Source of the DNA: Aurantiochytrium sp. KH105
Lineage: Eukaryota > Sar > Bigyra > Thraustochytrida > Thraustochytriidae
Assembly (NCBI GenBank): GCA_003116975.1
Contig: BGKB01000144.1
Location: 103,370-167,369 of the forward strand
DNA: 64,000 nucleotides
Reading direction: 5' to 3'
Part shown: one piece after another, positions 1-64,000 of the stretch
How positions within the stretch are numbered: the stretch's first letter is position 1
How the letters are laid out: each line of letters starts with the position of its first letter
Made by a program: the position numbers and the translations under genes
The notes under the pieces: model-generated
Databases searched by the model: none
What the model was told of the DNA's origin: nothing
Seen by the model: only the letters and a program-made list of their open reading frames with translations

Positions 1-593
1 CTTGCTTGCTTGCTGCTGACCCCGGCCAGGCCGCAGGCGGTCGTGCCGAGCGCGCGCGAGAGGGAGAGGGCCGCGGCGGACCGATCGGACGACCAAGAGC
101 AATGGAGCAGGCCCGAAGTCGGTGTTGATCTGGGATGCCCCATGAGAAACGAGATGAAATGAGCCTCTGGGATGGGATGAGACCTGCACACGCTGACGCA
201 CGCGCCGAGCCCACCACAGCTCGACTTGCTTGTGCTCGCTTGCTTTTATACTATCTCGCCCGAAACTTCGTCCTATGGGCTTAGCCTAATTACTGTGCAT
301 GCGTCCGCGCGTATGCGCGCAAAAGGCGCTGCTTCGGCATGCGTAAAGAATGATGCTCTCTCACGTGGCTTGCCTCTTCAACGACGGTCGCTTGCCTCTT
401 GAACGATAGCTTACTGTTAGTCGGGAAAGGAGGGAGGGAGGGAGGGAGGGAGGGAGGGAGGGGAACATCTGTGCGCCTCAAAGGCTGGTGGAATTAGGTT
501 CTGATTTTGATTATTGTGATCATGGACAAAAGTATAGTATAGGGGGCCTAGGCCTAGGCCTAGACCCCAACCCGCGGTGGGATGGTTAGCTAG
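1..593. other. Left-edge non-coding stretch with simple repeats
   Basis: I see no convincing gene here. A run of GGGA tetramers lies near 427-462 and three GGCCTA-type hexamers near 545-566, followed by GCTA repeats at 586-600 next to the stop codon of the following gene. It is probably the 3' flank of the gene at 594-2009, which lies on the minus strand. Confidence 0.5.
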
Positions 594-2009
594 CTAGCTT
601 CGCCTCTTGTTCGAGCTACTTGTGCTAGAAAAGAGAAATGCGAAAATGTGAAAAGGACGCAGTAGCGTGAAGAGGAGATTGATCAGCAGACGAATATATT
701 GGCCCTGCGGAAAGAGCTTATTCATGGTACGTGCAGCCTCGGCGACGACAGGTCTTGAGAGATGCAGCGGCGGGCCAAGCATTTGCAGCTCGTTAAGCGT
801 CGAGTATAGCTTGTTGCGCGACGAGAGCTCGAGCTCGTCCACAGGGAGCAACGCCGTTGCCTTGAGGTAGTCAATGAGTACCTTTTCGTTGCGTGAAGCA
901 ATGCTCCGCAGCTGATGGACAAGCTGGGGCACAAAGGAATCGAGACCATCGTCAAGCTGAAGCTGATTGACGCAAAAGGCCTGCACGCGCTCTGGACGGG
1001 TCGAATAGTAGTAGTAGAAGCGCGCGAGCACATAGGAAAAGTCCTTGCGAATCGAATCCTTTGCAGCGTGCGCAGATACGTAGTAAGAGGCCAGCTCGGT
1101 TTGGTCGCTGGCATTGGGATTGTCCAGAAAGAGAAGCGAGGTGGGCTCGAACATCTTTTCGCGCAGCCGCACAAACAAAGGCCACAACTTTCTCGTATCG
1201 TGCTCGATGTCAAACCAGAACAATTGGTACGTGCCTTTCAAAAGCACGTTAAAGCGCATCACCCATCCCTTGGTAGTGAATCCAGACTCCGTTTCGACCA
1301 TCCAGCGGTGAAAGAGGAGCGTAAAGACTGCAGGAAAATGCTCGAGCGACCACAGCTTGGCGCACAGCGGCAAGAGCAATTCCTTGACCATCCCGGGCTG
1401 GTGCTTGCGCTCCAGCATGTAGTAGTGCGTCGCGAGCAGCTCGTAGTAGAACCATCTTCGCTCCATGTCTAGATTGAGTTTTTCCGCGAATCGAGTGGGG
1501 ACTGTGCCGCTAATGTTGTAGAAGAGGTCCTCCATGACGCGCGAGTCATTGATGCTCTCCTGCAGTGCCTGGAGTACTTGTTCTGCGAGCTTGTACTGGA
1601 ATTTCTCTAGCATTGACGTTGGGCGCACAGGCTTTTTGGCCCCGGCTTGCGGCGCCGTGAGTCCGTGTCGCGCGGCTGCGAGTCCTGCTTCCAAAGTAGG
1701 TTTGGCTTCTGCGACCCTCAATCCAGTCCCTGATGCTGTCTTGGGTTGCGAGATCGCTACCGATGACGGAGACGATGAAGAAGACGAAGAGGAAGAAGAT
1801 GATGACGAGGAGGATGTCGATGACGATAATGACAGAGAGGCCATCAACGGCACGCTCGATTCATTGCTGTCAAACTCCGAACCTGAAATGAGGTTCGAAA
1901 AAGACCATCGTCTCGAGAGTGGTCGTTTGCTCTGCAACGGCTTGGCCGTCTCCTCCCCGTCGAGTTCTTGCAAGTCGTTGAGCGACTTGCTCTGTAGGCC
2001 TCGCCTCAT
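594..2009 (-). CDS. Conserved-looking protein of unknown function, 471 aa, poly-Ser N-terminus
   Basis: I do not recognise the family. The first ~120 residues are low-complexity, with a long serine run. From about residue 130 (TSMLEKFQYKLAEQ) the protein becomes compositionally normal, helical and rich in Trp, Tyr and Phe (for example MERRWFYYELLATHYYMLER), as expected of a globular alpha-helical fold. Near the C-terminus (about residues 435-460) is a hydrophobic stretch, LINLLFTLLRPFHIFAFLF, that could be a tail anchor or an amphipathic membrane helix, followed by a Ser/Lys/Arg tail. A soluble helical domain held to a membrane by its C-terminus is one reading. The ATG at 2009 is the first in frame, and G+C-rich low-complexity DNA lies upstream. 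Confidence that this is a real gene is high; no function is proposed. Confidence 0.75.
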   Translation of the reverse strand: MRRGLQSKSLNDLQELDGEETAKPLQSKRPLSRRWSFSNLISGSEFDSNESSVPLMASLSLSSSTSSSSSSSSSSSSSSSPSSVAISQPKTASGTGLRVAEAKPTLEAGLAAARHGLTAPQAGAKKPVRPTSMLEKFQYKLAEQVLQALQESINDSRVMEDLFYNISGTVPTRFAEKLNLDMERRWFYYELLATHYYMLERKHQPGMVKELLLPLCAKLWSLEHFPAVFTLLFHRWMVETESGFTTKGWVMRFNVLLKGTYQLFWFDIEHDTRKLWPLFVRLREKMFEPTSLLFLDNPNASDQTELASYYVSAHAAKDSIRKDFSYVLARFYYYYSTRPERVQAFCVNQLQLDDGLDSFVPQLVHQLRSIASRNEKVLIDYLKATALLPVDELELSSRNKLYSTLNELQMLGPPLHLSRPVVAEAARTMNKLFPQGQYIRLLINLLFTLLRPFHIFAFLFSSTSSSNKRRS

Positions 2010-3237
2010 CTTGGCTTCTCTTGCTTGATCCGCGCTAGCAGGTGCAGCGCGTCACCTCCCCGGACTGTCCTCCTGTCCTGCGCTCTTCCCGCCGGGACGC
2101 GAGCGGTCCTTGCCTGCCTGCCTGCTTGCGTGCTCGCGTACTTGCTCGCTCGCGAGCGGCCGTGCGTCCGTGCCCGGGTGCGTGCGTCCTGGCTGCTCGC
2201 TCGCTCGCTCGCTTGCTTTGCGTGCTTGCCTCGCCTCGCCTCGCCTCTTCTCGCTGCCTGGTCCCAGTACGCCGCGCCGGTCGAACCGACAGACAAGAGA
2301 CAGACAGTGACTCACAGACAGACAGTGCGCGACACACAGACAGTCAAACAGACAGACAGATAAGTGACAGACGGAGGCCAAAGGAGAGAGTGACACAGAG
2401 ACAGACAGGCAGGCAGAGAGGCGAACAGCCACGGCCGAGTCCGTCTGTCCCTGCTCGTTCGATTTTCTCCTTGTCCTTGTCCTTCTTCTTCTTCTTCTTC
2501 TTCTTCTTCTTCTACTACTTCTCCTTCCCCGGCCTGCTGTCTGTCTCCGCCGCACCGGTCGCCGCGAACCTCCCTCGCCTCTGCGCGCTCCCGCCTCGCC
2601 GCCGCGGGCTGCGCTGCGCGTCCGGGTCTGCCTCCTCCTCCTTGTACCTCCGGAGATTGCAGAAAGAAAGAAAAGAAACAAACAAACAAAGAAAGAAAGA
2701 AGAGCGTTGATAGTACTACTATACTGGCCAGCCCCCGCCGCCCTTGCGCGCGCCGCCGCAAACACGCTGCGCGAGGCGAGGAGGACAAGGAGGGAGGAGG
2801 AGGGGAGAAGGCGGGGAGGAGAGGCAGAACTGGACTGGGAGGAGGGCCGAGCGGAGGCGCGATGCAGACGGAGGGAGAGCCCGGCGGCGCGGGAAGGCGA
2901 GGCGAGGCCAGCCGGCGGGGCTCGGATGCTGCCGCGAAGACAAGCAAGCTGCTCAGTGCAGGCGGGGTAGAGCGTGAAAATCTCTTGGGGGAGGTTCCTT
3001 AGATATACGATTGTAGTACAACGCTCATCAGCAGCAGGTGCAGCTTGAATACTTTACTAGCCCACTCACCCGCGGTGAGGCCGAGGCAGAACGCAAGGGA
3101 GGAGTCGCGGCGCAGACGTGTCAGCGGCCGCGCGAGGGCGCAGGCCAATCGCACGGAGCAGCGCAGCGCAGACTGGACTTCAAGCCGCCGCGGAGATCGC
3201 TCGACGGTGAAGGCAGCGAGCGGGCAAGAACACAAGA
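2010..3237. other. Divergent intergenic region, low-complexity
   Basis: This spacer separates the minus-strand gene starting at 2009 from the plus-strand MCU gene at 3238, so it should hold both promoters. It contains GCTC/GCCT-type repeats (about 2110-2250), CAGA repeats (about 2289-2420), a (TTC)n tract (about 2483-2515) and GAAA/CAAA repeats (about 2660-2703). Several open frames cross it, but all are products of these repeats. No TATA box or other motif could be assigned with confidence. Confidence 0.5.
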
Positions 3238-4095
3238 ATGCGAGCTCGGGTCCTTGGCGCTGTCGTGGGTGCGGCGCCAGCGCTAGCGCCTGGACGACTA
3301 GCCCCACGACGACTAGCGCCAGGACGACTAGCACCAGGACGACTAACAGGGCCCGCGTGCCAAGTCTTATCAGCGCGGGCTCTGAGCGCCAACGTTTGGG
3401 TGCGCGCAGACCTTGGCACGCGAGGCAAGCTCGCTGTGCCTGTGCGCGCGAGCGCAACGGTGGCGGACCTCCTGGACGAGCTGGCGGTCAACTCGCAGAG
3501 CCAGACGCTCCTGATCGAAGGAACATCGCCAGAGGCGCGCATCGAGGACGCGCTGCGCAAGGGCTTTGCGGTGAAAATCGCAGGCCGCGACGTTTGGATT
3601 GAAGAGACCGAAAATTGCCAAGAGGCCCAGGCCCTCGCGCTCGGTCCCGCCGCGATCCCCGCCTGGGCCCTTCCACGCGAGGATGCAGAGGCTCGTGTCG
3701 GCGGCACCGAGGCCTTAGCACGTCTCGAGGCGAACGGACTCGTCTATTTAAGCAAGAAGACCAAGGATAGCGTTGTGTTGCACCCGGATTTAGTCCGTTC
3801 GCGCTTCACGGCGCCGCTGCCAACGGCTGACCCGACCTCGGACCTTGAAAGGCATCCTGCGCGACCATTGCGCGAGGTCATGGTGCGCTGGTCCATGGTT
3901 GCAGGGGTTTTCGCCGTGCAAGGCTTTCTCTTTTACCTGACCTTCTTCTTTCTTTCGTGGGATATTGTCGAGCCCATCACCTACTTTGTTGGCTCCACCG
4001 TATCGCTGCTTGCACTCTTGTGGTACATACGTACCTTTTCAAAGTTCTCCTACGCCGAAGTTCTCCGTCGTACGTGCTGGCATCCGGGTCGTTGA
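3238..4095 (+). CDS. MCU: Mitochondrial calcium uniporter pore subunit, MCU family (C-terminus abnormal)
   Basis: MCU forms the Ca2+-selective pore of the mitochondrial inner membrane. The diagnostic feature is the pore loop WDIVEPITYF (the WDxxEP signature with the selectivity-filter Asp and Glu) at about residues 239-248, between two hydrophobic segments (about 215-237 and 249-266). The first ~45 residues are Arg/Ala rich and lack acidic residues, as expected of a mitochondrial presequence; they contain four 15-bp repeats. Residues ~50-200 form a soluble matrix-type N-terminal domain. Family members normally continue for 50 or more residues after the second membrane helix as a matrix coiled coil. 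Here only about 20 residues follow, and the stop lies inside a duplicated 73-bp unit. A donor-like GTACGT at 4070 could mean that a 3' exon is missing from this model. Family assignment is firm; the 3' end is not. Confidence 0.85.
   Translation: MRARVLGAVVGAAPALAPGRLAPRRLAPGRLAPGRLTGPACQVLSARALSANVWVRADLGTRGKLAVPVRASATVADLLDELAVNSQSQTLLIEGTSPEARIEDALRKGFAVKIAGRDVWIEETENCQEAQALALGPAAIPAWALPREDAEARVGGTEALARLEANGLVYLSKKTKDSVVLHPDLVRSRFTAPLPTADPTSDLERHPARPLREVMVRWSMVAGVFAVQGFLFYLTFFFLSWDIVEPITYFVGSTVSLLALLWYIRTFSKFSYAEVLRRTCWHPGR
3292..3351 (+). repeat. Four tandem 15-bp units inside the MCU presequence
   Basis: Units of 15 bp (type GGACGACTAGCNCCA) start at 3292, 3307, 3322 and 3337. They encode a repeated Gly/Arg-Arg-Leu-Ala-Pro pentapeptide. 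Because the unit is a multiple of three, copy-number change would lengthen or shorten the predicted targeting peptide without breaking the frame. Confidence 0.85.
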
Positions 4096-4252
4096 GGTCT
4101 CCTTTCCTTCAATCATTCCTTTTCTACTTTCGTCCTGGACTTACAGATAGCCTATATTATGTATCACTTTGCCTGATTCGAAGTTCTCCAACGCCGAAGT
4201 TCTCCGTCGTACGTGCTGGCATCCGGGTCGTTGAGATCTCCTTTCCTTCAAT
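4041..4252 (+). repeat. Direct duplication of the MCU 3' end (73 bp, two copies)
   Basis: Positions 4041-4113 and 4180-4252 match with three mismatches by eye, offset 139 bp. The unit contains the last 16 or so codons of MCU, the stop codon and a donor-like GTACGT. The 66 bp between the copies is unrelated and pyrimidine rich. Confidence 0.9.
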
Positions 4253-4832
4253 GTTACAGAAAGTGAACAGAAGCGTATTCTTCTTCTTCTTCTTCTTCTT
4301 CTTCTTCTTCCTCGCATCTTATTCTGGCTCTAGCGTGTCCTTTCCCCCTGCACAGCCAGCCAGCGTCCAGGCAGAATCGGACACTGCAGCCAGTGACCAT
4401 GGTGAGTGTTCGTTCTAAAGTACGCGCAGAGGCGGGCTGCCGGCCATGGCGCGCTGCACGCGCTGCCGCCGCACGCGCTGTCGTTTGACTCTCGGCTCGA
4501 TCGCGGCAGCGGCGCGTCCTCGCGGCTTCTGCGGTTCGCAAGGCATCCCCAGCCGCTGCTAGACATTCGCTAGGTCAGGCCTAGGAGTCAAACCGGGAAC
4601 CTCCGGCAAGGCGACCGAGGAAATTTCATGCACAGCGGCAGTGCAGGCGCTGCGCTACAAGCAGGCGATCAACGAATGGCCGCCGCTGCTGCCGCTGGTC
4701 ATGATGGGGAAGAGAACACGGAGTGTGAGTGCAAACGCAGTAAACTGCAATGCAATGCGAGTTAGTTGATAAGCAACACAAATATTTGGTCTGGAGAATG
4801 CGATCTCCGGAGAACATTGCGATCTCCAGAGA
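4253..4832. other. Intergenic/leader region between MCU and the TPR gene
   Basis: It holds a (TTC)n tract at about 4278-4311 followed by a pyrimidine-rich stretch ending in CACAG near 4353, which resembles a splice acceptor. An ATG beside a GTGAGT lies at about 4398. A second, better candidate first exon is 4676-4724 (ATGGCC start, GTGAGT donor at 4725); spliced to 4879 it enters the frame of the downstream TPR gene. Between 4790 and 4850 a short motif, GCGATCTCC with a flanking GAGAA, recurs three times. Confidence 0.4.
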
Positions 4833-7631
4833 ATGCGATCTCCGAGCAGCTGCAGCTGTCAGGCCGAGCGCGTCGCAGCGCAGAAGCAAAACTCGAAAAG
4901 CAAAAGCGACGCCACGGACGACAGAGCGAGTGCGAGCCCAGACACGCACGCGAGAGCAAGGACGAAGACGAAGACGAAGAAGGGAGTAGTGGACGACGGA
5001 GACGCGGACGCAGACGCAGACGCAGGAGTAGAGGAGGTCGCCATGCGGGCCGCAGCGAACCTGCAAGCTACTGACATTCCCGACACCACGGGCTCCGGGG
5101 GCGGTGAGACCAAGATTGGGATATACAGACGAATCCGGAATCTTGCCGAGGACTTTATCCCTCCCACTCTTAAAGATCGCCCAACGTGCGCAATGCCTGC
5201 GCGCAACGAACCACACGACGCAGACTCCACCGAAAGTCAAGACTGGTGCTACGTAGAGGCACGCGATGCCGAGCCTGATGGTCTCTCTGAAAAGAAGTTT
5301 TCTGCTAATGTTGCTGACCATACGGATGCTTGCGCTCGCCTCGAGGCAAACTCAGACTACATTAGCTTCTGTGGCGTCTCCGTCTGGTTTCTCGCTGACC
5401 TTCAACGACGTATCGAAGAGGGCGACGAGGCAAGTGGCGTTAGGCTCCTCGTTTGCCAAGAGAACCTCACGCCAACAGTTTGCAAGGGTGACACAATCAA
5501 ATACATTCGCCATTATCAGGACGACACTTTTCTCGGGGAGGCAACGCACAATCACGAGCGCGTTTATTTCTCCATGAACAAGGTCCGAGATAAGCCACGA
5601 CGCGACTGGACGCTCGACGATATTCGTCAGCAAGTCGTGCTGAGTTACTGCAGAGAAAGCGGGCAACCCTTTCTGGACCTTCTCAACAACTCAGAGCTTG
5701 GCGAGCCATTCCGAGGCGCTTACGTTTGTCAGACGCGCTCATCCTCGTTCGTAGACATCGTCGAGTCTCTTGTGGCATACTGCCGGGGCCACGACCGCAC
5801 TCTCACGGAACAGTTCGTTTGGCTCGACATCTTTTGCGTCAATCAAACGCGCCTGAGGAACCAAGACAGTGATGGCAGCAGCAGCAGCATGTGCGAGCGA
5901 TTCGGTATCGAACGTGACCTTCACTGCAACGACGCCCTGCACAAGGCCATTCGTCGCTTCGACGACCGCCTCATCTATCTCAACTCCTGGCGCAGTCCCG
6001 CTGCTCTGACTCGTGCTTGGTGTGTGTGGGAAATGTATGGTATCATCAGCAGTGGTGCCAAAATGCACGTCCTCTTTGCACCTGGAGAGCAAGAAAATTT
6101 TCTCGCCACGCTCATGAACAATCTGGAGGAGATACCGCTTTACAAGGTTGATGTGCGCAATGCCCGCTGTCGAAATAAGCACGACCTTGTCCGCATTCAA
6201 AGCGCCATGGCCGCGCTTGAAGGCGGGATCGAGCGCGTCAACACGGAGCTCACGCAATATCTGCAGAAACTCCTCTTGGCGTGGACGCAACGTGCCGTAG
6301 ACGCAAAGCGGCGCAAAGCCCGCGGTCTCCTTCCCTATCCAATCCACACTTCCAGCGAGCAAACTGCTGGCCATGAGCCCCACCATCATGCTCCCGAGAA
6401 GCGGCACGAGCACTTTGAGCCCTGGATCGTCTTCGACTTCTCCACTTCAACGGACCAAAACGTTCGAGACGACTGCCTCATTAACCTCGCAACCTTGCTC
6501 AGCCAATCCGCATGCTTTCTTCATGACCCCGTGCCACACGTTGCGCTCGAGTATTACGAGGAGGCGCTCATGATCTACGCTTCCCTTTCTACGCCCGACC
6601 ATGGCCAGTGCGCAGCCATGCACAACAAGATCGCCATCGTCATGAGCACACAGGGCAGGAACGACGAAGCAATCGAGCGTCTCCATAAGGCGCTGGATCT
6701 CCACCAAGCACTGGCGCAGCGTGGAGAGCATCGCCCTCTTGAGGAGGCCACAACGCTTCAAAGTCTCGCCAAACTCAAAGGGCGCATCCATTGCCATGAG
6801 GAGGCTGCAAGTTTGTACCGTAAGGTTTACGAGATCCGTGTGAAGGAACTCGGACAGACGGGCGCACAAGTCGCCTCCCTTTTGGAAATGACAGCCATGA
6901 CCCACGTCGAGTGTCAAAACTACGAGGAGGCACTCCAAGCATGCGAAGAGGCCCTGCGCATCAAAGAAAAAACTTTTGGCGACATGAGCGAACACGTGGC
7001 CGCAACGCAAAATCTCATCGCCCGGGTCTATGCCAGCTGCGGCGAATATGAACGAGCACTCGAGCATTTCGAAACTTCTCTGCGTATTATTCACGAGACG
7101 CATGGGATCACGAGCACGCGCTTTGCATGGATTCTCGTCCGCATGGCGCCAGTGCTGCGACGATGTGGCCGTACGCAGGAGGCTTGCTGTCATCTGGAGA
7201 ATGCGCTTTGGATACAGCAGAATAGCCTTGGCGATTCTCATCAAGAAACAGCCGGTACACACAACGAGCTGGCCCACACTTTTTTGGATCTGGGCAAGTT
7301 GAGTCAGGCCCAGCATCATGCAAATCTCTCTCTCACTTACCGCCGGGCGAAGTATGGCAACAATGAACCACAAGTCGCCGACTCTCTCGAGATTTGTGCA
7401 CTGGTGCACGAGGACTTGGGCGAGGTTACGCAGGCGCTTAGTTTGGCAGAGGAGGGCCTGTACATTCGTCGGCATTGTCTCGGAGTGGAGCACGAAGCCA
7501 CACAAAAGTCTTTTTTTCTCGTGAATCGCCTCACGAATCTCACGTGCGAGGGTCTAACAGCTCGAAACCAGAGCGCCGCCGCCCCGTCGCGAGGTCTCTC
7601 GGCTCTACGCTGGAGACTTACTCCTCGATAG
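4833..7631 (+). CDS. Kinesin-light-chain-like TPR protein with N-terminal WLD...NQ domain
   Basis: The C-terminal half (about residues 575-895) is a series of ~42-residue tetratricopeptide repeats of the kinesin light chain/TPR_12 type, with recurring segments such as YEEALQACEEALRIKEKTFG. The N-terminal half (about residues 150-500) contains FVWLDIFCVNQ (about 329-339) and a later LTRAWCVWEMYG (about 392-403). From general knowledge, domains with a 'WLD..NQ ... RAWC.wE' layout occur beside TPRs in protist proteins and recall HET/TIR-like effector domains; whether they are homologous is inference. The first ~70 residues are low-complexity, so the start is uncertain: the ATG at 4833, an in-frame ATG at 5043, or an exon at 4676-4724 spliced to 4879. 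The gene ends 142 bp before the stop of PIG-A, which converges on it. I cannot assign a cargo-binding or immune-type role from sequence alone. Confidence 0.75.
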   Translation: MRSPSSCSCQAERVAAQKQNSKSKSDATDDRASASPDTHARARTKTKTKKGVVDDGDADADADAGVEEVAMRAAANLQATDIPDTTGSGGGETKIGIYRRIRNLAEDFIPPTLKDRPTCAMPARNEPHDADSTESQDWCYVEARDAEPDGLSEKKFSANVADHTDACARLEANSDYISFCGVSVWFLADLQRRIEEGDEASGVRLLVCQENLTPTVCKGDTIKYIRHYQDDTFLGEATHNHERVYFSMNKVRDKPRRDWTLDDIRQQVVLSYCRESGQPFLDLLNNSELGEPFRGAYVCQTRSSSFVDIVESLVAYCRGHDRTLTEQFVWLDIFCVNQTRLRNQDSDGSSSSMCERFGIERDLHCNDALHKAIRRFDDRLIYLNSWRSPAALTRAWCVWEMYGIISSGAKMHVLFAPGEQENFLATLMNNLEEIPLYKVDVRNARCRNKHDLVRIQSAMAALEGGIERVNTELTQYLQKLLLAWTQRAVDAKRRKARGLLPYPIHTSSEQTAGHEPHHHAPEKRHEHFEPWIVFDFSTSTDQNVRDDCLINLATLLSQSACFLHDPVPHVALEYYEEALMIYASLSTPDHGQCAAMHNKIAIVMSTQGRNDEAIERLHKALDLHQALAQRGEHRPLEEATTLQSLAKLKGRIHCHEEAASLYRKVYEIRVKELGQTGAQVASLLEMTAMTHVECQNYEEALQACEEALRIKEKTFGDMSEHVAATQNLIARVYASCGEYERALEHFETSLRIIHETHGITSTRFAWILVRMAPVLRRCGRTQEACCHLENALWIQQNSLGDSHQETAGTHNELAHTFLDLGKLSQAQHHANLSLTYRRAKYGNNEPQVADSLEICALVHEDLGEVTQALSLAEEGLYIRRHCLGVEHEATQKSFFLVNRLTNLTCEGLTARNQSAAAPSRGLSALRWRLTPR

Positions 7632-7773
7632 ATAGTAGGCTTGAGCTTGCGACTGTATTTTGACGTCGCGACTGCACGTGCAAAAAGAAATTGTCCGAGT
7701 CAGGGAAGTTGCGCCCGCCCTTGGGAGAAAAGGCGCGGTCGCCTGTGAACGCATGCGCTAGGGGACTCTCGAT

Positions 7774-9312
7774 CTATATGACAAATGCCGCGTCCGATTG
7801 CGCGAACGCATCGGGACAGAGACTTGGTGCTGCGTCAATATCGGCCGCAGGACGCAAGATACATGTGCACAATAGGACAGCATAGTCGATCAGTATAATA
7901 AACATGGCCATGATACCAGCGCAGGGTCCAACCTTGAGTGAGTTGACAAGTCGAGCCTCCAGCGTCGGAGGCTCGCGCTCCTTGATTTTATCGTACACGC
8001 GTGAGACACGTTCAGCCACGTCTGGCCACGTGTACATGTCCTTGACACGCTCATGAAAACGCTGAGGGTCCAGGCGCGAGAGCTTGTTCTGGAGGATGGC
8101 GTCTTCGATACAGGCGACGAGTGCCTGAGCCGACGGCTCAGATGCAAAGGTGATCATATCAGGTGGTAGCACCTCGGGTATTCCTCCCACACGCGTGCTG
8201 ATGACAAGTAGGCCGCAGCATGCTGCCTCTAATATGGCCATGCAAAAGGACTCGGTGAGAGAGCAATTGAGAAAAATCGATCCACGGCACAGCACATCCC
8301 GCACTTGGGCGTGCGGGACGCTGCCGAGGAGCTCAACTCGATCGTGAAGCTGATTGCGCTCCCGCATTTCGTCCAGAAGAAGTCGTTTTTCCCCGTCGCC
8401 GCCAACGATAAAATGAACTTGCGGAAAGCGAGCACAAACCAAAGGAATCACCTGAGCCACCAGATCGGTCCCTTTGCGATACGCGAGACGGTTAACTACG
8501 ACAATGTTTATTCGCGGCGCCGGGTCCCGTAGCGAAGGATCTGGTCGAAAACTGGCTGCATCGACGGCATTCGGAATCGTCGAGACCGCGTCCGCGAAAA
8601 CCTTTGCCCGCACGACCATATTTTCCCTGCATGTGTGCGAGACGCCAATGCAATGATCAATACTGCTAAGGGTGAAAGAGATGACTTTGTTCAGATGCAG
8701 ACTGGCCGTGTCGAAAATGTTAAAGAGTGAATGCGATGTGAAGCAGGTCCGTAGTCCAAGTGTTTGCGCGTGAAAAAGCGCTTCGTGCATGAGCGCCGAG
8801 GAGTCCTGGTGCCCGTGAACAATTTCGATGCCCTCGCGCAACACAATCTCCCGAAAGAGAGGGAGCAGCGGGAAAAACGTTGGCAAAGTGCAGTTTTGAA
8901 ACATAGGAAGCCACGGAATATAGTACACCTTGAGGCCGTTTGTCATGTAACGCACGCCTTTGCGGTCTCCCCAGCCGTGCGTGAGCACGACGACCTTGTG
9001 ACCCTTGCGTAAAAGGCACTGCGAGAGGCTCCAGATATGCATCTCGACGCCTCCAAGGTTGGGCCAGAAAAAGTCGCAGACCATGAGCACGCAGTGTCGC
9101 TTTCGAGCCGTCTTGTTCTGTCCATCCTCGCCGCGGCGATCCTCTCGGCTACGCGCACTTGCTGCGCCGTTTGCCTGCATCGTTCTGGTCGCAGCACTTT
9201 CTTGGCGAGAGGCAAGCACGCTCTTGAACGATTGACAACGTGGTGCATGCATGCATGGAGGCGAAGAAGAAGGGCGAGCCGAGCTGGAAAAAAAAAAAAG
9301 TAAAAAATCCAA
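7774..9312 (-). CDS. PIGA: PIG-A, GPI-GlcNAc transferase catalytic subunit
   Basis: PIG-A transfers GlcNAc from UDP-GlcNAc to phosphatidylinositol on the cytosolic ER face, the first step of GPI-anchor synthesis. The protein aligns by eye with the family along its length: VLMVCDFFWPNLGGVEMHIW near the start of the catalytic region, NGLKVYYIPW, VSTIPNAVD, the GT4 EX7E element ESFCMAILEA, and STRVGGIPEVLPP. A C-terminal hydrophobic segment (MAMFIILIDYAVLLCTCIL) fits the single ER membrane anchor of the family. Length (512 aa) is slightly above the usual ~480 because of the leader. The first residues are read through a poly-A/T tract at 9288-9299, so the ATG at 9252 or 9180 is a more believable start; alternatively the T-rich tract ending in CAG is a splice acceptor. 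The enzyme core is complete. Confidence 0.95.
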   Translation of the reverse strand: MDFLLFFFSSSARPSSSPPCMHAPRCQSFKSVLASRQESAATRTMQANGAASARSREDRRGEDGQNKTARKRHCVLMVCDFFWPNLGGVEMHIWSLSQCLLRKGHKVVVLTHGWGDRKGVRYMTNGLKVYYIPWLPMFQNCTLPTFFPLLPLFREIVLREGIEIVHGHQDSSALMHEALFHAQTLGLRTCFTSHSLFNIFDTASLHLNKVISFTLSSIDHCIGVSHTCRENMVVRAKVFADAVSTIPNAVDAASFRPDPSLRDPAPRINIVVVNRLAYRKGTDLVAQVIPLVCARFPQVHFIVGGDGEKRLLLDEMRERNQLHDRVELLGSVPHAQVRDVLCRGSIFLNCSLTESFCMAILEAACCGLLVISTRVGGIPEVLPPDMITFASEPSAQALVACIEDAILQNKLSRLDPQRFHERVKDMYTWPDVAERVSRVYDKIKEREPPTLEARLVNSLKVGPCAGIMAMFIILIDYAVLLCTCILRPAADIDAAPSLCPDAFAQSDAAFVI

Positions 9313-9488
9313 AAATAAAAACGTTTTTATTTTCTTCCTCCCTTTCTCTTTTGTTCGCCGACTGCGCGAAATTCACAATCACGCCACCACAATCTCTTTT
9401 TGTCAGTGTATGAAATGTATAAAATAATAAGACTTGGCCCCGGTACAACGAGGTACGACATCGCGTAAGGTTTACTTACAGTCTCCTC

Positions 9489-11498
9489 CTACTCGTCTTT
9501 CTTCAAAGACTGTTGCTTTGCGTCCGCCGGGACCGAGTTGAGCTCGCGACCATCCAGATGAGCGTCAGCAAATCGAGAAGATGAGCTCCGGCGCATGAGG
9601 AATGGAAAGAAGGACTTCTTCTTATCGCGTGAAGAGGCCCTGGATTCCATCGAGGACAACGCCGTAGCGACCACTTCCGAGTCTCTGGCAACAAGAGATT
9701 GAAACTCTTCGAGTGTAATGCGCAACTCGCCGTCGGTGGCAGTCTCGGACGCCTCTTCCCCGGCCGCGCTTAGACTGCGGCGTCTGCGGACAGCAGAGAT
9801 AAGATCACGAAGCTCCTGACGAGAATCCTTGGTAAAGCGCTGCGAATTCGAGCTCTCCGTCGCGAGGCTCCACAGTCTCCATAGTTCAGACTCGGACACC
9901 AGGCCGTCCCCATCCTGGTCGTAAAGCTCAAACGCAAAGCGAATCTTATCCTTGGAAGAAGAAAAGGGATGCACGGTGGCCATGCCCGTGAGCAGCTCCC
10001 GAAAGTCAATCATTCCAGACATGTCGCGGTCAAAAAACTGAAAAAGACGGCGAGCTTGATCGCTTTCCGGGTCAAAGCCAACGGCACGGGCAAATTCGGG
10101 AAGGTCAACAAAGCCGTCTCCATCGGTATCGGCCTCGACAAATCGCTCGAGGATGACCTTGGCATCTTTCAGCGCGAGGGCCTGCGCTCGCTGCGCTGGG
10201 TCAAAGAGATCTTTGATTTGTTTGAGCTCGAGACCTCCGAGGTCAATCTTATCTTCCGGCTTGGCAACGTGGAAAAGACGCGGTTTGTGTCGCTTCTCCT
10301 CAATGTTGAGCGCGCTACGGTACAGCATGGCATCCTCGAAACAGTGCTCCGTGGTGTCAGCGTGAATATCAGCGGCAATCTCGTTCCGCACATTGTCAGC
10401 AAAAAGCGTAGCGTTCTCGCGCTCTTCCTTGGACGGCATGTGAAGCGGAAGGAAGCGAACGCGAGCGTGAAGAGTAAACTGACAAAAGTGACGTAGAAAG
10501 TAGTAATCGTACTTGCGGCAGACGATATAAGCCGGGTTAAAGTGCTTCCAGCGATAGTACAGACTCACAGGCTGTACCGGACACCCTGGCGTGAAGGCTC
10601 CCCGCTGGAACATGGTGATGACATCCTGGTTAGCCGTGGTCCCCTGGGGGAAGACGAGAATCGGGGGGAACCGCTTGTCCGGGTCAGTCTCGTGCATGCG
10701 CGAATCGGCAAAGCGCTTGATGGTTTCGACAGCGCGCTTCTTGTCCTCAGCTGAGTCGCGCTGGACAGGAATTACTTGCAAGCCACGGAAAAGGGTGCCG
10801 ACAATAGGAACCTTGAAGGCCTCTGCCTTGGACAGCGCGCTTGGGAGCAAGAGCCAGTACATGAGGAGCAGGTCGGCGAGCCCGACATGATTCGGGGTGA
10901 AGAGACAGGCCTCAGGAGATGGCGAACCGATGACTTCGATGTGGTAAAAGCCAAACACGAAGAGAGCAGCACGGCTCAGGCCAGAAACGGGTTTGAGCGC
11001 GAGGCGCCGCCATCGCGGCATTGGCGCTGTATACACTCCAACGTCGCGATCGAGTCCCAATGTGGCAACGCGGGCACAAAGATACGCGAGCAGGACCAGA
11101 AGAAAGACCAGAAGAGCCCGCACAATGGCGATCCCGGAGCAGACGAAGAAGACCATTTTGAGGAATTCGTAGACTGTCACGGGCGCGTTGTACCCGAACG
11201 GGTTCGCAGAGATGAGGTGGCGATTGCCCATGCCGGCGCTGCCCTGGCTCCCTGCCCCGCTGCTCCCGTGGCTCGTCAAGCTCGTGCTGCTGCTCACGCT
11301 ACTGCTCCGCCTGCCGCTCGAGGTCCGCGCCTCCGCCTCGTTGGGCCTCATCTTCACTTGGGCGAGATTGTGGACTCTCTCTCTCGCCCTCTGTATCAGT
11401 CCTGGCGGGTCCGACGAAGAGCGAGCGAGCGACAAGAGCGAGTCCAAGCGACGCCGCGAGGTACCGGAGGCCAGCGGTCTTGCTCCAGGCCAGATCAC
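9489..11498 (-). CDS. LPCAT/LPEAT2-like lysophospholipid acyltransferase with EF hands
   Basis: Members of this family use acyl-CoA to reacylate lysophospholipids at the ER or Golgi. After hydrophobic segments (about residues 105-180) comes the PlsC acyltransferase region with the HX4D box in NHVGLAD, then GLQVIPVQRDS, then FPQGTTANQ. In the last box the family usually has Glu-Gly-Thr; here the codon is CAG (Gln), an unusual change at a conserved position. The C-terminal half carries EF-hand loops DTDGDGFVDLPE, DRDMSGMIDFRE and DQDGDGLVSESE plus a weaker fourth, the arrangement of animal LPCAT1/2 and plant LPEAT2. The tail is Ser/Lys/Arg rich. The ATG at 11498 opens the longest frame; the ATG at 11351 (MRPNEAEAR) is an alternative that avoids a low-complexity leader. 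Substrate specificity cannot be read from the sequence. Confidence 0.88.
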   Translation of the reverse strand: MIWPGARPLASGTSRRRLDSLLSLARSSSDPPGLIQRARERVHNLAQVKMRPNEAEARTSSGRRSSSVSSSTSLTSHGSSGAGSQGSAGMGNRHLISANPFGYNAPVTVYEFLKMVFFVCSGIAIVRALLVFLLVLLAYLCARVATLGLDRDVGVYTAPMPRWRRLALKPVSGLSRAALFVFGFYHIEVIGSPSPEACLFTPNHVGLADLLLMYWLLLPSALSKAEAFKVPIVGTLFRGLQVIPVQRDSAEDKKRAVETIKRFADSRMHETDPDKRFPPILVFPQGTTANQDVITMFQRGAFTPGCPVQPVSLYYRWKHFNPAYIVCRKYDYYFLRHFCQFTLHARVRFLPLHMPSKEERENATLFADNVRNEIAADIHADTTEHCFEDAMLYRSALNIEEKRHKPRLFHVAKPEDKIDLGGLELKQIKDLFDPAQRAQALALKDAKVILERFVEADTDGDGFVDLPEFARAVGFDPESDQARRLFQFFDRDMSGMIDFRELLTGMATVHPFSSSKDKIRFAFELYDQDGDGLVSESELWRLWSLATESSNSQRFTKDSRQELRDLISAVRRRRSLSAAGEEASETATDGELRITLEEFQSLVARDSEVVATALSSMESRASSRDKKKSFFPFLMRRSSSSRFADAHLDGRELNSVPADAKQQSLKKDE

Positions 11499-12357
11499 TC
11501 CCTACAGGTCGCCACCTTAACTTGCGCGCAAGACAAGATGAGTGAAGGCAGCAAGAATTGGTTTTGATTCCTTCCCCCTTTATTTCGCTCGCTTTCGCCT
11601 TCGCTTTCGCTTTCGCGTTTCATTCATTTCATTCCTCATTCTTCATTCTCAGACTCACTCTGAAAGTTCGTTCCTTCGATATTTCCATTTGTGCATTCTT
11701 TCATTGCTCTTTTGCCGCTGCCAGGGAACAGCAAACACCTTGATGGTTACGGTATGGCTGCTAGCCCCCGGGCAACTCAAAGTCCAAGCCTCGCCAACAG
11801 TATGGGCAGGCGTCGGGCGGGTGTAACTCGTCTCGAGACAGCGATGAAGCATTTTGTAGTTCTTGCGTCTGCCAAATCAGAGCAGGATGAGCCTCGCTGG
11901 CTGGGGAGAGCAATCATCAAGAAGGCGATGCAAACGACAGAAAAAAGGAAGTTCTTTTTGACGCAGAGCGATCAGCGGCAGCAAGGCTCAGTTCTGAAAG
12001 GGGAATCACTTGGCTGCCAGTGGTTGAGCTGGATGGCTGGGGGCCCTCGCCTACTCGCCAACGATCGATGACCTAATGTGGCGGTACGTTGCGTTCGCCG
12101 TCGGAGCGTGCAAAAGCAAGTCTCTGAAATGGGATCAGTGATTCATAGAAAACACACAGTAGTGACAGAGAATGCACTAAATGACGCTAACCTTAGGTAT
12201 GATGCAAGATTTGTACAACGCCAATGGACGAAAATTACAAAGGGCTCGCGGCATGTGGCTGGCGGCATGTGGCTGGCGGCATGTGGCATTGGCTGGCGGC
12301 GTATGATATAACATATTTATAAGGAAGAAAAAAGACACGAAGCGCAGAACGGACGGG
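11499..12357. other. Intergenic region between two minus-strand genes
   Basis: It should contain the promoter of the acyltransferase gene and the 3' flank of the transposase-like gene. A CTTTCG-type repeat lies near 11585-11620 and a three-fold GGCATGTGGCTGGC repeat near 12250-12298. Open frames across it are short and look non-coding. I searched both flanks of the transposase-like gene by eye for terminal inverted repeats and found none. Confidence 0.5.
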
Positions 12358-14277
12358 TCATGCGACGAGGGCGTCGTAGGTCTTGGCCATGTCGAGGACT
12401 CCCTCAAGAGCAATAATGTCCTTAATGACGTCTGCCATCCGGACGAGGTATGCAGGCGCATAGGGCAACAGTGTGCTCTCCAAATCCCGAAGCGTGCTCG
12501 CCAAGAGGGCCTCCAAAAGAGTTGCATTTGGGTCTTGACCTGCAAAAAAGGCCCCGCTCAAGACAGAATCTGCGCTGATATTTTGCAGCGTCTCGTTGAC
12601 TCGATCCCGCAGAGCGCGATTAAAAAATTCACAAAGATTGAGCGTCGGTGAGTTGGGCGCCATTTGGATGAGACGCACGCGGTTGTTACTTGGCGCAAGC
12701 GCAGCAGAGAGCTCCTCAAAGGCGGGAATCTCTTTGATGCTTTCGTGATCGTGCACGTGCCGAATGTACTCGAAAGGGCAGTCCGCAATAAGATAGACAT
12801 CCTTGCCGCGGAATTCGTCGATGCGAACCAAAAGATTCTTGAGCGTTTGCTGCACAAAGCGCTTGAAGTCTTCCTCGTTGTGTGCCACCCCTCGCTTCGA
12901 GTCCGTCGCGGCGTTCCCGGTCGTACCCTCCTCGGCGCTGAACTGCTGGGCGTGAATGCGCCAGCCAAGCAGGCCCATGTTGGCTTGGAAGGCCATGGAC
13001 ACCTGAAGACCTTGATTGATGGACCCGCTCTGGGGCCCAGGGGGGCGTTTCATGCGCAAATGAAAAGGGACTTCGTCCAAAAAGATCAAGATCGAATTTG
13101 GATCCTCGAGCGCTGTGAGCAAATCGCGAGCGAAATGCAGACGGTTTGCGCAGTTCTCGTTGTCATTCACGGCCTCTGCGCTGTCCAGCACGTACTTGCG
13201 CGAGAGCACGAGCCCGTCGAACCAGTGGCGAATGGTTTCGTCTGATTCAATGTGGCGCGCTTCGTATGTTTCCCTGATCTGTGGCAGTCCAAAGTACCTC
13301 TCAATGGTGCCCTTGCTGATGGGACGATTCATCTTGTCCTCCTCGTTCTCGAGCTTGACGCCGAAATCGATGCACGAGCGGCGAAAGACCTCAAGGTTGA
13401 TGAGTTCGCGCAGCTGGGCGTGCGTAAGCAGAGCGTCGAGATGCACCCACTCGGTGAGAAACTTGATGAGCTCGGCCGAGTTTTTGGAGTTCTTTCCTGC
13501 GTGCCGGTACCGATCGTGACGGTGATCCCGAAACGCCTCTCGGCCATGCTCCTTGAAAAGGGCGACCACGCGGTCTGCTGTTCGCGCTGGCATGCCCATG
13601 AGCTGCGCGACTTCCAGACGAGCGGGTCTTCCGCCCTCGTTGTCGGCGCGCACGATGAGTTCCTTTTCAAACTCCGAGTACGTGCGTCGCGTGACGCGTT
13701 TCTTGGCGCGTCCAGACGTCGGGGCAGGTGAGGGCGAGTCGTCGACGCTGTCCCAGCTGCCAACAAGGTCGGCGGCCTTTTCGGCAAAGTCGTCAAAAAA
13801 GTCTGCATCGGATGGCAGGGCTTCCTCGTTCTGCCCAAGGCCGAAATCGCCGTGCATCTTGAAATCCTCGTTTTCATGGTCCCATTTATCGACGCCGCTT
13901 CGCTCATTTTCGCTAGATTTCCTACAGCCGCTCCCTGTCAAGCGGCCCAGGCTGCTATCTTGCGAAGGGCTGCTGCTGCTGCAGCTGCCGCTGCTGCTTT
14001 CGTTGCTGCCGCTGTTGCTACGGCTCCGGTTCCTTCTTCCAAGATTGTTTTTGACACGCGTTCTGCTGTTGCTGCTACTGCTGCTGCTGCTGCTGCTGTT
14101 GCTGCTGCTGTTGCTGCTGCAGCTGTTGCTGCTATTGCTGCTCTTGCCCATTCTGGATGAGTTACCGTCACCATGAGCTGCGAACTGGGTCTGCGCGCCG
14201 GCCCCCATCATCATCAAGGGTACCGGCGGAGGAGGTCCTCCAACCATGGTGACATTTTCCTCGTCCATGGCCGGCAT
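12358..14277 (-). CDS. DDE-type (Tc1/mariner/IS630-like) transposase-derived protein
   Basis: Residues ~1-190 are low-complexity (long Ser/Asn tract at 46-75, acidic patch at 150-180). Residues ~190-260 are basic with a helix-turn-helix look (GGRPARLEVAQLMGM...RTADRVVALF), the usual position of the DNA-binding part. The catalytic-type region has three boxes in the right order: ILIFLDEVPF (Asp401), VYLIADCPFEYIRH (Asp499) and APNSPTLNLCEFF (Glu550), which parallel the FxDE, DNAxxH and SPxLNPxE boxes of IS630/Tc1/mariner enzymes. Two departures stand out: DC instead of DN in box 2, NLCE instead of NPxE in box 3, and about 50 residues between boxes 2 and 3 rather than the ~34 common in the group. 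The frame is intact over 639 residues. It could be an active element or a domesticated gene; the lack of visible terminal repeats favours domestication or decay. Confidence 0.62.
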   Translation of the reverse strand: MPAMDEENVTMVGGPPPPVPLMMMGAGAQTQFAAHGDGNSSRMGKSSNSSNSCSSNSSSNSSSSSSSSSNSRTRVKNNLGRRNRSRSNSGSNESSSGSCSSSSPSQDSSLGRLTGSGCRKSSENERSGVDKWDHENEDFKMHGDFGLGQNEEALPSDADFFDDFAEKAADLVGSWDSVDDSPSPAPTSGRAKKRVTRRTYSEFEKELIVRADNEGGRPARLEVAQLMGMPARTADRVVALFKEHGREAFRDHRHDRYRHAGKNSKNSAELIKFLTEWVHLDALLTHAQLRELINLEVFRRSCIDFGVKLENEEDKMNRPISKGTIERYFGLPQIRETYEARHIESDETIRHWFDGLVLSRKYVLDSAEAVNDNENCANRLHFARDLLTALEDPNSILIFLDEVPFHLRMKRPPGPQSGSINQGLQVSMAFQANMGLLGWRIHAQQFSAEEGTTGNAATDSKRGVAHNEEDFKRFVQQTLKNLLVRIDEFRGKDVYLIADCPFEYIRHVHDHESIKEIPAFEELSAALAPSNNRVRLIQMAPNSPTLNLCEFFNRALRDRVNETLQNISADSVLSGAFFAGQDPNATLLEALLASTLRDLESTLLPYAPAYLVRMADVIKDIIALEGVLDMAKTYDALVA

Positions 14278-15327
14278 TTTGAAGTTGCTTTGCTGCGATA
14301 ACCTTTTGCGGCTTTATTCTGCGTTTGCTCGCTTCGCTTGCGTCGCCTCGCCGCGCTGCGCCTTCTTCTCTCGCGCCGTCTTTTGACGGTGACGAGGAGC
14401 AGACCGACGTGCCTCCTTCCTGCCCTGGTTCGCGTCCGCGGTTGCCCAATTGCGCGCGTGAGCCTTTCTTTGCGGCTCGCACGGGACAGACAGGCGCCGG
14501 CGCGAGGTCTGAGCGTCTGCGTCTGGGGTAGGGTCTGCGCCTGCGCCTGCGCCTGCGCCTACCTGCGCGCGCTAGAGCTGCCGCGCGTGTCGGAGCTGCC
14601 GCGCGCGGAGTCTTCTGGAGCTTGCGCTTTCGCTTTCGCTTTCGCTTTTGCTTTCGCTTTGACTGTGATTGTGAGATAGTTTGGTTGTTTGCTGGCTCGT
14701 CAAAGTGCCAGTGGTCATTGAGAACTACAAAGAAGAAAAAGAGAAGCGTCCCTGGCGCCGTTACCCACGGTTTCCTCATATTGGTATTCACCATGGGGGT
14801 TACGGATCGGTTACTCTCGTGCTGCCAGCGGCAGCCCACTCAAAGCCCTGGCGCAACTTGCGGGCGATGCAGTCAGTGATGGCTAGCCTGCGCTCGCGGC
14901 AGCGGCGGCCAATTGAGGGCGGCTGCTGCCAGCTGCCATTGCTTGCCGGACCATGTTTTCCCCCTTTCGTTGGGGCGGGCGTCTCTCTGCTTTCCGGATT
15001 CTCCCGAAGCCAGGGCAGCCTGCGCAACGCAATTTGCCGCCGGGCAATCGAGGCAAGCAGGAGAGGAGAACTTGGTCTGCGAAAGAAGAAAAGCCACAAA
15101 GAAGGAGAGCAGGCTTGGCGCCAGAGCTACAAAGCACGCTGCAGACGACGCACGCTCGAAGCCACCGCGCCTGCCTGCCTGTCTGCTGAGCAAGCGCGAG
15201 GGCTTTGGCGGAGAAGAGACGCACGCGAGCGGTGAGAAGCGAAGAGGGAAGGGAAAAGGGGCGGGGACGGGAGAAGGAGGAAAGGCTGGAAAATAGATAG
15301 TCTCGTTGCGCCTGCTCGTTCGCTCGC
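14278..15327. other. Divergent intergenic region upstream of NAD synthetase
   Basis: This 1.05 kb spacer separates the starts of the transposase-like gene (-) and NAD synthetase (+). It contains a GCGCCT repeat (about 14535-14562) and a CGCTTT repeat (about 14622-14662). A related CTTTCG tract occurs at about 11585-11620. No gene is supported. Confidence 0.5.
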
Positions 15328-17445
15328 GTGGCAAAGATGCAAAACGTGACCGTGGCGACGTGCTCGCTGGACCAATGGGCTCTCGACTTTGACGGAAACC
15401 TCGAGAGGACCAAGAGATCGATCGAATTGGCGAAGCAAAAAGGTGCTACATACAGAGTCGGCCCCGAGCTAGAGCTCTCCGGATACGGCTGCGAAGATCA
15501 CTTTCATGAGATTGATACCTTTCAGCACTCAGCCGAGGCGCTCGCGGACATTCTCAAGAGCGGCCTCACCGATGGCATTCTCTGTGACATCGGTCTGCCC
15601 ATGCTGCACAACTCTGTGCCCTACAATTGTCGAGCCATGTGCCTGAATGGCAAGGTCATTTGCATCCGCCCCAAGCTATTTCTTGCCGACGATGGCAACT
15701 ACCGCGAGCCTCGCTGGTTCACACGCTGGGAACGTCTCGGAGAGGCTGAAGACCACTACCTTAGCCCTGCTCTCGCGGCAGCCACAGGCCAGCAATCCTG
15801 TCTTTTTGGTGATTGCAGCATCCAAACGCTGGACACCCGTGTGGCCTCGGAAACCTGCGAAGAGCTCTTTACACCCAATAGTCCGCACATCCACCTCGGT
15901 CTATCGGGCGTAGAAATCCTTGGAAACGGCTCAGGATCCCACTTTGAGCTCCGCAAACTCGACAAGCGCATTGATCTCATTCGCAGCGCCACCGAGAAAA
16001 GCGGCGGTGTATACCTCTACGCCAACCAGCTCGGCTGCGACGGTGGCCGCATGCTCTACGACGGCTGCGCTCTTATTGCAGTCAATGGAAACATTGTGGC
16101 ACAGGGATCTCAGTTCAGTCTCGCTGATGTCGAGGTGATCACGGCCGTCATTGACCTTGAGGAGATCCGCGCCTACCGCATTGCCAAGGCAAGCCGTGGC
16201 GTCCAGGCCTCGAGGACGCGCCCTATCCCTGTCGTTCATGCGAACTTTCGCCTCGTCGATGCCAAGAGCTGCGACCCTGTTTCGGCCCCGCTCTCCGTCC
16301 GCTACCATTTGCCAGAGGAGCAGATCGCCTATGGCCCTGCTGTCTGGCTCTGGGACTATGCGCGCCGCACCGGCGCTAGCGGCTTTTTCCTGCCCCTGAG
16401 TGGCGGCGCCGATTCTTCATCCACTGCTGCCATCGTGGGCGCCATGTGTCAAATGGTTGCCAAAGCCGCCCTCAATGGCGATGAACGAGTCATCGCCGAT
16501 GCCCGCCGCATGGCTGGTCAGGGTCCTGACTATTTGCCGACGGATCCGCGCGAGTTTGCCAATTGCATCATGCATACAGCCTATCTCGGCACAGAGAACA
16601 GTTCCCAGGGCACGGAGAACTTTGCCAAGGGCCTCGCGGAGGCCATCGGGAACTACCATCTCACGGTCAAGATTGACGGTGTCGTGTCCGCGATTCTCAC
16701 TCTCTTTCGAGCTGTCTTCGGGGGCCGCGAGCCTCGGTTCAAGGTCCACGGCGGCTCGTTCTCTGAGAACCAGGCCTTGCAGAATATCCAGGCACGCTCC
16801 CGCATGCTCTTGAGCTATCTCTTTGGTCAGCTCCTGCCTTGGGTCCGCGGCAACTCGGGCTTCTTGCTTGTCCTTGGCAGCGGCAATGTCGATGAGGGTC
16901 TGCGAGGCTATCTTACAAAGTACGACTGCTCCTCGGCTGATCTGAATCCCATTGGAGGAATCTCCAAGGTGGACCTCAAGCGTTTCCTTTGGTGGGCAGC
17001 CAAGCCAGAGACCGAGGGCGGCCTTGGCTTCGGCATTCTGCAGGCCATTTCCGAGGCGCCCCCCACTGCCGAACTTGAGCCTATCACTGACGCCTACACG
17101 CAGACAGATGAGGCTGACATGGGAATGACCTATCAGGAGCTCAGCACATTTGGCCGTCTCCGCAAAATTTCTCGCTGCGGCCCCGTCTCCATGTTCAAGC
17201 GCCTCCTCACGCAGTGGGACCACCTCGAGCCCGCAGAGGTCGCATCCAAGGTGAAGCACTTTTTCCGTTCCTATGCCATGAACCGCCACAAAATGAGCAC
17301 CATCACGCCTTCTGTACATTGCGAGAGCTATGGCTGCGACGACAATCGTTTCGACTTGCGCCCCATCTTCATCGACGCGCGCTTCCCCTTTCAGTTCCGC
17401 ATGATCGACCGCATCTGCGCAGCTCAGTCCTCGCCCAAGCTGTGA
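15328..17445 (+). CDS. NADSYN1: Glutamine-dependent NAD+ synthetase
   Basis: This enzyme converts nicotinic acid adenine dinucleotide to NAD+ with ATP, using ammonia released from glutamine. The N-terminal nitrilase-fold glutaminase domain (about 1-290) shows its catalytic triad: Glu in VGPELELSGYGCEDHF (about residue 47), Lys in RPKLFLADDGNYREPRWF, and Cys in ASETCEELFTPNSPH. The C-terminal synthetase domain has the ATP PP-loop LPLSGGADSSSTAA (about 355-368) and the downstream LVLGSGNVDEGLRGYLTKYDCSSADLNPIGG region. The length of 705 aa matches the ~700-aa eukaryotic enzymes such as yeast QNS1, so both domains are complete and fused. The start may be the ATG at 15328 or the one three codons on at 15337. 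There is no organelle-targeting sequence, so it should be cytosolic. Confidence 0.97.
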   Translation: MAKMQNVTVATCSLDQWALDFDGNLERTKRSIELAKQKGATYRVGPELELSGYGCEDHFHEIDTFQHSAEALADILKSGLTDGILCDIGLPMLHNSVPYNCRAMCLNGKVICIRPKLFLADDGNYREPRWFTRWERLGEAEDHYLSPALAAATGQQSCLFGDCSIQTLDTRVASETCEELFTPNSPHIHLGLSGVEILGNGSGSHFELRKLDKRIDLIRSATEKSGGVYLYANQLGCDGGRMLYDGCALIAVNGNIVAQGSQFSLADVEVITAVIDLEEIRAYRIAKASRGVQASRTRPIPVVHANFRLVDAKSCDPVSAPLSVRYHLPEEQIAYGPAVWLWDYARRTGASGFFLPLSGGADSSSTAAIVGAMCQMVAKAALNGDERVIADARRMAGQGPDYLPTDPREFANCIMHTAYLGTENSSQGTENFAKGLAEAIGNYHLTVKIDGVVSAILTLFRAVFGGREPRFKVHGGSFSENQALQNIQARSRMLLSYLFGQLLPWVRGNSGFLLVLGSGNVDEGLRGYLTKYDCSSADLNPIGGISKVDLKRFLWWAAKPETEGGLGFGILQAISEAPPTAELEPITDAYTQTDEADMGMTYQELSTFGRLRKISRCGPVSMFKRLLTQWDHLEPAEVASKVKHFFRSYAMNRHKMSTITPSVHCESYGCDDNRFDLRPIFIDARFPFQFRMIDRICAAQSSPKL

Positions 17446-17711
17446 CACGCCTGCACTACGCGCAATATCATGGTACTAATGTCAAGAGATTTCACAAAAT
17501 TTGAGAAGATGAAGACGAGGTAAGGAAAAAGTTACAGACTGCCAGAGGCTTGTAGGACCCTGTTTCTCCCTTGCACGATGGTCACGAAAGTGAAAGCAGA
17601 CTCAAGCAGAAGATACACATACATAGTCGTCAATTTTTCCTTCTCTTATCTGGCTTCAACTGATTTCATTCGCTGATTTCACAGAACTTTTCTTCGAGTT
17701 CCATCATCGTG

Positions 17712-18731
17712 CTATCGTGTCTTGGTAGAAGAAGACGAGCTGCCCTTCTTAAGCGCTTGTACATTGATTGCGCGCGGAAAACGTTTTCCCTTGCGGGACT
17801 TTATATAAACGTACTCGAGCTCGTAGCGGTCAAGGAATTTTCTCATGTCACCTTCTGCACGCTGGCGCCCATCATGGAAGCGAAGCTGCTCCTGCAAGAT
17901 CTTCAAGTCAAGTTCCGGATAGCTCGACTTGAGCAGCGCCTGAAAGGCATTACGTCGCACGCGCTGTAGCATATGGTCCATCAGAAAGCCACTCATATTT
18001 GGCGCGCTCTCATGCAGCTCAAAGAATCGAACGTAGGCGTTGCGGCGGACAGCCGCAAGGACAGCGAACGCGTGAGCTAGCGCTATCGACTGTCTGCTGC
18101 GCGCCGCCAAGTCGCGCGCTGTATTAACAAAGAAGGTGTTCTCTGCATGGATTGCATGAAGCACCCGATACGCGGCGAACTCGTCGCAGAATTGAAGGCA
18201 GGCTTCACGGTCTCGCGTACATTTTTCTCCGTGAGCATGCAAATCGTCAAGAACGCTGAGGCATTGGTGCATCTCCTCGAGATCTGCGGACTCTAAAGAG
18301 ATGCGAGCGTTAGTTTCGTAGACCCGAATGCTCAATAGAAGCCATCGCTCGTTCTCCGCGCAGCGTTGCACAGTGAGGTCCTGACGAATGCTCTTGAGCT
18401 GCGAGCTCGCAAAGTTGTAGTCCTTCTCCTTTTTCCACCTTTGCTTGACCATTTCCAAGGACTCCTTTAATACACGCGGCGGTCTGATCTTGCTCCAGTC
18501 TACCGCCCCTGTCAGCCGCAGGTACGTCTTCTCCAGATGCTCGCAGTGACCGTAGTGCGTCGCGGTGTCCTCGAGATCCGAAGAACCCCGACGCTTGCGC
18601 TTCAAGGCGGCTCGCCTCGCTGCCTTGACGGCGCTCGGCGAGGCGCTCAGGGCCGCGGGCCCCCCGTCGCACGGCGCCGGCGCCGCGAAGCGCGCTGCGC
18701 GCGCCGCGCGCTCCCTCGCGCTCGCGCGCAT
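17712..18731 (-). CDS. SAC3/GANP-family protein, THP3/LENG8 type
   Basis: The block EKTYLRLTGAVDWSKIRPP...LKSIRQDLTVQRC (about residues 65-120 of this start) is the family hallmark: in yeast Thp3 and animal LENG8 the corresponding stretch carries YLRLT, VRP and the near-invariant KSIRQDLTVQ. The segment ESADLEEMHQCLSVL then matches the SAC3/PCI-type alpha-helical region. Known members take part in mRNA processing and nuclear mRNP functions together with a PCI partner (Csn12/PCID2). The C-terminus is shorter than that of LENG8, and the long N-terminal extension of animal proteins is missing, so this is close to the conserved domain alone. The frame is open to an ATG at 18911, but the ATG at 18731 avoids an Arg-rich leader and leaves a ~360-bp divergent spacer from the next gene. 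The C-terminus ends in a Ser/Thr/Lys tail. Confidence 0.85.
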   Translation of the reverse strand: MRASARERAARAARFAAPAPCDGGPAALSASPSAVKAARRAALKRKRRGSSDLEDTATHYGHCEHLEKTYLRLTGAVDWSKIRPPRVLKESLEMVKQRWKKEKDYNFASSQLKSIRQDLTVQRCAENERWLLLSIRVYETNARISLESADLEEMHQCLSVLDDLHAHGEKCTRDREACLQFCDEFAAYRVLHAIHAENTFFVNTARDLAARSRQSIALAHAFAVLAAVRRNAYVRFFELHESAPNMSGFLMDHMLQRVRRNAFQALLKSSYPELDLKILQEQLRFHDGRQRAEGDMRKFLDRYELEYVYIKSRKGKRFPRAINVQALKKGSSSSSTKTR

Positions 18732-19088
18732 GCTCGCGGCCTCTCGACTTCTCTCTCCGAGTCTTTCCGCGATTGGTCGCCGTAGAAGCGGGCCTGCTCC
18801 CTGCACTGCAGCAAAAGCCACTGGCGCCCGGCGGCGCCAAGTAGACCTGGGCCTATACCTGACTTGCCGGGGCGGCTGGAAGTCCTGGCCTCCTCGTCGG
18901 CGGCCTCCCATGGCCCCCTCCCTCCCTATCCCTCTCCGTCTGGCCCCACACCGCGGCAGAGACCCGTTGAATCGGCGCGAGGACGCGGAGCTGAGCTAGC
19001 TCATGCGGCCTGGGCCCAGCAAGGCCTCCCTCCTTCTGCAGGAAGGAGCCCAGGGTGGAGACGGCCCAAGGCAGACCCCGTCGCAGGG

Positions 19089-22000
19089 ATGCTGGCTCGG
19101 GGCGGGCCCGCCGCGAGTGCCGGCAGCCGTGGGCCGGAGGCGGGCGAGGACGCCGGCGCAGACGCCGAGCAGGCGCTGCGGCTGCTGCTGGGCGACCGGT
19201 GCGAGGAGGCTCTCGACGCCGGGACCCTGCGCCAGGTCCTCCCGCTGCTGAGACATCCAGAGCCCACTTTTAGAGAGCTCACGCTGCGAGCGCTCGCGCT
19301 GGCGCCGCGCAAACTCGTCGTGCTCTTCCGAGAAAGCGAATCTCGCACGGGGGCCGCAGATGTCTTGCTAGGTGTTGCAAGCGCCGATGAACGCATGGAA
19401 AACCGATGTCTCGCAGGGAGAGTCCTGGGCCGTCTTTTGCCCGCCTTCGAACACGATTCTCGGCGCCAGCGTCTCGAAGCAGATGCAACTGCAGCCGTAT
19501 TTGAATTGTTTCGCGACGCATTTGAGCGCCAGAGCCTTCACCATGCGCTCGCGGCCGCTACGGCCGTCGCTCCTTACCTTGAGCGAGCCGTGCAGCACCA
19601 GGGTCCGAATAGCCCCTTGGTGCAAACCTTCCTTCGGGAGTCGCTCAAGGTCCTCTCGAGCGCTGTTTCCGTCGCAGGCCCTATTTCCTTGGCATCTTCG
19701 CGTGCTTCGGAACTGCAGCATCCCCTCCTCCTCGCGACTCTGCTCCGCATTCTCCGCGAGCATCTTCGTGACACAGAATTCAATCGAAGAACCTTTGTTG
19801 AGCCCTTTCGCGAATTCGTGCATCAAATTTTCGTCGTAAAACGTGGACCAGCGCAGTGGGTGAACCGCGAAGCGCCCGAGTTTCTGCGCAACGAAGCAAG
19901 CTGGTTCCTCTGCAAATGGTTTCAGATCCCCAGCGATGATTTTATACGTAAGCTTGGACCAGCCGTCATCAGAGCATACGTCCAAAGTACAGCACGCGGA
20001 GGCCTTCATGCCCACTTGAAAACTCGGATGAAGAGCTCGTCATCGAAATACGAAGATGCCTACCTTTCCGATGTGCGGCAGCTTGAGCGGCGCCGAAAGG
20101 CCAGACAAGCCAAAGGTCACAGCCAGCCGCAGAAGAAGCGCCATGATTCGTTTCATCATTTGCAGTTTTCCGCTCAAGGTGGCTACATACCACGTCGATA
20201 CTCTCTTTTGGCAAACGAGCCAACAACAACTCGAGCAAAAGGCGGGAGCTTCAAATCGAAGTCGATGCAGGCACGAAGCGCCATGTCGCTTTCTGACGCA
20301 ACGTATGGTACCAAAGCGAATGCAACAGATAGTACCAGAGTTGTAACCATCGCAAATGATGACCATGGCGCTGATGAGAACAGCAGCGATGACGATGAGA
20401 CGGACGATGATGAGGCAGAGCTACCGCCCGGACTCCTCACAACCCTGACCTTTCAAATGGCGGTACCATCGGTCGAGTTGAGCGGATCCAAGCGAGAGGT
20501 CATTCTGCACCTCACAAATCCCGGGAGTCAGGCTGAGCTTTTTGCACTGCAAACTTTTCCGAGCACAAATTTTGCTGCAGTTCCAGCGTTTGGTGTGGTC
20601 GCTGCCAAATCTTCCATGCCCATTTGCGTGCGCTTTGTACAAGATCTGAGCGACCCATCTCTTGCAGGAGCCTGCGTGCGAGGCTTTCTCCGTGTCAGAT
20701 CGCGTCATGGTGTTGCGGGGGAACGAGTGGCCCTCTCTGCGTATCATGGTCCGCTTCTTGAGGTCCTCGACACCGAGTTGAGCTTTGGCCATCTTTCGTG
20801 CGCTCGAGGCTCAAATCGCGAAAGAACGCTGCCTCTCATTGTAAGAAATCGTGCCAAGGTACCTTGCAATGCCTCCTTTGAAGCCGTTGAGGACCATGAC
20901 GCAGTCTTTCTCATACGACAGTCGCAGGCTCTCATCATGCCCGGAGAGGAGCTCTGGGTCGATGTTACCTTTCGCCCACGCAAGCGCAAAGGCTACAATG
21001 ACGCCATACTGGTGAGTGCCCCGGGAGGAGAGGCTCATCGGATAGAGGTCTCTGGACACGGAAGTAGTCCCCTACGCGTGCACGAGGAGGAGCTTGAATT
21101 TGGAATCCTACAGCTCAACCACGCGAATGGTGCAACTGCAACCAAGACATTTCGTGTCGAGAACCTCGATCCATCTCAGTCAATCCCAATCTCGTTTTCC
21201 TCAGATCGTCCAACCGAGGTGTTTGCAGAGCGAACAACGTTGAAACCCCGTGAAGTACGCGAAATCACGGTCCGTCTTCGCACTTCATGCACGGGTGTAT
21301 TTCAGGCTCTGCTGGTCATTGCGTCGCCAACATGCGAATCAGTGTCTGTGACGTTGCAAGCCTTTGTGGGGAACCTCGTAACGATTCCACTTTCGCCGAA
21401 TATCGGATTGCCCGTCCAGCCGACTGGTGCAACTGCCACCTTTGAGCTCCCCCTCAAAAATTATTACTCGAGCCCCGTTGAGTTATACCTGACCGGATTC
21501 GAGGACTCGCCATGTACTGCCTTTTTCCAGTCGCCAACGCAGGAAACCCTCGAGCTTCGTGAGGGAGTTACAGTGGTGATGCATCCATTCGAAGATGTCT
21601 CGCTTGAGCTGCGCTTCTCATCGACAAAACCAGGACTCTTCCGTTTGCCTGTGCGTCTGGAACTCATGCATCCCCATCGAGCTACGTTCGGTCCGTGGTA
21701 TCTAACGATTCCCTGCACAGGGGAAGACGTCAGTGGTGATCAGCGACGTCTTAAAGCGAAGCGTCTGGACTTTGCCAATCTTCGCCGTCTCTTAGCGGTC
21801 TCTATCTCCCATGAACACCCTGCGCAGGAGCTCACTGAGCATGAGGAAGCAGTTGATGAGGAGGAAGACGAACATGATGATAATATCAGTCCCGCGGGCG
21901 AAATCTCATCCTCGGCTTCGCCAGACGGCTTCGTCGCGCACGAAACCAACCTTCTCATTTCTCAGAGAGTCACTCCGGTCTTTGGCAATCCGTGTCAAAA

Positions 22001-25000
22001 CGAAAGACCTAGGGCGACAGTTGAGGTGCGCAATATTTCGAGCGTGTCGCAACCTTTCAAAGCTCTTGTTAGTAGCCCCTTTGTCCTCCGGCAGCCGAGT
22101 CTACAGGAAGGTTTTATCGATCCCCACGACGTTCTTCGTCTCGAAGTGGAAATTGATCCCAGTCTTGAAAACGTGACTCTCGAGCCTACGTGGGGCTTCC
22201 TCAGCATTCTCGTCGAAAAAGGTGGGCATTTACGCCCGCTTTGCTCCACGCTTCTACAAGGTGCGGCCACAGCGCCCATTCATTTGAGCTGCCCGGACGA
22301 TGGTCTGATCTTTCGTGGCGTCCACCGCGATGAGAGTGCGACGAGACTGCTACGCGCGAGCAACCACACTCCATGCCTGGCCAGAATGACATGCACAATT
22401 GTGCAGGATGCCGATGCATCTCCTTTCCGGATCGTTGTGGACCAAGAGGGCGCCGCCTTGGCTGACAGAGACTATGTCATGAAGGCCGACTTTCATTTGA
22501 AACCGTGGGACCATTGCAATCTGATCCTTCGCTTCAAAGTGGAGAATGGTGGCGTGTACGCTGCGCCCTTAATTTGTGTGGTGCACGATCCGTTCGCACC
22601 TGATGCTGATTCGGAACCCTCCAAAAAGCAAGCAATCAAGGTGTTCTCTGGCATGCTGGATGGTGGCGCGCATAGCAACGAGTGTGTTGCTACGAGTCCA
22701 ACAGTCGTAGACTTTGGCGATCTTAGCGTTGGACGTTCGCTTCGGCAAAGTGTTTTGCTCACGAATTTCTTCCGTCATGATCTTGCGGTAGCACTTGCTG
22801 TCGACGATGGTCCCTTTTCATTGGCCGATAGCCAAACGTGCGCGCTCATGAACCTGCCATCCGCCGGCCAGGACCCAGCAAGGCGCGTGCCTCTCGACGT
22901 CGTGGTGAGGCCAGGGATATCTCGCAACTATGTTCGTTTTTGCAGAATCATGTCGCTCTCTGGTCCGGAGGAACCTAAAAATTTGATTCTTCGCGTGAGG
23001 GCAGGGGTCTGCGAGCTCACAACAAACTTTGGAAACCCTTCGCGCGTGTGGACGTTTTCTGAGGCGTCATCAGAGCCAACTCTTAAATCCGAATCGCCCA
23101 CATGTGTTGACTTTGGTATTATTCCAACGGGGCGTACCGTCCCCGCGCGCCTCGACTTGATTCTTTGTAATTGTGGCACCAGGTCGGTCGATGTATTGCG
23201 CGTTCACAGCAAGCTCCCGCGGCTTCGCTGGAGTATTGAGACCCTTCCAGGTCACACCGCGGAGCAACTTCACGCGCCAGGCATCACACCTTCCCAGCTT
23301 CAAAGGATGCGACGTCTGGCCGTACTTGGAGCTCTACTCACTCACGACAAGGCCACTGATGCACGCGTGAACGCCATTGCGCTCGAAGCTCCAGATGTCG
23401 TCACTCACTCAGCGAGCTTGCCTTGCACCGTAGATTGGGACGAAGTTGATTTTCACCTCGGAGCTGCGCAGGATGATGTCCGCCGGGATCTCCGAGAGAA
23501 GGCGCTTCGTCAAATGGACCAGGATCGTGCACAGGCTCGTCCGACGGCGAACACTATGAGCAAAAATGTCGTGGAGAAATCCCCATCATCTCCGTATCGG
23601 GCCAACAAGGAGAGTACTCGTGGTGGCAGTGACGAAGAGACGAAAATCCCGGGCATCGAGGAGAATGAGAGTGAGAATACCTTGCATTGGAAAGCAAACC
23701 TTCCGCACGAGCCTCTGGAAGCATTCAACGGTGCGCTGGCTCGTTATGGAGTTGGTCTTGCAAAGCCAATTGAGACCCCGCTTCGACTCGACCCAGGGAA
23801 ACACGTCCGAATTTTGCTGCAAATGGACTTTGAGCAAGGGGACACTGGGGCGATTGACGGGGATCTTGAGGTGCACACTGACGAACCTGGGGCCGCGGCA
23901 TCAAGTATCCATGTTTTTCGCATCGCCTCGAAGTTTCAGCCGGAGCTCGTGTTCGATTCGTCAGAGATCTCCTTTGGAGTTGTCGCTGCTGGGTCACTTG
24001 GTACTGGATTTCTTACGATTCGTAATCCAGGCGTCGTAAGTGTGCACTGGAAAGCAAATCTGCAAAGAGGACACAGCGTTTCTTTAGGAAAATTAAATTC
24101 CAATGCAGATGCAGGAGAAATTTGCATCAAAGACGAAACGACAGGCGCCAAATCACAAGACACCACTGCTCTTGACAATGAAATGATCCAAGATATATTT
24201 GCGATCACACCCGCAGCATGCACGCTGGACGCAGGCCGGAGTCAACGCGTCAAAGTTGTCTTCAAGCCAACCAAAGAATTTCTTCAAAAACAGATTCACG
24301 CCTCTCTCGTCTTCAAGACGAGCTTGCCCGGAAGTGAACAGGTGACTCTTGGCCGCTCAAGCGTCTATGATAGCCTTCCAGTCGCTCTACATGGCGCAAC
24401 AGGCGCCGCAGCAGTGGAAGCTCTTAGTGATGAACTGACCCCTGCATCGGATAACGCCGCGGCTCCCACAGCCCCTCGCTTGTCGTTTGGCTGCATTCAA
24501 GTTGGAATGCGGAAATCACGTGAATTTCGACTATATAATTCAGGAAACATGGCTGCAGATTTCGTCGTCGAGCGGGATCCCGATGCTAACAACGTGGATG
24601 CAACCCGATTTGGCAACCTTTTCTCCTTTGTGCCTGCCGTGGGCATCATTCAGTCCGGAGAGACGCGAAGCGTGACGGTAAGGTATTTGGCCAATGACCA
24701 AGGCCTGCACGATGTCACGCTTCACGTCACGTGGAATACTCACAGTAACGTTCCTGAAGAGAGTGTGCCGACAGACACCGCCTCAAACCTGATTAAAATT
24801 CACTGTAGCGGCAGTGGAGGGTTGCCCCAACTTCATGTGAGACAGGCAAGAATCAAGTACGAGCAGGCAATTGTAGGCGTTGCCAATCTTGCGCACTTGC
24901 AAGTCTTCAACTACGGTACAGCTGAATGCTTCGTGGCGTTCAAAATGCCAATAAAAAGTCTTCATGTGAGCCACAACGCAGAAGGCATTTGTGTACCCCC

Positions 25001-28000
25001 GCGAGACAGTATTCAAATTCCAGTGATCTTTACGCCCACAACGCTTGAGCGTGTGGAAACCACTCTGGTCGTGCACATGATTCAGGATGCTTCGGTATTC
25101 TACGAAGTAGACGTATCTGCCTTTGTGGGTGTTCCGGACCTTAGTATCACACCCGAACGGGCGCTTCATGGTCTCGATTTCGATGTTGCTCTCGTGAAGC
25201 AGACACATGTGCGTAGCTTCACGGTGACAAACATTGGAGACGTGGGTCTCGACTTTGCTTGCGCCTTTCTTCGCCCCACACGGGCAGCGATCGAACGTCA
25301 TATGCGCCGAGCATCAGCCATAGCAAACGGCCAAAGGCGAAACTCACTCGCGCATGGGCCTAAGCGGCAGTCCTTGGACAAATCTTGTCGCGAGTCGTGG
25401 CTCGATACTTATTCTTTTCCCGATGACTTTGAGGACTTTGTCCCAGAGTATCTGACGGTCGAGCCTATGGAAGGCACTTTTTCCACGGGGATGATGATCC
25501 ACTTCACCGTCAGCTTCACGCCACTCGAGCGAGAAAAGGAGTCACATGCAATATTTGCGATCCGAAATCGCTTCGACACCATCAAAGCAGAAATTCGAGG
25601 CGTCGGAGGAGATCCGCTTCTCGAACTGGATACACCGCTGCGGGTCATTGACTTTGGACTGTGCGAAGCGGGGCAAGCCTACGAGCGAACAATACATGTC
25701 ATGAATCCCGGCAATGTTCCCTATGACTTTATCGTTGAGCCCGATCCGAGCGATGCAGACTTGCGAGCGACGCTTTTGCAGTTTGCGCATGTTGCGGGAG
25801 AAGACTCAGCTCATGCCGATCGAAGCGGCGGCGCGGCCGGGGCGTCTCAAAAGCCACGCAAGAGCCTCGTTCATGGAGCGAATGAACTAACAGAGCATCT
25901 TCCTCGCGCCCTCGCCAAGTTTGGCTTTGCTCTCGAGACGAGTGGAACATGCAATGCATATGGGCGCTCCCCTGTGCGCTTTACATTCAAAGTTCCCGAA
26001 ACCGTGAATTTTTCTCATAGTACTCGCAGCAGCATTTTCTCCGCCAAAATTCAGTTGCGGCACGCTACTGGGTATGAGCAGCTCACGCTTCGGGCCAAAG
26101 AGGCCTTTGCAAGCCTCGAGCTGCATGGCACGGATCAAATGCCGCTCCAGGACACCGTGGTGGACTTTGGTATCTCGGCGGTGCGACAGACACACCTGCG
26201 CACAGTTCTCTTGCACAACTCTGGAAAACTCCCTGCGGTGTTTTCTGTTCAGTCGAATGCGTCCAGCGAATATGCAATTTTCCCGCGAGACGGGACGGTG
26301 GGCCCCGGGGAGTCTTTGCCCCTGCAAATCAGCTTTGCACCCACGCTCAGCGATCGTGTCGAGGGAAATTTCGTCGCAATTTACAATAGTGCGTCGCGCT
26401 TGAGCATTCCTGTCGCAGGTACCGGCGGCAAAGGTGTCGTTGACGTCGAGTTTGTGTCAGATCGCGACAAGAGCATGCACGGACTCGATTTTCAATTGGT
26501 GTCCACCCACGTTCTGATGGAGAAGAAGGTGTTGCTGCACAACATAGGCCAAGTGCCCCTACGGCTCGTCTGCGAATCAACTTCGCCTTCGTACACCATT
26601 GGAAGCATTCGCATGACTGACGTTCAAGCTGCCACACCTGGGTACGGTTCGAAGTTCACATGCTCGAACGGCGAAGCGGAACGACTTGGCCCCCAATCTT
26701 CGCAAGGAGCCCCCCAATACGCGTCGCCAATGATGATTTTGCCTCGGAAAGGCCGTCGAGGCAAATCACAGCAATCGCAACATCTGCAAAAATCGTATCA
26801 GCAACATCACTCTGCGCCCCAGGGCGACCCTGGAGGATCAGAAGTCACATCCGGCCGCACAGGGCCAGGCCGCGGATCGATCTTCTTGCCGTCGGGTGAC
26901 GATGGTCTTATCAGGGCGCAAAGCAAGCTTGCTCTCGACCACTACAGGAAATCAGGGGACGACACCGAGGGACATGTCGTTGTGGAGTGCACTTTGCCCC
27001 CTGGCTCTTTTGCGATCTTGCGCGTGCGACTTTTTGCAGAACGAGAAATCACGTATGCAGGCATGCTCAAAGTCCGAAGCGAGTTCGATGCCAAATCAAT
27101 TCCCCTCCGGGCTCGGGGCGGGGCCGTTAAACTGCGTCATACGGGAGACCTTGACTTTGGACAGATCGCTTGTGATCACACCTATACGCGCACCATCACG
27201 CTATCCAATTCTGGCTCGATTCCTTCGAGCGTTGAGATCTACTGGAAGATGAAACCCAGCTCGCGCGAGGCATTTGCGCTGTCCAAAGCGGGCGTACACT
27301 CCGGGACAGTGCTCTTAAAGGGATCAACAACCCGCCTTGGTTTACGCAGATTCTGGCATTGGGCGCTGGAAAATGTCCTCGCGCTTGTGCGGGAGGCGCG
27401 CGCATTGACGGGCAACCAAGAGCTGACAGCAGACCAGCGTGAGGCCCTGCTGGATCCGGATGCTGACCTGGAAGCCTGTCTGGGTCTCCGTGACACGACC
27501 AAGAGAAATACGGTTGCTAAAATTAGCGCTGGTTCGTTTGCGCATCGGAAATCACAAAGTGCCGCGGCGGGTACACTCTCTGGGCTGAATGAGGCCTTCC
27601 GAGGATTGCAGGCTGCTGGCGAGACGGCAGGCGCGCGAGTGGCGCAGATTCTCGAACGTTTTCACAAGTACCAGGAGATTCAACTCGCGCGTCAAGAGGA
27701 TGACGCAAGGGATCTTTCCGAAGTCGTGCGCACCAAAGACGACGTCGCTCGTGATTCACGGGCGCTACGAGAGTTCCTTCACGCGTCCGCATCACGGCGC
27801 GAACATGCTGCCAACAACGCTGCCGATATCGACCCACAGCAGCAATTTGAAAAGGAGCTCGAGGACAGCCGGTTTTCTCTCCCGCATGTGCAAGTGACGC
27901 CGCGACAAGGAACTTTGTCGGAACGCATGAGCATGGACGTGACGGTAACGCTCAATACATCTGTTGAAGGGAGCTTTGAAGCGACGCTGGTCGTGGCGCC

Positions 28001-30731
28001 GACGTTGCCTGGTGTGGGGCCCTACGAGATTCCTGTTCGTGCCGAGTCTCAAGAAGTGCGAATTATCGTGGACGACCTGGGAACAATCAACTTTGGTCGT
28101 CAGGCGCTCGGAGAAACCAAGGTGATTCGACGTGTCTTTGAGAATCAAGGAAGCATGGCAGCTGAATTTCGCATTCGAAACACCAATGCAGATCTCGTTG
28201 CGGACCCGTGCGATGGTGTTTTGGAGCCTGGCGATGTACTTGCGGTAGATTTTGTATACTCTCCTTCAAGCGAGGGCATCTGCGCGCACCCTGTACTTAT
28301 TGAGACGAATTGCACGGCACCGATTGTTCTCGATGTTTATGCGGGCGGAGGCTACCCGCAGCTTGATTTTGACCACTATGAAAGCTTTGACTTTGGACGC
28401 TGCATGGTCGGGAAGACAATCCCCAAGCGACTGCGTATAGGTAACTCTGGAAACGCCGTGCTGACAATCACAGCACTCAACTTTCAGAAGCATCGGCGCC
28501 GGACACACGCCGTCTTTGAGCGTGGCGAGGGCTGGCCACAGGAGCTGGCGTCTGGTCAGGTGTTACGAATTGCACCCTCTGAGAGCTACTATGTGCCTCT
28601 TGTTTTCCATCCCAATTCAGAAAGCCACTTCGAAGAGGTTTTCACAATTCAAACAACCGTTGGATCATACTCGCTGCATCTCTTTGGAAGCGGTAGAGAG
28701 GCTGTACTTAGTCTGTCTGTACACCGCATCGACTTTCTGGATTGCATTGTGGGCAACGCGTATCAGCGTTCTTTTGAGATATCAAACGCAGGGGATCTTG
28801 TCTATCCGTTGGACATTTCGCTCCTTTACACCGAAAGCAACGAGCCCGCGCCTGACAAAAAGAAGGCAGCCAAGTGGACGCCCTTAAATGACCTCAAGGC
28901 GGAACCGCAGCATCTCTCCATCGCTCCATTCGAGAAACGGGTTGTCACTGTGACATATTTGCCCAGCAAGGCAGCTGAGGAGAATCTTGGAAACGTGCGC
29001 ATTGCGCTGTCTTCGATCTACTCCAACTTTGATATACCTCTGCGCCTTCACGCCGGCACAGCAGATTTAGTCGTCAATCCACCTGTCTTTGACTTTGGTC
29101 ACTTCCAGGTGTCAAGGCCGGCACCCGCCATGGTCACTTTCTCCAATGCCGGGACCATGGGATTTGGGTTTCGACTCAAGCGCGTTGTAGACGACCTTGT
29201 CATGGACGAAGAGGGCCAGAACGAGTCTAGCGACGTCTCGTTTCCGTTTCGGCTTTCTCGATGGGAGGGATATCTTTCCCCCGGCGAGTCCGTTGAAATT
29301 GTCGCCACTTTCGTTGTCGGGGCAAAGTCCGGAGGGGATCTGGAACGCTTTCTTGGCTCGTTTCACAAAGAGATCCATGCAGAGACCGATCTAGTGGGCA
29401 GCTCCTTAGTGCTTGTTCTTCGCGGCAAGTGTGACTCTTCTACCTTGCGGTCGGAAGAGTTTGACCGTGTACAAATGGGTGCGTGTGCGGTGGGCGACCT
29501 TGTCAATAAGACTGTTACGATTCGCAATTATGGCGGCTATCCTGCAGAAATGAGTTTGCAGCCAAGCTTTCCGCTCAAAGTTGCACCCAAGTCCCTTATG
29601 GTGCCTGGTCATGGAGAAGCATCGTTCGTCGTCAGTTGGAAGCCTCTTGGGGGCTACGAGCTGCGAGGAAGCATCAAGGCGCAGTCGAATGTGGGTCTTT
29701 TTGACATTCAAGTGAACGGCATTGGGGTGTATCCCAAATTCTATATTGAGGGCTCGAAGGTTGACTTCGGCGTCTGTGCACCCGGCGTTGAGTACGAGCG
29801 TAGCTTTATGATCCGGAACACTGGGAAAATAAAGCTTGAATGGTCTGTCCCAGCTGTCGCGCCAGGATATCGTGTTTTGCCGGACACTGGCGTACTTGAC
29901 ATCAGGCAAAGTCAAGCCGTGGTGGTCTTCTTCAAGCCCGTTGACCTGGGCCGCTTTCCGGGAGACTTTATCGTCGAGTCACGGGGCAGGTATAAAATTG
30001 TGAGTGCTTCCGGGGTTGGCGGAGTGTACAATGTACAGGTCGTTCCCGAGACTCGATGCTTTGACTTCGGGGAGACGCCTTGCGGCGTGTTCTCATGGAG
30101 AACACTGACTTTTACCAATCGCGGCACGGTACCTGCAGAGCTTTGTCTCTCTGTGAAGAAATGTTGTCAAACGCATGCGCGATTATTGCTTGCTAATGCA
30201 AGTATAGAAACAACGGCGCAGAGAATAGAGCCCGAGGAGAGGGAGGCAAGTAAAGATGAGCCCGCGGGCAGTTTAAAAGAGGGGGAGACGCCGCTGCAGG
30301 TGAAACTTTTGCCGGGGCAATTTTCAAGTATTCAAGTCGGCGTTGATCCTGGATTAGATCCGGTTGACTTTGCGTTCACAGTGCACGTCGACAGCGCGGA
30401 AGCTGCAGAAAGAATTGCAGTAAAAGGAACTGGTCATGTGATCAGACTCTCTCCCGAAGCGAGAGCGACGCTACTGCAAGAGCAGCTCACCTCTCTTGAC
30501 GTGGTGGAACCATGCGAGGATAACAGCTTTGGTGAAGGTGCTCAATACTCGATAAATATGCACGATTCGAGTGTGCGACGGGTGCTGGCGCCTGTGGAGG
30601 TGGACGACGAGGCTTCATGGCGACGGCTGGAAATTTGTAACCTGGAACCAATCGATGTGGCTCGCGATTTGCCACGCCTCGATTTCATCTTGGATGCCCC
30701 CAAACCCTTTCTTCCGGCGCGTCCCAAATGA
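19089..30731 (+). CDS. Giant ASH/MSP-domain protein, HYDIN/CFAP-type axonemal protein
   Basis: One uninterrupted frame encodes about 3,880 residues. After an N-terminal helical, ARM/HEAT-like region (about the first 320 residues) and a charged linker, the rest consists of roughly twenty beta-sandwich repeats of the ASH/MSP class. Each starts with a (V/I/L/F)DFG...G motif and continues with a hydrophobic 'N.G' strand: VDFGDLSVG (near 22710), VDFGIIPTG (23108), IDFGLCEAG (25648), VDFGISAV (26162), LDFGQIACD (27152), INFGRQALG (28087), FDFGRCMVG (28389), FDFGHFQV (29090), VDFGVCAPG (29761) and FDFGETPCG (30061). Proteins of this layout (HYDIN, CFAP47, CFAP65, DLEC1) sit in motile cilia, often in the central pair. 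I cannot decide which subfamily this is. The frame extends upstream to an ATG at 18864, but that leader is low-complexity and overlaps the divergent neighbour's longest frame, so 19089 is preferred. Confidence 0.85.
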   Translation: MLARGGPAASAGSRGPEAGEDAGADAEQALRLLLGDRCEEALDAGTLRQVLPLLRHPEPTFRELTLRALALAPRKLVVLFRESESRTGAADVLLGVASADERMENRCLAGRVLGRLLPAFEHDSRRQRLEADATAAVFELFRDAFERQSLHHALAAATAVAPYLERAVQHQGPNSPLVQTFLRESLKVLSSAVSVAGPISLASSRASELQHPLLLATLLRILREHLRDTEFNRRTFVEPFREFVHQIFVVKRGPAQWVNREAPEFLRNEASWFLCKWFQIPSDDFIRKLGPAVIRAYVQSTARGGLHAHLKTRMKSSSSKYEDAYLSDVRQLERRRKARQAKGHSQPQKKRHDSFHHLQFSAQGGYIPRRYSLLANEPTTTRAKGGSFKSKSMQARSAMSLSDATYGTKANATDSTRVVTIANDDHGADENSSDDDETDDDEAELPPGLLTTLTFQMAVPSVELSGSKREVILHLTNPGSQAELFALQTFPSTNFAAVPAFGVVAAKSSMPICVRFVQDLSDPSLAGACVRGFLRVRSRHGVAGERVALSAYHGPLLEVLDTELSFGHLSCARGSNRERTLPLIVRNRAKVPCNASFEAVEDHDAVFLIRQSQALIMPGEELWVDVTFRPRKRKGYNDAILVSAPGGEAHRIEVSGHGSSPLRVHEEELEFGILQLNHANGATATKTFRVENLDPSQSIPISFSSDRPTEVFAERTTLKPREVREITVRLRTSCTGVFQALLVIASPTCESVSVTLQAFVGNLVTIPLSPNIGLPVQPTGATATFELPLKNYYSSPVELYLTGFEDSPCTAFFQSPTQETLELREGVTVVMHPFEDVSLELRFSSTKPGLFRLPVRLELMHPHRATFGPWYLTIPCTGEDVSGDQRRLKAKRLDFANLRRLLAVSISHEHPAQELTEHEEAVDEEEDEHDDNISPAGEISSSASPDGFVAHETNLLISQRVTPVFGNPCQNERPRATVEVRNISSVSQPFKALVSSPFVLRQPSLQEGFIDPHDVLRLEVEIDPSLENVTLEPTWGFLSILVEKGGHLRPLCSTLLQGAATAPIHLSCPDDGLIFRGVHRDESATRLLRASNHTPCLARMTCTIVQDADASPFRIVVDQEGAALADRDYVMKADFHLKPWDHCNLILRFKVENGGVYAAPLICVVHDPFAPDADSEPSKKQAIKVFSGMLDGGAHSNECVATSPTVVDFGDLSVGRSLRQSVLLTNFFRHDLAVALAVDDGPFSLADSQTCALMNLPSAGQDPARRVPLDVVVRPGISRNYVRFCRIMSLSGPEEPKNLILRVRAGVCELTTNFGNPSRVWTFSEASSEPTLKSESPTCVDFGIIPTGRTVPARLDLILCNCGTRSVDVLRVHSKLPRLRWSIETLPGHTAEQLHAPGITPSQLQRMRRLAVLGALLTHDKATDARVNAIALEAPDVVTHSASLPCTVDWDEVDFHLGAAQDDVRRDLREKALRQMDQDRAQARPTANTMSKNVVEKSPSSPYRANKESTRGGSDEETKIPGIEENESENTLHWKANLPHEPLEAFNGALARYGVGLAKPIETPLRLDPGKHVRILLQMDFEQGDTGAIDGDLEVHTDEPGAAASSIHVFRIASKFQPELVFDSSEISFGVVAAGSLGTGFLTIRNPGVVSVHWKANLQRGHSVSLGKLNSNADAGEICIKDETTGAKSQDTTALDNEMIQDIFAITPAACTLDAGRSQRVKVVFKPTKEFLQKQIHASLVFKTSLPGSEQVTLGRSSVYDSLPVALHGATGAAAVEALSDELTPASDNAAAPTAPRLSFGCIQVGMRKSREFRLYNSGNMAADFVVERDPDANNVDATRFGNLFSFVPAVGIIQSGETRSVTVRYLANDQGLHDVTLHVTWNTHSNVPEESVPTDTASNLIKIHCSGSGGLPQLHVRQARIKYEQAIVGVANLAHLQVFNYGTAECFVAFKMPIKSLHVSHNAEGICVPPRDSIQIPVIFTPTTLERVETTLVVHMIQDASVFYEVDVSAFVGVPDLSITPERALHGLDFDVALVKQTHVRSFTVTNIGDVGLDFACAFLRPTRAAIERHMRRASAIANGQRRNSLAHGPKRQSLDKSCRESWLDTYSFPDDFEDFVPEYLTVEPMEGTFSTGMMIHFTVSFTPLEREKESHAIFAIRNRFDTIKAEIRGVGGDPLLELDTPLRVIDFGLCEAGQAYERTIHVMNPGNVPYDFIVEPDPSDADLRATLLQFAHVAGEDSAHADRSGGAAGASQKPRKSLVHGANELTEHLPRALAKFGFALETSGTCNAYGRSPVRFTFKVPETVNFSHSTRSSIFSAKIQLRHATGYEQLTLRAKEAFASLELHGTDQMPLQDTVVDFGISAVRQTHLRTVLLHNSGKLPAVFSVQSNASSEYAIFPRDGTVGPGESLPLQISFAPTLSDRVEGNFVAIYNSASRLSIPVAGTGGKGVVDVEFVSDRDKSMHGLDFQLVSTHVLMEKKVLLHNIGQVPLRLVCESTSPSYTIGSIRMTDVQAATPGYGSKFTCSNGEAERLGPQSSQGAPQYASPMMILPRKGRRGKSQQSQHLQKSYQQHHSAPQGDPGGSEVTSGRTGPGRGSIFLPSGDDGLIRAQSKLALDHYRKSGDDTEGHVVVECTLPPGSFAILRVRLFAEREITYAGMLKVRSEFDAKSIPLRARGGAVKLRHTGDLDFGQIACDHTYTRTITLSNSGSIPSSVEIYWKMKPSSREAFALSKAGVHSGTVLLKGSTTRLGLRRFWHWALENVLALVREARALTGNQELTADQREALLDPDADLEACLGLRDTTKRNTVAKISAGSFAHRKSQSAAAGTLSGLNEAFRGLQAAGETAGARVAQILERFHKYQEIQLARQEDDARDLSEVVRTKDDVARDSRALREFLHASASRREHAANNAADIDPQQQFEKELEDSRFSLPHVQVTPRQGTLSERMSMDVTVTLNTSVEGSFEATLVVAPTLPGVGPYEIPVRAESQEVRIIVDDLGTINFGRQALGETKVIRRVFENQGSMAAEFRIRNTNADLVADPCDGVLEPGDVLAVDFVYSPSSEGICAHPVLIETNCTAPIVLDVYAGGGYPQLDFDHYESFDFGRCMVGKTIPKRLRIGNSGNAVLTITALNFQKHRRRTHAVFERGEGWPQELASGQVLRIAPSESYYVPLVFHPNSESHFEEVFTIQTTVGSYSLHLFGSGREAVLSLSVHRIDFLDCIVGNAYQRSFEISNAGDLVYPLDISLLYTESNEPAPDKKKAAKWTPLNDLKAEPQHLSIAPFEKRVVTVTYLPSKAAEENLGNVRIALSSIYSNFDIPLRLHAGTADLVVNPPVFDFGHFQVSRPAPAMVTFSNAGTMGFGFRLKRVVDDLVMDEEGQNESSDVSFPFRLSRWEGYLSPGESVEIVATFVVGAKSGGDLERFLGSFHKEIHAETDLVGSSLVLVLRGKCDSSTLRSEEFDRVQMGACAVGDLVNKTVTIRNYGGYPAEMSLQPSFPLKVAPKSLMVPGHGEASFVVSWKPLGGYELRGSIKAQSNVGLFDIQVNGIGVYPKFYIEGSKVDFGVCAPGVEYERSFMIRNTGKIKLEWSVPAVAPGYRVLPDTGVLDIRQSQAVVVFFKPVDLGRFPGDFIVESRGRYKIVSASGVGGVYNVQVVPETRCFDFGETPCGVFSWRTLTFTNRGTVPAELCLSVKKCCQTHARLLLANASIETTAQRIEPEEREASKDEPAGSLKEGETPLQVKLLPGQFSSIQVGVDPGLDPVDFAFTVHVDSAEAAERIAVKGTGHVIRLSPEARATLLQEQLTSLDVVEPCEDNSFGEGAQYSINMHDSSVRRVLAPVEVDDEASWRRLEICNLEPIDVARDLPRLDFILDAPKPFLPARPK

Positions 30732-31002
30732 ACGAACACATCGACATGCCATCGTTCAAAGGAGTTCGCGAGAAATATTAATCTTGCCAATGTGAACAAC
30801 GACAAACTCAAACCTGGGTGTAAATCTGTTTCTATCCCCCTGGCTCTATTCTTGTATGTGTGCGCGTGTGCGTGCGTGTCTTTGTGGAGGTACGCCTACA
30901 CTAGACACTTCGTAGGAGAATAAAATAGATTGAAAACTTTCAAAAAGTGCTAAGATGTGCAGAGCCAAAAGCGGAAGTAATCCCGGAGGATTGATCATTC
31001 GC

Positions 31003-32640
31003 CTAATTCCATTCGGAATCAGCAGACTCTTCCGTTGGGTCAATATGCTCCCGGCGTTCTGCAAGACGCTCTGCAAGAGCACCCATGAGACCTGTTCCGC
31101 TGGGTTCGGCGCTCTGCTTCGATTGCGCAGAGCTTGTGCTCACATGCTTTTTCAGATGATTTGTCCCATTGCGAATGTCCTTGAGGAAGGGCACGTCACG
31201 TTTGGGAAGCTGTTTTTTGGTCGGAGTTGAGGCAGTCTCTGTACTAGATTTTTTCTGAGTTCTTTGTTGCGTCTTCTCGGTGGAGATCGAAGAAGACGAA
31301 GACGAAGAAGGGGATGGGGAGCTCGACGCTTGAGAAGGAGCGGAAGAGGCTGACGCGCTCTCGACAAAGGCCTTTGAGGATTTGATGAGAAATGATTCCG
31401 GGACATATCCTGTCAAGCCATCGGTTCTTTTCACAAAGACCCAGCCGGCTTCCGGTCTCTCGAGGACGCGGACAACCGTGCCAAGGGAGACACTGAGCTC
31501 GCCTTCCCCCTCGCTTGTGAACTCTGCAGCAACCTCTGCGGACTGTTGCGGGGCCAAGGGCTTCGCAATTTCTGTATGCGCTGTACCGTGGGCCTTGTCG
31601 GTCGGACCGTTTTCGACAAATTCGAGCTGGGCGCGTTCTGTAGAGACATAAAGCACAAATGAAGCTGCGAGAGCAGTGATGGGTAGTGTCATGATCATGC
31701 ACTTAATTCCTTCGACCGACTCTTGCCAATCATGGTGAAATTGCTGCGAGGTGGACAATGTGCGCGAGGTCAGCGCCACATAGGCCACAATCCAGGCCAA
31801 GAAGTAGAGTGGCAGCGGGGAAGAGGATGATGTCCAACGGCGCTCTCCCGGAGACTTGTCGTGATCGACGCCATTACATTCAAAACGCAACCAAAGTGCA
31901 GTAGCTACAGCGGCCACAATAGTGTGCAAAGCTGTGTACCAATGACCTGAGAGCAACATGCAATTCGTCACCTGGCGCTCGCGGAGCCAAAAGTGAAAGC
32001 ACACGGCGACGGCCCAGGTATAAGCGCACGCCATCTGTACGACGGGGAGGAGGACAAAGCTTGTGTCAGCAGCACTGGGGAACCACTTGGGGGTGCGCCA
32101 CTTTGCGACGTGGCAGAGAACCTGAGCACCGAGGACGAGAATGATAGGCAGGACCGCACACATTGCGCCCATACGAAAGAAGACTTGGTTGACGATTGGG
32201 CGAAGAGCGCGATCGATAGACTTGCGCTGTTTTGCGGCAAAGTCCTGAGCAAGCGTTCGGCTGACAGTGTGGTTCCTGATCCACACCTCAGCGTTTACGA
32301 TATCCATGTCTTGCATAAAGTGCTCGCACATTTCTCGTGCAACCCTCTTTTCTTCAGCCACCTTTGGGTGTGTTGTCTGTAGCTTGGCTGGAAATTTGAC
32401 GAGCACGAGCAAGCCGCACAGCACTGCGAAACCGAGGACGAGGCCGAGGGTGACGGCGGCAAGAACCTTGCGCTTGCGCTCGAGCACGTCTTTGGGCCAG
32501 CCTAGCTTCCTGGTCTTGGAGGAGGAGCTGGCGTCCCTAGCATCCTCTTGGCGCGTCAGGGCGTGGAATGAGCCGCAGAAGACGGTCGCCGCGACGAGGC
32601 CCACGAAGGGCTCGACCTCTTTCCACGCGACCCCGGCCAT
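31003..32640 (-). CDS. Multi-pass membrane protein with C-terminal SH3 domain and WH2-like motif
   Basis: From the ATG at 32640 (a further ATG in frame lies at 32676) the protein is 545 aa. The N-terminal ~340 residues contain about six to seven hydrophobic segments. The cytosolic-type tail then holds an SH3-like domain (EVAAEFTSEGEGELSVSLGT...GWVFVKRTDGLTGYVPESFL), with the acidic RT loop, the Trp and the Gly-x-x-Pro end typical of SH3 folds. After a Ser-rich linker comes FLKDIRNGTNHLKKH, which fits the WH2 pattern (L..I..G..LKK), followed by an amphipathic GLMGALAERLAERREHI. WH2 motifs bind actin monomers and SH3 domains bind Pro-rich ligands, so a membrane-tethered actin regulator is a reasonable inference. 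I do not recognise the transmembrane part, and no orthologue name is proposed. Confidence 0.72.
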   Translation of the reverse strand: MAGVAWKEVEPFVGLVAATVFCGSFHALTRQEDARDASSSSKTRKLGWPKDVLERKRKVLAAVTLGLVLGFAVLCGLLVLVKFPAKLQTTHPKVAEEKRVAREMCEHFMQDMDIVNAEVWIRNHTVSRTLAQDFAAKQRKSIDRALRPIVNQVFFRMGAMCAVLPIILVLGAQVLCHVAKWRTPKWFPSAADTSFVLLPVVQMACAYTWAVAVCFHFWLRERQVTNCMLLSGHWYTALHTIVAAVATALWLRFECNGVDHDKSPGERRWTSSSSPLPLYFLAWIVAYVALTSRTLSTSQQFHHDWQESVEGIKCMIMTLPITALAASFVLYVSTERAQLEFVENGPTDKAHGTAHTEIAKPLAPQQSAEVAAEFTSEGEGELSVSLGTVVRVLERPEAGWVFVKRTDGLTGYVPESFLIKSSKAFVESASASSAPSQASSSPSPSSSSSSSISTEKTQQRTQKKSSTETASTPTKKQLPKRDVPFLKDIRNGTNHLKKHVSTSSAQSKQSAEPSGTGLMGALAERLAERREHIDPTEESADSEWN

Positions 32641-33166
32641 TACTCTCCTTCCTCGCTTGCTTCCTCGCTCGCTCACGCCAGTGACCTCTGTTCCTTGTTT
32701 CGCCTTCGCCTCTCCCTTCTTTCGACGGCGCGCTTCGCGCTCCGCTGCGCGCAGTGGACGATGCGCTCGCCCGCAACTTCCCCCGTTCGTTCGATCAATC
32801 GCGAGTGATTCGTTTCGGGTCTGGGTGCGGTGCGTGCGTGGCGCTGCGCCTCAACCCAAATCCTCTCTCTCGCCTGGAACTCGCGAGGCTCCGTCTCTCG
32901 GTCTCTCGTGTAAGCCACCGTGGAAGTCAAGCTGGACCTTTGTCGAAGGTCTTTACCGGGCGAGTCTCGGAAAAATAATAAAGATCTTGGGAAGAGACTG
33001 ACTGGGCGGGCTGGCAGCTGACCGCAACCATTCTCTTGCGGCCCAAACCCTCCTTGGCAGAGGGCCGCGCTCTTAGCTAGCTAGCTCGTGAGTGGAAGGG
33101 CGACGCGGTGGGCGTATTCGTCCACGTAGAATAAAAACTTGAAAGATCTGGTCGAGGAGGACGACG
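32641..33166. other. Divergent promoter region
   Basis: This ~526-bp spacer lies between the membrane/SH3 gene (-) and VPS35L (+). It contains GCTAGCTAGCTCG-type repeats near 33075-33088 and an A/T-rich stretch (AATAAAAACTTGAAAGATC) just before the VPS35L start. No further features are visible. Confidence 0.4.
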
Positions 33167-36124
33167 ATGGCGGAGACCGACCGTGACGGCGTTTGGGCGC
33201 GCGAGGCCTCGTGGACGCTCAAAGCAAGACAACACGACGGAGAGTGTGGACCCGAACAGGAAAAGAGCGAGTCGAGGGAGGCGGTCCGCGAAACAACGCG
33301 AGATCATCCTCTCAGAGCGCTTCAGGCCTATCCTCGATCAAGAACTGAAAGCAGTGGCGAAGACCCTCTGTCAAGGCCAAAGTCGTCCAAGCCAACATCT
33401 ACAACGAGTGTCATCAGCAATCGCGGGCTCACTGTGACAGCAAACTCTGGATCTGCATCAAGATCCATGCCAAACAGAAGTTCACCCTCGTCACAGTCTT
33501 TTTTATGGCGTCGACTCTTGGAAAAATGTGCCAGAGAGCTGGCACCATTGGGAAATATCCGGGTGCGCGGGGGTCATCTGATGCCAAACTCGCTATCAAG
33601 CCCAAACAATCGAGGCCATGATCCACGGAAAGCAGCTGTGTCGCTCTCGAAGGCACGCCTCCGTCTCGATCACCTACAATCCAAATCGCGCATCCTGGAG
33701 ACAGAGCAACGGCGCACGCCTGCCTCCGTCCCGGGGTTGTTTTCTGAAGATGGGGTTGTGAGCTTGACAAAAAAGGAGTGCATTGACCGCATTGTAAAAC
33801 TGCGAGCTCTACTGAGGCGCGCATGGAGGCGCGGTGAACGGACACAAGCGCTGCGAATTATCATCCACGCCATCAAGCTGCTCTCCGACTTTTCTGCCCC
33901 GCAACAACACCCATTTCTCTGGGCCCATGTCGTCGAGGTACTCGATGAGTTCGGTGAACTTGTGTTAGATCGGTTGCGCCGCCTTCGGTCAAAGGACTCA
34001 GACCACGAAGGCGGGCCTCCCCAGAATGTAGTCGCGGGCCAATTGAGCGCCCTCGATGCGTGCCGGCACTGGTTCGCCAAAGCGGCTAACATTCGCGAAC
34101 TTTTGCCGAGATTGTACGTTCAGATTGCGCTTCTCCCTTGCTATGATTTGCAGCACGAGAGAGATCCGAGCGGCGAGGAGAAAATTGACCCGAGTTTATC
34201 CGAGTTTCTTAACCACATTTGCAAGTCAATCCGCGGTATTGGAAGCCCACTTGCAGGTCTGTACTGCCGGGCGTACTTTGTGCGCAACGGTGACGTGCTC
34301 TTTGCAAACCAAATGACGTGTAAACACCGCGAAACGTGGCGGGATATTGTGCTCGCGTCTCTTTTTGACTATATGCAGTGCTCGGAGGACTTCCGTGAGC
34401 GCCAGGGCGCCAAAGTGTGGACTTTTCACGGCATGAATGGAGCCTCCTTTGAGGCAGTGCACGCGCCAGCTGCAGAGTGGGTGGTTCGGACGTTCGGTCG
34501 TGATGCTGAAGAGCGTCACTTCGATCTCGTCTTTGAGCGTTGCATCGCTGCCTGGGGCATTGGGTTGCGCGCGCTGCTCGCTGGGTTTGCACCACATATT
34601 TTTGTCCCTCGTGCACAAGCCCTACTCGATCTTATTGAGACGAGGGATTGGGACGAGCGCACGCGTGGCGGCGTGCTTGCACGGATCATGGATGGGCTCT
34701 GCGCATTTGAAAAGGTTCCTCAAGGTGCAAGAAGTACAGGAGGAACCTCATCCTCTGTCACCATCAACAACATCGCCACCACCAACAACAACAAGCTTGC
34801 GCTCTTTGCGCGACTTCGTCTAGAGGTGTCCAAGCTTCAAGAGATGGAGACATTTGCAGACTGCGCAGTCGCGCTGGTCGGACTCGCCCAAGCTCAAGGA
34901 CAAGAAGGCGAAGATTACGCGGAGACCGTGCGGGGTGTGATGCAGCGCCTACGTCAAGATTTCGACGTGCATGGGACGCTTGAGCGCGCAGAGCCTCAAA
35001 TGGAGCGTCTCTGTATGCTGTTTTGTGGAGATGAAACGGAGCCGAGCAACGCGTGTCTCGCGGACGAGAACGTGATGGAGATTCTGGAAATGATTCAGAG
35101 CACACGCAAGACCTCGCTTGAGAAAATCCTTCTCGCTCGGCTCGCCCCAACATCAGACCCTGTTGTGATTCACTCAGCACTGACCGTCGCTCGTGATTTG
35201 CACGATGCCATTGATGCGCTTGCAGGCGACGCCGAAAGACGGCACACTGGACAGCTTGTCTGTCACTTTCTAGACTGCATTGAGCTTGTAAGAGCTCGAG
35301 ACCGAGACCAGCTCTTTCAGATTCTGGGAGACTGTCGTGCGTCCTTTCCAAATCTAGAATGCGCTCTCGAACGCATCGTGCATCGCGTTGCCCAACTTAC
35401 GCTTTGTGCCGGGCGTGCACGCGGGGCGATATCAAGCCGACCGAAAGCTCGCGAGGAACCGTTTGTCAAGTCATGTCTCGCATTCTGCCACATTACAGTC
35501 CCATCACTCGCACCTCCTGCGCGTCGTTTTGCACTTTCATTGCACTGCGCTCGCGTTGCGCTGGCGCGAGGGGTCTTACCGCAGATGGATGCCCATCTCG
35601 AGCAAGCTCTGGGAGTGTGGAACGACATTACGCCAGATGAAAGTCGTCTCGAGTGCGTGCGAGCCTTTCTTGGTGGTCTCGCAGGAGTGCCGACTACCCT
35701 TGAGGAGCCTCTTTACTTTGTGCGCAAAGTCTGCGATAAACTGCACCTTGGTTCCTGGGACGAGTCTTTGGGCGCGCGTGGTCTCGCCCGTGTGGCAGTC
35801 GTTCAGGTCCTGGTAGCTTTAGGCCAGGACGACGGGCTTTCAACGGGCACGATCGGCGAGCTCCTGAGTGAGATACTCAGCGACGTCTACCACGAAGATA
35901 TCGCGCCCCTGCGCAAGGCCTGCGCCGGCGCAAGACCCGCTGAGGCAGAGGTTCTGCATGCATTTGGACGTCTGGTCTTGTCGCTTTTGGACGTTTTGAC
36001 GAGTCATCTCGCGCTGGAAGATGAGCAGCGTAAGGCCCTTGCACGCCTGCTCTCAGAGCTGCAGGACAATGTGCAAGCAGCAGGGCCTCGCCTCGAGCGC
36101 CTTCGTGTTATGCTCGTAGTATAG
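33167..36124 (+). CDS. VPS35L: VPS35L (C16orf62-type), retriever complex scaffold subunit
   Basis: VPS35L pairs with VPS26C and VPS29 in retriever, which with the CCC and WASH complexes recycles cargo from endosomes to the cell surface. The first ~195 residues are poorly conserved, basic and probably disordered. From about residue 200 the protein is a continuous alpha-helical solenoid. Recognisable stretches include KKECIDRIVKLRALLRRAW, WFAKAANIRELLPRLYVQIALLPCY, and SIRGIGSPLAGLYCRAYFVRNG, which corresponds to the conserved segment of VPS35-type proteins. Length (985 aa) is near that of the human protein (~960). VPS35 itself was considered, but the conserved N-terminal VPS35 motif for VPS26 binding is not evident. 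The following gene is 266 bp downstream on the same strand. Confidence 0.85.
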   Translation: MAETDRDGVWAREASWTLKARQHDGECGPEQEKSESREAVRETTRDHPLRALQAYPRSRTESSGEDPLSRPKSSKPTSTTSVISNRGLTVTANSGSASRSMPNRSSPSSQSFLWRRLLEKCARELAPLGNIRVRGGHLMPNSLSSPNNRGHDPRKAAVSLSKARLRLDHLQSKSRILETEQRRTPASVPGLFSEDGVVSLTKKECIDRIVKLRALLRRAWRRGERTQALRIIIHAIKLLSDFSAPQQHPFLWAHVVEVLDEFGELVLDRLRRLRSKDSDHEGGPPQNVVAGQLSALDACRHWFAKAANIRELLPRLYVQIALLPCYDLQHERDPSGEEKIDPSLSEFLNHICKSIRGIGSPLAGLYCRAYFVRNGDVLFANQMTCKHRETWRDIVLASLFDYMQCSEDFRERQGAKVWTFHGMNGASFEAVHAPAAEWVVRTFGRDAEERHFDLVFERCIAAWGIGLRALLAGFAPHIFVPRAQALLDLIETRDWDERTRGGVLARIMDGLCAFEKVPQGARSTGGTSSSVTINNIATTNNNKLALFARLRLEVSKLQEMETFADCAVALVGLAQAQGQEGEDYAETVRGVMQRLRQDFDVHGTLERAEPQMERLCMLFCGDETEPSNACLADENVMEILEMIQSTRKTSLEKILLARLAPTSDPVVIHSALTVARDLHDAIDALAGDAERRHTGQLVCHFLDCIELVRARDRDQLFQILGDCRASFPNLECALERIVHRVAQLTLCAGRARGAISSRPKAREEPFVKSCLAFCHITVPSLAPPARRFALSLHCARVALARGVLPQMDAHLEQALGVWNDITPDESRLECVRAFLGGLAGVPTTLEEPLYFVRKVCDKLHLGSWDESLGARGLARVAVVQVLVALGQDDGLSTGTIGELLSEILSDVYHEDIAPLRKACAGARPAEAEVLHAFGRLVLSLLDVLTSHLALEDEQRKALARLLSELQDNVQAAGPRLERLRVMLVV

Positions 36125-36390
36125 GAATAGTGCAATGGTGTTTTCCTAGTTGTAGTTTTTGGTGCTGTTGCTGTTGTTGTTGTTGTTGTTGGTGGTGGTC
36201 TAGTTTTGAGACTTTGAACTCTTAACCAAAGCTTGCACCTCCCCGCCAGAGTCTCGGAGGAATTGGCCCAGCGCCCACTGACTCGTTCTCAGCTTGGTTC
36301 GCGTTCAACAAAAGTCGAGCAAGCAGTGTGGCGCTCGTCTGACTCGCACTCGTAGATGCAAACGCACAAAGGTCTGAGCGCCAACAGGAG

Positions 36391-37362
36391 ATGGCTGCTC
36401 GTGCGGCCGTTCGCGCGACGGTGAGACGTGGCGTGAGCTTCGAAGGCATTGGTCTGCACGCCGGGACGCTGTGCGGGGCTCGCGTGGAACCTGCGCAGGC
36501 CGGAGAAGGCCTTGGATTCGTTGTCGGTGGGAAAGTGCCGTCCTCAAGGCGACGTCATGCTCTGGGGCCTCTCGCCGTGCGGCAGACGCCACTTTGCACC
36601 GAGGTTGAATGCGCAGAAGAAGGCTCCGTGCGTACTGTCGAGCACCTCCTGGCGGCGCTCTTTGGATGCGGCATTAGCGACGCCACCATCGTAGTAAACG
36701 GGCCAGAAGTCCCGATTCTAGATGGCTCGTGCGCCGACTTCGTAGAGGCGCTTCAGGGTGAAGTGGCCCCCTTTGACGGCGCAACAGAAGGAGAAGCTCC
36801 CGTAGCGCTGCCCGTGGTGTCTGTGAAAGAACCTGTAGTGCTTGACCTGTTGGCCTCGCAACAACGCCGGTACGAGCTGCGACCTTGGAAATCCGGCGAA
36901 AGGCCAGGTACAGCGGGTCTTCCACAGCTCGAGGTGCACGTTGAGGTAGACTCCTTTGGCGGAAGACTACCGGGGCCCCAGGTTGCCTCTATTCTGCACA
37001 CATATGAAGCAGGAACAAGTGGTCCCTCGCGGGATTTCGTTGAAAAGGTGGCCCCGGCGCGCACATTCTGCTTTCAAGAAGACGTTGACGCGATGCGAGC
37101 AATGGGCCTTGCTCGTGGTGGATCTCTATCCAATTCAGTTGTGTTTCTGGGCGACGGAAGCGCTGCGACAGTGAATGAAACGGGCCTTCGCATGGATGCC
37201 GAGTGGGCGTGGCACAAGCTGTTGGACTGCTTGGGCGATCTGTCCGTGTTGACGGCGCAATACGGGGCTCTAGATGGGGTACTTTCTGTGCGCGCGCCTG
37301 GCCACGCAGCGAGCAATGAATTTTTGCGCTCACTTGTGCCTCAACTATGTTTCAAGCCATAG
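36391..37362 (+). CDS. lpxC: LpxC, UDP-3-O-acyl-N-acetylglucosamine deacetylase
   Basis: LpxC is the zinc deacetylase that commits UDP-acyl-GlcNAc to lipid A synthesis in Gram-negative bacteria; plants have homologues. All active-site positions are visible: Glu84 and His85 in TVEHLLAAL, Thr225 in ARTFCF, the Zn ligands His275 and Asp279 in AWHKLLDCLGDL, and His305 in APGHAASN. The flanking blocks GIGLHAG, PILDGSCADFV, GLARGGSLSNSVVF and NETGLRMDAEWAWHK also match. Length is 323 aa against ~305 for the E. coli enzyme. The N-terminus begins MAARAAVRATVRRG, Arg/Ala rich without acids, and might act as a short mitochondrial signal; plant LpxC is mitochondrial. It is intronless, 266 bp after VPS35L, and codon use looks like its neighbours, so recent bacterial contamination is unlikely. 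The final codons belong to a local repeat array. Confidence 0.96.
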   Translation: MAARAAVRATVRRGVSFEGIGLHAGTLCGARVEPAQAGEGLGFVVGGKVPSSRRRHALGPLAVRQTPLCTEVECAEEGSVRTVEHLLAALFGCGISDATIVVNGPEVPILDGSCADFVEALQGEVAPFDGATEGEAPVALPVVSVKEPVVLDLLASQQRRYELRPWKSGERPGTAGLPQLEVHVEVDSFGGRLPGPQVASILHTYEAGTSGPSRDFVEKVAPARTFCFQEDVDAMRAMGLARGGSLSNSVVFLGDGSAATVNETGLRMDAEWAWHKLLDCLGDLSVLTAQYGALDGVLSVRAPGHAASNEFLRSLVPQLCFKP

Positions 37363-37645
37363 TCTATACTTGAGATAGATACGCTGTGTGCTCTCCCGCG
37401 TCTCAATAAATTTGTTCCGGGCCATTTTATAGAGTCTTGAGACGCGTTGGACCCATCCATCAGTTGTGCCTCAACAGATTTGTTGTAAATCATCTGTTGC
37501 AAGTCATGTTCTAGATTCTGAAGATGGGTTGCGCTCGCTCACGCCTTGTGAAATTTATTTCAAGCCATCCACTAAATGTTTAGAAAGAGTTGCGCTCACT
37601 CATGCCTCAAATTTGTTTCAAGTCATAGTCTATACTAGAGATGCG
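37324..37645 (+). repeat. Degenerate repeat array spanning the LpxC and L21 3' ends
   Basis: A ~53-bp unit beginning TTGCGCTCAC and ending in TCTATACTNGAGAT occurs at 37324-37376 and again at 37590-37642, with about six mismatches. Weaker copies start near 37462 and 37529. The first copy encodes the last LpxC residues and its stop; the last copy, read on the opposite strand, encodes the final residues and stop of mitochondrial L21. Confidence 0.85.
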
Positions 37646-38323
37646 CAGAAAGGTAACATCCCGGCGAAAGCCCTTGGTCCGGCGACTCTTGTGATTCTTG
37701 GTGCGCCTCTTCATAATGAGGATTTTCTTGTCTCGCGTGATCTCCTCCACAACGGCCGTCACGGTGGCGCCCTTGATAACGGGCCGGCCAATGACGGTCT
37801 TGTCGAGCCCTCCAACGAGCAAGACTTCATCAATAACATACTCCTTGCCAACCTCGGCGCCCTCGATGAGGTTGCACACGATGAGGTCGTCCTCGACGAC
37901 CTTGTACTGCGTCCCGGAGAGGGCCACGACGGCAAATTTGCTGGGCGCTGCCGGGTCTCTGAACGGGAGCACCACGGGATGCTCTACAACGCTCGTGCGC
38001 GACTCCGCGATGCGGGCCTCCTCGGCGGCCCTTCGCGCGGCCACGGCCTCCCTCGTCTTGGAGATCACGCGGGCCTTCCATTCCGGGAGCGCTTTCGCAG
38101 CAGCTGGAGCCTCGCCCGCGTCGCCGCCGCCGAGGCTGCTCAGGCCCCTGCTCGCGCCGGCGTTCGCGGCGGCGCCGAGCCGCGCGAACTCCGGCAGGCC
38201 CAGCGCCGTCGCGCGCAGCGCCGCCGTGGTCGCGGGCGCCGCCAGTCGCCATCCCTGCGCGAGCGGCGCGCCCGCGCGCTGCCTGCGCGCAGCCGTCTGC
38301 GCGCAGAGCATCGCCGCGCGCAT
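37607..38323 (-). CDS. MRPL21: Mitochondrial large-subunit ribosomal protein bL21m
   Basis: bL21 binds 23S-type rRNA in the large subunit. The conserved region occupies the C-terminal ~110 residues: FAVVALSGTQYKVVEDDLIVCNLI, GKEYVIDEVLLVGG, TVIGRPVIKGATVTAVVEE, and KILIMKRRTKNHKSRRTKGFR. The N-terminal ~110 residues start MRAAMLCAQTAARRQRAG, an Arg-rich, acid-poor presequence, which with the extension points to the mitochondrial rather than the plastid ribosome (no plastid is expected in this lineage). The last ten residues (SSIDYDLKQI) lie in a repeat shared with the 3' end of the converging lpxC gene 244 bp away, so the C-terminus may have been re-formed by duplication. The plus-strand frames across this gene are antisense shadows. 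Confidence 0.94.
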   Translation of the reverse strand: MRAAMLCAQTAARRQRAGAPLAQGWRLAAPATTAALRATALGLPEFARLGAAANAGASRGLSSLGGGDAGEAPAAAKALPEWKARVISKTREAVAARRAAEEARIAESRTSVVEHPVVLPFRDPAAPSKFAVVALSGTQYKVVEDDLIVCNLIEGAEVGKEYVIDEVLLVGGLDKTVIGRPVIKGATVTAVVEEITRDKKILIMKRRTKNHKSRRTKGFRRDVTFLRISSIDYDLKQI

Positions 38324-39011
38324 TCTCCCCGCCGAGGCCTCGCCCGCTCCGCTCGCGCTCGCTGCCGCCGCTGCCGCCGCTGCCGCCGCCCTCGCGCCGC
38401 GCCGCGTGCTTTCTGCTCTCCGCCCTGCCTCGCTGCCCTCCCTGCCTGCCGCCTGCTGCTGCCTGCCTCCTGCTGCCTGTCTCCTCGCCCTCCCTGTCTC
38501 CTCTCGCCCTCCCTGCCTGCCTGCCTGCCTGCTCGTCCTGGCCTTCTTGCCTCCCCTCCGTGCCGCCGCCTCCGCCGCGCGGCGCCGCGACCGCGCACGA
38601 TAGGCCCGTTGATAGGCCGCCGCCCCGGGAGGCCCTCAGCTCAGCGACGATAAGGGACACACGCCGGGTGTCCTTACTACACCCAGAGGGTGGAGTCGCT
38701 CTGCTGCTCTCACAGTCAGTGCTGCACATGCACTGCGAGTGCGACAGCAGCGCCCGCGGCACGAGCGGCGCGGCCGCGAGCGCAAGCAGGAGGCAGGAGC
38801 CAGATCAAGAGGAGCAGCGTCTATATAGTCTCTGTGATCCTCTGGCGATGAGTTCTTTCGCCAGCCAAATATAGACACACTCAAGTTGGCTGCAAAAAGA
38901 TGACTGACAGTGGAATGAACAACCACAAGGACATACTAGTGAAAAACCGTTTGAGCCTCGACCCCCAGGTCCCTCGGTCTCCCTTGGGAGACGCCGCGAG
39001 GCGCTGACGGC
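38324..39011. other. Divergent intergenic region
   Basis: The spacer between L21 (-) and the coiled-coil gene (+) is rich in GCC triplets (about 38350-38400) and CCTGCCTGCC repeats (about 38440-38535). No convincing gene or promoter motif is visible. Confidence 0.45.
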
Positions 39012-39845
39012 GTGCACAAGCAGGGACCAAAGAATCGATTGATGCCCACGACGCGCAAAGGACAGCCGGGACCCGGCGGCCCTTCGTCGGCCACGAAGAC
39101 AAGAATCCCCGGGAAGCATCGCTCCGCTGTAGGCAGCTCAACGACGGTCAAGACGCCAGGGACCAGCAGCTCGAGCTGCTCGAGCTGCTCAGGGGCCGCG
39201 ACGAAGGCCGACCGGGAGGCACGCCTGGACAAACTTGAGGTGCGCGTGAAACATATCCAGCTTCAGGTAGAAGAGGCGCGCAAGCTCGAAGCCCTCGAGA
39301 CCAAGTTTCGGGCCCAGGGGCTCTTGCGCAGGCTCGACGACCTTGAGGCCAACTTCTCCGAACTCGAAACGCGCTGCTCAGAGACGGTCGTGCGCCGGTG
39401 TGAGCTGACCGAAGCCACTGTCGATGCGCTCCGTGTTGATGCTAGCGCCTCGCTCACAGCCTTTCGTGAGCGCGTCAATGAAGTCCTCAAGTCTCTTCAA
39501 GAGTCCTTCAAGGCTCGCTTTGCACAGACAAGAAACCAAAACGCCGCGCAGCTCGAGAGAGCTCTCGCTCATGCAAGCTCTCTGGAGCACGAAATTGGTG
39601 TTCTCGACGAGAGCCTCCGTGCAGCACGAGCCGAGACACACGAACTCGCCCGAAGACTTCGAACCTCCGAAGCGCTGGTGCACGAGTTGCAGCAAGAGCA
39701 AAGACGCCAAAGCGGGCAAATTCAATCGCTTCTCGGTCTTGTGAACCGCATGCAGCAGAAAAACTATCAGCATCAACAGCAAAGTCCACGATGGGAGAAC
39801 CAAGGCCAAGATCAGCAACGAATAAGATCTTTTATTATGCGGTGA
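39012..39845 (+). CDS. Coiled-coil protein, 277 aa, unknown function
   Basis: After a basic, Ser/Thr/Pro-rich head (about residues 1-65) the sequence is a nearly continuous coiled coil (about 68-240), with heptad-like Leu/Ala spacing (RLDKLEVRVKHIQLQVEEARKL and following). A Gln-rich tail follows. A short basic head plus long coiled coil recalls striated-fibre or assemblin-type cytoskeletal proteins, but I see no diagnostic motif and do not assign a family. The start may be 39012 or the next ATG at 39042 (MPTTRKGQPG). The 3' end overlaps the stop of the convergent TPR/ARM gene by 11 bp (39835-39845). Confidence 0.68.
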   Translation: MHKQGPKNRLMPTTRKGQPGPGGPSSATKTRIPGKHRSAVGSSTTVKTPGTSSSSCSSCSGAATKADREARLDKLEVRVKHIQLQVEEARKLEALETKFRAQGLLRRLDDLEANFSELETRCSETVVRRCELTEATVDALRVDASASLTAFRERVNEVLKSLQESFKARFAQTRNQNAAQLERALAHASSLEHEIGVLDESLRAARAETHELARRLRTSEALVHELQQEQRRQSGQIQSLLGLVNRMQQKNYQHQQQSPRWENQGQDQQRIRSFIMR

Positions 39846-42450
39846 GCCCGCCGCCGAGTTCAAGGAGCATTCGCATTCCGTTCAAGGCACGAATGGAGGC
39901 CAAATTATCCGACGTAGACTTGGCGAGCTTGGCCAAGCCGATGGCGACATTCTTTCGCACGGTCTTTTGTTCGCAGTATTGCAAGAGCTTTACAAGGGAT
40001 GGGATGATTTTTTCGCGGACCACCGATTGTTGACAAAACGACGAGTCGCCGCTGAGCTGCACGAAACACTGCCCAAGATTCGCAGAAAGTTGAACGCGGA
40101 CCGTCCCCGAGCGCTCTGCCGCCAGAGCCTGCTCGCGGAGGAGACGCGCGAGGTTGTCAACGAGGCCACGGGTCTTGAGGCTCGGAGCCTGCGCGCCCTG
40201 CAAAAGAGCCGCAACAATGCGAACGGCGTGCTCGTCAATTCCTTCCGTCATGACCAGCTCAGTAAGCCCTGGGAGGGTTCGCACTGCGGCGGGTCCACAT
40301 GAGATGCGTGTCAAGCAAGCCTCGCGCTGCGGGCCTGCGGTAAGCGCCCGTGACAGAAGCGCCGCGCATCGTGTGCGAGTGACGTTGGGCATGTCAGGGT
40401 CAAACATCCAGCCCGCAAGGGTTTCGCATCGCGAGGGCGTTAGCAGGTCACGCATTGGGCTCGCAGGGTCCACGGTCATGTTCAGCATCGCTGCGAGCAA
40501 GAACGCCACCGTCGCAGGCGTGTGGCGATTATATTCTGCGTCCAATGCGACCTTGAAAATGCCGTGCCCCGCATCGCTAACCAGTACAACAGAGACAAAG
40601 TTAGCATCTTGACACATGTTTGCAAGTGCCGCAGCAGCATCTTCTCGTGCAGCGCGGTCCGCTTGAAGCGCAGCGCAAAGGTCGTTTCCGATCTCGGCGA
40701 TAATGCTTTCCTTGCCGAGGCGTTCGCGACTCTCCTTTGTACTTGCCAAGTTGGCAAGACACAGAGCCGCAGGCGAAAACACGCGCGATTCTGGGGAGAC
40801 GATCGCGGTCTTGATGCAGAACGCAACTTCGCGTCGCCGCGCAAGCATCTCTTGAAAGACGGCGTACTCCGAAAATGCATGCAGCACACAGATTGCATGT
40901 TTTGAATCCGCGGCCGACGTCAAAACCGCGTCAAGAACGCCGGCATGGGTCATTATGTCTCTGTTCGCCTTGCTTTTCGCCACGCTGCACGCCAAGAGTC
41001 GATACGGACGAGAGTCACGCACGCGGGCCGACGCTGCGAGACGGAACAAAGTTTCCAGCGCCCCTGTTTGGCGCAAGAGTACGTGGACCTCTGCCTGAGT
41101 GCTCTCTGACTTGGCCTCCGTGGCGCACTCCAGAACACCATCAAGGGCGAGCTTGGCAACGGGTGGGAGACTGTCCTGTTCTGCATCAATGCTCGCAATT
41201 TCGCTGCACATTTGTTTGAGAACGCGCACGTTGGGTTCCGTCTGCGCCATGAGTCGCTCGAGTTCCCTGCTCAGCGCTTCTGGGCTCGGAAGTGGCGACA
41301 AGGACGCGTCTCCTTCTCTTGCATCAACAGTGCCATCATCTTCCTGTTGCTGATGACGAAGTCGACCTTCTGACGCAGCATTTTCTTCTTGCTCTTTGGC
41401 GCGCATCGTCTTCTCTGCGTACAATTCAAGCAAATCCTGGCGGCTTTCCGACAAAGCGCGGCGGATTTCCTCATCGGAGGGTCGCAAAAGGGACGCGTAC
41501 GTGAGGTCTTGCACAGCCTCCTCGAGTCGCTGATGCGCAATGCAAGCGCGCGCGTGCCTCCACAGCGCCTTCACATTTGATTCATCCAGAAATAGTGCGC
41601 GTTCACAGAATTCAAGAGCATCGACAATTGCACCGCGACGCAGGTGAGTCTGCGCAAGGTTGCAGAGGACTGGAAGCGACCAAGGCACAAGCTTGAGCGC
41701 CTTGCTGTACTCGATGAGCGCATCGTTGAGATGTCCCTGCTTGAATCTCGTATTCCCTCGCTGACGAAGCGTCTCGGCCTCCTTGTCTTTGCGTTGCCTT
41801 GCGGCGTTTCGTTTGGCTTGATCCTCCTTGAATTGCGAGCAGAATTCGGGATTCATGGCCTCAAACTGTTGATTGCGTTGTTCTTCGATTTCGTCCTTTG
41901 CGCGTTGCATTTCTTCTAGGCTCACGGGGTCATCAGGGATCCATCTGTCCCATTTCGAATAGTCGAGGGCGTCCGTCTTCTCCTTGGGTCTCGGGAAGAG
42001 GACATTCCCATCATCGTCCGTAATGGTCTGTTGCGCTTGAGAGTCTGCAGAATGCTTTCGCGCGACGATGCTATCATTTCCCTTGACAAGAGCTCTGAGC
42101 TCGGCGCGACGCGTTTCCAAGAAAGATACGCGCGACGCCCCGCGCAAGGCCTCCGCGCGCTCCCACCATTTCGTGCGTTCCTGAAGCTTGCGAGCCTCTG
42201 CGCGCTGTCGCTTCTCCTCTTCTCTCTTTTGTCGCGCTTCTTCTTCAGCGCGGAGTTCCTCTTCTGTTTTCTCGCCTGGTACGCGTACTTCTTCAGGAGC
42301 AAGCGTTCCCTCCTTGAGGCCTTTGATGAGCGCTGCGGTCTCGTTAGCCTTCCTTTCGAATTCTTCGAGGTCTTTGTCGCTGACGCCGGTGCGCTGCGCC
42401 ATATCGAGCAGCCGGGTTGGGTCCATTGTGTGTCTGTGCTCTGTGTTCAC
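39835..42450 (-). CDS. TPR and armadillo-repeat protein, TTC12-like (dynein-arm assembly candidate)
   Basis: The N-terminal ~200 residues are charged and helical. Residues ~220-330 form three TPRs (KEAETLRQRGNTRFKQGHLNDALIEYSKAL and following), the type found in Hsp90/Hsp70 co-chaperones. The C-terminal ~450 residues are ARM/HEAT-like helices (for example LAALLREQALAAERSGTVRVQLSANLGQCF). The order of charged N-terminus, TPRs and ARM repeats is that of TTC12, a cytosolic factor for axonemal dynein assembly; UNC45-type chaperones have a similar order but a C-terminal UCS domain that I do not see. The assignment is a resemblance, not a proof. The start may be 42450 or 42426 (MDPTRLLDMAQ). Its stop overlaps the preceding convergent gene by 11 bp. 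Confidence 0.66.
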   Translation of the reverse strand: MNTEHRHTMDPTRLLDMAQRTGVSDKDLEEFERKANETAALIKGLKEGTLAPEEVRVPGEKTEEELRAEEEARQKREEEKRQRAEARKLQERTKWWERAEALRGASRVSFLETRRAELRALVKGNDSIVARKHSADSQAQQTITDDDGNVLFPRPKEKTDALDYSKWDRWIPDDPVSLEEMQRAKDEIEEQRNQQFEAMNPEFCSQFKEDQAKRNAARQRKDKEAETLRQRGNTRFKQGHLNDALIEYSKALKLVPWSLPVLCNLAQTHLRRGAIVDALEFCERALFLDESNVKALWRHARACIAHQRLEEAVQDLTYASLLRPSDEEIRRALSESRQDLLELYAEKTMRAKEQEENAASEGRLRHQQQEDDGTVDAREGDASLSPLPSPEALSRELERLMAQTEPNVRVLKQMCSEIASIDAEQDSLPPVAKLALDGVLECATEAKSESTQAEVHVLLRQTGALETLFRLAASARVRDSRPYRLLACSVAKSKANRDIMTHAGVLDAVLTSAADSKHAICVLHAFSEYAVFQEMLARRREVAFCIKTAIVSPESRVFSPAALCLANLASTKESRERLGKESIIAEIGNDLCAALQADRAAREDAAAALANMCQDANFVSVVLVSDAGHGIFKVALDAEYNRHTPATVAFLLAAMLNMTVDPASPMRDLLTPSRCETLAGWMFDPDMPNVTRTRCAALLSRALTAGPQREACLTRISCGPAAVRTLPGLTELVMTEGIDEHAVRIVAALLQGAQAPSLKTRGLVDNLARLLREQALAAERSGTVRVQLSANLGQCFVQLSGDSSFCQQSVVREKIIPSLVKLLQYCEQKTVRKNVAIGLAKLAKSTSDNLASIRALNGMRMLLELGGGLTA

Positions 42451-42942
42451 TTCTTCGAGCTGCAGGACGAAAGCTTGCCGTGATCGCGCACGAGGCGAAC
42501 ACGCAGTTGCGGCTCTGTGCTAACCTGCCTGCTATCATATCGGCCCGCTTCTCGAAGGGCCCGTTTTGTCTCGAGCAGTCGCTTGTCCGTTTAACGGTTG
42601 CCACTCAGCACTGTTGAGAGAATCTTAACCCCCCAGTAGGCCTTTCTGAAAAGCTCTAAGGGACCTAAAGATAAAATTCGATTTTAAAGTCTTTTGGATA
42701 ATTTGGTCTTGACCACAAACCTGCACTGCAGCACGTAGACTTGAGCGAAAGTAAGAAAAGAAAGGGTCGCGACGTGTTGCGCCTTCGGACGCGCGCGCTC
42801 GCGCTGTTTCTGTCTGCCAGCAGCGACGATATATCGGACGAGCGACCTCTCCCTCGATTTCCTCCTCGATTCTGGACGCTCGTAAAGAGAAATAGTCGAG
42901 TGGGTGAGGCGAGGCGAGGCAAGGCAGGGCAGGGCAGTCAAG
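42451..42942. other. Divergent promoter region
   Basis: This 490-bp spacer separates the TPR/ARM gene (-) and OXA1 (+). An A/T-rich stretch lies near 42660-42710, and a GGCGA/GGCAGG repeat lies directly before the OXA1 start (about 42905-42938). No regulatory motif can be assigned. Confidence 0.4.
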
Positions 42943-44067
42943 ATGCTCCGACATGCGTGGCGCCGCGCGGGCAGCGCGACATATGCGGGCCTGCGGCCAA
43001 GGAACAGTCTTGTGAGCTCAAAGAGCCTGGGCGCGGCGAGATGGCAGGCGCCTGGATTGATGCGTGCTCTTTCCGCAAGCGCCGCGCCGGGTGGCGAAAA
43101 TGTGCCCACCAACGAGAGCTCAACTGTGACGGCCACGCCAACTACGGCCGAAGAACAGACGTCTGCTGCGTCATCGTGGTGGACGCAGGACCCCTCCGAC
43201 GTGGAGAGCGCAGCGAACGCAGCGAGCGCAATGAATGTGCAAGACCCCGACCCTTCGGCCTTGGGCTACTCTCCCATGGATCTTGCCACGGCAGCAATCG
43301 ATTACTTTCATTATGCGAGCGATCTCCCGTGGTGGCTGTCAATTGTTGCGGTGGCAGGTGTGCTGCGACTTTCCGTGCTTCCCCTCACCGTATTGCAGAT
43401 GCGCAACCAGACCCGCATGGTTCACATGACGCCAGAGATTCAGGCCTTGCAGGCGCGAATGCAGGAACGGCCCGCCGAAACGCAGGATGAGCAGCTCATG
43501 TACCAGCAGCAAATGATGAACATCCAGGCGCGTCATGGCGTCAAGGTCTGGACCTCGATCTTGCCCGCGCTTGCGCAGCTTCCCATTTTTCTTACCATGT
43601 TCTGGACCCTGCGTGACATGGCGGCAGCGTACCCGAGCTTTGCGCATGGTGGCACCCTGTGGTTTCCGAACCTTGCCGAGGCTGATCCGACGTACGGTCT
43701 TCCAATCGTCACTGCCTTGAGTTTCATCGCCATGACTGAGCTTGCGCCGCAAGGCGAAATGCCCAACAATGAGAACGCCCAGCGCATGAAGATGGTCATG
43801 CGCGTGGTGGCCGTCTCCATGGTCCCGATTGCCATGACGCAGCCTGCTGCCATTGCTGTCTACTGGACAGCCTCGAACGCGTTCTCGCTCATGCAGACAT
43901 TTTTCTTCAGGATACCCGGCGCCAAGGAAGCCATGGGCATCACCTTGCTTCCCGAGATTGCAGCGCGAGCTGCAGCCACGCCCGTGGATGCTGGCGCAGG
44001 GGTTGCCGACCAAAAGGTTTACAGCAACAAGCCACGTCGTCAGCGTTTCTCGCGTCGCCAGGAATAA
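42943..44067 (+). CDS. OXA1: OXA1/YidC-family mitochondrial inner-membrane insertase
   Basis: OXA1 inserts mitochondrially encoded and some imported proteins into the inner membrane. The start at 42943 gives 374 aa with a leader MLRHAWRRAGSATYAGLRPRN, Arg-rich with no acids, typical of a mitochondrial presequence. The first membrane segment with the conserved WWLSIVAVAGVLRLSVLPLTV is followed by a charged matrix loop and then LPIFLTMFWTLRDMA, the large periplasm-type loop, and two more segments ending in AIAVYWTASNAFSLMQTFFF. These are the standard YidC/Oxa1 core elements. A 37-bp duplication begins in the last codons. The frame is open 13 codons upstream, but that leader is repeat DNA. The C-terminal tail is short and basic (RRQRFSRRQE), as expected of a mitoribosome-contacting tail. 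Confidence 0.94.
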   Translation: MLRHAWRRAGSATYAGLRPRNSLVSSKSLGAARWQAPGLMRALSASAAPGGENVPTNESSTVTATPTTAEEQTSAASSWWTQDPSDVESAANAASAMNVQDPDPSALGYSPMDLATAAIDYFHYASDLPWWLSIVAVAGVLRLSVLPLTVLQMRNQTRMVHMTPEIQALQARMQERPAETQDEQLMYQQQMMNIQARHGVKVWTSILPALAQLPIFLTMFWTLRDMAAAYPSFAHGGTLWFPNLAEADPTYGLPIVTALSFIAMTELAPQGEMPNNENAQRMKMVMRVVAVSMVPIAMTQPAAIAVYWTASNAFSLMQTFFFRIPGAKEAMGITLLPEIAARAAATPVDAGAGVADQKVYSNKPRRQRFSRRQE

Positions 44068-44104
44068 GTCGTGTCGTCAGCGCTTTTCGCGTCGCCGGGA
44101 ATAA
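44035..44104 (+). repeat. Tandem 37-bp duplication over the OXA1 stop codon
   Basis: Positions 44035-44067 (ending in the TAA stop) recur at 44072-44104 with about four mismatches. The second copy lies outside the coding frame, in the 3' flank. Confidence 0.88.
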
Positions 44105-44432
44105 AAATTGTTCCTCGCTGCTTTGCGATCGAGCGCCTCGAGCAAGAGAAAGTAGGGTCTGAGAGTCGGGTCCTTTGCGCAAATTTATAGCACTTTATTG
44201 AACTTGCATGTTAGCAATTGTATCAGCCTCGTTTCCGCTTGATAGCCAATAATGCGGTCCAGTCGCGTGAGGCGAGGTGACCAAAAGAATTCTGAGCGCT
44301 GCGAAAAGGTCAATCGATGTATCACAGGTTAGCAGAAAGAAATTGTGTGTGGGAGCGAGGACACGCAAAGGCGTGAGGAAGCAAGCCCACAGGCACAGCG
44401 AAGTACAAGTTTAAGGCCTGTCCCGAAAATCA

Positions 44433-44470
<38 letters not shown>

Positions 44471-44843
44471 ACAAACAAACAAACGAACAAACAAACAAAC
44501 AAGCAAACAAGCAAACAAGCAGATCGTGTCTAGAACAGACGAATAAGGATTTGCGAAGGCATTAAAAGGAGCAAGCCCACAGACACAGCGAAATTGTAAT
44601 TGTATTATGTCAATTGAGGCTTCCCTCAGGAAGAAATTGCTCATAGTATGGTCCTCTATCTATGCCTGAAGCCTCGCTAAGCTCTGCGGCACCGAAGACG
44701 AAAGCAAAAATATCTTCATTTGGGGGAGCGGCCTTTTTTTCTTTGTTTCCTTTTTTCTTGTCTCCCCTCTTCGCACAGCTGAGGATTTAAAACTTGTGAC
44801 CGACGTACGCGCAAAGAAATCTGTCCTGTCTCGCGTGGCTCGT
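44068..44843. other. Convergent intergenic region with a CAAG/CAAA microsatellite
   Basis: A (CAAG)n tract turning into (CAAA)n covers about 44431-44522. It is flanked by an imperfect 24-bp direct repeat, 44381-44404 and 44571-44594 (two mismatches). The rest is unremarkable 3' flank of OXA1 and of the dynein light intermediate chain. Confidence 0.55.
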
Positions 44844-46385
44844 CTACTTTTCCTTGTCACGATTGAGCAGATTCTGGAAAAAGTTGGCAATGAGCGCCGG
44901 ATTTTCTTTGGCGTCTTGAGCAGTAACCCGGCGCGCAGACCCCGGGTCGGCACTTGCTGATGTGCTCACGCTATCACTTGTGGACCCTTCGGCAGGAGAG
45001 CGCTTCGCCGGCGTGGCAGTGGATACAATGCCTGGCTTCATTGAAGTCGCAGTTTCATTGAATGCCTCGAGGGCAGACGCAGCTGCGTCAGTCTTGACCG
45101 GGCGGCCCATCTCGGGAAGCAGTTTCTGACGCGCCAAAAGCTTGGCAAGAAAACTCGCGTGCGCCAGAGCAACATCTTCTTCTTCCTGCCCATCAGGTGC
45201 ACTCCCCTCATTGCTGTCACTTGTGGCTGCTGGCGCTCGAATAACGTCCTCAAATCGGTCTGAAACGGTCCAGTCGACAATTCCGCTCTGTTTCGAGTTT
45301 GCGAGCGCCCCAATCAGCTCGGCGTGGTCCGCGCCGGCAGGCACATGCACCACATCTCGCTTCGAGATGAGCGACAGCGGAGCAAGAACGCCGCCTTGTG
45401 GTTGCTCGTCAGCTTTCGTTGCTAGTTGCGGCGCCTGCGGGCACACCACGTGCACGAGATACTGCAACAATGAGAGCGAGCTCGTATCAGCGCGCGAAGA
45501 AACGTATGTGAGGCTAGCGCCGGCGTCGAGGCAGAATTGTCGTAAGGTACGCTGGATGAACTCGAGACGCAGCTCGGTCTCCACATCATCCGAGGCCTCG
45601 CGAATAACGTCAGCCTTGGTTCCTACTACAAGCATGGGGATCCCAAGGGCCTTCGGCGGAAGATGATCTGGCGTAACGGGGAGGTCGGCTTCGTTGCTTT
45701 TGGCTTCGACGTTGTCTGAAGCGTCGGCATTGAAGAGAGCATCGAACTTGGATTGGTCCCCAGCTGCAAGTTTGACGGCAGAAAGGTACCTTGCCATGCG
45801 CTTCCGAAGTACGTCCCGCACATTCATAGAATCTGCTTCACTCTCGCCATCAGTTTTGGTTTCACTCTCGGCCGTTGCCTTATCGAGGCCATCCAAATGG
45901 GCATGCAGGGCGGTATACCAGTCCTCGAGTGACTTCATGGCGTCCCAAGGCCGACTGAGATCAATGACGAGGACAGCCACGGTGTTCCGAAGAGCACTAG
46001 CGTCGGGAATGGCTGTGGCAAGCCCACGTGCGCCTTTTTTTACGTCTTCAAGAACCCAGAGATCGACCTTGATAGGCGGCTCTGGATCCACGGGCGGGTT
46101 CAAGTACGTGTATCCAACTGCTGCCATGGAGACGCCTCGAGCGCGGACAGCCTCATCGACTTCATTCTCGACCTGCTGCGCCGAAACTTCAGCGCGCCGA
46201 AGGCGAGCGCGCACCTCGGCTTGCAGCAGCTTGTTGCAAAGGGTTCGCTTTCCGGCGCCTGGCGCGCCCACCATGACGACCGTGCTGCTCTGCACATCTC
46301 GTGCGCCGTTGCTCACGCGTCGCAGGAGCTCTTCCCAAAGATTACCGCTGCCGCTCTCTGCGGCGTCCGATTCTGCGCCCACCAT
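44844..46385 (-). CDS. DYNC1LI1: Cytoplasmic dynein light intermediate chain
   Basis: The light intermediate chain joins the dynein heavy chain to cargo adaptors. The N-terminal G-protein-like domain is recognisable from LWEELLRRVSNGARDVQSSTVVMVGAPGAGKRTL, then GYTYLNPPVDPEPPIKVDLWVLED, LVIDLSRPWDAMKSLEDWYTAL, and IPMLVVGTKADV (the NKxD-like box). In the P-loop the Ser/Thr that normally follows Lys is Arg (GKRT), suggesting weak or no nucleotide binding; LICs of several lineages are known to differ here. A Ser/Ala-rich tail follows, with a final NPALIANFFQNLLNRD that could be the adaptor-binding helix. Length (513 aa) matches animal LIC1 (~523). Whether it serves cytoplasmic dynein-1 or the intraflagellar dynein-2 is not decided; length favours dynein-1. 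Confidence 0.84.
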   Translation of the reverse strand: MVGAESDAAESGSGNLWEELLRRVSNGARDVQSSTVVMVGAPGAGKRTLCNKLLQAEVRARLRRAEVSAQQVENEVDEAVRARGVSMAAVGYTYLNPPVDPEPPIKVDLWVLEDVKKGARGLATAIPDASALRNTVAVLVIDLSRPWDAMKSLEDWYTALHAHLDGLDKATAESETKTDGESEADSMNVRDVLRKRMARYLSAVKLAAGDQSKFDALFNADASDNVEAKSNEADLPVTPDHLPPKALGIPMLVVGTKADVIREASDDVETELRLEFIQRTLRQFCLDAGASLTYVSSRADTSSLSLLQYLVHVVCPQAPQLATKADEQPQGGVLAPLSLISKRDVVHVPAGADHAELIGALANSKQSGIVDWTVSDRFEDVIRAPAATSDSNEGSAPDGQEEEDVALAHASFLAKLLARQKLLPEMGRPVKTDAAASALEAFNETATSMKPGIVSTATPAKRSPAEGSTSDSVSTSASADPGSARRVTAQDAKENPALIANFFQNLLNRDKEK

Positions 46386-47284
46386 GCTGCGCTCGCGCTC
46401 GCCGGCTTCTCCGGAGAAGAGGACTCAGCCCCGTCCACCTAAGCTGCTCTGCCCGCCCGTTGCTCCTCTCGTTCGTTCGCTCGCTCGCTCGCTCGCTCGC
46501 TCGCTGCCAGCCTGAGATCGCCGACCTTGTGCGTTTCTGCGCCTGTGCTTTCCAGACCCAGCAGCGGTCTAGACGAAGATCCAATCCGCCCGTGCCGACA
46601 GCGACCGCCGCGAGGGTGATGTGACGAGGCGGCCGCGGCGCGCGAGGGCGCCCGCGAGCAGGGGAGGCACGGGGCCCCGACGCGGTAGCTCTCCGGACGG
46701 CTCCGCCTCCTTGCTTGTGAGCTGCGCAGAGCAGAGCTGCGCAGAGCAGAGCTGCGCAGAGCAGAGCTGCGCTGGGCTAGGCCGGCGGCAGTTAGCGCCG
46801 CTCGGGCTGGCCGTGCCTCAGCTCAGCTGCTTGGGCCCCTTGTTCTTTTCGGTGGCCTTGCTTGCCTGCCTGCCTGCCTGCCTGTGCCCTGCTTTGCTTG
46901 CCCTGCTCGCCTTGGCCTTCGAGGCAGGGAGCGGGCAGGGCGCGAGCGGCAGTCCAGTCCAGCCAGCGGCAGAGAGAGATCGTGCGGCGAGCGCGAGGGG
47001 TCTGGCGCGCGGCGCCGGCCGTGTGCGCGCGCGGGGAGGCTTTGGCGGGAGGAGCGGCGGCGAGTCGCGGCCCTTGCGGAGCGGCGTCCGCGGCGCGACG
47101 CCGGGCGCGCGCGCGGAAGACGGAGCGCCGCGGGAGCGGCGAGCGAACGAGCGGCTGCAAGCCAAGGCAAAGCCGCGCGCTCGAGATACTTTGCGCGAGG
47201 AGGCGGGAAGCGCAAGAGCACAACAACGACGGTAGCAGCGAGCTCTCGCATCGAACGGAGAAAGGGCAACACGCGCCTCGAAAG
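46386..47284. other. Divergent intergenic region with 15-bp repeats
   Basis: This ~900-bp spacer lies between the dynein LIC (-) and the nucleoporin (+). It contains CTCG repeats (about 46470-46503) and three exact copies plus one partial copy of a 15-bp unit GAGCTGCGCAGAGCA at 46719-46763 and beyond. A frame continuous with the nucleoporin starts at 46862, but it is G+C-rich leader DNA with no protein-like pattern. Confidence 0.55.
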
Positions 47285-50200
47285 ATGGACTGGATCAAAC
47301 GTTTCGTCCTTGGCGAAAACGAGGAGGATGAAGCCCAGAACAACAAGGCCCCGGGCCAGCCGCCGAAACCCCAAAGGAGCTCCCGCGAGGAATCGACCAA
47401 TAAGGCGCCCATCCCTGTCGAAGATCTCACTGTAGTTCCCTCGGCTCGCGCTGGTGCGATGCACGAGGATTTCTCCAACGGCGGTTGGAATGCCCCGACG
47501 GCTGGTCGCGGGGGTGCAGGGATCTTTGGCGGCGTTGAAATTGCCCAAATGTCGCGCGCCCAGCTCCAGAGCAATCTCCGAAGCCTCAGCTTGAATGCGG
47601 ACGGATCGACAGAGAGTCTTCGTCGGAAGCTCACCAAGGTCAGCGAACAGTTGCGTCTCATGGACCGCGAAGAGGAGGATGGTATTGAGGCAGACGATGA
47701 GGCCTCGTCAGCGATTACTTCCGAGCCTGGTCATCTCCGAACCAAGCAAGAGAAATTGCAACAGCTACTTCGCATGGTTCAAGAACATCCAGACCTCGGC
47801 AAATCGATCGTGAGAAAGCGCTTGCAAATCGAGTCTGAAGAAAGCAGCGAGGGTTCTGAAGAAGAGAGCAGCGAAGAATCCGACGATGACGACGACGACG
47901 ACAAGGAGGAGGAGGACGAGGATAGCTCTGAAGACGAAGATGAAGAAGAAGAAGAAGACGACGAAGAAGAAGAAGAAGAAGACGACGAAGAAGAAGAAGA
48001 AGATGAAGAGTCTCCTGCGGTGCGCAAGAAGCGGAACGCGGCGGTCGATAGCCGACGTGCCTCGTCTCGTCCTCTGGGCAACGGAACTTCGACCCGCCTC
48101 AACCGCGCACGCGCAGCGTCATCGCCCAAGGATCTGCGCGCGAGCTCGCCCGCCGTAAGTCATACACAAGCAGAACGGCGTAGTGCGATCCCCGACCCAT
48201 CGTCTAGTAGGAAGAGACCTCTTGCGGAAAATGGCACGTGGTCCGAGGGATCGCCAAACAAACGTGCCAACCTGCAAAGTTTTGCAAGCCCGCGCGTCGT
48301 TGACAGGTCAGCGCACCTTACACCGTACACTGCGCGTGCGACCCCGCTTCGCTCCCGGCATGGGACCTCATCGCTGTCTGTGGCATGGTCAGCAAACTCG
48401 GCAGCGCGCTCATCCGTGCGGCGCCCTTCTCAGCTCCTAAGTGCCTCGAAGCGGTCGCGTACGACCGAGAATGTAGGTGACGCCACAGGCGCATCAGCGG
48501 CCAAACGGCAGAAACAGCAGGCAGCCGTGGCGCAGCGCATCATGCAGACCTTGGGGAAGATGTCGACTCCCCTTGAGGATCTTCGCGCGCGCCGACCGCC
48601 AACCTGGGCGACACCCTCGATCGCAACGGCGTCGCGCAACGCAAATGTCTTCCGCTTGAGCCAGGCCACGCCCTCCTTCGAGGCCGATGTGCCAACAAGA
48701 AGCCTCGAGCTCGCGCCAAAGGTATCACGCGGCGCTTCAGAGGCTGCACAGCCTATTGGGCGTTCGCGTGTCACCTTCGAGTCCCCTGCGCCGCGCCAGG
48801 CATCATCTCACGAGCCCTCGAGCCGCGTCAATGGTCGCATCGGTACCCCTTGGCCGGGCCAAGTGAAGCGGGATTCCCAGTCTGGCGGATTCGCTGGTTC
48901 CGAGGGCTCCTCTCCATTTTCGAGCGAGGCACGCAAACTCGACTTTCGCCCTTCTACGCAGGATGAAAAACCGTTTGCTGACGAAGGTCGCAACGCACAG
49001 CTGCCGCTGCAGCAGCAGCAGCAACAGCAAAGTTTTCTGGGAACGCGAGGCTTGGGTCAAGCGTCATCAGCAGGAGCAGCGACAACGTCACTTTCTGCGG
49101 GTGGCACCAAGGTGAACCAGCGCTGGGTCTTTACTCCTCCTCCTGGGGTTCAGGCACCGGCCTCTTTGCTCGCCTCCATCTCGAACCCATCGCAAGGGCT
49201 CCTTGGCTCCTTCTCATTTGAAAAGAAGCCTGGGTACCCGCCCATGGTACCAGGACTCTCGAACGATGAGGAAGAAGGCGCGTCGACGGCCGCGTCATTC
49301 GCATCTGCGAACAAGAGCGATGCTCAACTCAAGTCCGCGACGCCAGCGCCATCTCTTCCCAGTAAGAATCTGTCAAAGACCGAGAGCTCCGCAACGAGTG
49401 GTCCCAAGGCTGAGAGCTCGTCGTCAAGCACGGCTCCAGCCAGCACAGAAGCACCTTCCGCCCCAGTATCAAACGTTTTTGCCAAGTTTATGCTGAAGCC
49501 GTGGCAGTGGAAGTGTCCCGTCTGCTCGTGCAAGAACGACAAAAAGCAGCATAAAACAAAGTGTCCTTCTTGCGAAGCGCCAAGGCCCGAGAACACATAT
49601 GGTGCAGATGAGGAAAAGTCCGACGCTGCTCCTTCGCCTGCAACTGCCGCGGCGGCCGACCAGCCAACGTTCAACTTTCGCAATTCTTCAGACGCGGATG
49701 GCAAAAAGGAAAAGAAAGTATCCTTTCAGTTCCCGACGCCGTCGTCTTCCAGCTCTTCAGGAGCCGCATCGACTCCGTTTTCATTCGGCAAAGCAGCAGA
49801 GCCCAAACCAGCTCAAACCCCCTTCAATTTTGGCGCAACTCCTGTCTCGGAAGAAAAGGAATCTTCTGCATCGAGCAAGAAGACGGCTTCCCCAGTAGCC
49901 TTTCCGTCCCTTCAGAACTCGTCCTCGACGAGTGCTGCGTCTCCTTCGCCGTTCAATTTTGGCGCCTCTACCGCATCAAAGGCGCCTTCTTCAAGCGAAG
50001 AGGAAGACCAATCAACAAAAAAGAAGCGTCGCGCCAGGGATGATGATGACGATACCAATGATGAGTCGACGACCGACGAAAAGGACATCTCGTCGGCAGC
50101 AGCCTCAAAAGCACCCGCGTTTTCTTTCGGCAGTTCGTCAAAATCAGACCTCCCTCCGTCTTCAACAGGATTTTCGTTTGGTCAGCCGTCCCAGAGCTCT

Positions 50201-52015
50201 AGCAACGCTGCATCGAGTTCGGCGTCTCCTTTTGCCTTTGGCGCAGCGTCGTCGGCAAATTCCGCGGAAAGCAAGCAAACATCGATTGGTGACAAGGACG
50301 AGTCAAAGTCGACAGATGCCTCGAAATCAGCGGGGGCGTTTTCCTTTGGATCGTCGTCTGAGACCAAGTCGACCTCGGCGCCCTCATTCTCCTTCGGCGC
50401 GTCGTCGTCAGCAAGCCAGCCGGGGAAGGAGGCTGAGTCGTCTAGCTTTTCTTCTTCATCGTCGCAAAAGCCGGCATCCGGTGGGTTCACGTTTGGACAG
50501 ACAAAGCCAAGCGAGACTAGTGAGACATTGTCATCCTCGGGCGCAAGCACTGGAGGATTCAGCTTCGGCCAGCCCACAAAGCCGGTCGAAGATGCTGGTG
50601 TTAGTGGCAAAGATGCATCATCCGGATCGACACCCTTTAGCTTTGGCAGCGGGGGGGAGGCCAAGAACGCTGATGCAAAGCCCGAAAGTGGAGGCTTCCA
50701 ATTTGGTGCTTCCTCTGCCAAACCCGCAGAGACCTCGACATCGTCGTCGACTAGCGCTTTTGGTGGTAGTGCGAGTGGCGGATTCACCTTTGGAGCGAAG
50801 CCAAGCTCTGACAGCGCAGAGTCGGGGTCGAAGGCGTTGCAACCGTTTGGCGGTGCCAGCAACAATGAAAGTGCCCCGAAAACCGAATCAAGCAGCGGCG
50901 GGTTTTCCTTTGGTGCGACTTCGAGTAAGTCAAGCAGCGGGCCTAGCAGCGGCGGCTTTACGTTTGGGGCCACTAATGGCACCGGCAGCGACGCGGGAAC
51001 GTCATCATCGTCGTCGGGGGGCTTTCAATTTGGTAGCAAGCCGCCAAGCTCTGCGTCCAGCAATCCATTTGGGGGAAGTAGCTCAACAACAGATGTGGTC
51101 CCTTCATCATCTTCTTCGTCATCGTCAGGCTTCCAGTTCGGCGCGAAGTCCTCTACGAGTGGGGCGTCTGGTTCCAATTCGAGCGGTTCGTCATCGTCGT
51201 TCTTTGGTGGATCCGAGGCAAAGCCAGGGTCTACTGGGGCCTCTCAAGGAGGATTCCAATTTGGCCAGCCATCGTCTGCGGCTCAGCCGCAGCAACAAGG
51301 TAACGCTGCGTCGAGTGGCTTTAGTTTTGGGCAAAGTTCCGGCTCAAGCTCCGGCTTTGGCGGCGCAAGCACGAGTGCCCCTGGATCAACGTCTGGAATG
51401 TTTGGCAGCAGCAACAGCAGCAGCAGCAGCGGATCAAACTCGGGAGCCGGCGCTTCTAATCCATTCGGTGGCGCGGCCGGAGGCAGCAGCAACAATTCGT
51501 CAACCAATATGTTTGGTGGCGCCTCCTCTTCGAGCAATTCTGGCGGTATGAACTTTGGCGGTTCGGCCCCGGCGGCTGGGGGCTCCAGCAACATTAGCGG
51601 GGGATTTTCCTTTGGTGCTGGACCAAGCAACTCCAACACAAGCGGAATGAATTCTGGAAACGCCTTTGGTGCAGCATCGCCGTCCCCCTTTGGTGGCGGT
51701 GCTGGCGGGTCTGGTGCTTTTGGCGCGGGAGGAAACGGTATGAATGGCGGATTTGGGACGCAGGCGCCTTCGTTTGGCGGGAGCAACTCTGGCGGCACGT
51801 CTGGGGCTCCTCCATTCGGTGGCGCACCTGCGTTTGGTGGAAGCGGCGGGAACGGTGGCGCACCAAACAACTCGAACTTTCAATTTGGAGGGGCTGCTCC
51901 CGCGGGTGCGGGCTTTGGCGCGGGAGGTGGCGCTCCCGGAGGCCCTGCTGGCGGAGGTGGCTTCAGCACCGGAAGGAAGATTGTTGCCGCGACGCGTCGG
52001 CGGAGGAAGAGGTAA
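47285..52015 (+). CDS. FG nucleoporin with RanBP2-type zinc finger, NUP153/NUP1-like
   Basis: The start MDWIKRFVLGENEEDE gives a short amphipathic N-terminal segment, as in basket nucleoporins. A SAP-like motif (AQMSRAQLQSNLRSLSLNADGSTESLRRKL) lies at about residues 84-113, an acidic Glu/Asp tract at about 185-245, and a RanBP2-type zinc finger (WKCPVCSCKND...TKCPSCEAPRP) at about residues 740-766, which in NUP153 binds Ran. From about residue 800 to the end there are dozens of FG and FxFG repeats (FSFG, FTFG, FQFG, FNFG) in Ser/Gly-rich spacers. The last residues, GRKIVAATRRRRKR, make a basic tail of the kind used for importin binding at the C-termini of NUP153 and plant NUP136. It should form part of the nuclear basket and the permeability barrier. 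Length is 1,576 aa. Confidence 0.9.
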   Translation: MDWIKRFVLGENEEDEAQNNKAPGQPPKPQRSSREESTNKAPIPVEDLTVVPSARAGAMHEDFSNGGWNAPTAGRGGAGIFGGVEIAQMSRAQLQSNLRSLSLNADGSTESLRRKLTKVSEQLRLMDREEEDGIEADDEASSAITSEPGHLRTKQEKLQQLLRMVQEHPDLGKSIVRKRLQIESEESSEGSEEESSEESDDDDDDDKEEEDEDSSEDEDEEEEEDDEEEEEEDDEEEEEDEESPAVRKKRNAAVDSRRASSRPLGNGTSTRLNRARAASSPKDLRASSPAVSHTQAERRSAIPDPSSSRKRPLAENGTWSEGSPNKRANLQSFASPRVVDRSAHLTPYTARATPLRSRHGTSSLSVAWSANSAARSSVRRPSQLLSASKRSRTTENVGDATGASAAKRQKQQAAVAQRIMQTLGKMSTPLEDLRARRPPTWATPSIATASRNANVFRLSQATPSFEADVPTRSLELAPKVSRGASEAAQPIGRSRVTFESPAPRQASSHEPSSRVNGRIGTPWPGQVKRDSQSGGFAGSEGSSPFSSEARKLDFRPSTQDEKPFADEGRNAQLPLQQQQQQQSFLGTRGLGQASSAGAATTSLSAGGTKVNQRWVFTPPPGVQAPASLLASISNPSQGLLGSFSFEKKPGYPPMVPGLSNDEEEGASTAASFASANKSDAQLKSATPAPSLPSKNLSKTESSATSGPKAESSSSSTAPASTEAPSAPVSNVFAKFMLKPWQWKCPVCSCKNDKKQHKTKCPSCEAPRPENTYGADEEKSDAAPSPATAAAADQPTFNFRNSSDADGKKEKKVSFQFPTPSSSSSSGAASTPFSFGKAAEPKPAQTPFNFGATPVSEEKESSASSKKTASPVAFPSLQNSSSTSAASPSPFNFGASTASKAPSSSEEEDQSTKKKRRARDDDDDTNDESTTDEKDISSAAASKAPAFSFGSSSKSDLPPSSTGFSFGQPSQSSSNAASSSASPFAFGAASSANSAESKQTSIGDKDESKSTDASKSAGAFSFGSSSETKSTSAPSFSFGASSSASQPGKEAESSSFSSSSSQKPASGGFTFGQTKPSETSETLSSSGASTGGFSFGQPTKPVEDAGVSGKDASSGSTPFSFGSGGEAKNADAKPESGGFQFGASSAKPAETSTSSSTSAFGGSASGGFTFGAKPSSDSAESGSKALQPFGGASNNESAPKTESSSGGFSFGATSSKSSSGPSSGGFTFGATNGTGSDAGTSSSSSGGFQFGSKPPSSASSNPFGGSSSTTDVVPSSSSSSSSGFQFGAKSSTSGASGSNSSGSSSSFFGGSEAKPGSTGASQGGFQFGQPSSAAQPQQQGNAASSGFSFGQSSGSSSGFGGASTSAPGSTSGMFGSSNSSSSSGSNSGAGASNPFGGAAGGSSNNSSTNMFGGASSSSNSGGMNFGGSAPAAGGSSNISGGFSFGAGPSNSNTSGMNSGNAFGAASPSPFGGGAGGSGAFGAGGNGMNGGFGTQAPSFGGSNSGGTSGAPPFGGAPAFGGSGGNGGAPNNSNFQFGGAAPAGAGFGAGGGAPGGPAGGGGFSTGRKIVAATRRRRKR

Positions 52016-52672
52016 AGGTCTTTCTTATTTTACCGAAAAGTGCGGAGGGCAGAGTGCACCATCCCTTCTAGCCGGTGGTCTTGCGTGTGGGTACTCTGTA
52101 CGGGGAGTTACTACTGTTTAATGATTGGCTCGCCACCTTCACTCTTGAAAGATACCCCATCCCATTGGATCGAGACGTTAAAATGGCCTTTGCCTTTGCG
52201 ACTGGTGATGTTGCTTTCTCATGAAAAGTCTTTAGCTTTTTTAAACGCCAGCCTAAAGTTATATCGTCGAACAAAGAAAGAAAGAAAGAAAGAAAGAAAG
52301 AAAAAGTATCGATTACATTTGCTCACACTTTTGTCAAGTATGACTCAGTCACTGTCGCTATCGTGCAGTCCGACGCAGCGCAGTGCAGCTCACAGTCATT
52401 CCAGTCCATTGATGCGTGGAAGCAAGGAGAGTTCGGCGCCTGCGGTGAGGTTTGCTCGCCAGCTCAGTGGTTTTAGGCTCGCTCACTGGCTGGCTGGCTG
52501 GCTAGCGAGGGTGGGTCTCTTCCATTCGTATGACACGTTGCGAGCAGCCGCTAGAGGACAAATTCCGCATCCCCGAGATCCGCCTCGCCAGCAGCCCCCC
52601 TTTTCCTCCTCCGACGAATGAGGAAAAAAAGGATGAAGGCCATACCACAATGGCTCGCATTTACCTTTACAG
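52016..52672. other. Convergent intergenic region
   Basis: The spacer between the nucleoporin (+) and the poly-Q gene (-) holds a (GAAA)n tract (about 52274-52303) and a GGCT repeat near 52484-52505. No gene is supported. Confidence 0.45.
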
Positions 52673-53540
52673 TCAGTCCTCATTGCAAGCAAAAAAGTGA
52701 CCGAGCGATTCCGCCATGCGAAATCGATTTTGCTCCTCGGCAAGAGCTGAGCTTGGTTGAGAAAAGTATGCGACTGCCATGGCTTCATCTTGATTCTGCT
52801 GACGCGAATGGCGGTTCAAAGAAGTCCTCGCATCGGACGCCCGGGCGGGAAGGGCCGACGTCGATCCCGTGGCATCAGCGCCGGCGGCAAGATCTTGACC
52901 TCCGCGGGCTGCTGTTTGGGCCCTAATTCGCTGCGATGCCTCCTGATCAGCAGCGCGTTCCTCTGCCTCTTCACGCCGGACCTGCTGCACAATTTCGTGC
53001 TTGCGTTGGTGCATACGAAAGAGCTCTCTCTCGAGACGGCGCAGCTTCTCCTCGAGAATGTTTTCCTGGGCCGCTCGCTCTCGGATTTTCTCTTGAAGGC
53101 CTGTGATGGTATTATTTAATTGCGTGCGCTCGTTGGCATGCGCCTCACTCTTGGCCTGCAGCCGGCGCTCCAGGGCAAGTTTGTGACTAGCTTCCGTTTC
53201 GAGTCGTTTTTCCAGGTCGTCGTTGATGTATTCCAGCGCAGAGAGACGGCGCTTCGATTCTTCGTGGGAGCGCGCGAGCTCGTCGAGCCGCATTTCTAAG
53301 CGACGCACGTAGTCATCGCGCTTATCAAGCGTTCCGCTGGCTTCCTCGAGTCGCTCGAAGAAAGGACGTTCTGCCGCTTCGTCATCTCCATGACGAGTAC
53401 TTCTACGCCTTCTACGCCTCCGATTCGCAGCTGCATCACTCTCTGCATCTTGTCTCGATGCTGAAGCCGCATGTTGGCCATACTCGTTCGCCTGGTTCCC
53501 AGCAGCGCCCTCATGAAACATATGTTCCTGCTGTTGCTGC

Positions 53541-53585
<45 letters not shown>

Positions 53586-53687
53586 TGCAAAAATAGCTGC
53601 TGCTGTTGCTGTTGCTGAAGCTGTTCTTGGGTGTACTGCTCTTGCTGATAGTGTTGCTGATGATGTTGTTGTCTTCCCAGCTGCTGC

Positions 53688-53732
<45 letters not shown>

Positions 53733-53965
53733 TGATTATAATATTGGTTACGCTCTTGTTGGTATTGTGGGTGCTGCTGTTGATATTGCTGATCTGCCTC
53801 GTAGCCCTGAGCCACGTGACGCCGATGATCCCGACCACCTTGCTGCTGGCGTTGGTGTTGCTGATGCTCCTGATGTTGGTGATAGGCATTGTTTTGGTGG
53901 TGCATGGTTTCTTGCATTTGCCGCGCTTGCCCGAGGACACCGCCTCGGTATGCAGGCTCAGCCAT
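52673..53965 (-). CDS. Poly-Gln and coiled-coil protein, unknown function
   Basis: With the ATG at 53965 (MAEPAYRGGVLGQARQM) the product is 430 aa. Residues ~15-160 are very rich in Gln and His, with long CAG-encoded runs at about 53526-53740. Residues ~200-350 form a coiled coil (EEASGTLDKRDDYVRRLEMRLDELARSHEESKRRLSALEY and following), then a low-complexity tail. A longer frame reaches 54319, but its extra residues look like leader DNA. Poly-Q plus coiled coil is common in regulators and assembly scaffolds, yet I recognise no family. The repeat length is probably polymorphic. Confidence 0.68.
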
Positions 53966-54560
53966 GAGCGAGGAGCTTGAAACGCCACCAGGAATATTAC
54001 GCGCGAGGCGGAGAACGAGCGACGCTTTTCGTTGATATTTTTCTGCAAAGCTGGCTCGCCAGATGTACTCCTCCCTCCTCCCGCTCTTCCCTCCTTTCCG
54101 AGTGAGGAAAGTATCTTCGATCGAGGCGAGTCGTGTCACGTCTGCCGACGCTGGAGCGGGACGTCCCGGACAGTGGTGCCTGTGACGGTGCGCTACGGCC
54201 ACGCCGCCCTGACGGCTGCCGAGCCTTTGCTTGCTGCAGTTCTCGTTCACGTTATGCCAAAAAATGAATGAACGAATGGAAAGAAAGAATGAATGAAGGG
54301 GGGGAAATAAAGTCACCATTCACATTGTTGATTGTGCGAGACAAGTAAAAAGAGGCGCCCGCCACTGCACAACTCAAAGAAGCCTCGGAGAAAGCAAGAG
54401 ACCAATCGACGGTGAACCGCGAAAAAGGGGAATAGGCGAGATCGGCAATTCACCATCACGAGTGGCGAGGAGCCACACGTCGCCCACGGCGTGGCGAATC
54501 TGCAGCAGGGACACACCACAACACAGAGCCGAAGAGGCAGCGCGCAGACGCAAGCTACAC
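53966..54560. other. Divergent intergenic region
   Basis: It separates the poly-Q gene (-) and the YqgF-like gene (+). AATGAA repeats and a G-run lie near 54262-54305, followed by GAAATAAAGTC at 54302-54313. No other gene is seen. Minus-strand frames such as 54313-54885 are shadows. Confidence 0.4.
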
Positions 54561-55286
54561 ATGTGGGTCCGGCCGGCAGCCTTGCGAAACTGGGTTTTGC
54601 GCAACGACGTCCTGCGCACAAGAGTAAGTTTTGGATTGTTTTTGGCGTGTCTGGGTTCTTCTCCTCGTCCGTCTTGCTCTTGCTCTTCCTGTTGTAAATT
54701 GGCATGAACACGCGAGCAAAAAAAAGACGAAGAAGAGGAAGAGAACGAGAGACTGACCGAGGCCAGACAACTATTTGTTTGTGGTTTTGACTGCTACATT
54801 GTTGCCATTCCTTCCTCTCAGCTCCTGGCGATAGATCATGGCAAGAGAACATGCGGACTCGCTCTCTCCGCGCCAGATTGGTCAAGTTGTCACAGTTTTC
54901 GGAACATTGACTTGAAAGAGCTCACTCAAGACCAAGTTCGAGCAGAATTCGCTAAAATTATAGATGACTACAGCGTGGGTGCGCTAGTCGTCGGACTTCC
55001 TCTCCTTCCTCACGATGGTAGTCCAGGCACCCAAGCGGTAAAGGTGCTTCAGTTCATTAAGTCGCTCGAAATGCCTGACTTTCCTAAAGTCCTTGTTGAC
55101 GAAAGGTATACTACTGCTCTTGCAGAACATGACGACTATCTGCTCAACGAGAAATCTGTCGTACGCTTTCGGCAAAGAGTAGGGCAACGTCCCGTCCTTG
55201 ACAAGGAATCAGCCCGTGTGATCCTCAGTTTCTTTATTCGAGAACATGGCCCACTAACTCGTAAGGAGCTTCGCGATCGCCTCTAG
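54561..55286 (+). CDS. YqgF/RuvX-type RNase H-fold nuclease-like protein, two exons
   Basis: I join exon 1 (54561-54623, ending at a GTAAGT donor) to exon 2 (54822-55286, after the pyrimidine-rich acceptor CCTTCCTCTCAG); both junctions are phase 0, giving 174 aa. Exon 1 encodes MWVRPAALRNWVLRNDVLRTR, basic and acid-poor, possibly a mitochondrial presequence. Exon 2 opens with LLAIDHGKRTCGLALS, the first catalytic box of the family, then VVGLPLLPHDGSPG, VDERYTTALAE and LDKESARVILSFF, so all four conserved boxes with their acidic residues are present. Bacterial YqgF acts in rRNA 5' processing and was annotated as a Holliday-junction resolvase. A mitochondrial rRNA or DNA role is inference. The last 33 bp overlap the convergent TEX10 coding end. 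Confidence 0.86.
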
Positions 55287-58200
55287 TTCGCGGTAGAGAG
55301 CCTTGGAGGCAGGTGTTTTGGGGGCCGCGACGCGACGGAGAATAGCCCCGTACCGTGGGTCCTTGCCCAGGCGTTCTGGTTGGAGCGTCTCCATGTGGAC
55401 AGCTTCGTGCTCGAGAGTACGCGCCCATCCGGCAACAAAAATACTGAAATCCGCGTCTTTGAGCGATTTCGCCAGAGAATGCACAATCTCAAGTGCGGTT
55501 GGTCCCGATGGCGGAAGAAACCAAAGGACCTCTTGGACAAGCGAAATGTCCACAACGGCGTCTGCTCCCAGAAGATTGCACGTATCCAGGACGAGACGTT
55601 GGGAAGCTTCGAAGTTCTCACCCTCGACTCCGCAGGCCATGACGAGTTGCGCTGCATGACGAAGTTGGTGCACAGCGCAGGGCTCTTCCCGGTCCATGAG
55701 TGTGGCAGCCAGCACGTCCGGTACAAGTCGCGTCACAGCAACCTGCACAAGGCGATCCGCGCTTGCAAACGATCCGAGGGCGCTTGCCAGGGCATCAGTA
55801 ATTTCGGAGGATGACACCTCCAAGCACAATCGACTTGCAAACGTGGCGAGCCCGACCGCGATTTCCGCATCTTGCTCAGCCTCTGCAGCGGCATCGCTGT
55901 CTTCTTCTTGACTCTGGGGCGCTTCCGCCCCGCAAGCCTGATGAATAAACGGCGCTCGAAGAAGGCGAATGGCCACGAAGTGAGAGGACACATCTTGGCC
56001 GCCGGATCCATCACCATTGCTCGTCGAGTTCATGTCTGAATCATCTTGGGCAAGGCTGTCGAGCGCGACGACGCCTGCGGCGATGGCATCGAGAAGTTGA
56101 GCAGGAAGCTGTTTCACAGGAAGCATGCCAATAAGGTCAACTAGTTGCAGCTGGACAAACGGCGCCATCACGTGCGCAAGAGGGACAGAAATTTGGTCCC
56201 CATGGCGCGCCTGGATGAATGGCGCAAGCCAACGCGCAAATGTATCCCATGGCACGTTTGTGTCACACTGTACGGCAAGAGTACGGATGATGGAGAAGCA
56301 AACGGAGAGGAAGCGCATACGGCGAGCGTCGCTATCCTCGCTGTTGACGCCCATTTCCCATGCTACCCGAGGGAGTGCAGTGATCCAATCGGGCTCGATT
56401 CTTTCGGGCTCAATGTGCGCCATTCGCTCCATCGCTTCCAACACGTAAATGATGGCTGGCTGCCCGAGGCCTTCCTTGAGCGCACGCCCAAAGAGCACAC
56501 GTTGAGCCTCTCTGAGCTGAGCGATGACTGCGGTTGTCGAGCTCGATGCATGCGCACCCTTGAGGCCTCGAACGATGACCTCAACAAATGCCTGCAGCCT
56601 CGAGGATTCGAGGGCTCTCTTCTTTCCAGCGCTGTTACGGACCCAGGAGGCAACGGCTTCAATAGCCTCTTCTTCAACGAGAATTTTATGCCCACTTCGT
56701 TTACCTTGCTTCCTCGAAGACCCTTGCGTTGCTTCACGATCTCCTTGAGATGCAGACATGTCCCGTTCGGATTCCATTCTCTGGAGGGACGAGCTGGCAC
56801 TGCCTCCGTGCTTCCCCGTTCCTTGGTTGTTGTCCTCGATGCCCTCTTGTTCTTGTTCTTGCTCTTGTTGTTGCTGTTGCTGCTGCAAGCTGAGCAGACT
56901 TTGCGCAAGAAGGGTGTTTATCCTGAAGATGGCTGGCGCGAGGTCTTGATGGCCAGCATCCTTGAGCGGAAAGCTATCCTCGAGAGCGAGGACGAGGTCG
57001 CGCGCTGCCGGCGTTCGCACTTCCTCCGCAGACCAGACGTGTGCAAAACACTGAAACACGAGCTCAGCAGCAACGGCGAGATCTGCAACCACACCACGCG
57101 TTTCGGCAAGCGCACTACGACCACGTCCACTCGTATTCATGTAGAGCATGTGAACTTGTCCCCAAAGCGTGGAAATTACCTTGGCCATATCCTCCGCCCC
57201 ATCATCTGGCGAGGACCCAGCGGACCCTGAAGTCTTCACACTCGCGTGCAACTGTCGCCGAATCGAGTCCTGTAGGGCTGCAGATTCCTGATAAGCGACC
57301 CCCATGAAGCGCCACGTGGCACCGTCCTGACTGCACGTTTGCGTCTTGAGGCCAGTCCGTGCCGCCGGGGACGCGTCCATGTCAGCTTCTTCGTCACCGG
57401 CCACCTGGTCCAGCTCGAGCAAGCGGAGAAGACCTCTTGCTACCTCTGCCCACAGTTCGAGACCCTGCGCGACAGTGTCCACCCCACTGGGCGCTACTGG
57501 CGCGTCGTCGACACCGTCGAAGTCACCATTCGCTGCAGCCGCGGCGTTCGCAGCAGCTGCTACGGCAAGGGCCTTTGAGCGGCGAGCGCGTTGCTGCGCT
57601 TGGGACTTGGCTTTGGCCTTGGAGTCTTTAAAACTCTGCAGAATGCCGGTGCCGCGCCCGGGCGCGCTCACAGAGATGGAGATCGATGAAGCGGCATTGT
57701 TTCCGCTCGATCCTTGTCCGCCCGACGAGCTCCCATTCGTAGCAATGGCCGATGCAGATGCCGAAGTTGGCGCAGCCGATGTTGTCGTCGCCACGCGGCT
57801 CAGCGTGGAGCGGAGAAGAGCCGTGAGGAGGCTTACGAGGTCGGGCCGCTGCGCCAACACTCGATCGGGAAAATGACGTGCAATGAGCAGCAAAAGCCGC
57901 ATGGCATCCATGCGGCAGCCGAGACGCAGACTATTGAGTCCTGCACGGACATGAAAGAAGAGCAGCCGCAGAAAGGGTAGACACCAATGCACCCGAGCTC
58001 TGGCTACATTTGTTGTCGCGTTTGCGCCAGGCGCGGGGTTCGTTTCGGCCCCTGATGTCGCGAAAAGAGCCAAGAGGACATGGTGAACTGCAACACGGAC
58101 GGACTTCTCGTCGTCGTTGACGAGTTCAACAACGCAAGTCATAATGGCTGTGAGCTGTGTTCGCAGCTGAGCCGACGCGCCATGAGCCTCTACAATTTCA

Positions 58201-58436
58201 AGAATACCGTCGAGGGCGTCTCGGCGCACGCGCGCATTGTGGTGTCGGGCTTTAGACAAAAGCTCCACGACAGTGAGGTTCTTGGACGAGACGATGACAC
58301 CGCCCTTGTCCGCAACAAGGCTCTGCTCCCGGACATTGACGGTCTTGGTCTTGAACGAGGTGTCGGTTGCGTTGAGGCGCTGCGGAGCACGACGTCCTAC
58401 TTTGCGCTTGATTCGCTTAAAGTCGACGGCTTCCGG
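55254..58436 (-). CDS. IPI1: TEX10/IPI1 pre-rRNA processing protein (5' exon not found)
   Basis: IPI1/TEX10 belongs to the Rix1/PELP1 complex needed for ITS2 processing and pre-60S maturation. The family signature is in the first coding residues I can read: EAVDFKRIKRKVGRRAPQRLNATDTSFKTK (58431-58342), followed by VVELLSKARHHNARVRRDALDGILEIVEAH, which starts a long ARM/HEAT solenoid. Low-complexity inserts occur in the middle (Ser/Gly/Ala stretch and a Gln/Glu run near 56850-56890). No ATG is in frame at the 5' end. Instead, minus-strand TTTCTTCATTCATTCAG directly before 58436 looks like a splice acceptor, so a first exon should lie upstream. The product read here is about 1,060 aa, near the ~930 of TEX10. 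The stop at 55254-55256 lies inside the YqgF-like coding sequence. Confidence 0.85.
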   Translation of the reverse strand, partial: PEAVDFKRIKRKVGRRAPQRLNATDTSFKTKTVNVREQSLVADKGGVIVSSKNLTVVELLSKARHHNARVRRDALDGILEIVEAHGASAQLRTQLTAIMTCVVELVNDDEKSVRVAVHHVLLALFATSGAETNPAPGANATTNVARARVHWCLPFLRLLFFHVRAGLNSLRLGCRMDAMRLLLLIARHFPDRVLAQRPDLVSLLTALLRSTLSRVATTTSAAPTSASASAIATNGSSSGGQGSSGNNAASSISISVSAPGRGTGILQSFKDSKAKAKSQAQQRARRSKALAVAAAANAAAAANGDFDGVDDAPVAPSGVDTVAQGLELWAEVARGLLRLLELDQVAGDEEADMDASPAARTGLKTQTCSQDGATWRFMGVAYQESAALQDSIRRQLHASVKTSGSAGSSPDDGAEDMAKVISTLWGQVHMLYMNTSGRGRSALAETRGVVADLAVAAELVFQCFAHVWSAEEVRTPAARDLVLALEDSFPLKDAGHQDLAPAIFRINTLLAQSLLSLQQQQQQQEQEQEQEGIEDNNQGTGKHGGSASSSLQRMESERDMSASQGDREATQGSSRKQGKRSGHKILVEEEAIEAVASWVRNSAGKKRALESSRLQAFVEVIVRGLKGAHASSSTTAVIAQLREAQRVLFGRALKEGLGQPAIIYVLEAMERMAHIEPERIEPDWITALPRVAWEMGVNSEDSDARRMRFLSVCFSIIRTLAVQCDTNVPWDTFARWLAPFIQARHGDQISVPLAHVMAPFVQLQLVDLIGMLPVKQLPAQLLDAIAAGVVALDSLAQDDSDMNSTSNGDGSGGQDVSSHFVAIRLLRAPFIHQACGAEAPQSQEEDSDAAAEAEQDAEIAVGLATFASRLCLEVSSSEITDALASALGSFASADRLVQVAVTRLVPDVLAATLMDREEPCAVHQLRHAAQLVMACGVEGENFEASQRLVLDTCNLLGADAVVDISLVQEVLWFLPPSGPTALEIVHSLAKSLKDADFSIFVAGWARTLEHEAVHMETLQPERLGKDPRYGAILRRVAAPKTPASKALYRELEAIAKLLTS

Positions 58437-60229
58437 CTGAATGAATGAAGAAATTGATTGAAGTCGCCATGAAACAGTGCAGCGTTTCGAAACGAGAGAG
58501 AGAGCTCGTACTTTGTCAGTTCACATTTCCGCTGATGTCATTTTTATTTACTCTGGTGCTCACAACACAGTTTGCCTTGTATGACTCAGCTAGCTGGCTG
58601 GCTGGGTTGGGTTCATTCAACCCGCCTTGGCGAATCATGCATACATACATGGGTGGGGGTTCCTAGCTGACCTGACTATGTCAACCTTTCCCAAAGCCAA
58701 ACGAGGAACCCAGCCGAGTGACGCGCATGCAGACCTTTGTTGGCAAGCCATTCCTGCATCAGACCCGCTCGGCCCAGCCACCCAGCCACCCAGCCCACCC
58801 GACACCCGACACCGTCTTCTAGCAGGGATGGACCACATCATGTCTTTTCCAAGCAGTGGCTGACGGCGGTGGACGGACCTGGCGCGAGCAAGAAGAATGC
58901 GAGCGAGGGAGAGAGGCTATTATTGCGCCTTCGCGCGTTTGCTTCCCCGACTTACCTTGCGCTTCTTTGGCTTGGCCTGCACCATCTTGGCAAGCAAGCA
59001 CGTACGGCACGCACGCACGCACAGCACGCACGGCACTCCTTGGTTATTTTGGGCTTTGCCTCGCCTCCATCTTCTTTCTCCTGCCGCCAACCAGCCAGTT
59101 CTTCTTATTATTCAATGGGGGGAGCGAGAAAAAAAAAAAGAAGAAAAGTGAAGAAAAGAAAGAAAAAGAAAGGAAAAGAAAACAGCGAACGTATAGATCG
59201 TAACTTGCATACGAGAGCGCGCCTACGCCATTTGAGACCTGCTCAATATCAGGAAGTGAGAAAGCGTAGTCAGATATTAAAAAATATGAGGAGAAGGACC
59301 CTCAGCACATCATTTGGATGTACGTATGTCTCGCGTCCCATCCGGCATCGTCATCATAGATACGCTGGCATCATCCATCACCTGTGCCTTCTCCTCGTAT
59401 GCACACCAGGTAGATGGGTGGAGATGGGATGGATGGAGGGCGAAAATGAGTGTCGCGCGCTTCGATCTTTGCGGTCCGCCGATTGGACTGCTTCAAAACA
59501 TCCAAACTCTGCCATTGAAACGACTTCTTCATTTTGACGACTTTCTTTCCATTGTAGCATTTGGCTGGTGCTGGATTATTTTTATTGCGAGACTTGCGCC
59601 GGTGCTTGGTCAGTACTCATTGTTTTTTTCAGAGAAAGAAGAAGATTCTCTGCGCGCGCCACTTCCTGCTGCTACAGACAGGTTGCCTACGAAGGATAAT
59701 GGGTGCATTAAATGGACTATCTGAGTTGAGTGAGTGGCATCATGGAAGACGAAAGAAAGGAAAAAAAAAGACCAGCAAGCAAGGTTGTGTGTAACTTCTA
59801 AAATTGATGATGCCAGAAGTACGAAAGAACGTGTATGCGTAAGTAAGTAATTGAGGCGCGAGTCTGCCCAGCCAGCCAGCCAGCCTTCCCACCGATGTGC
59901 GAATAATGAATGATGAGATGAATAAATGAATGAATGAATGATCTCAACGATCATCAAACAAAGAACAAAAGACAGAACGAGCGAGTGGAGTGAGTGAGAG
60001 AGGAATGTAATGGATAGACAAATCGGTTTATTTGTCGAATCATTGTCTGTATGACGCTCCGTTCGTAAGAGTTCGAAATTGTCTTGTCACCTACCTACCT
60101 CAATCTAGATTGACTTCTTTTCAAATTGGTGTCTCTCGAAATAACGACAACTTAAATCCAATTTCAGGACCATCAGCAGAATAAACAATCATCGGGTATC
60201 TTTATGTCGATGCACACATTTTTATGTTA

Positions 60230-60560
60230 TGGTAAAGCGTACAACCCATTTCACGCGCGTAATGGAAAGCAATAAATAATACGGTTTTATTTTTAATTGC
60301 TATTTGAAACTGTCTCCGCATTTGAAAAATATAAAATAATTAAATAACAAAACAAGTTTTTATTTAGTAAATTTATATTTCATATACAAAATAATTCAAA
60401 TATGTGTTTATTTTATTATAGAAGCTTTCTTTTTTATAAAAATTGAATATTATTATGCTAATATTTCATAATTTTGACTCCCAAAGACTTAATAATGAAT
60501 GAATTTTTTAGAGCTTTGAAAAATGAGATTTAGAATTTAAGAAGCAATTCAATATTTGGG
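60230..60560. other. A+T-rich island
   Basis: The base composition changes sharply from the G+C-rich surroundings to long A/T runs with TTTTATTTAG, AAATAAT and TATAAAA-type words. It has no long open frame. It could be a replication-origin or matrix-attachment type sequence, a decayed element, or organelle-derived DNA; the sequence alone does not decide. Confidence 0.6.
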
Positions 60561-61410
60561 CTAGCTAAGAGTTGTCAACGATGTTGTTTGATACGGATGT
60601 AAGCGGTCGGTCGTTCGTGTGCACGAAATCATGTTGGTCGGCTGGCGCGAACGAACGAATGTCAATTGGGTTGCTTGCTTGGGGCTTTCTGAACGAAGGC
60701 ACTTGAGTTATTTATTTGTTTATTGAACTGAAAACGATCGATCATTTTATTTTCTTTGGTTCTTCATTTTCTTTATCAGATGGAAACGAAGAAGAAGTGG
60801 AACTTATGATGCTGTTCTCAGATGATCGATCGATCGATCAGCCAATTAATTAATTCTCCGGTCATGTCAGTCCGCGTCGCGCGACTCACGTTCGCTTGAT
60901 GTTCTGGTACCCCCACCAACGAAGAACCAAACCTCTCTCTCACTCACTCAGCTGATTGCAAAAAAAGCAAATAAACTTAATAATTCAAAGCATTCATTGA
61001 GCTATTCAATGAGGTTGTCTGGCATGAAGAAGCAAATAACGGACCATCATGCTTTCATTTTTTATTGTCAATCAATCTAGTAAACTTTAGATCGGTGACC
61101 TGCTCATCAAGCAAGTATACTCAAAATCGCACAGCAGGGTTTCTTTATTTATTTCTTCTAAATCTTCATCATCCATCCATTCATCATTCATTCATCCATC
61201 ATTCAGATAGGCGTAGTTGGAGTGATCATAATGAGAGCAATTAAGCAACCTCCCACCTCTTCTTCCTTCCTTCCTCTTCCCTGCCCAACAACGGTCGAGT
61301 TGAGACGATGAGTATAGTCCTTTTGAGTACATTTCGCAAAGGAAAGAAGGAGAAAAGGAAAATAAAAGATAGAGAACTTCAGCATCTGTCGTCAGCATCC
61401 CATCAAAACC

Positions 61411-61442
61411 GCCTTTCGATCGATATCTATCGATCGAAAGGC
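61411..61442. repeat. Near-perfect 32-bp palindrome
   Basis: The arms GCCTTTCGATCGATA and TATCGATCGAAAGGC (15 nt each) are exact reverse complements separated by TC. It lies about 200 bp before the MMPL gene start and would form a stable hairpin in RNA or a symmetrical protein-binding site in DNA. Confidence 0.9.
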
Positions 61443-61578
61443 CAGCCGTTCGGAGCGGCGCGGAAGGCGCCCGCGCGGGCAGCAGCAGCGCAGGGCGTCA
61501 GGAGGAGGAAGGGAAGGAAGGAGGGAGCAGGGCGAGGGTCGCTGCATCAGCCGATATTGCGGCGTCGAAGCGGGAGTC

Positions 61579-61602
61579 TAGCGCTAGCTAACTTGCTAGC
61601 GC
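61579..61602. repeat. Inverted repeat AGCGCTAGC / GCTAGCGCT
   Basis: Two exact 9-nt arms are separated by TAACTT, 43 bp before the MMPL start codon. It probably lies in the 5' untranslated leader. Confidence 0.75.
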
Positions 61603-61645
61603 TCGATTGCCTGAAACGAGAAAGAAACAAACGAAGCCAAGCGCC

Positions 61646-64000
61646 ATGTCCGGCGACGCGAGGGAGCCCGGGGATGCGGCCCGCGCGAGGGATGATGAGG
61701 AGGAAAGCAGCGACAATGGTCACCCAAGCGAGGCGAAAATTGGCACAGGCGCTCGAATCATTCACGCAGAAACAAGCTCAGCACAAGGCAGACTCGAAGA
61801 CAATACTAACAACGCCAACTCCGAAGAAGCGGCAACGCCTTCGGGCTCTCGACGAAAGCGACTCGGAGCTTCGAGCGGCGCATCGGCAGGAAACCATCGC
61901 CGTCGTGGCAGCTGGTTTGCAGGCAGCAGTGCAGCCGATGAAAGCGCCGTGGACGCAAGCGAACGTCCATTTTTCCTTCTCGCTGAGGACGAAGAACGCA
62001 ACCTTCTCACGGTCGAGGGCGATGGCGTGACTACCATTGTAGAGCGCCGCGCCGAGCTCCTCCGTGGTCTGCTATGTGGGTGCATTTCGGGCTGTTTTCA
62101 AGATCTTCCCTGCTGCATTCTTTGGCGCACGTGTCGAGGGGCGCCTCCCGTCGACAAGGACAACGAGAAGGCATTGCAAACCGTGGGGTCGTCTCGTAGC
62201 GAAGCGTGGCATACGAATCCAGACTTTAGTGGCTCGTGGGCGACGCGCAAACGCGTATGGCCGCGCGGCTTTGGCCCAGGCTGGGTCATTCGAACCTTCG
62301 CACCCCTTGTTCTCCTCGGCTGGTCGCTCATTCTCTTTAATGGGCTGCGCCATGCCATGGACCTTTTTGGAAATCTCAATGGAGCTGTGTCAGCACCCGC
62401 AGGGAGCCGTAGTGCCCTGGCTGAGTCTGCTTATTTGTATAACTTCAAGCATGCCGCCCAGGAGGATTTTCTCACAAACACCATGATTCTCATTGAGGCC
62501 CGACAGGGCGTCACCGGAGGCAATGCCACGGTATTGACGCCCGAAATCGAACAGTTCTCGCGAACAATCCAAAGCGCAGTTACATGCGCCAACGCTGGCG
62601 CTGGACGTTGCGAGAACCAGCTCGACATCTTGCGTGCTGTGGTGCGGTATGATGGATACTACATGACTCCACCTGGCTTTGTGCGCACCTCGACTGCTCC
62701 AGTATTCGTCAATGCTGACGCTTCCGCCATGATCATTTACATTCGGCACAACTTCCTGCACGGTCTATCTTCGGATATCTTTCAGTTCTTTGATGATTTT
62801 CTCAAAGTAAATGGGCCCAATCCGGCCCGATACCTTGTCAGATACACCAACGAGCAAAAGCTATTAAAAATCGCTCAAAACGAGGTCGTCTACGATTTTG
62901 AGCACGCTGACCTCATTGGTATTCCCTTTGCCTGGGTTATTCTACTCTGGTACTGCGGTTCACCTGCATTTCTCGTGCTCATCAGTCTTCCCATATGCAT
63001 CCTCTCCTCCTTCTCTCTTAGTGTGCATTGGATGCCGGCAGGGCTCGCACTGCCAACGTTTGCTCCGTCAATGATTGTTTCCATGGCCGTGGCTCTGAAT
63101 GTTGACTACGCGCTTTTTATGCTTGTGCGGTATTCCGAAGAGCTGGCGCGGGGCGCTTCGCGTAATTTTGCTTTGGACCAGGCCATGAACACCGCTGGCA
63201 AGACGATTGGCGTCTCGGGCTCTATCATGCTCGTCAGCAACGGATGTCTCTACTTTGTCAAAGCAGAAACGGTGGCCTCGCTCGGTGTAGCGCTAGCCAT
63301 AACGAATCTCATCACCATCGCTACCAACGTGACGCTTCTGCCAGCCCTTCTCTGCACGGCGGGGCCGATGCTCGATACAATTCGCACCTGGAGACGGCCG
63401 TCCATCTCCGGAGGCGTTTCGGCTGTCATGCAACAACTCAAGCGTCTCGTGTGCTGGAGTTTGTCCCCATGCGCTCGTTGCTTTCGTCGTGTTTTCGGTT
63501 CGGGCAAACGCAGCAGCGCTATCAAAATCCTACGACACCAACAGGGGGAGGACGGCGCCAATGAACTCCGCATCGCGGGCGATGGTGAGGACAGCGATGA
63601 ACGCACGGACGACGATGATGATGATGCCGATGCCACAGCGGGTGACGATCGCAGCAGCTATGGCGCCTCTCGCGTGCTCGACCAGTACTTTGCCTCGGAC
63701 GACTTGATGGCCAGTGATGGTGCGCAAAGCAGAGTTCAATATTATGCTGCAGCGGGCGAGGACGAGGCCGGCATCACTAATGCAGCGGACAGGGGCGACC
63801 CGTTGCAGCCGCTACTGCACGACGGCGTCGAAGATCAAGGTGCCATATCAGAATCTCATGGGTTTGTTTCCGCGGCGGGTCTGAGCGGAGCTCCTTCAAC
63901 CGGAAGCTTTGGTGCCTTGGTGGACGGAAGCAGCACGGTGACGAGCCTGGCAAGCGGCGTCGGTGGGGAGCTTCGCATAAGCGTGGCCAATGATCCCGTC
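61646..64000 (+). CDS. MMPL/RND-superfamily membrane protein, truncated by the window end
   Basis: The frame is open from ATG 61646 (MSGDAREPGDAARARDDEE) to the last base, at least 785 codons. After a disordered ~150-residue N-terminus and a Cys-rich short segment comes a first membrane helix (VIRTFAPLVLLGWSLILFNG, about 62277-62340), a large extracytosolic-type loop (about 62350-62910), and then a helix bundle. The segment SMAVALNVDYALFMLVRYSEELARG (about 63081-63153) is the MMPL signature, where the Asp lies within a membrane helix of the proton-relay type. An acidic cytosolic loop follows (about 63550-64000). MMPL/RND proteins export or move lipids or other hydrophobic compounds using a proton gradient; Patched/NPC1-type sterol-sensing proteins share the fold. 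Substrate is unknown. The second half of the transporter is beyond the window. Confidence 0.85.
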   Translation, partial: MSGDAREPGDAARARDDEEESSDNGHPSEAKIGTGARIIHAETSSAQGRLEDNTNNANSEEAATPSGSRRKRLGASSGASAGNHRRRGSWFAGSSAADESAVDASERPFFLLAEDEERNLLTVEGDGVTTIVERRAELLRGLLCGCISGCFQDLPCCILWRTCRGAPPVDKDNEKALQTVGSSRSEAWHTNPDFSGSWATRKRVWPRGFGPGWVIRTFAPLVLLGWSLILFNGLRHAMDLFGNLNGAVSAPAGSRSALAESAYLYNFKHAAQEDFLTNTMILIEARQGVTGGNATVLTPEIEQFSRTIQSAVTCANAGAGRCENQLDILRAVVRYDGYYMTPPGFVRTSTAPVFVNADASAMIIYIRHNFLHGLSSDIFQFFDDFLKVNGPNPARYLVRYTNEQKLLKIAQNEVVYDFEHADLIGIPFAWVILLWYCGSPAFLVLISLPICILSSFSLSVHWMPAGLALPTFAPSMIVSMAVALNVDYALFMLVRYSEELARGASRNFALDQAMNTAGKTIGVSGSIMLVSNGCLYFVKAETVASLGVALAITNLITIATNVTLLPALLCTAGPMLDTIRTWRRPSISGGVSAVMQQLKRLVCWSLSPCARCFRRVFGSGKRSSAIKILRHQQGEDGANELRIAGDGEDSDERTDDDDDDADATAGDDRSSYGASRVLDQYFASDDLMASDGAQSRVQYYAAAGEDEAGITNAADRGDPLQPLLHDGVEDQGAISESHGFVSAAGLSGAPSTGSFGALVDGSSTVTSLASGVGGELRISVANDPV

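Follow-up and report, generated by a model that had tools for sequence, protein, structure and literature searches.

The nuclear genome of the thraustochytrid Aurantiochytrium sp. KH105 carries a near-complete set of lipid A genes under constraint. Lipid A is the lipid that anchors bacterial endotoxin, and thraustochytrids are marine organisms related to diatoms and water moulds. In this one genome LpxA, LpxC, LpxD, LpxB, LpxK and KdtA of the Raetz pathway are all present and intact, as is KdsA; KdsB is represented by its main exon at least, and each of these genes exists in two copies. The LpxC gene lies in a stretch of 64,000 nucleotides of one contig, referred to here as the window. We consider it rather probable that its product is an active UDP-3-O-acyl-GlcNAc deacetylase and that it catalyses the second step in a lipid A pathway of nuclear genes, whose end product would be Kdo-bearing and lipid IVA-like. 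Judged from the genes, a lipid A-like molecule may be made by the cell.

The LpxC gene and its nuclear surroundings

LpxC is encoded by an intact open reading frame, running from ATG to TAG on a single exon (Table 1). The protein matched the Pfam model PF03331 (LpxC) with 196.4 bits (cut-off 27), residues 9-316 aligning to positions 2-267 of the 268 in the model. Against NCBIfam TIGR00325 (lpxC) it reached 142 bits, under the bacterial equivalog cut-off of 187.25. A search of the PDB matched 28 distinct sequences (best E 8.1e-28), annotated as UDP-3-O-acyl-GlcNAc deacetylase. The PF03331 score and the PDB matches rule out chance similarity. In an alignment with LpxC of E. coli K-12, the positions E78, H79, T191, H238, K239, D242, D246 and H265 correspond to E84, H85, T225, H275, K276, D279, D283 and H305 and all eight are identical, in agreement with the earlier note, which had described the catalytic and zinc-binding positions as complete. 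We take E. coli E78 to be the catalytic base and H79 a zinc ligand, with H275 and D279 (E. coli H238 and D242) presumably zinc ligands as well; the active-site list assumed here comprises the zinc ligands H, H and D and the catalytic E, plus T, K, D and H. All eight positions were invariant across an alignment of 7 rows; across 38 rows this held for seven of them, and H305 was almost invariant.

Downstream of LpxC its 3' end is repeated, 53 nt at 37324-37376 recurring at 37590-37642 (89%). A 22-nt piece occurs six times between 37345 and 37632, at a spacing of mostly 58-68 bases, and the far copy of the repeat (37590-37642) shares sequence with the end of L21, the convergent gene.

Table 1. 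Features around LpxC (positions within the window) and families encoded beside other genes of the pathway
Feature	Position	Strand	Details and basis
VPS35L, eukaryotic gene upstream of LpxC	33167..36124	+	PDB chain match
LpxC CDS	36391..37362	+	323 aa, one exon; TAG stop 37360-37362
Codons of E84 and H85 (E. coli E78, H79)	36640..36645	+	E. coli alignment
Codon of T225 (E. coli T191)	37063..37065	+	E. coli alignment
HKLLD motif: H275, K276, D279 (E. coli H238, K239, D242)	37213..37227	+	E. coli alignment
Codon of H305 (E. coli H265)	37303..37305	+	E. coli alignment
AATAAA, possible polyadenylation signal, 42 bases past the LpxC stop	37405..37410	+	short motif
Ribosomal protein L21, bacterial type, convergent to LpxC	37607..38323	-	PF00829, 85 bits; taken for mitochondrial bL21
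LpxA neighbours			ankyrin/TRAF, replication protein A-like gene, CBS; Pfam scan
LpxB neighbour			RCC1; Pfam scan
LpxK neighbours			SNM1-DNA ligase fusion, KH; Pfam scan
LpxD neighbours			Got1, RING/RWD; Pfam scan
KdsB neighbour			protein kinase with C-terminal extension; 237.6 bits

The upstream gene was identified as VPS35L by its match to PDB chain 8p0v_O, 'VPS35 endosomal protein-sorting factor-like' (179.6 bits), and from its end the gap to LpxC comes to 266 bp, the distance given in the earlier note. GC content is even around LpxC. A second copy of LpxC is present at C203:22693-23616 (-), in the same gene order as the first. Profile-model searches, each run alongside control genomes, covered the entire assembly (76 Mb in 367 contigs) and placed LpxA, LpxD, LpxB, LpxK, KdtA, KdsA and KdsB each at two places, and all six Lpx/KdtA loci form two syntenic copies. 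Per gene, the proteins of the two copies are 93.5-99% identical (421 of 449 residues for spliced LpxB). The loci are spread over different contigs; the exception is contig C2, on which a copy of LpxK and a copy of KdsA lie ~306 kb apart.

Clearly eukaryotic neighbours were found at six of the eight loci, those of LpxC, LpxA, LpxB, LpxD, LpxK and KdsB. Among the 17 neighbouring ORFs scanned at the LpxC, LpxA, LpxB, LpxK, LpxD and KdtA loci, three, VPS35L included, were without any match to Pfam (threshold E 0.001) and two further ones matched Pfam only under the cut-off (ARMC5-like and GAF-like). At KdtA, one of the two neighbours scanned had no match and the other matched GAF with 24 bits, under the cut-off of 28.6; a PDB search gave nothing firm. 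The one neighbour of KdsA that was scanned showed only a weak RRM match.

That the genes stem from bacterial contamination or symbiont DNA in the assembly is scarcely credible. Every enzyme of the pathway is of bacterial type, and the genes scanned beside KdtA and KdsA belong to no clear eukaryotic family, but this is outweighed by the two syntenic copies of the Lpx/KdtA loci, the eukaryotic neighbours, the GT-AG introns predicted for LpxB and LpxD and the even GC around LpxC. The neighbours rule out a foreign source at six loci, and synteny with the second copy does so for all six Lpx/KdtA loci; the view that LpxC is not a contaminant, already expressed in the earlier note, was upheld.

Two ORFs met in these surroundings deserve mention. 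Beside LpxK, an ORF of 1323 aa (L035:5031-8999, -) joins an SNM1-type DRMBL domain to an ATP-dependent DNA ligase. In the window, a very long single ORF at 18786-30728 (+) encodes 3880 aa counted from the first ATG.

Completeness of the pathway and constraint between the copies

A search for further Lpx homologues, recommended in the earlier note, thus returned LpxA, LpxD, LpxB, LpxK and KdtA, and likewise KdsA and KdsB. Control searches for LpxA and LpxD matched in 14 of 14 genomes and exceeded the cut-off in four; since the controls matched everywhere, only matches over the cut-off count, which holds for LpxA in the genome search and for LpxD only as spliced protein. The two LpxA copies scored 258.6 and 257.6 bits in the genome search, and the protein reached 268.6 against a curated cut-off of 226. 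Compared with the E. coli active site, seven of nine LpxA positions are kept (H122, H125, H144, R204, D74, K76 and Q161), and H160 and R205 are changed. LpxD was matched in exon pieces. From homology and splice sites, it is inferred to consist of three exons and two GT-AG introns, encoding 230 aa in both copies. The spliced protein scored 270.5 bits with the LpxD subfamily model (cut-off 207) and 241.1 with TIGR01853 (cut-off 242.5), and H239 and H276 are both kept relative to E. coli. The N-terminal domain PF04613 was not found in it, while E. coli LpxD showed PF04613 in the same scan.

LpxB appeared as two pieces at each of its two places. Here homology and splice sites suggest two exons, a GT-AG intron of 147 or 134 bases and a protein of 449 aa, which retains the GEASGD motif as well as E15, D98, R201 and N316 (4/4 relative to E. 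coli) and scored 128.8 against TIGR00215, below the cut-off of 190.25. For LpxK the genome search yielded 155.3 and 152.5 bits, and the protein scored 105.7 against a curated cut-off of 91.95. KdtA was found with PF04413 at 144.4 and 144.3 bits (cut-off 23.9); its score with the NCBIfam bacterial equivalog was 162.9 (cut-off 438). E60 of KdtA is kept relative to E. coli. Position 98, considered as a second active-site position, was discarded, since the residue is not acidic in E. coli and hence provides no test. The main exon of KdsB gave 208 and 207.4 bits, with a weak first-exon piece at one place, and KdsB scored 262.4 against a curated cut-off of 193. KdsA gave 271.7 and 270.1 bits in the genome search, below the TIGR01362 cut-off of 314, and 280.7 against NF003543 (cut-off 242).

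For some enzymes of the bacterial route the models returned no match at E 0.1 in the whole assembly. LpxH was not matched, the controls in E. coli, Caulobacter and Bacteroides being matched, one of them over the cut-off; LpxI was not matched either (controls Caulobacter and Deinobacterium matched, one over the cut-off). Such searches could miss a gene split by introns, and the chlamydial-type LpxG lies outside the model set. No match was obtained for LpxL/LpxM (PF03279), for which all four controls were matched over the cut-off. With neither LpxH nor LpxI found, one step of the route stays empty, unless an enzyme of another kind carries it out.

For each of the eight genes, the number of amino-acid differences between the copies is smaller than expected from substitutions at random. 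For this analysis, the same substitutions were placed at random in 1000 simulations and amino-acid changes were counted. Summed over the genes (LpxB with exon 1 only), 70 amino-acid differences were observed and 126.7 expected, and none of the 1000 simulations was as low. The copies of LpxC differ at 13 amino acids, compared with 19.1 expected (P 0.008), and those of spliced LpxB at 28, compared with 36.8 (P 0.003). For LpxA, LpxK, KdtA and KdsA, no simulation (0/1000 each) was as low as the observed differences; P was 0.006 for KdsB and 0.004 for LpxD. The ratio dN/dS between copies was 0.28 for LpxC, 0.17 for LpxA, 0.35 for LpxK, 0.17 for KdtA, 0.08 for KdsA, 0.21 for the main exon ORF of KdsB and 0.43 for spliced LpxB. 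In five comparison genes it ranged from 0.09 to 0.32, so that constraint on LpxK and LpxB looks looser.

Putative product and subcellular location

In the pathway that we propose from the gene content, LpxA would transfer a 3-hydroxyacyl chain from mitochondrial ACP onto UDP-GlcNAc, LpxC would take off the acetyl group and LpxD would add a second acyl chain. A pyrophosphatase other than LpxH or LpxI would fill the next step. LpxB would then join two units, LpxK would phosphorylate and KdtA would add Kdo, supplied via KdsA and KdsB. Such a route would end in a lipid IVA-like glycolipid that bears Kdo and, given that LpxL/LpxM were not found, is tetra-acylated; its most likely place is in mitochondrial membranes.

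It appears unlikely, if by no means far-fetched, that the cell forms only truncated intermediates, acylated glucosamine phosphates or a disaccharide, serving as a mitochondrial signal or precursor, and no finished Kdo-lipid. The failure to find LpxH/LpxI and LpxL/LpxM in the assembly would fit such an outcome, as would the behaviour of Arabidopsis, which reportedly accumulates precursors and not mature lipid A. However, LpxK and KdtA, which act late, and both genes for Kdo supply are present in two copies with fewer protein differences than random.

A targeting check, which the earlier note had recommended, gave a divided answer: LpxA starts like a mitochondrial presequence and LpxD, LpxK and KdtA have basic starts, whereas LpxC itself is without a clear presequence. 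LpxA begins MLSRSVAACARPSLARGLAS; its first 20 residues contain no acidic residue and the family match begins at residue 37. The net charge in the first 30 residues is +5 for KdtA, +4 for LpxK and +3 for LpxD, in a comparison of simple features in which 25 ORFs, including LpxK, KdtA and an LpxB piece, ranged from -4 to +6. LpxC begins MAARAAVRATVRRGV, with a net charge of +3 (+2 in copy 2); ahead of the domain it is just four residues longer than its E. coli counterpart. Taken from its first ATG, LpxB has an acidic start (net -1).

Measured against the nine-enzyme Raetz pathway of E. coli, six of the nine enzymes were found, with active sites mostly kept in the five that were compared (all but LpxK). 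Unlike in E. coli, LpxH, LpxL and LpxM have no match, the genes are dispersed and nuclear and LpxD is without its N-terminal domain. A passage of PMC5741210, citing Li et al. 2011, describes the Arabidopsis lipid A pathway as largely mitochondrial, and passages of PMC12168206 and PMC4404806 place KDTA and CMP-Kdo synthetase in Arabidopsis mitochondria and propose a lipid A-like molecule. An excerpt of PMC3087551 covers plant lpx genes and reports lipid A-like staining in green algae and pea chloroplasts. The gene set found here resembles the mitochondrial set reported for Arabidopsis, namely six lpx/kdtA genes plus CMP-Kdo supply. LpxH, LpxL and LpxM are not known from the Arabidopsis pathway either. 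The absence of PF04613 from our LpxD is a possible difference from the plant pathway. In contrast to the plant, the host here belongs to the labyrinthulomycetes (Stramenopiles), which are not known to have plastids; the comparison with plant proteins consisted of one LpxA score. Genes for lipid A and CMP-Kdo synthesis in a free-living protist are also known from Cymbomonas, the lipid A/KDO pathway of which is treated in a passage of PMC5741210; unlike the thraustochytrid, this green alga bears chloroplasts.

No report of a lipid A pathway in thraustochytrids was found among the open-licence papers listed, nor a title on thraustochytrids among the listed matches citing Li et al. 2011, and excerpts of PMC5795050, PMC5811610, PMC11642839 and PMC9777235 contained nothing on lipid A genes in these organisms. 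In eukaryotes, discussion of lipid A synthesis has concerned plants and certain green algae, in which plastid and mitochondrial descent are hard to separate. That a probably heterotrophic stramenopile keeps a near-complete set under constraint speaks against plastids as the sole explanation and extends the question of eukaryotic lipid A genes to early eukaryotes. Because pure cultures of thraustochytrids can be grown, the product of eukaryotic lipid A genes is accessible to lipidomics and LpxC inhibition. Such cells may make an endotoxin-like lipid, which may matter for endotoxin assays of thraustochytrid oils.

Evolutionary origin

Patterns derived from an alignment with two Alphaproteobacteria were used to search for LpxC loci, and 80 whole-genome loci were kept from at least 584 confirmed stretches. 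Of these, 65 belong to Alphaproteobacteria (64 of 79 by class, L095 by title), and identity to the protist LpxC is 28-38% across the 80. The LpxC tree comprised 89 of 90 prepared rows, L095, a fragment of 11 residues, having been dropped. The protist protein sits on a very long branch (3.97) and is too divergent to place. Its neighbour in the free tree was Parvularcula (90/77), but joining it to 19 non-alpha rows gave a tree 9.78 log units better than the free one (p-AU 0.633), and an alphaproteobacterial assignment of LpxC was dropped for this reason. Among the 89 rows, the protein did not fall inside any bacterial genus; branching within one recent genus, with no relatives in sister protists, is what the earlier note had named as fatal to the pathway idea. 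No record of a plasmid collection matching LpxC, LpxA, KdtA or LpxK reached 60% identity; on the basis of this result for the four genes and of the 28-38% across LpxC loci, a recent transfer from one bacterial genus was rejected. Thirteen IMG/VR 'viral' contigs (L133-L145) encode LpxC-like proteins, and three of these loci were taken into the LpxC tree.

In a tree of 12 rows, LpxA grouped with five Alphaproteobacteria (99/99); the alternative with five other rows was 1.94 log units worse and not rejected (p 0.193). LpxA scored 112.7 bits against 3t57, which we take to be the Arabidopsis LpxA, and up to 178.8 against bacterial LpxA. The best LpxK bit scores, among 15 of 33 records listed, were to Fusobacterium and Prevotella. 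The KdtA tree, of seven rows and without outgroup, does not bear on origin. In a table of PMC4198247, eukaryotic lpxA, lpxD, lpxB and kdtA are listed as mitochondria-derived and mitochondrial, and lpxC and lpxK are absent from it.

The set was probably acquired with the mitochondrial endosymbiont, and would be shared with plants and have been lost in many other eukaryotes; this is the least certain step of our reading. A piecemeal gain from several bacteria, with the genes doing unrelated jobs such as Kdo supply for surface glycans or, for the hexapeptide acyltransferases, modification of other sugars, seems quite improbable. The want of a clear placement of LpxC and LpxK among Alphaproteobacteria and the dispersal of the loci, the pair on C2 excepted, speak for it. 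The genes found, however, make up a coherent lipid A set plus Kdo supply, and the plasmid-collection matches, all below 60%, indicate no recent gain in that collection. Returning to descent from the endosymbiont, we regard as possible rather than probable the full proposal that a plastid-less stramenopile makes a mitochondrial Kdo-lipid IVA-like glycolipid by a pathway kept from the endosymbiont, that the plant-stramenopile ancestor made lipid A and that an enzyme other than LpxH cleaves UDP-diacylglucosamine in eukaryotes.

Contig C366 (L147) of the assembly carries a partial mitochondrial nad5, matching Nad5m of 7a23, presumably a plant structure, with 745 bits. It was found in a sample of the last five contigs, comprising 4 kb from the start of each, and its link to the same organism is its presence in the assembly. 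The sampled starts held one tRNA over the Rfam gathering scores, but neither an rRNA match nor a LABY-A primer site. TTA is used for none of the 655 sense codons of nad5, in which TTG occurs 36 times and CTA 20 times; the frame closes with TTA TTA TAA, and a naive estimate puts the chance of this TTA pattern at ~1e-25. By this pattern the organism is most likely a labyrinthulomycete. TTA is a stop codon in NCBI table 23, 'Thraustochytrium mitochondria', with which the nad5 pattern agrees.
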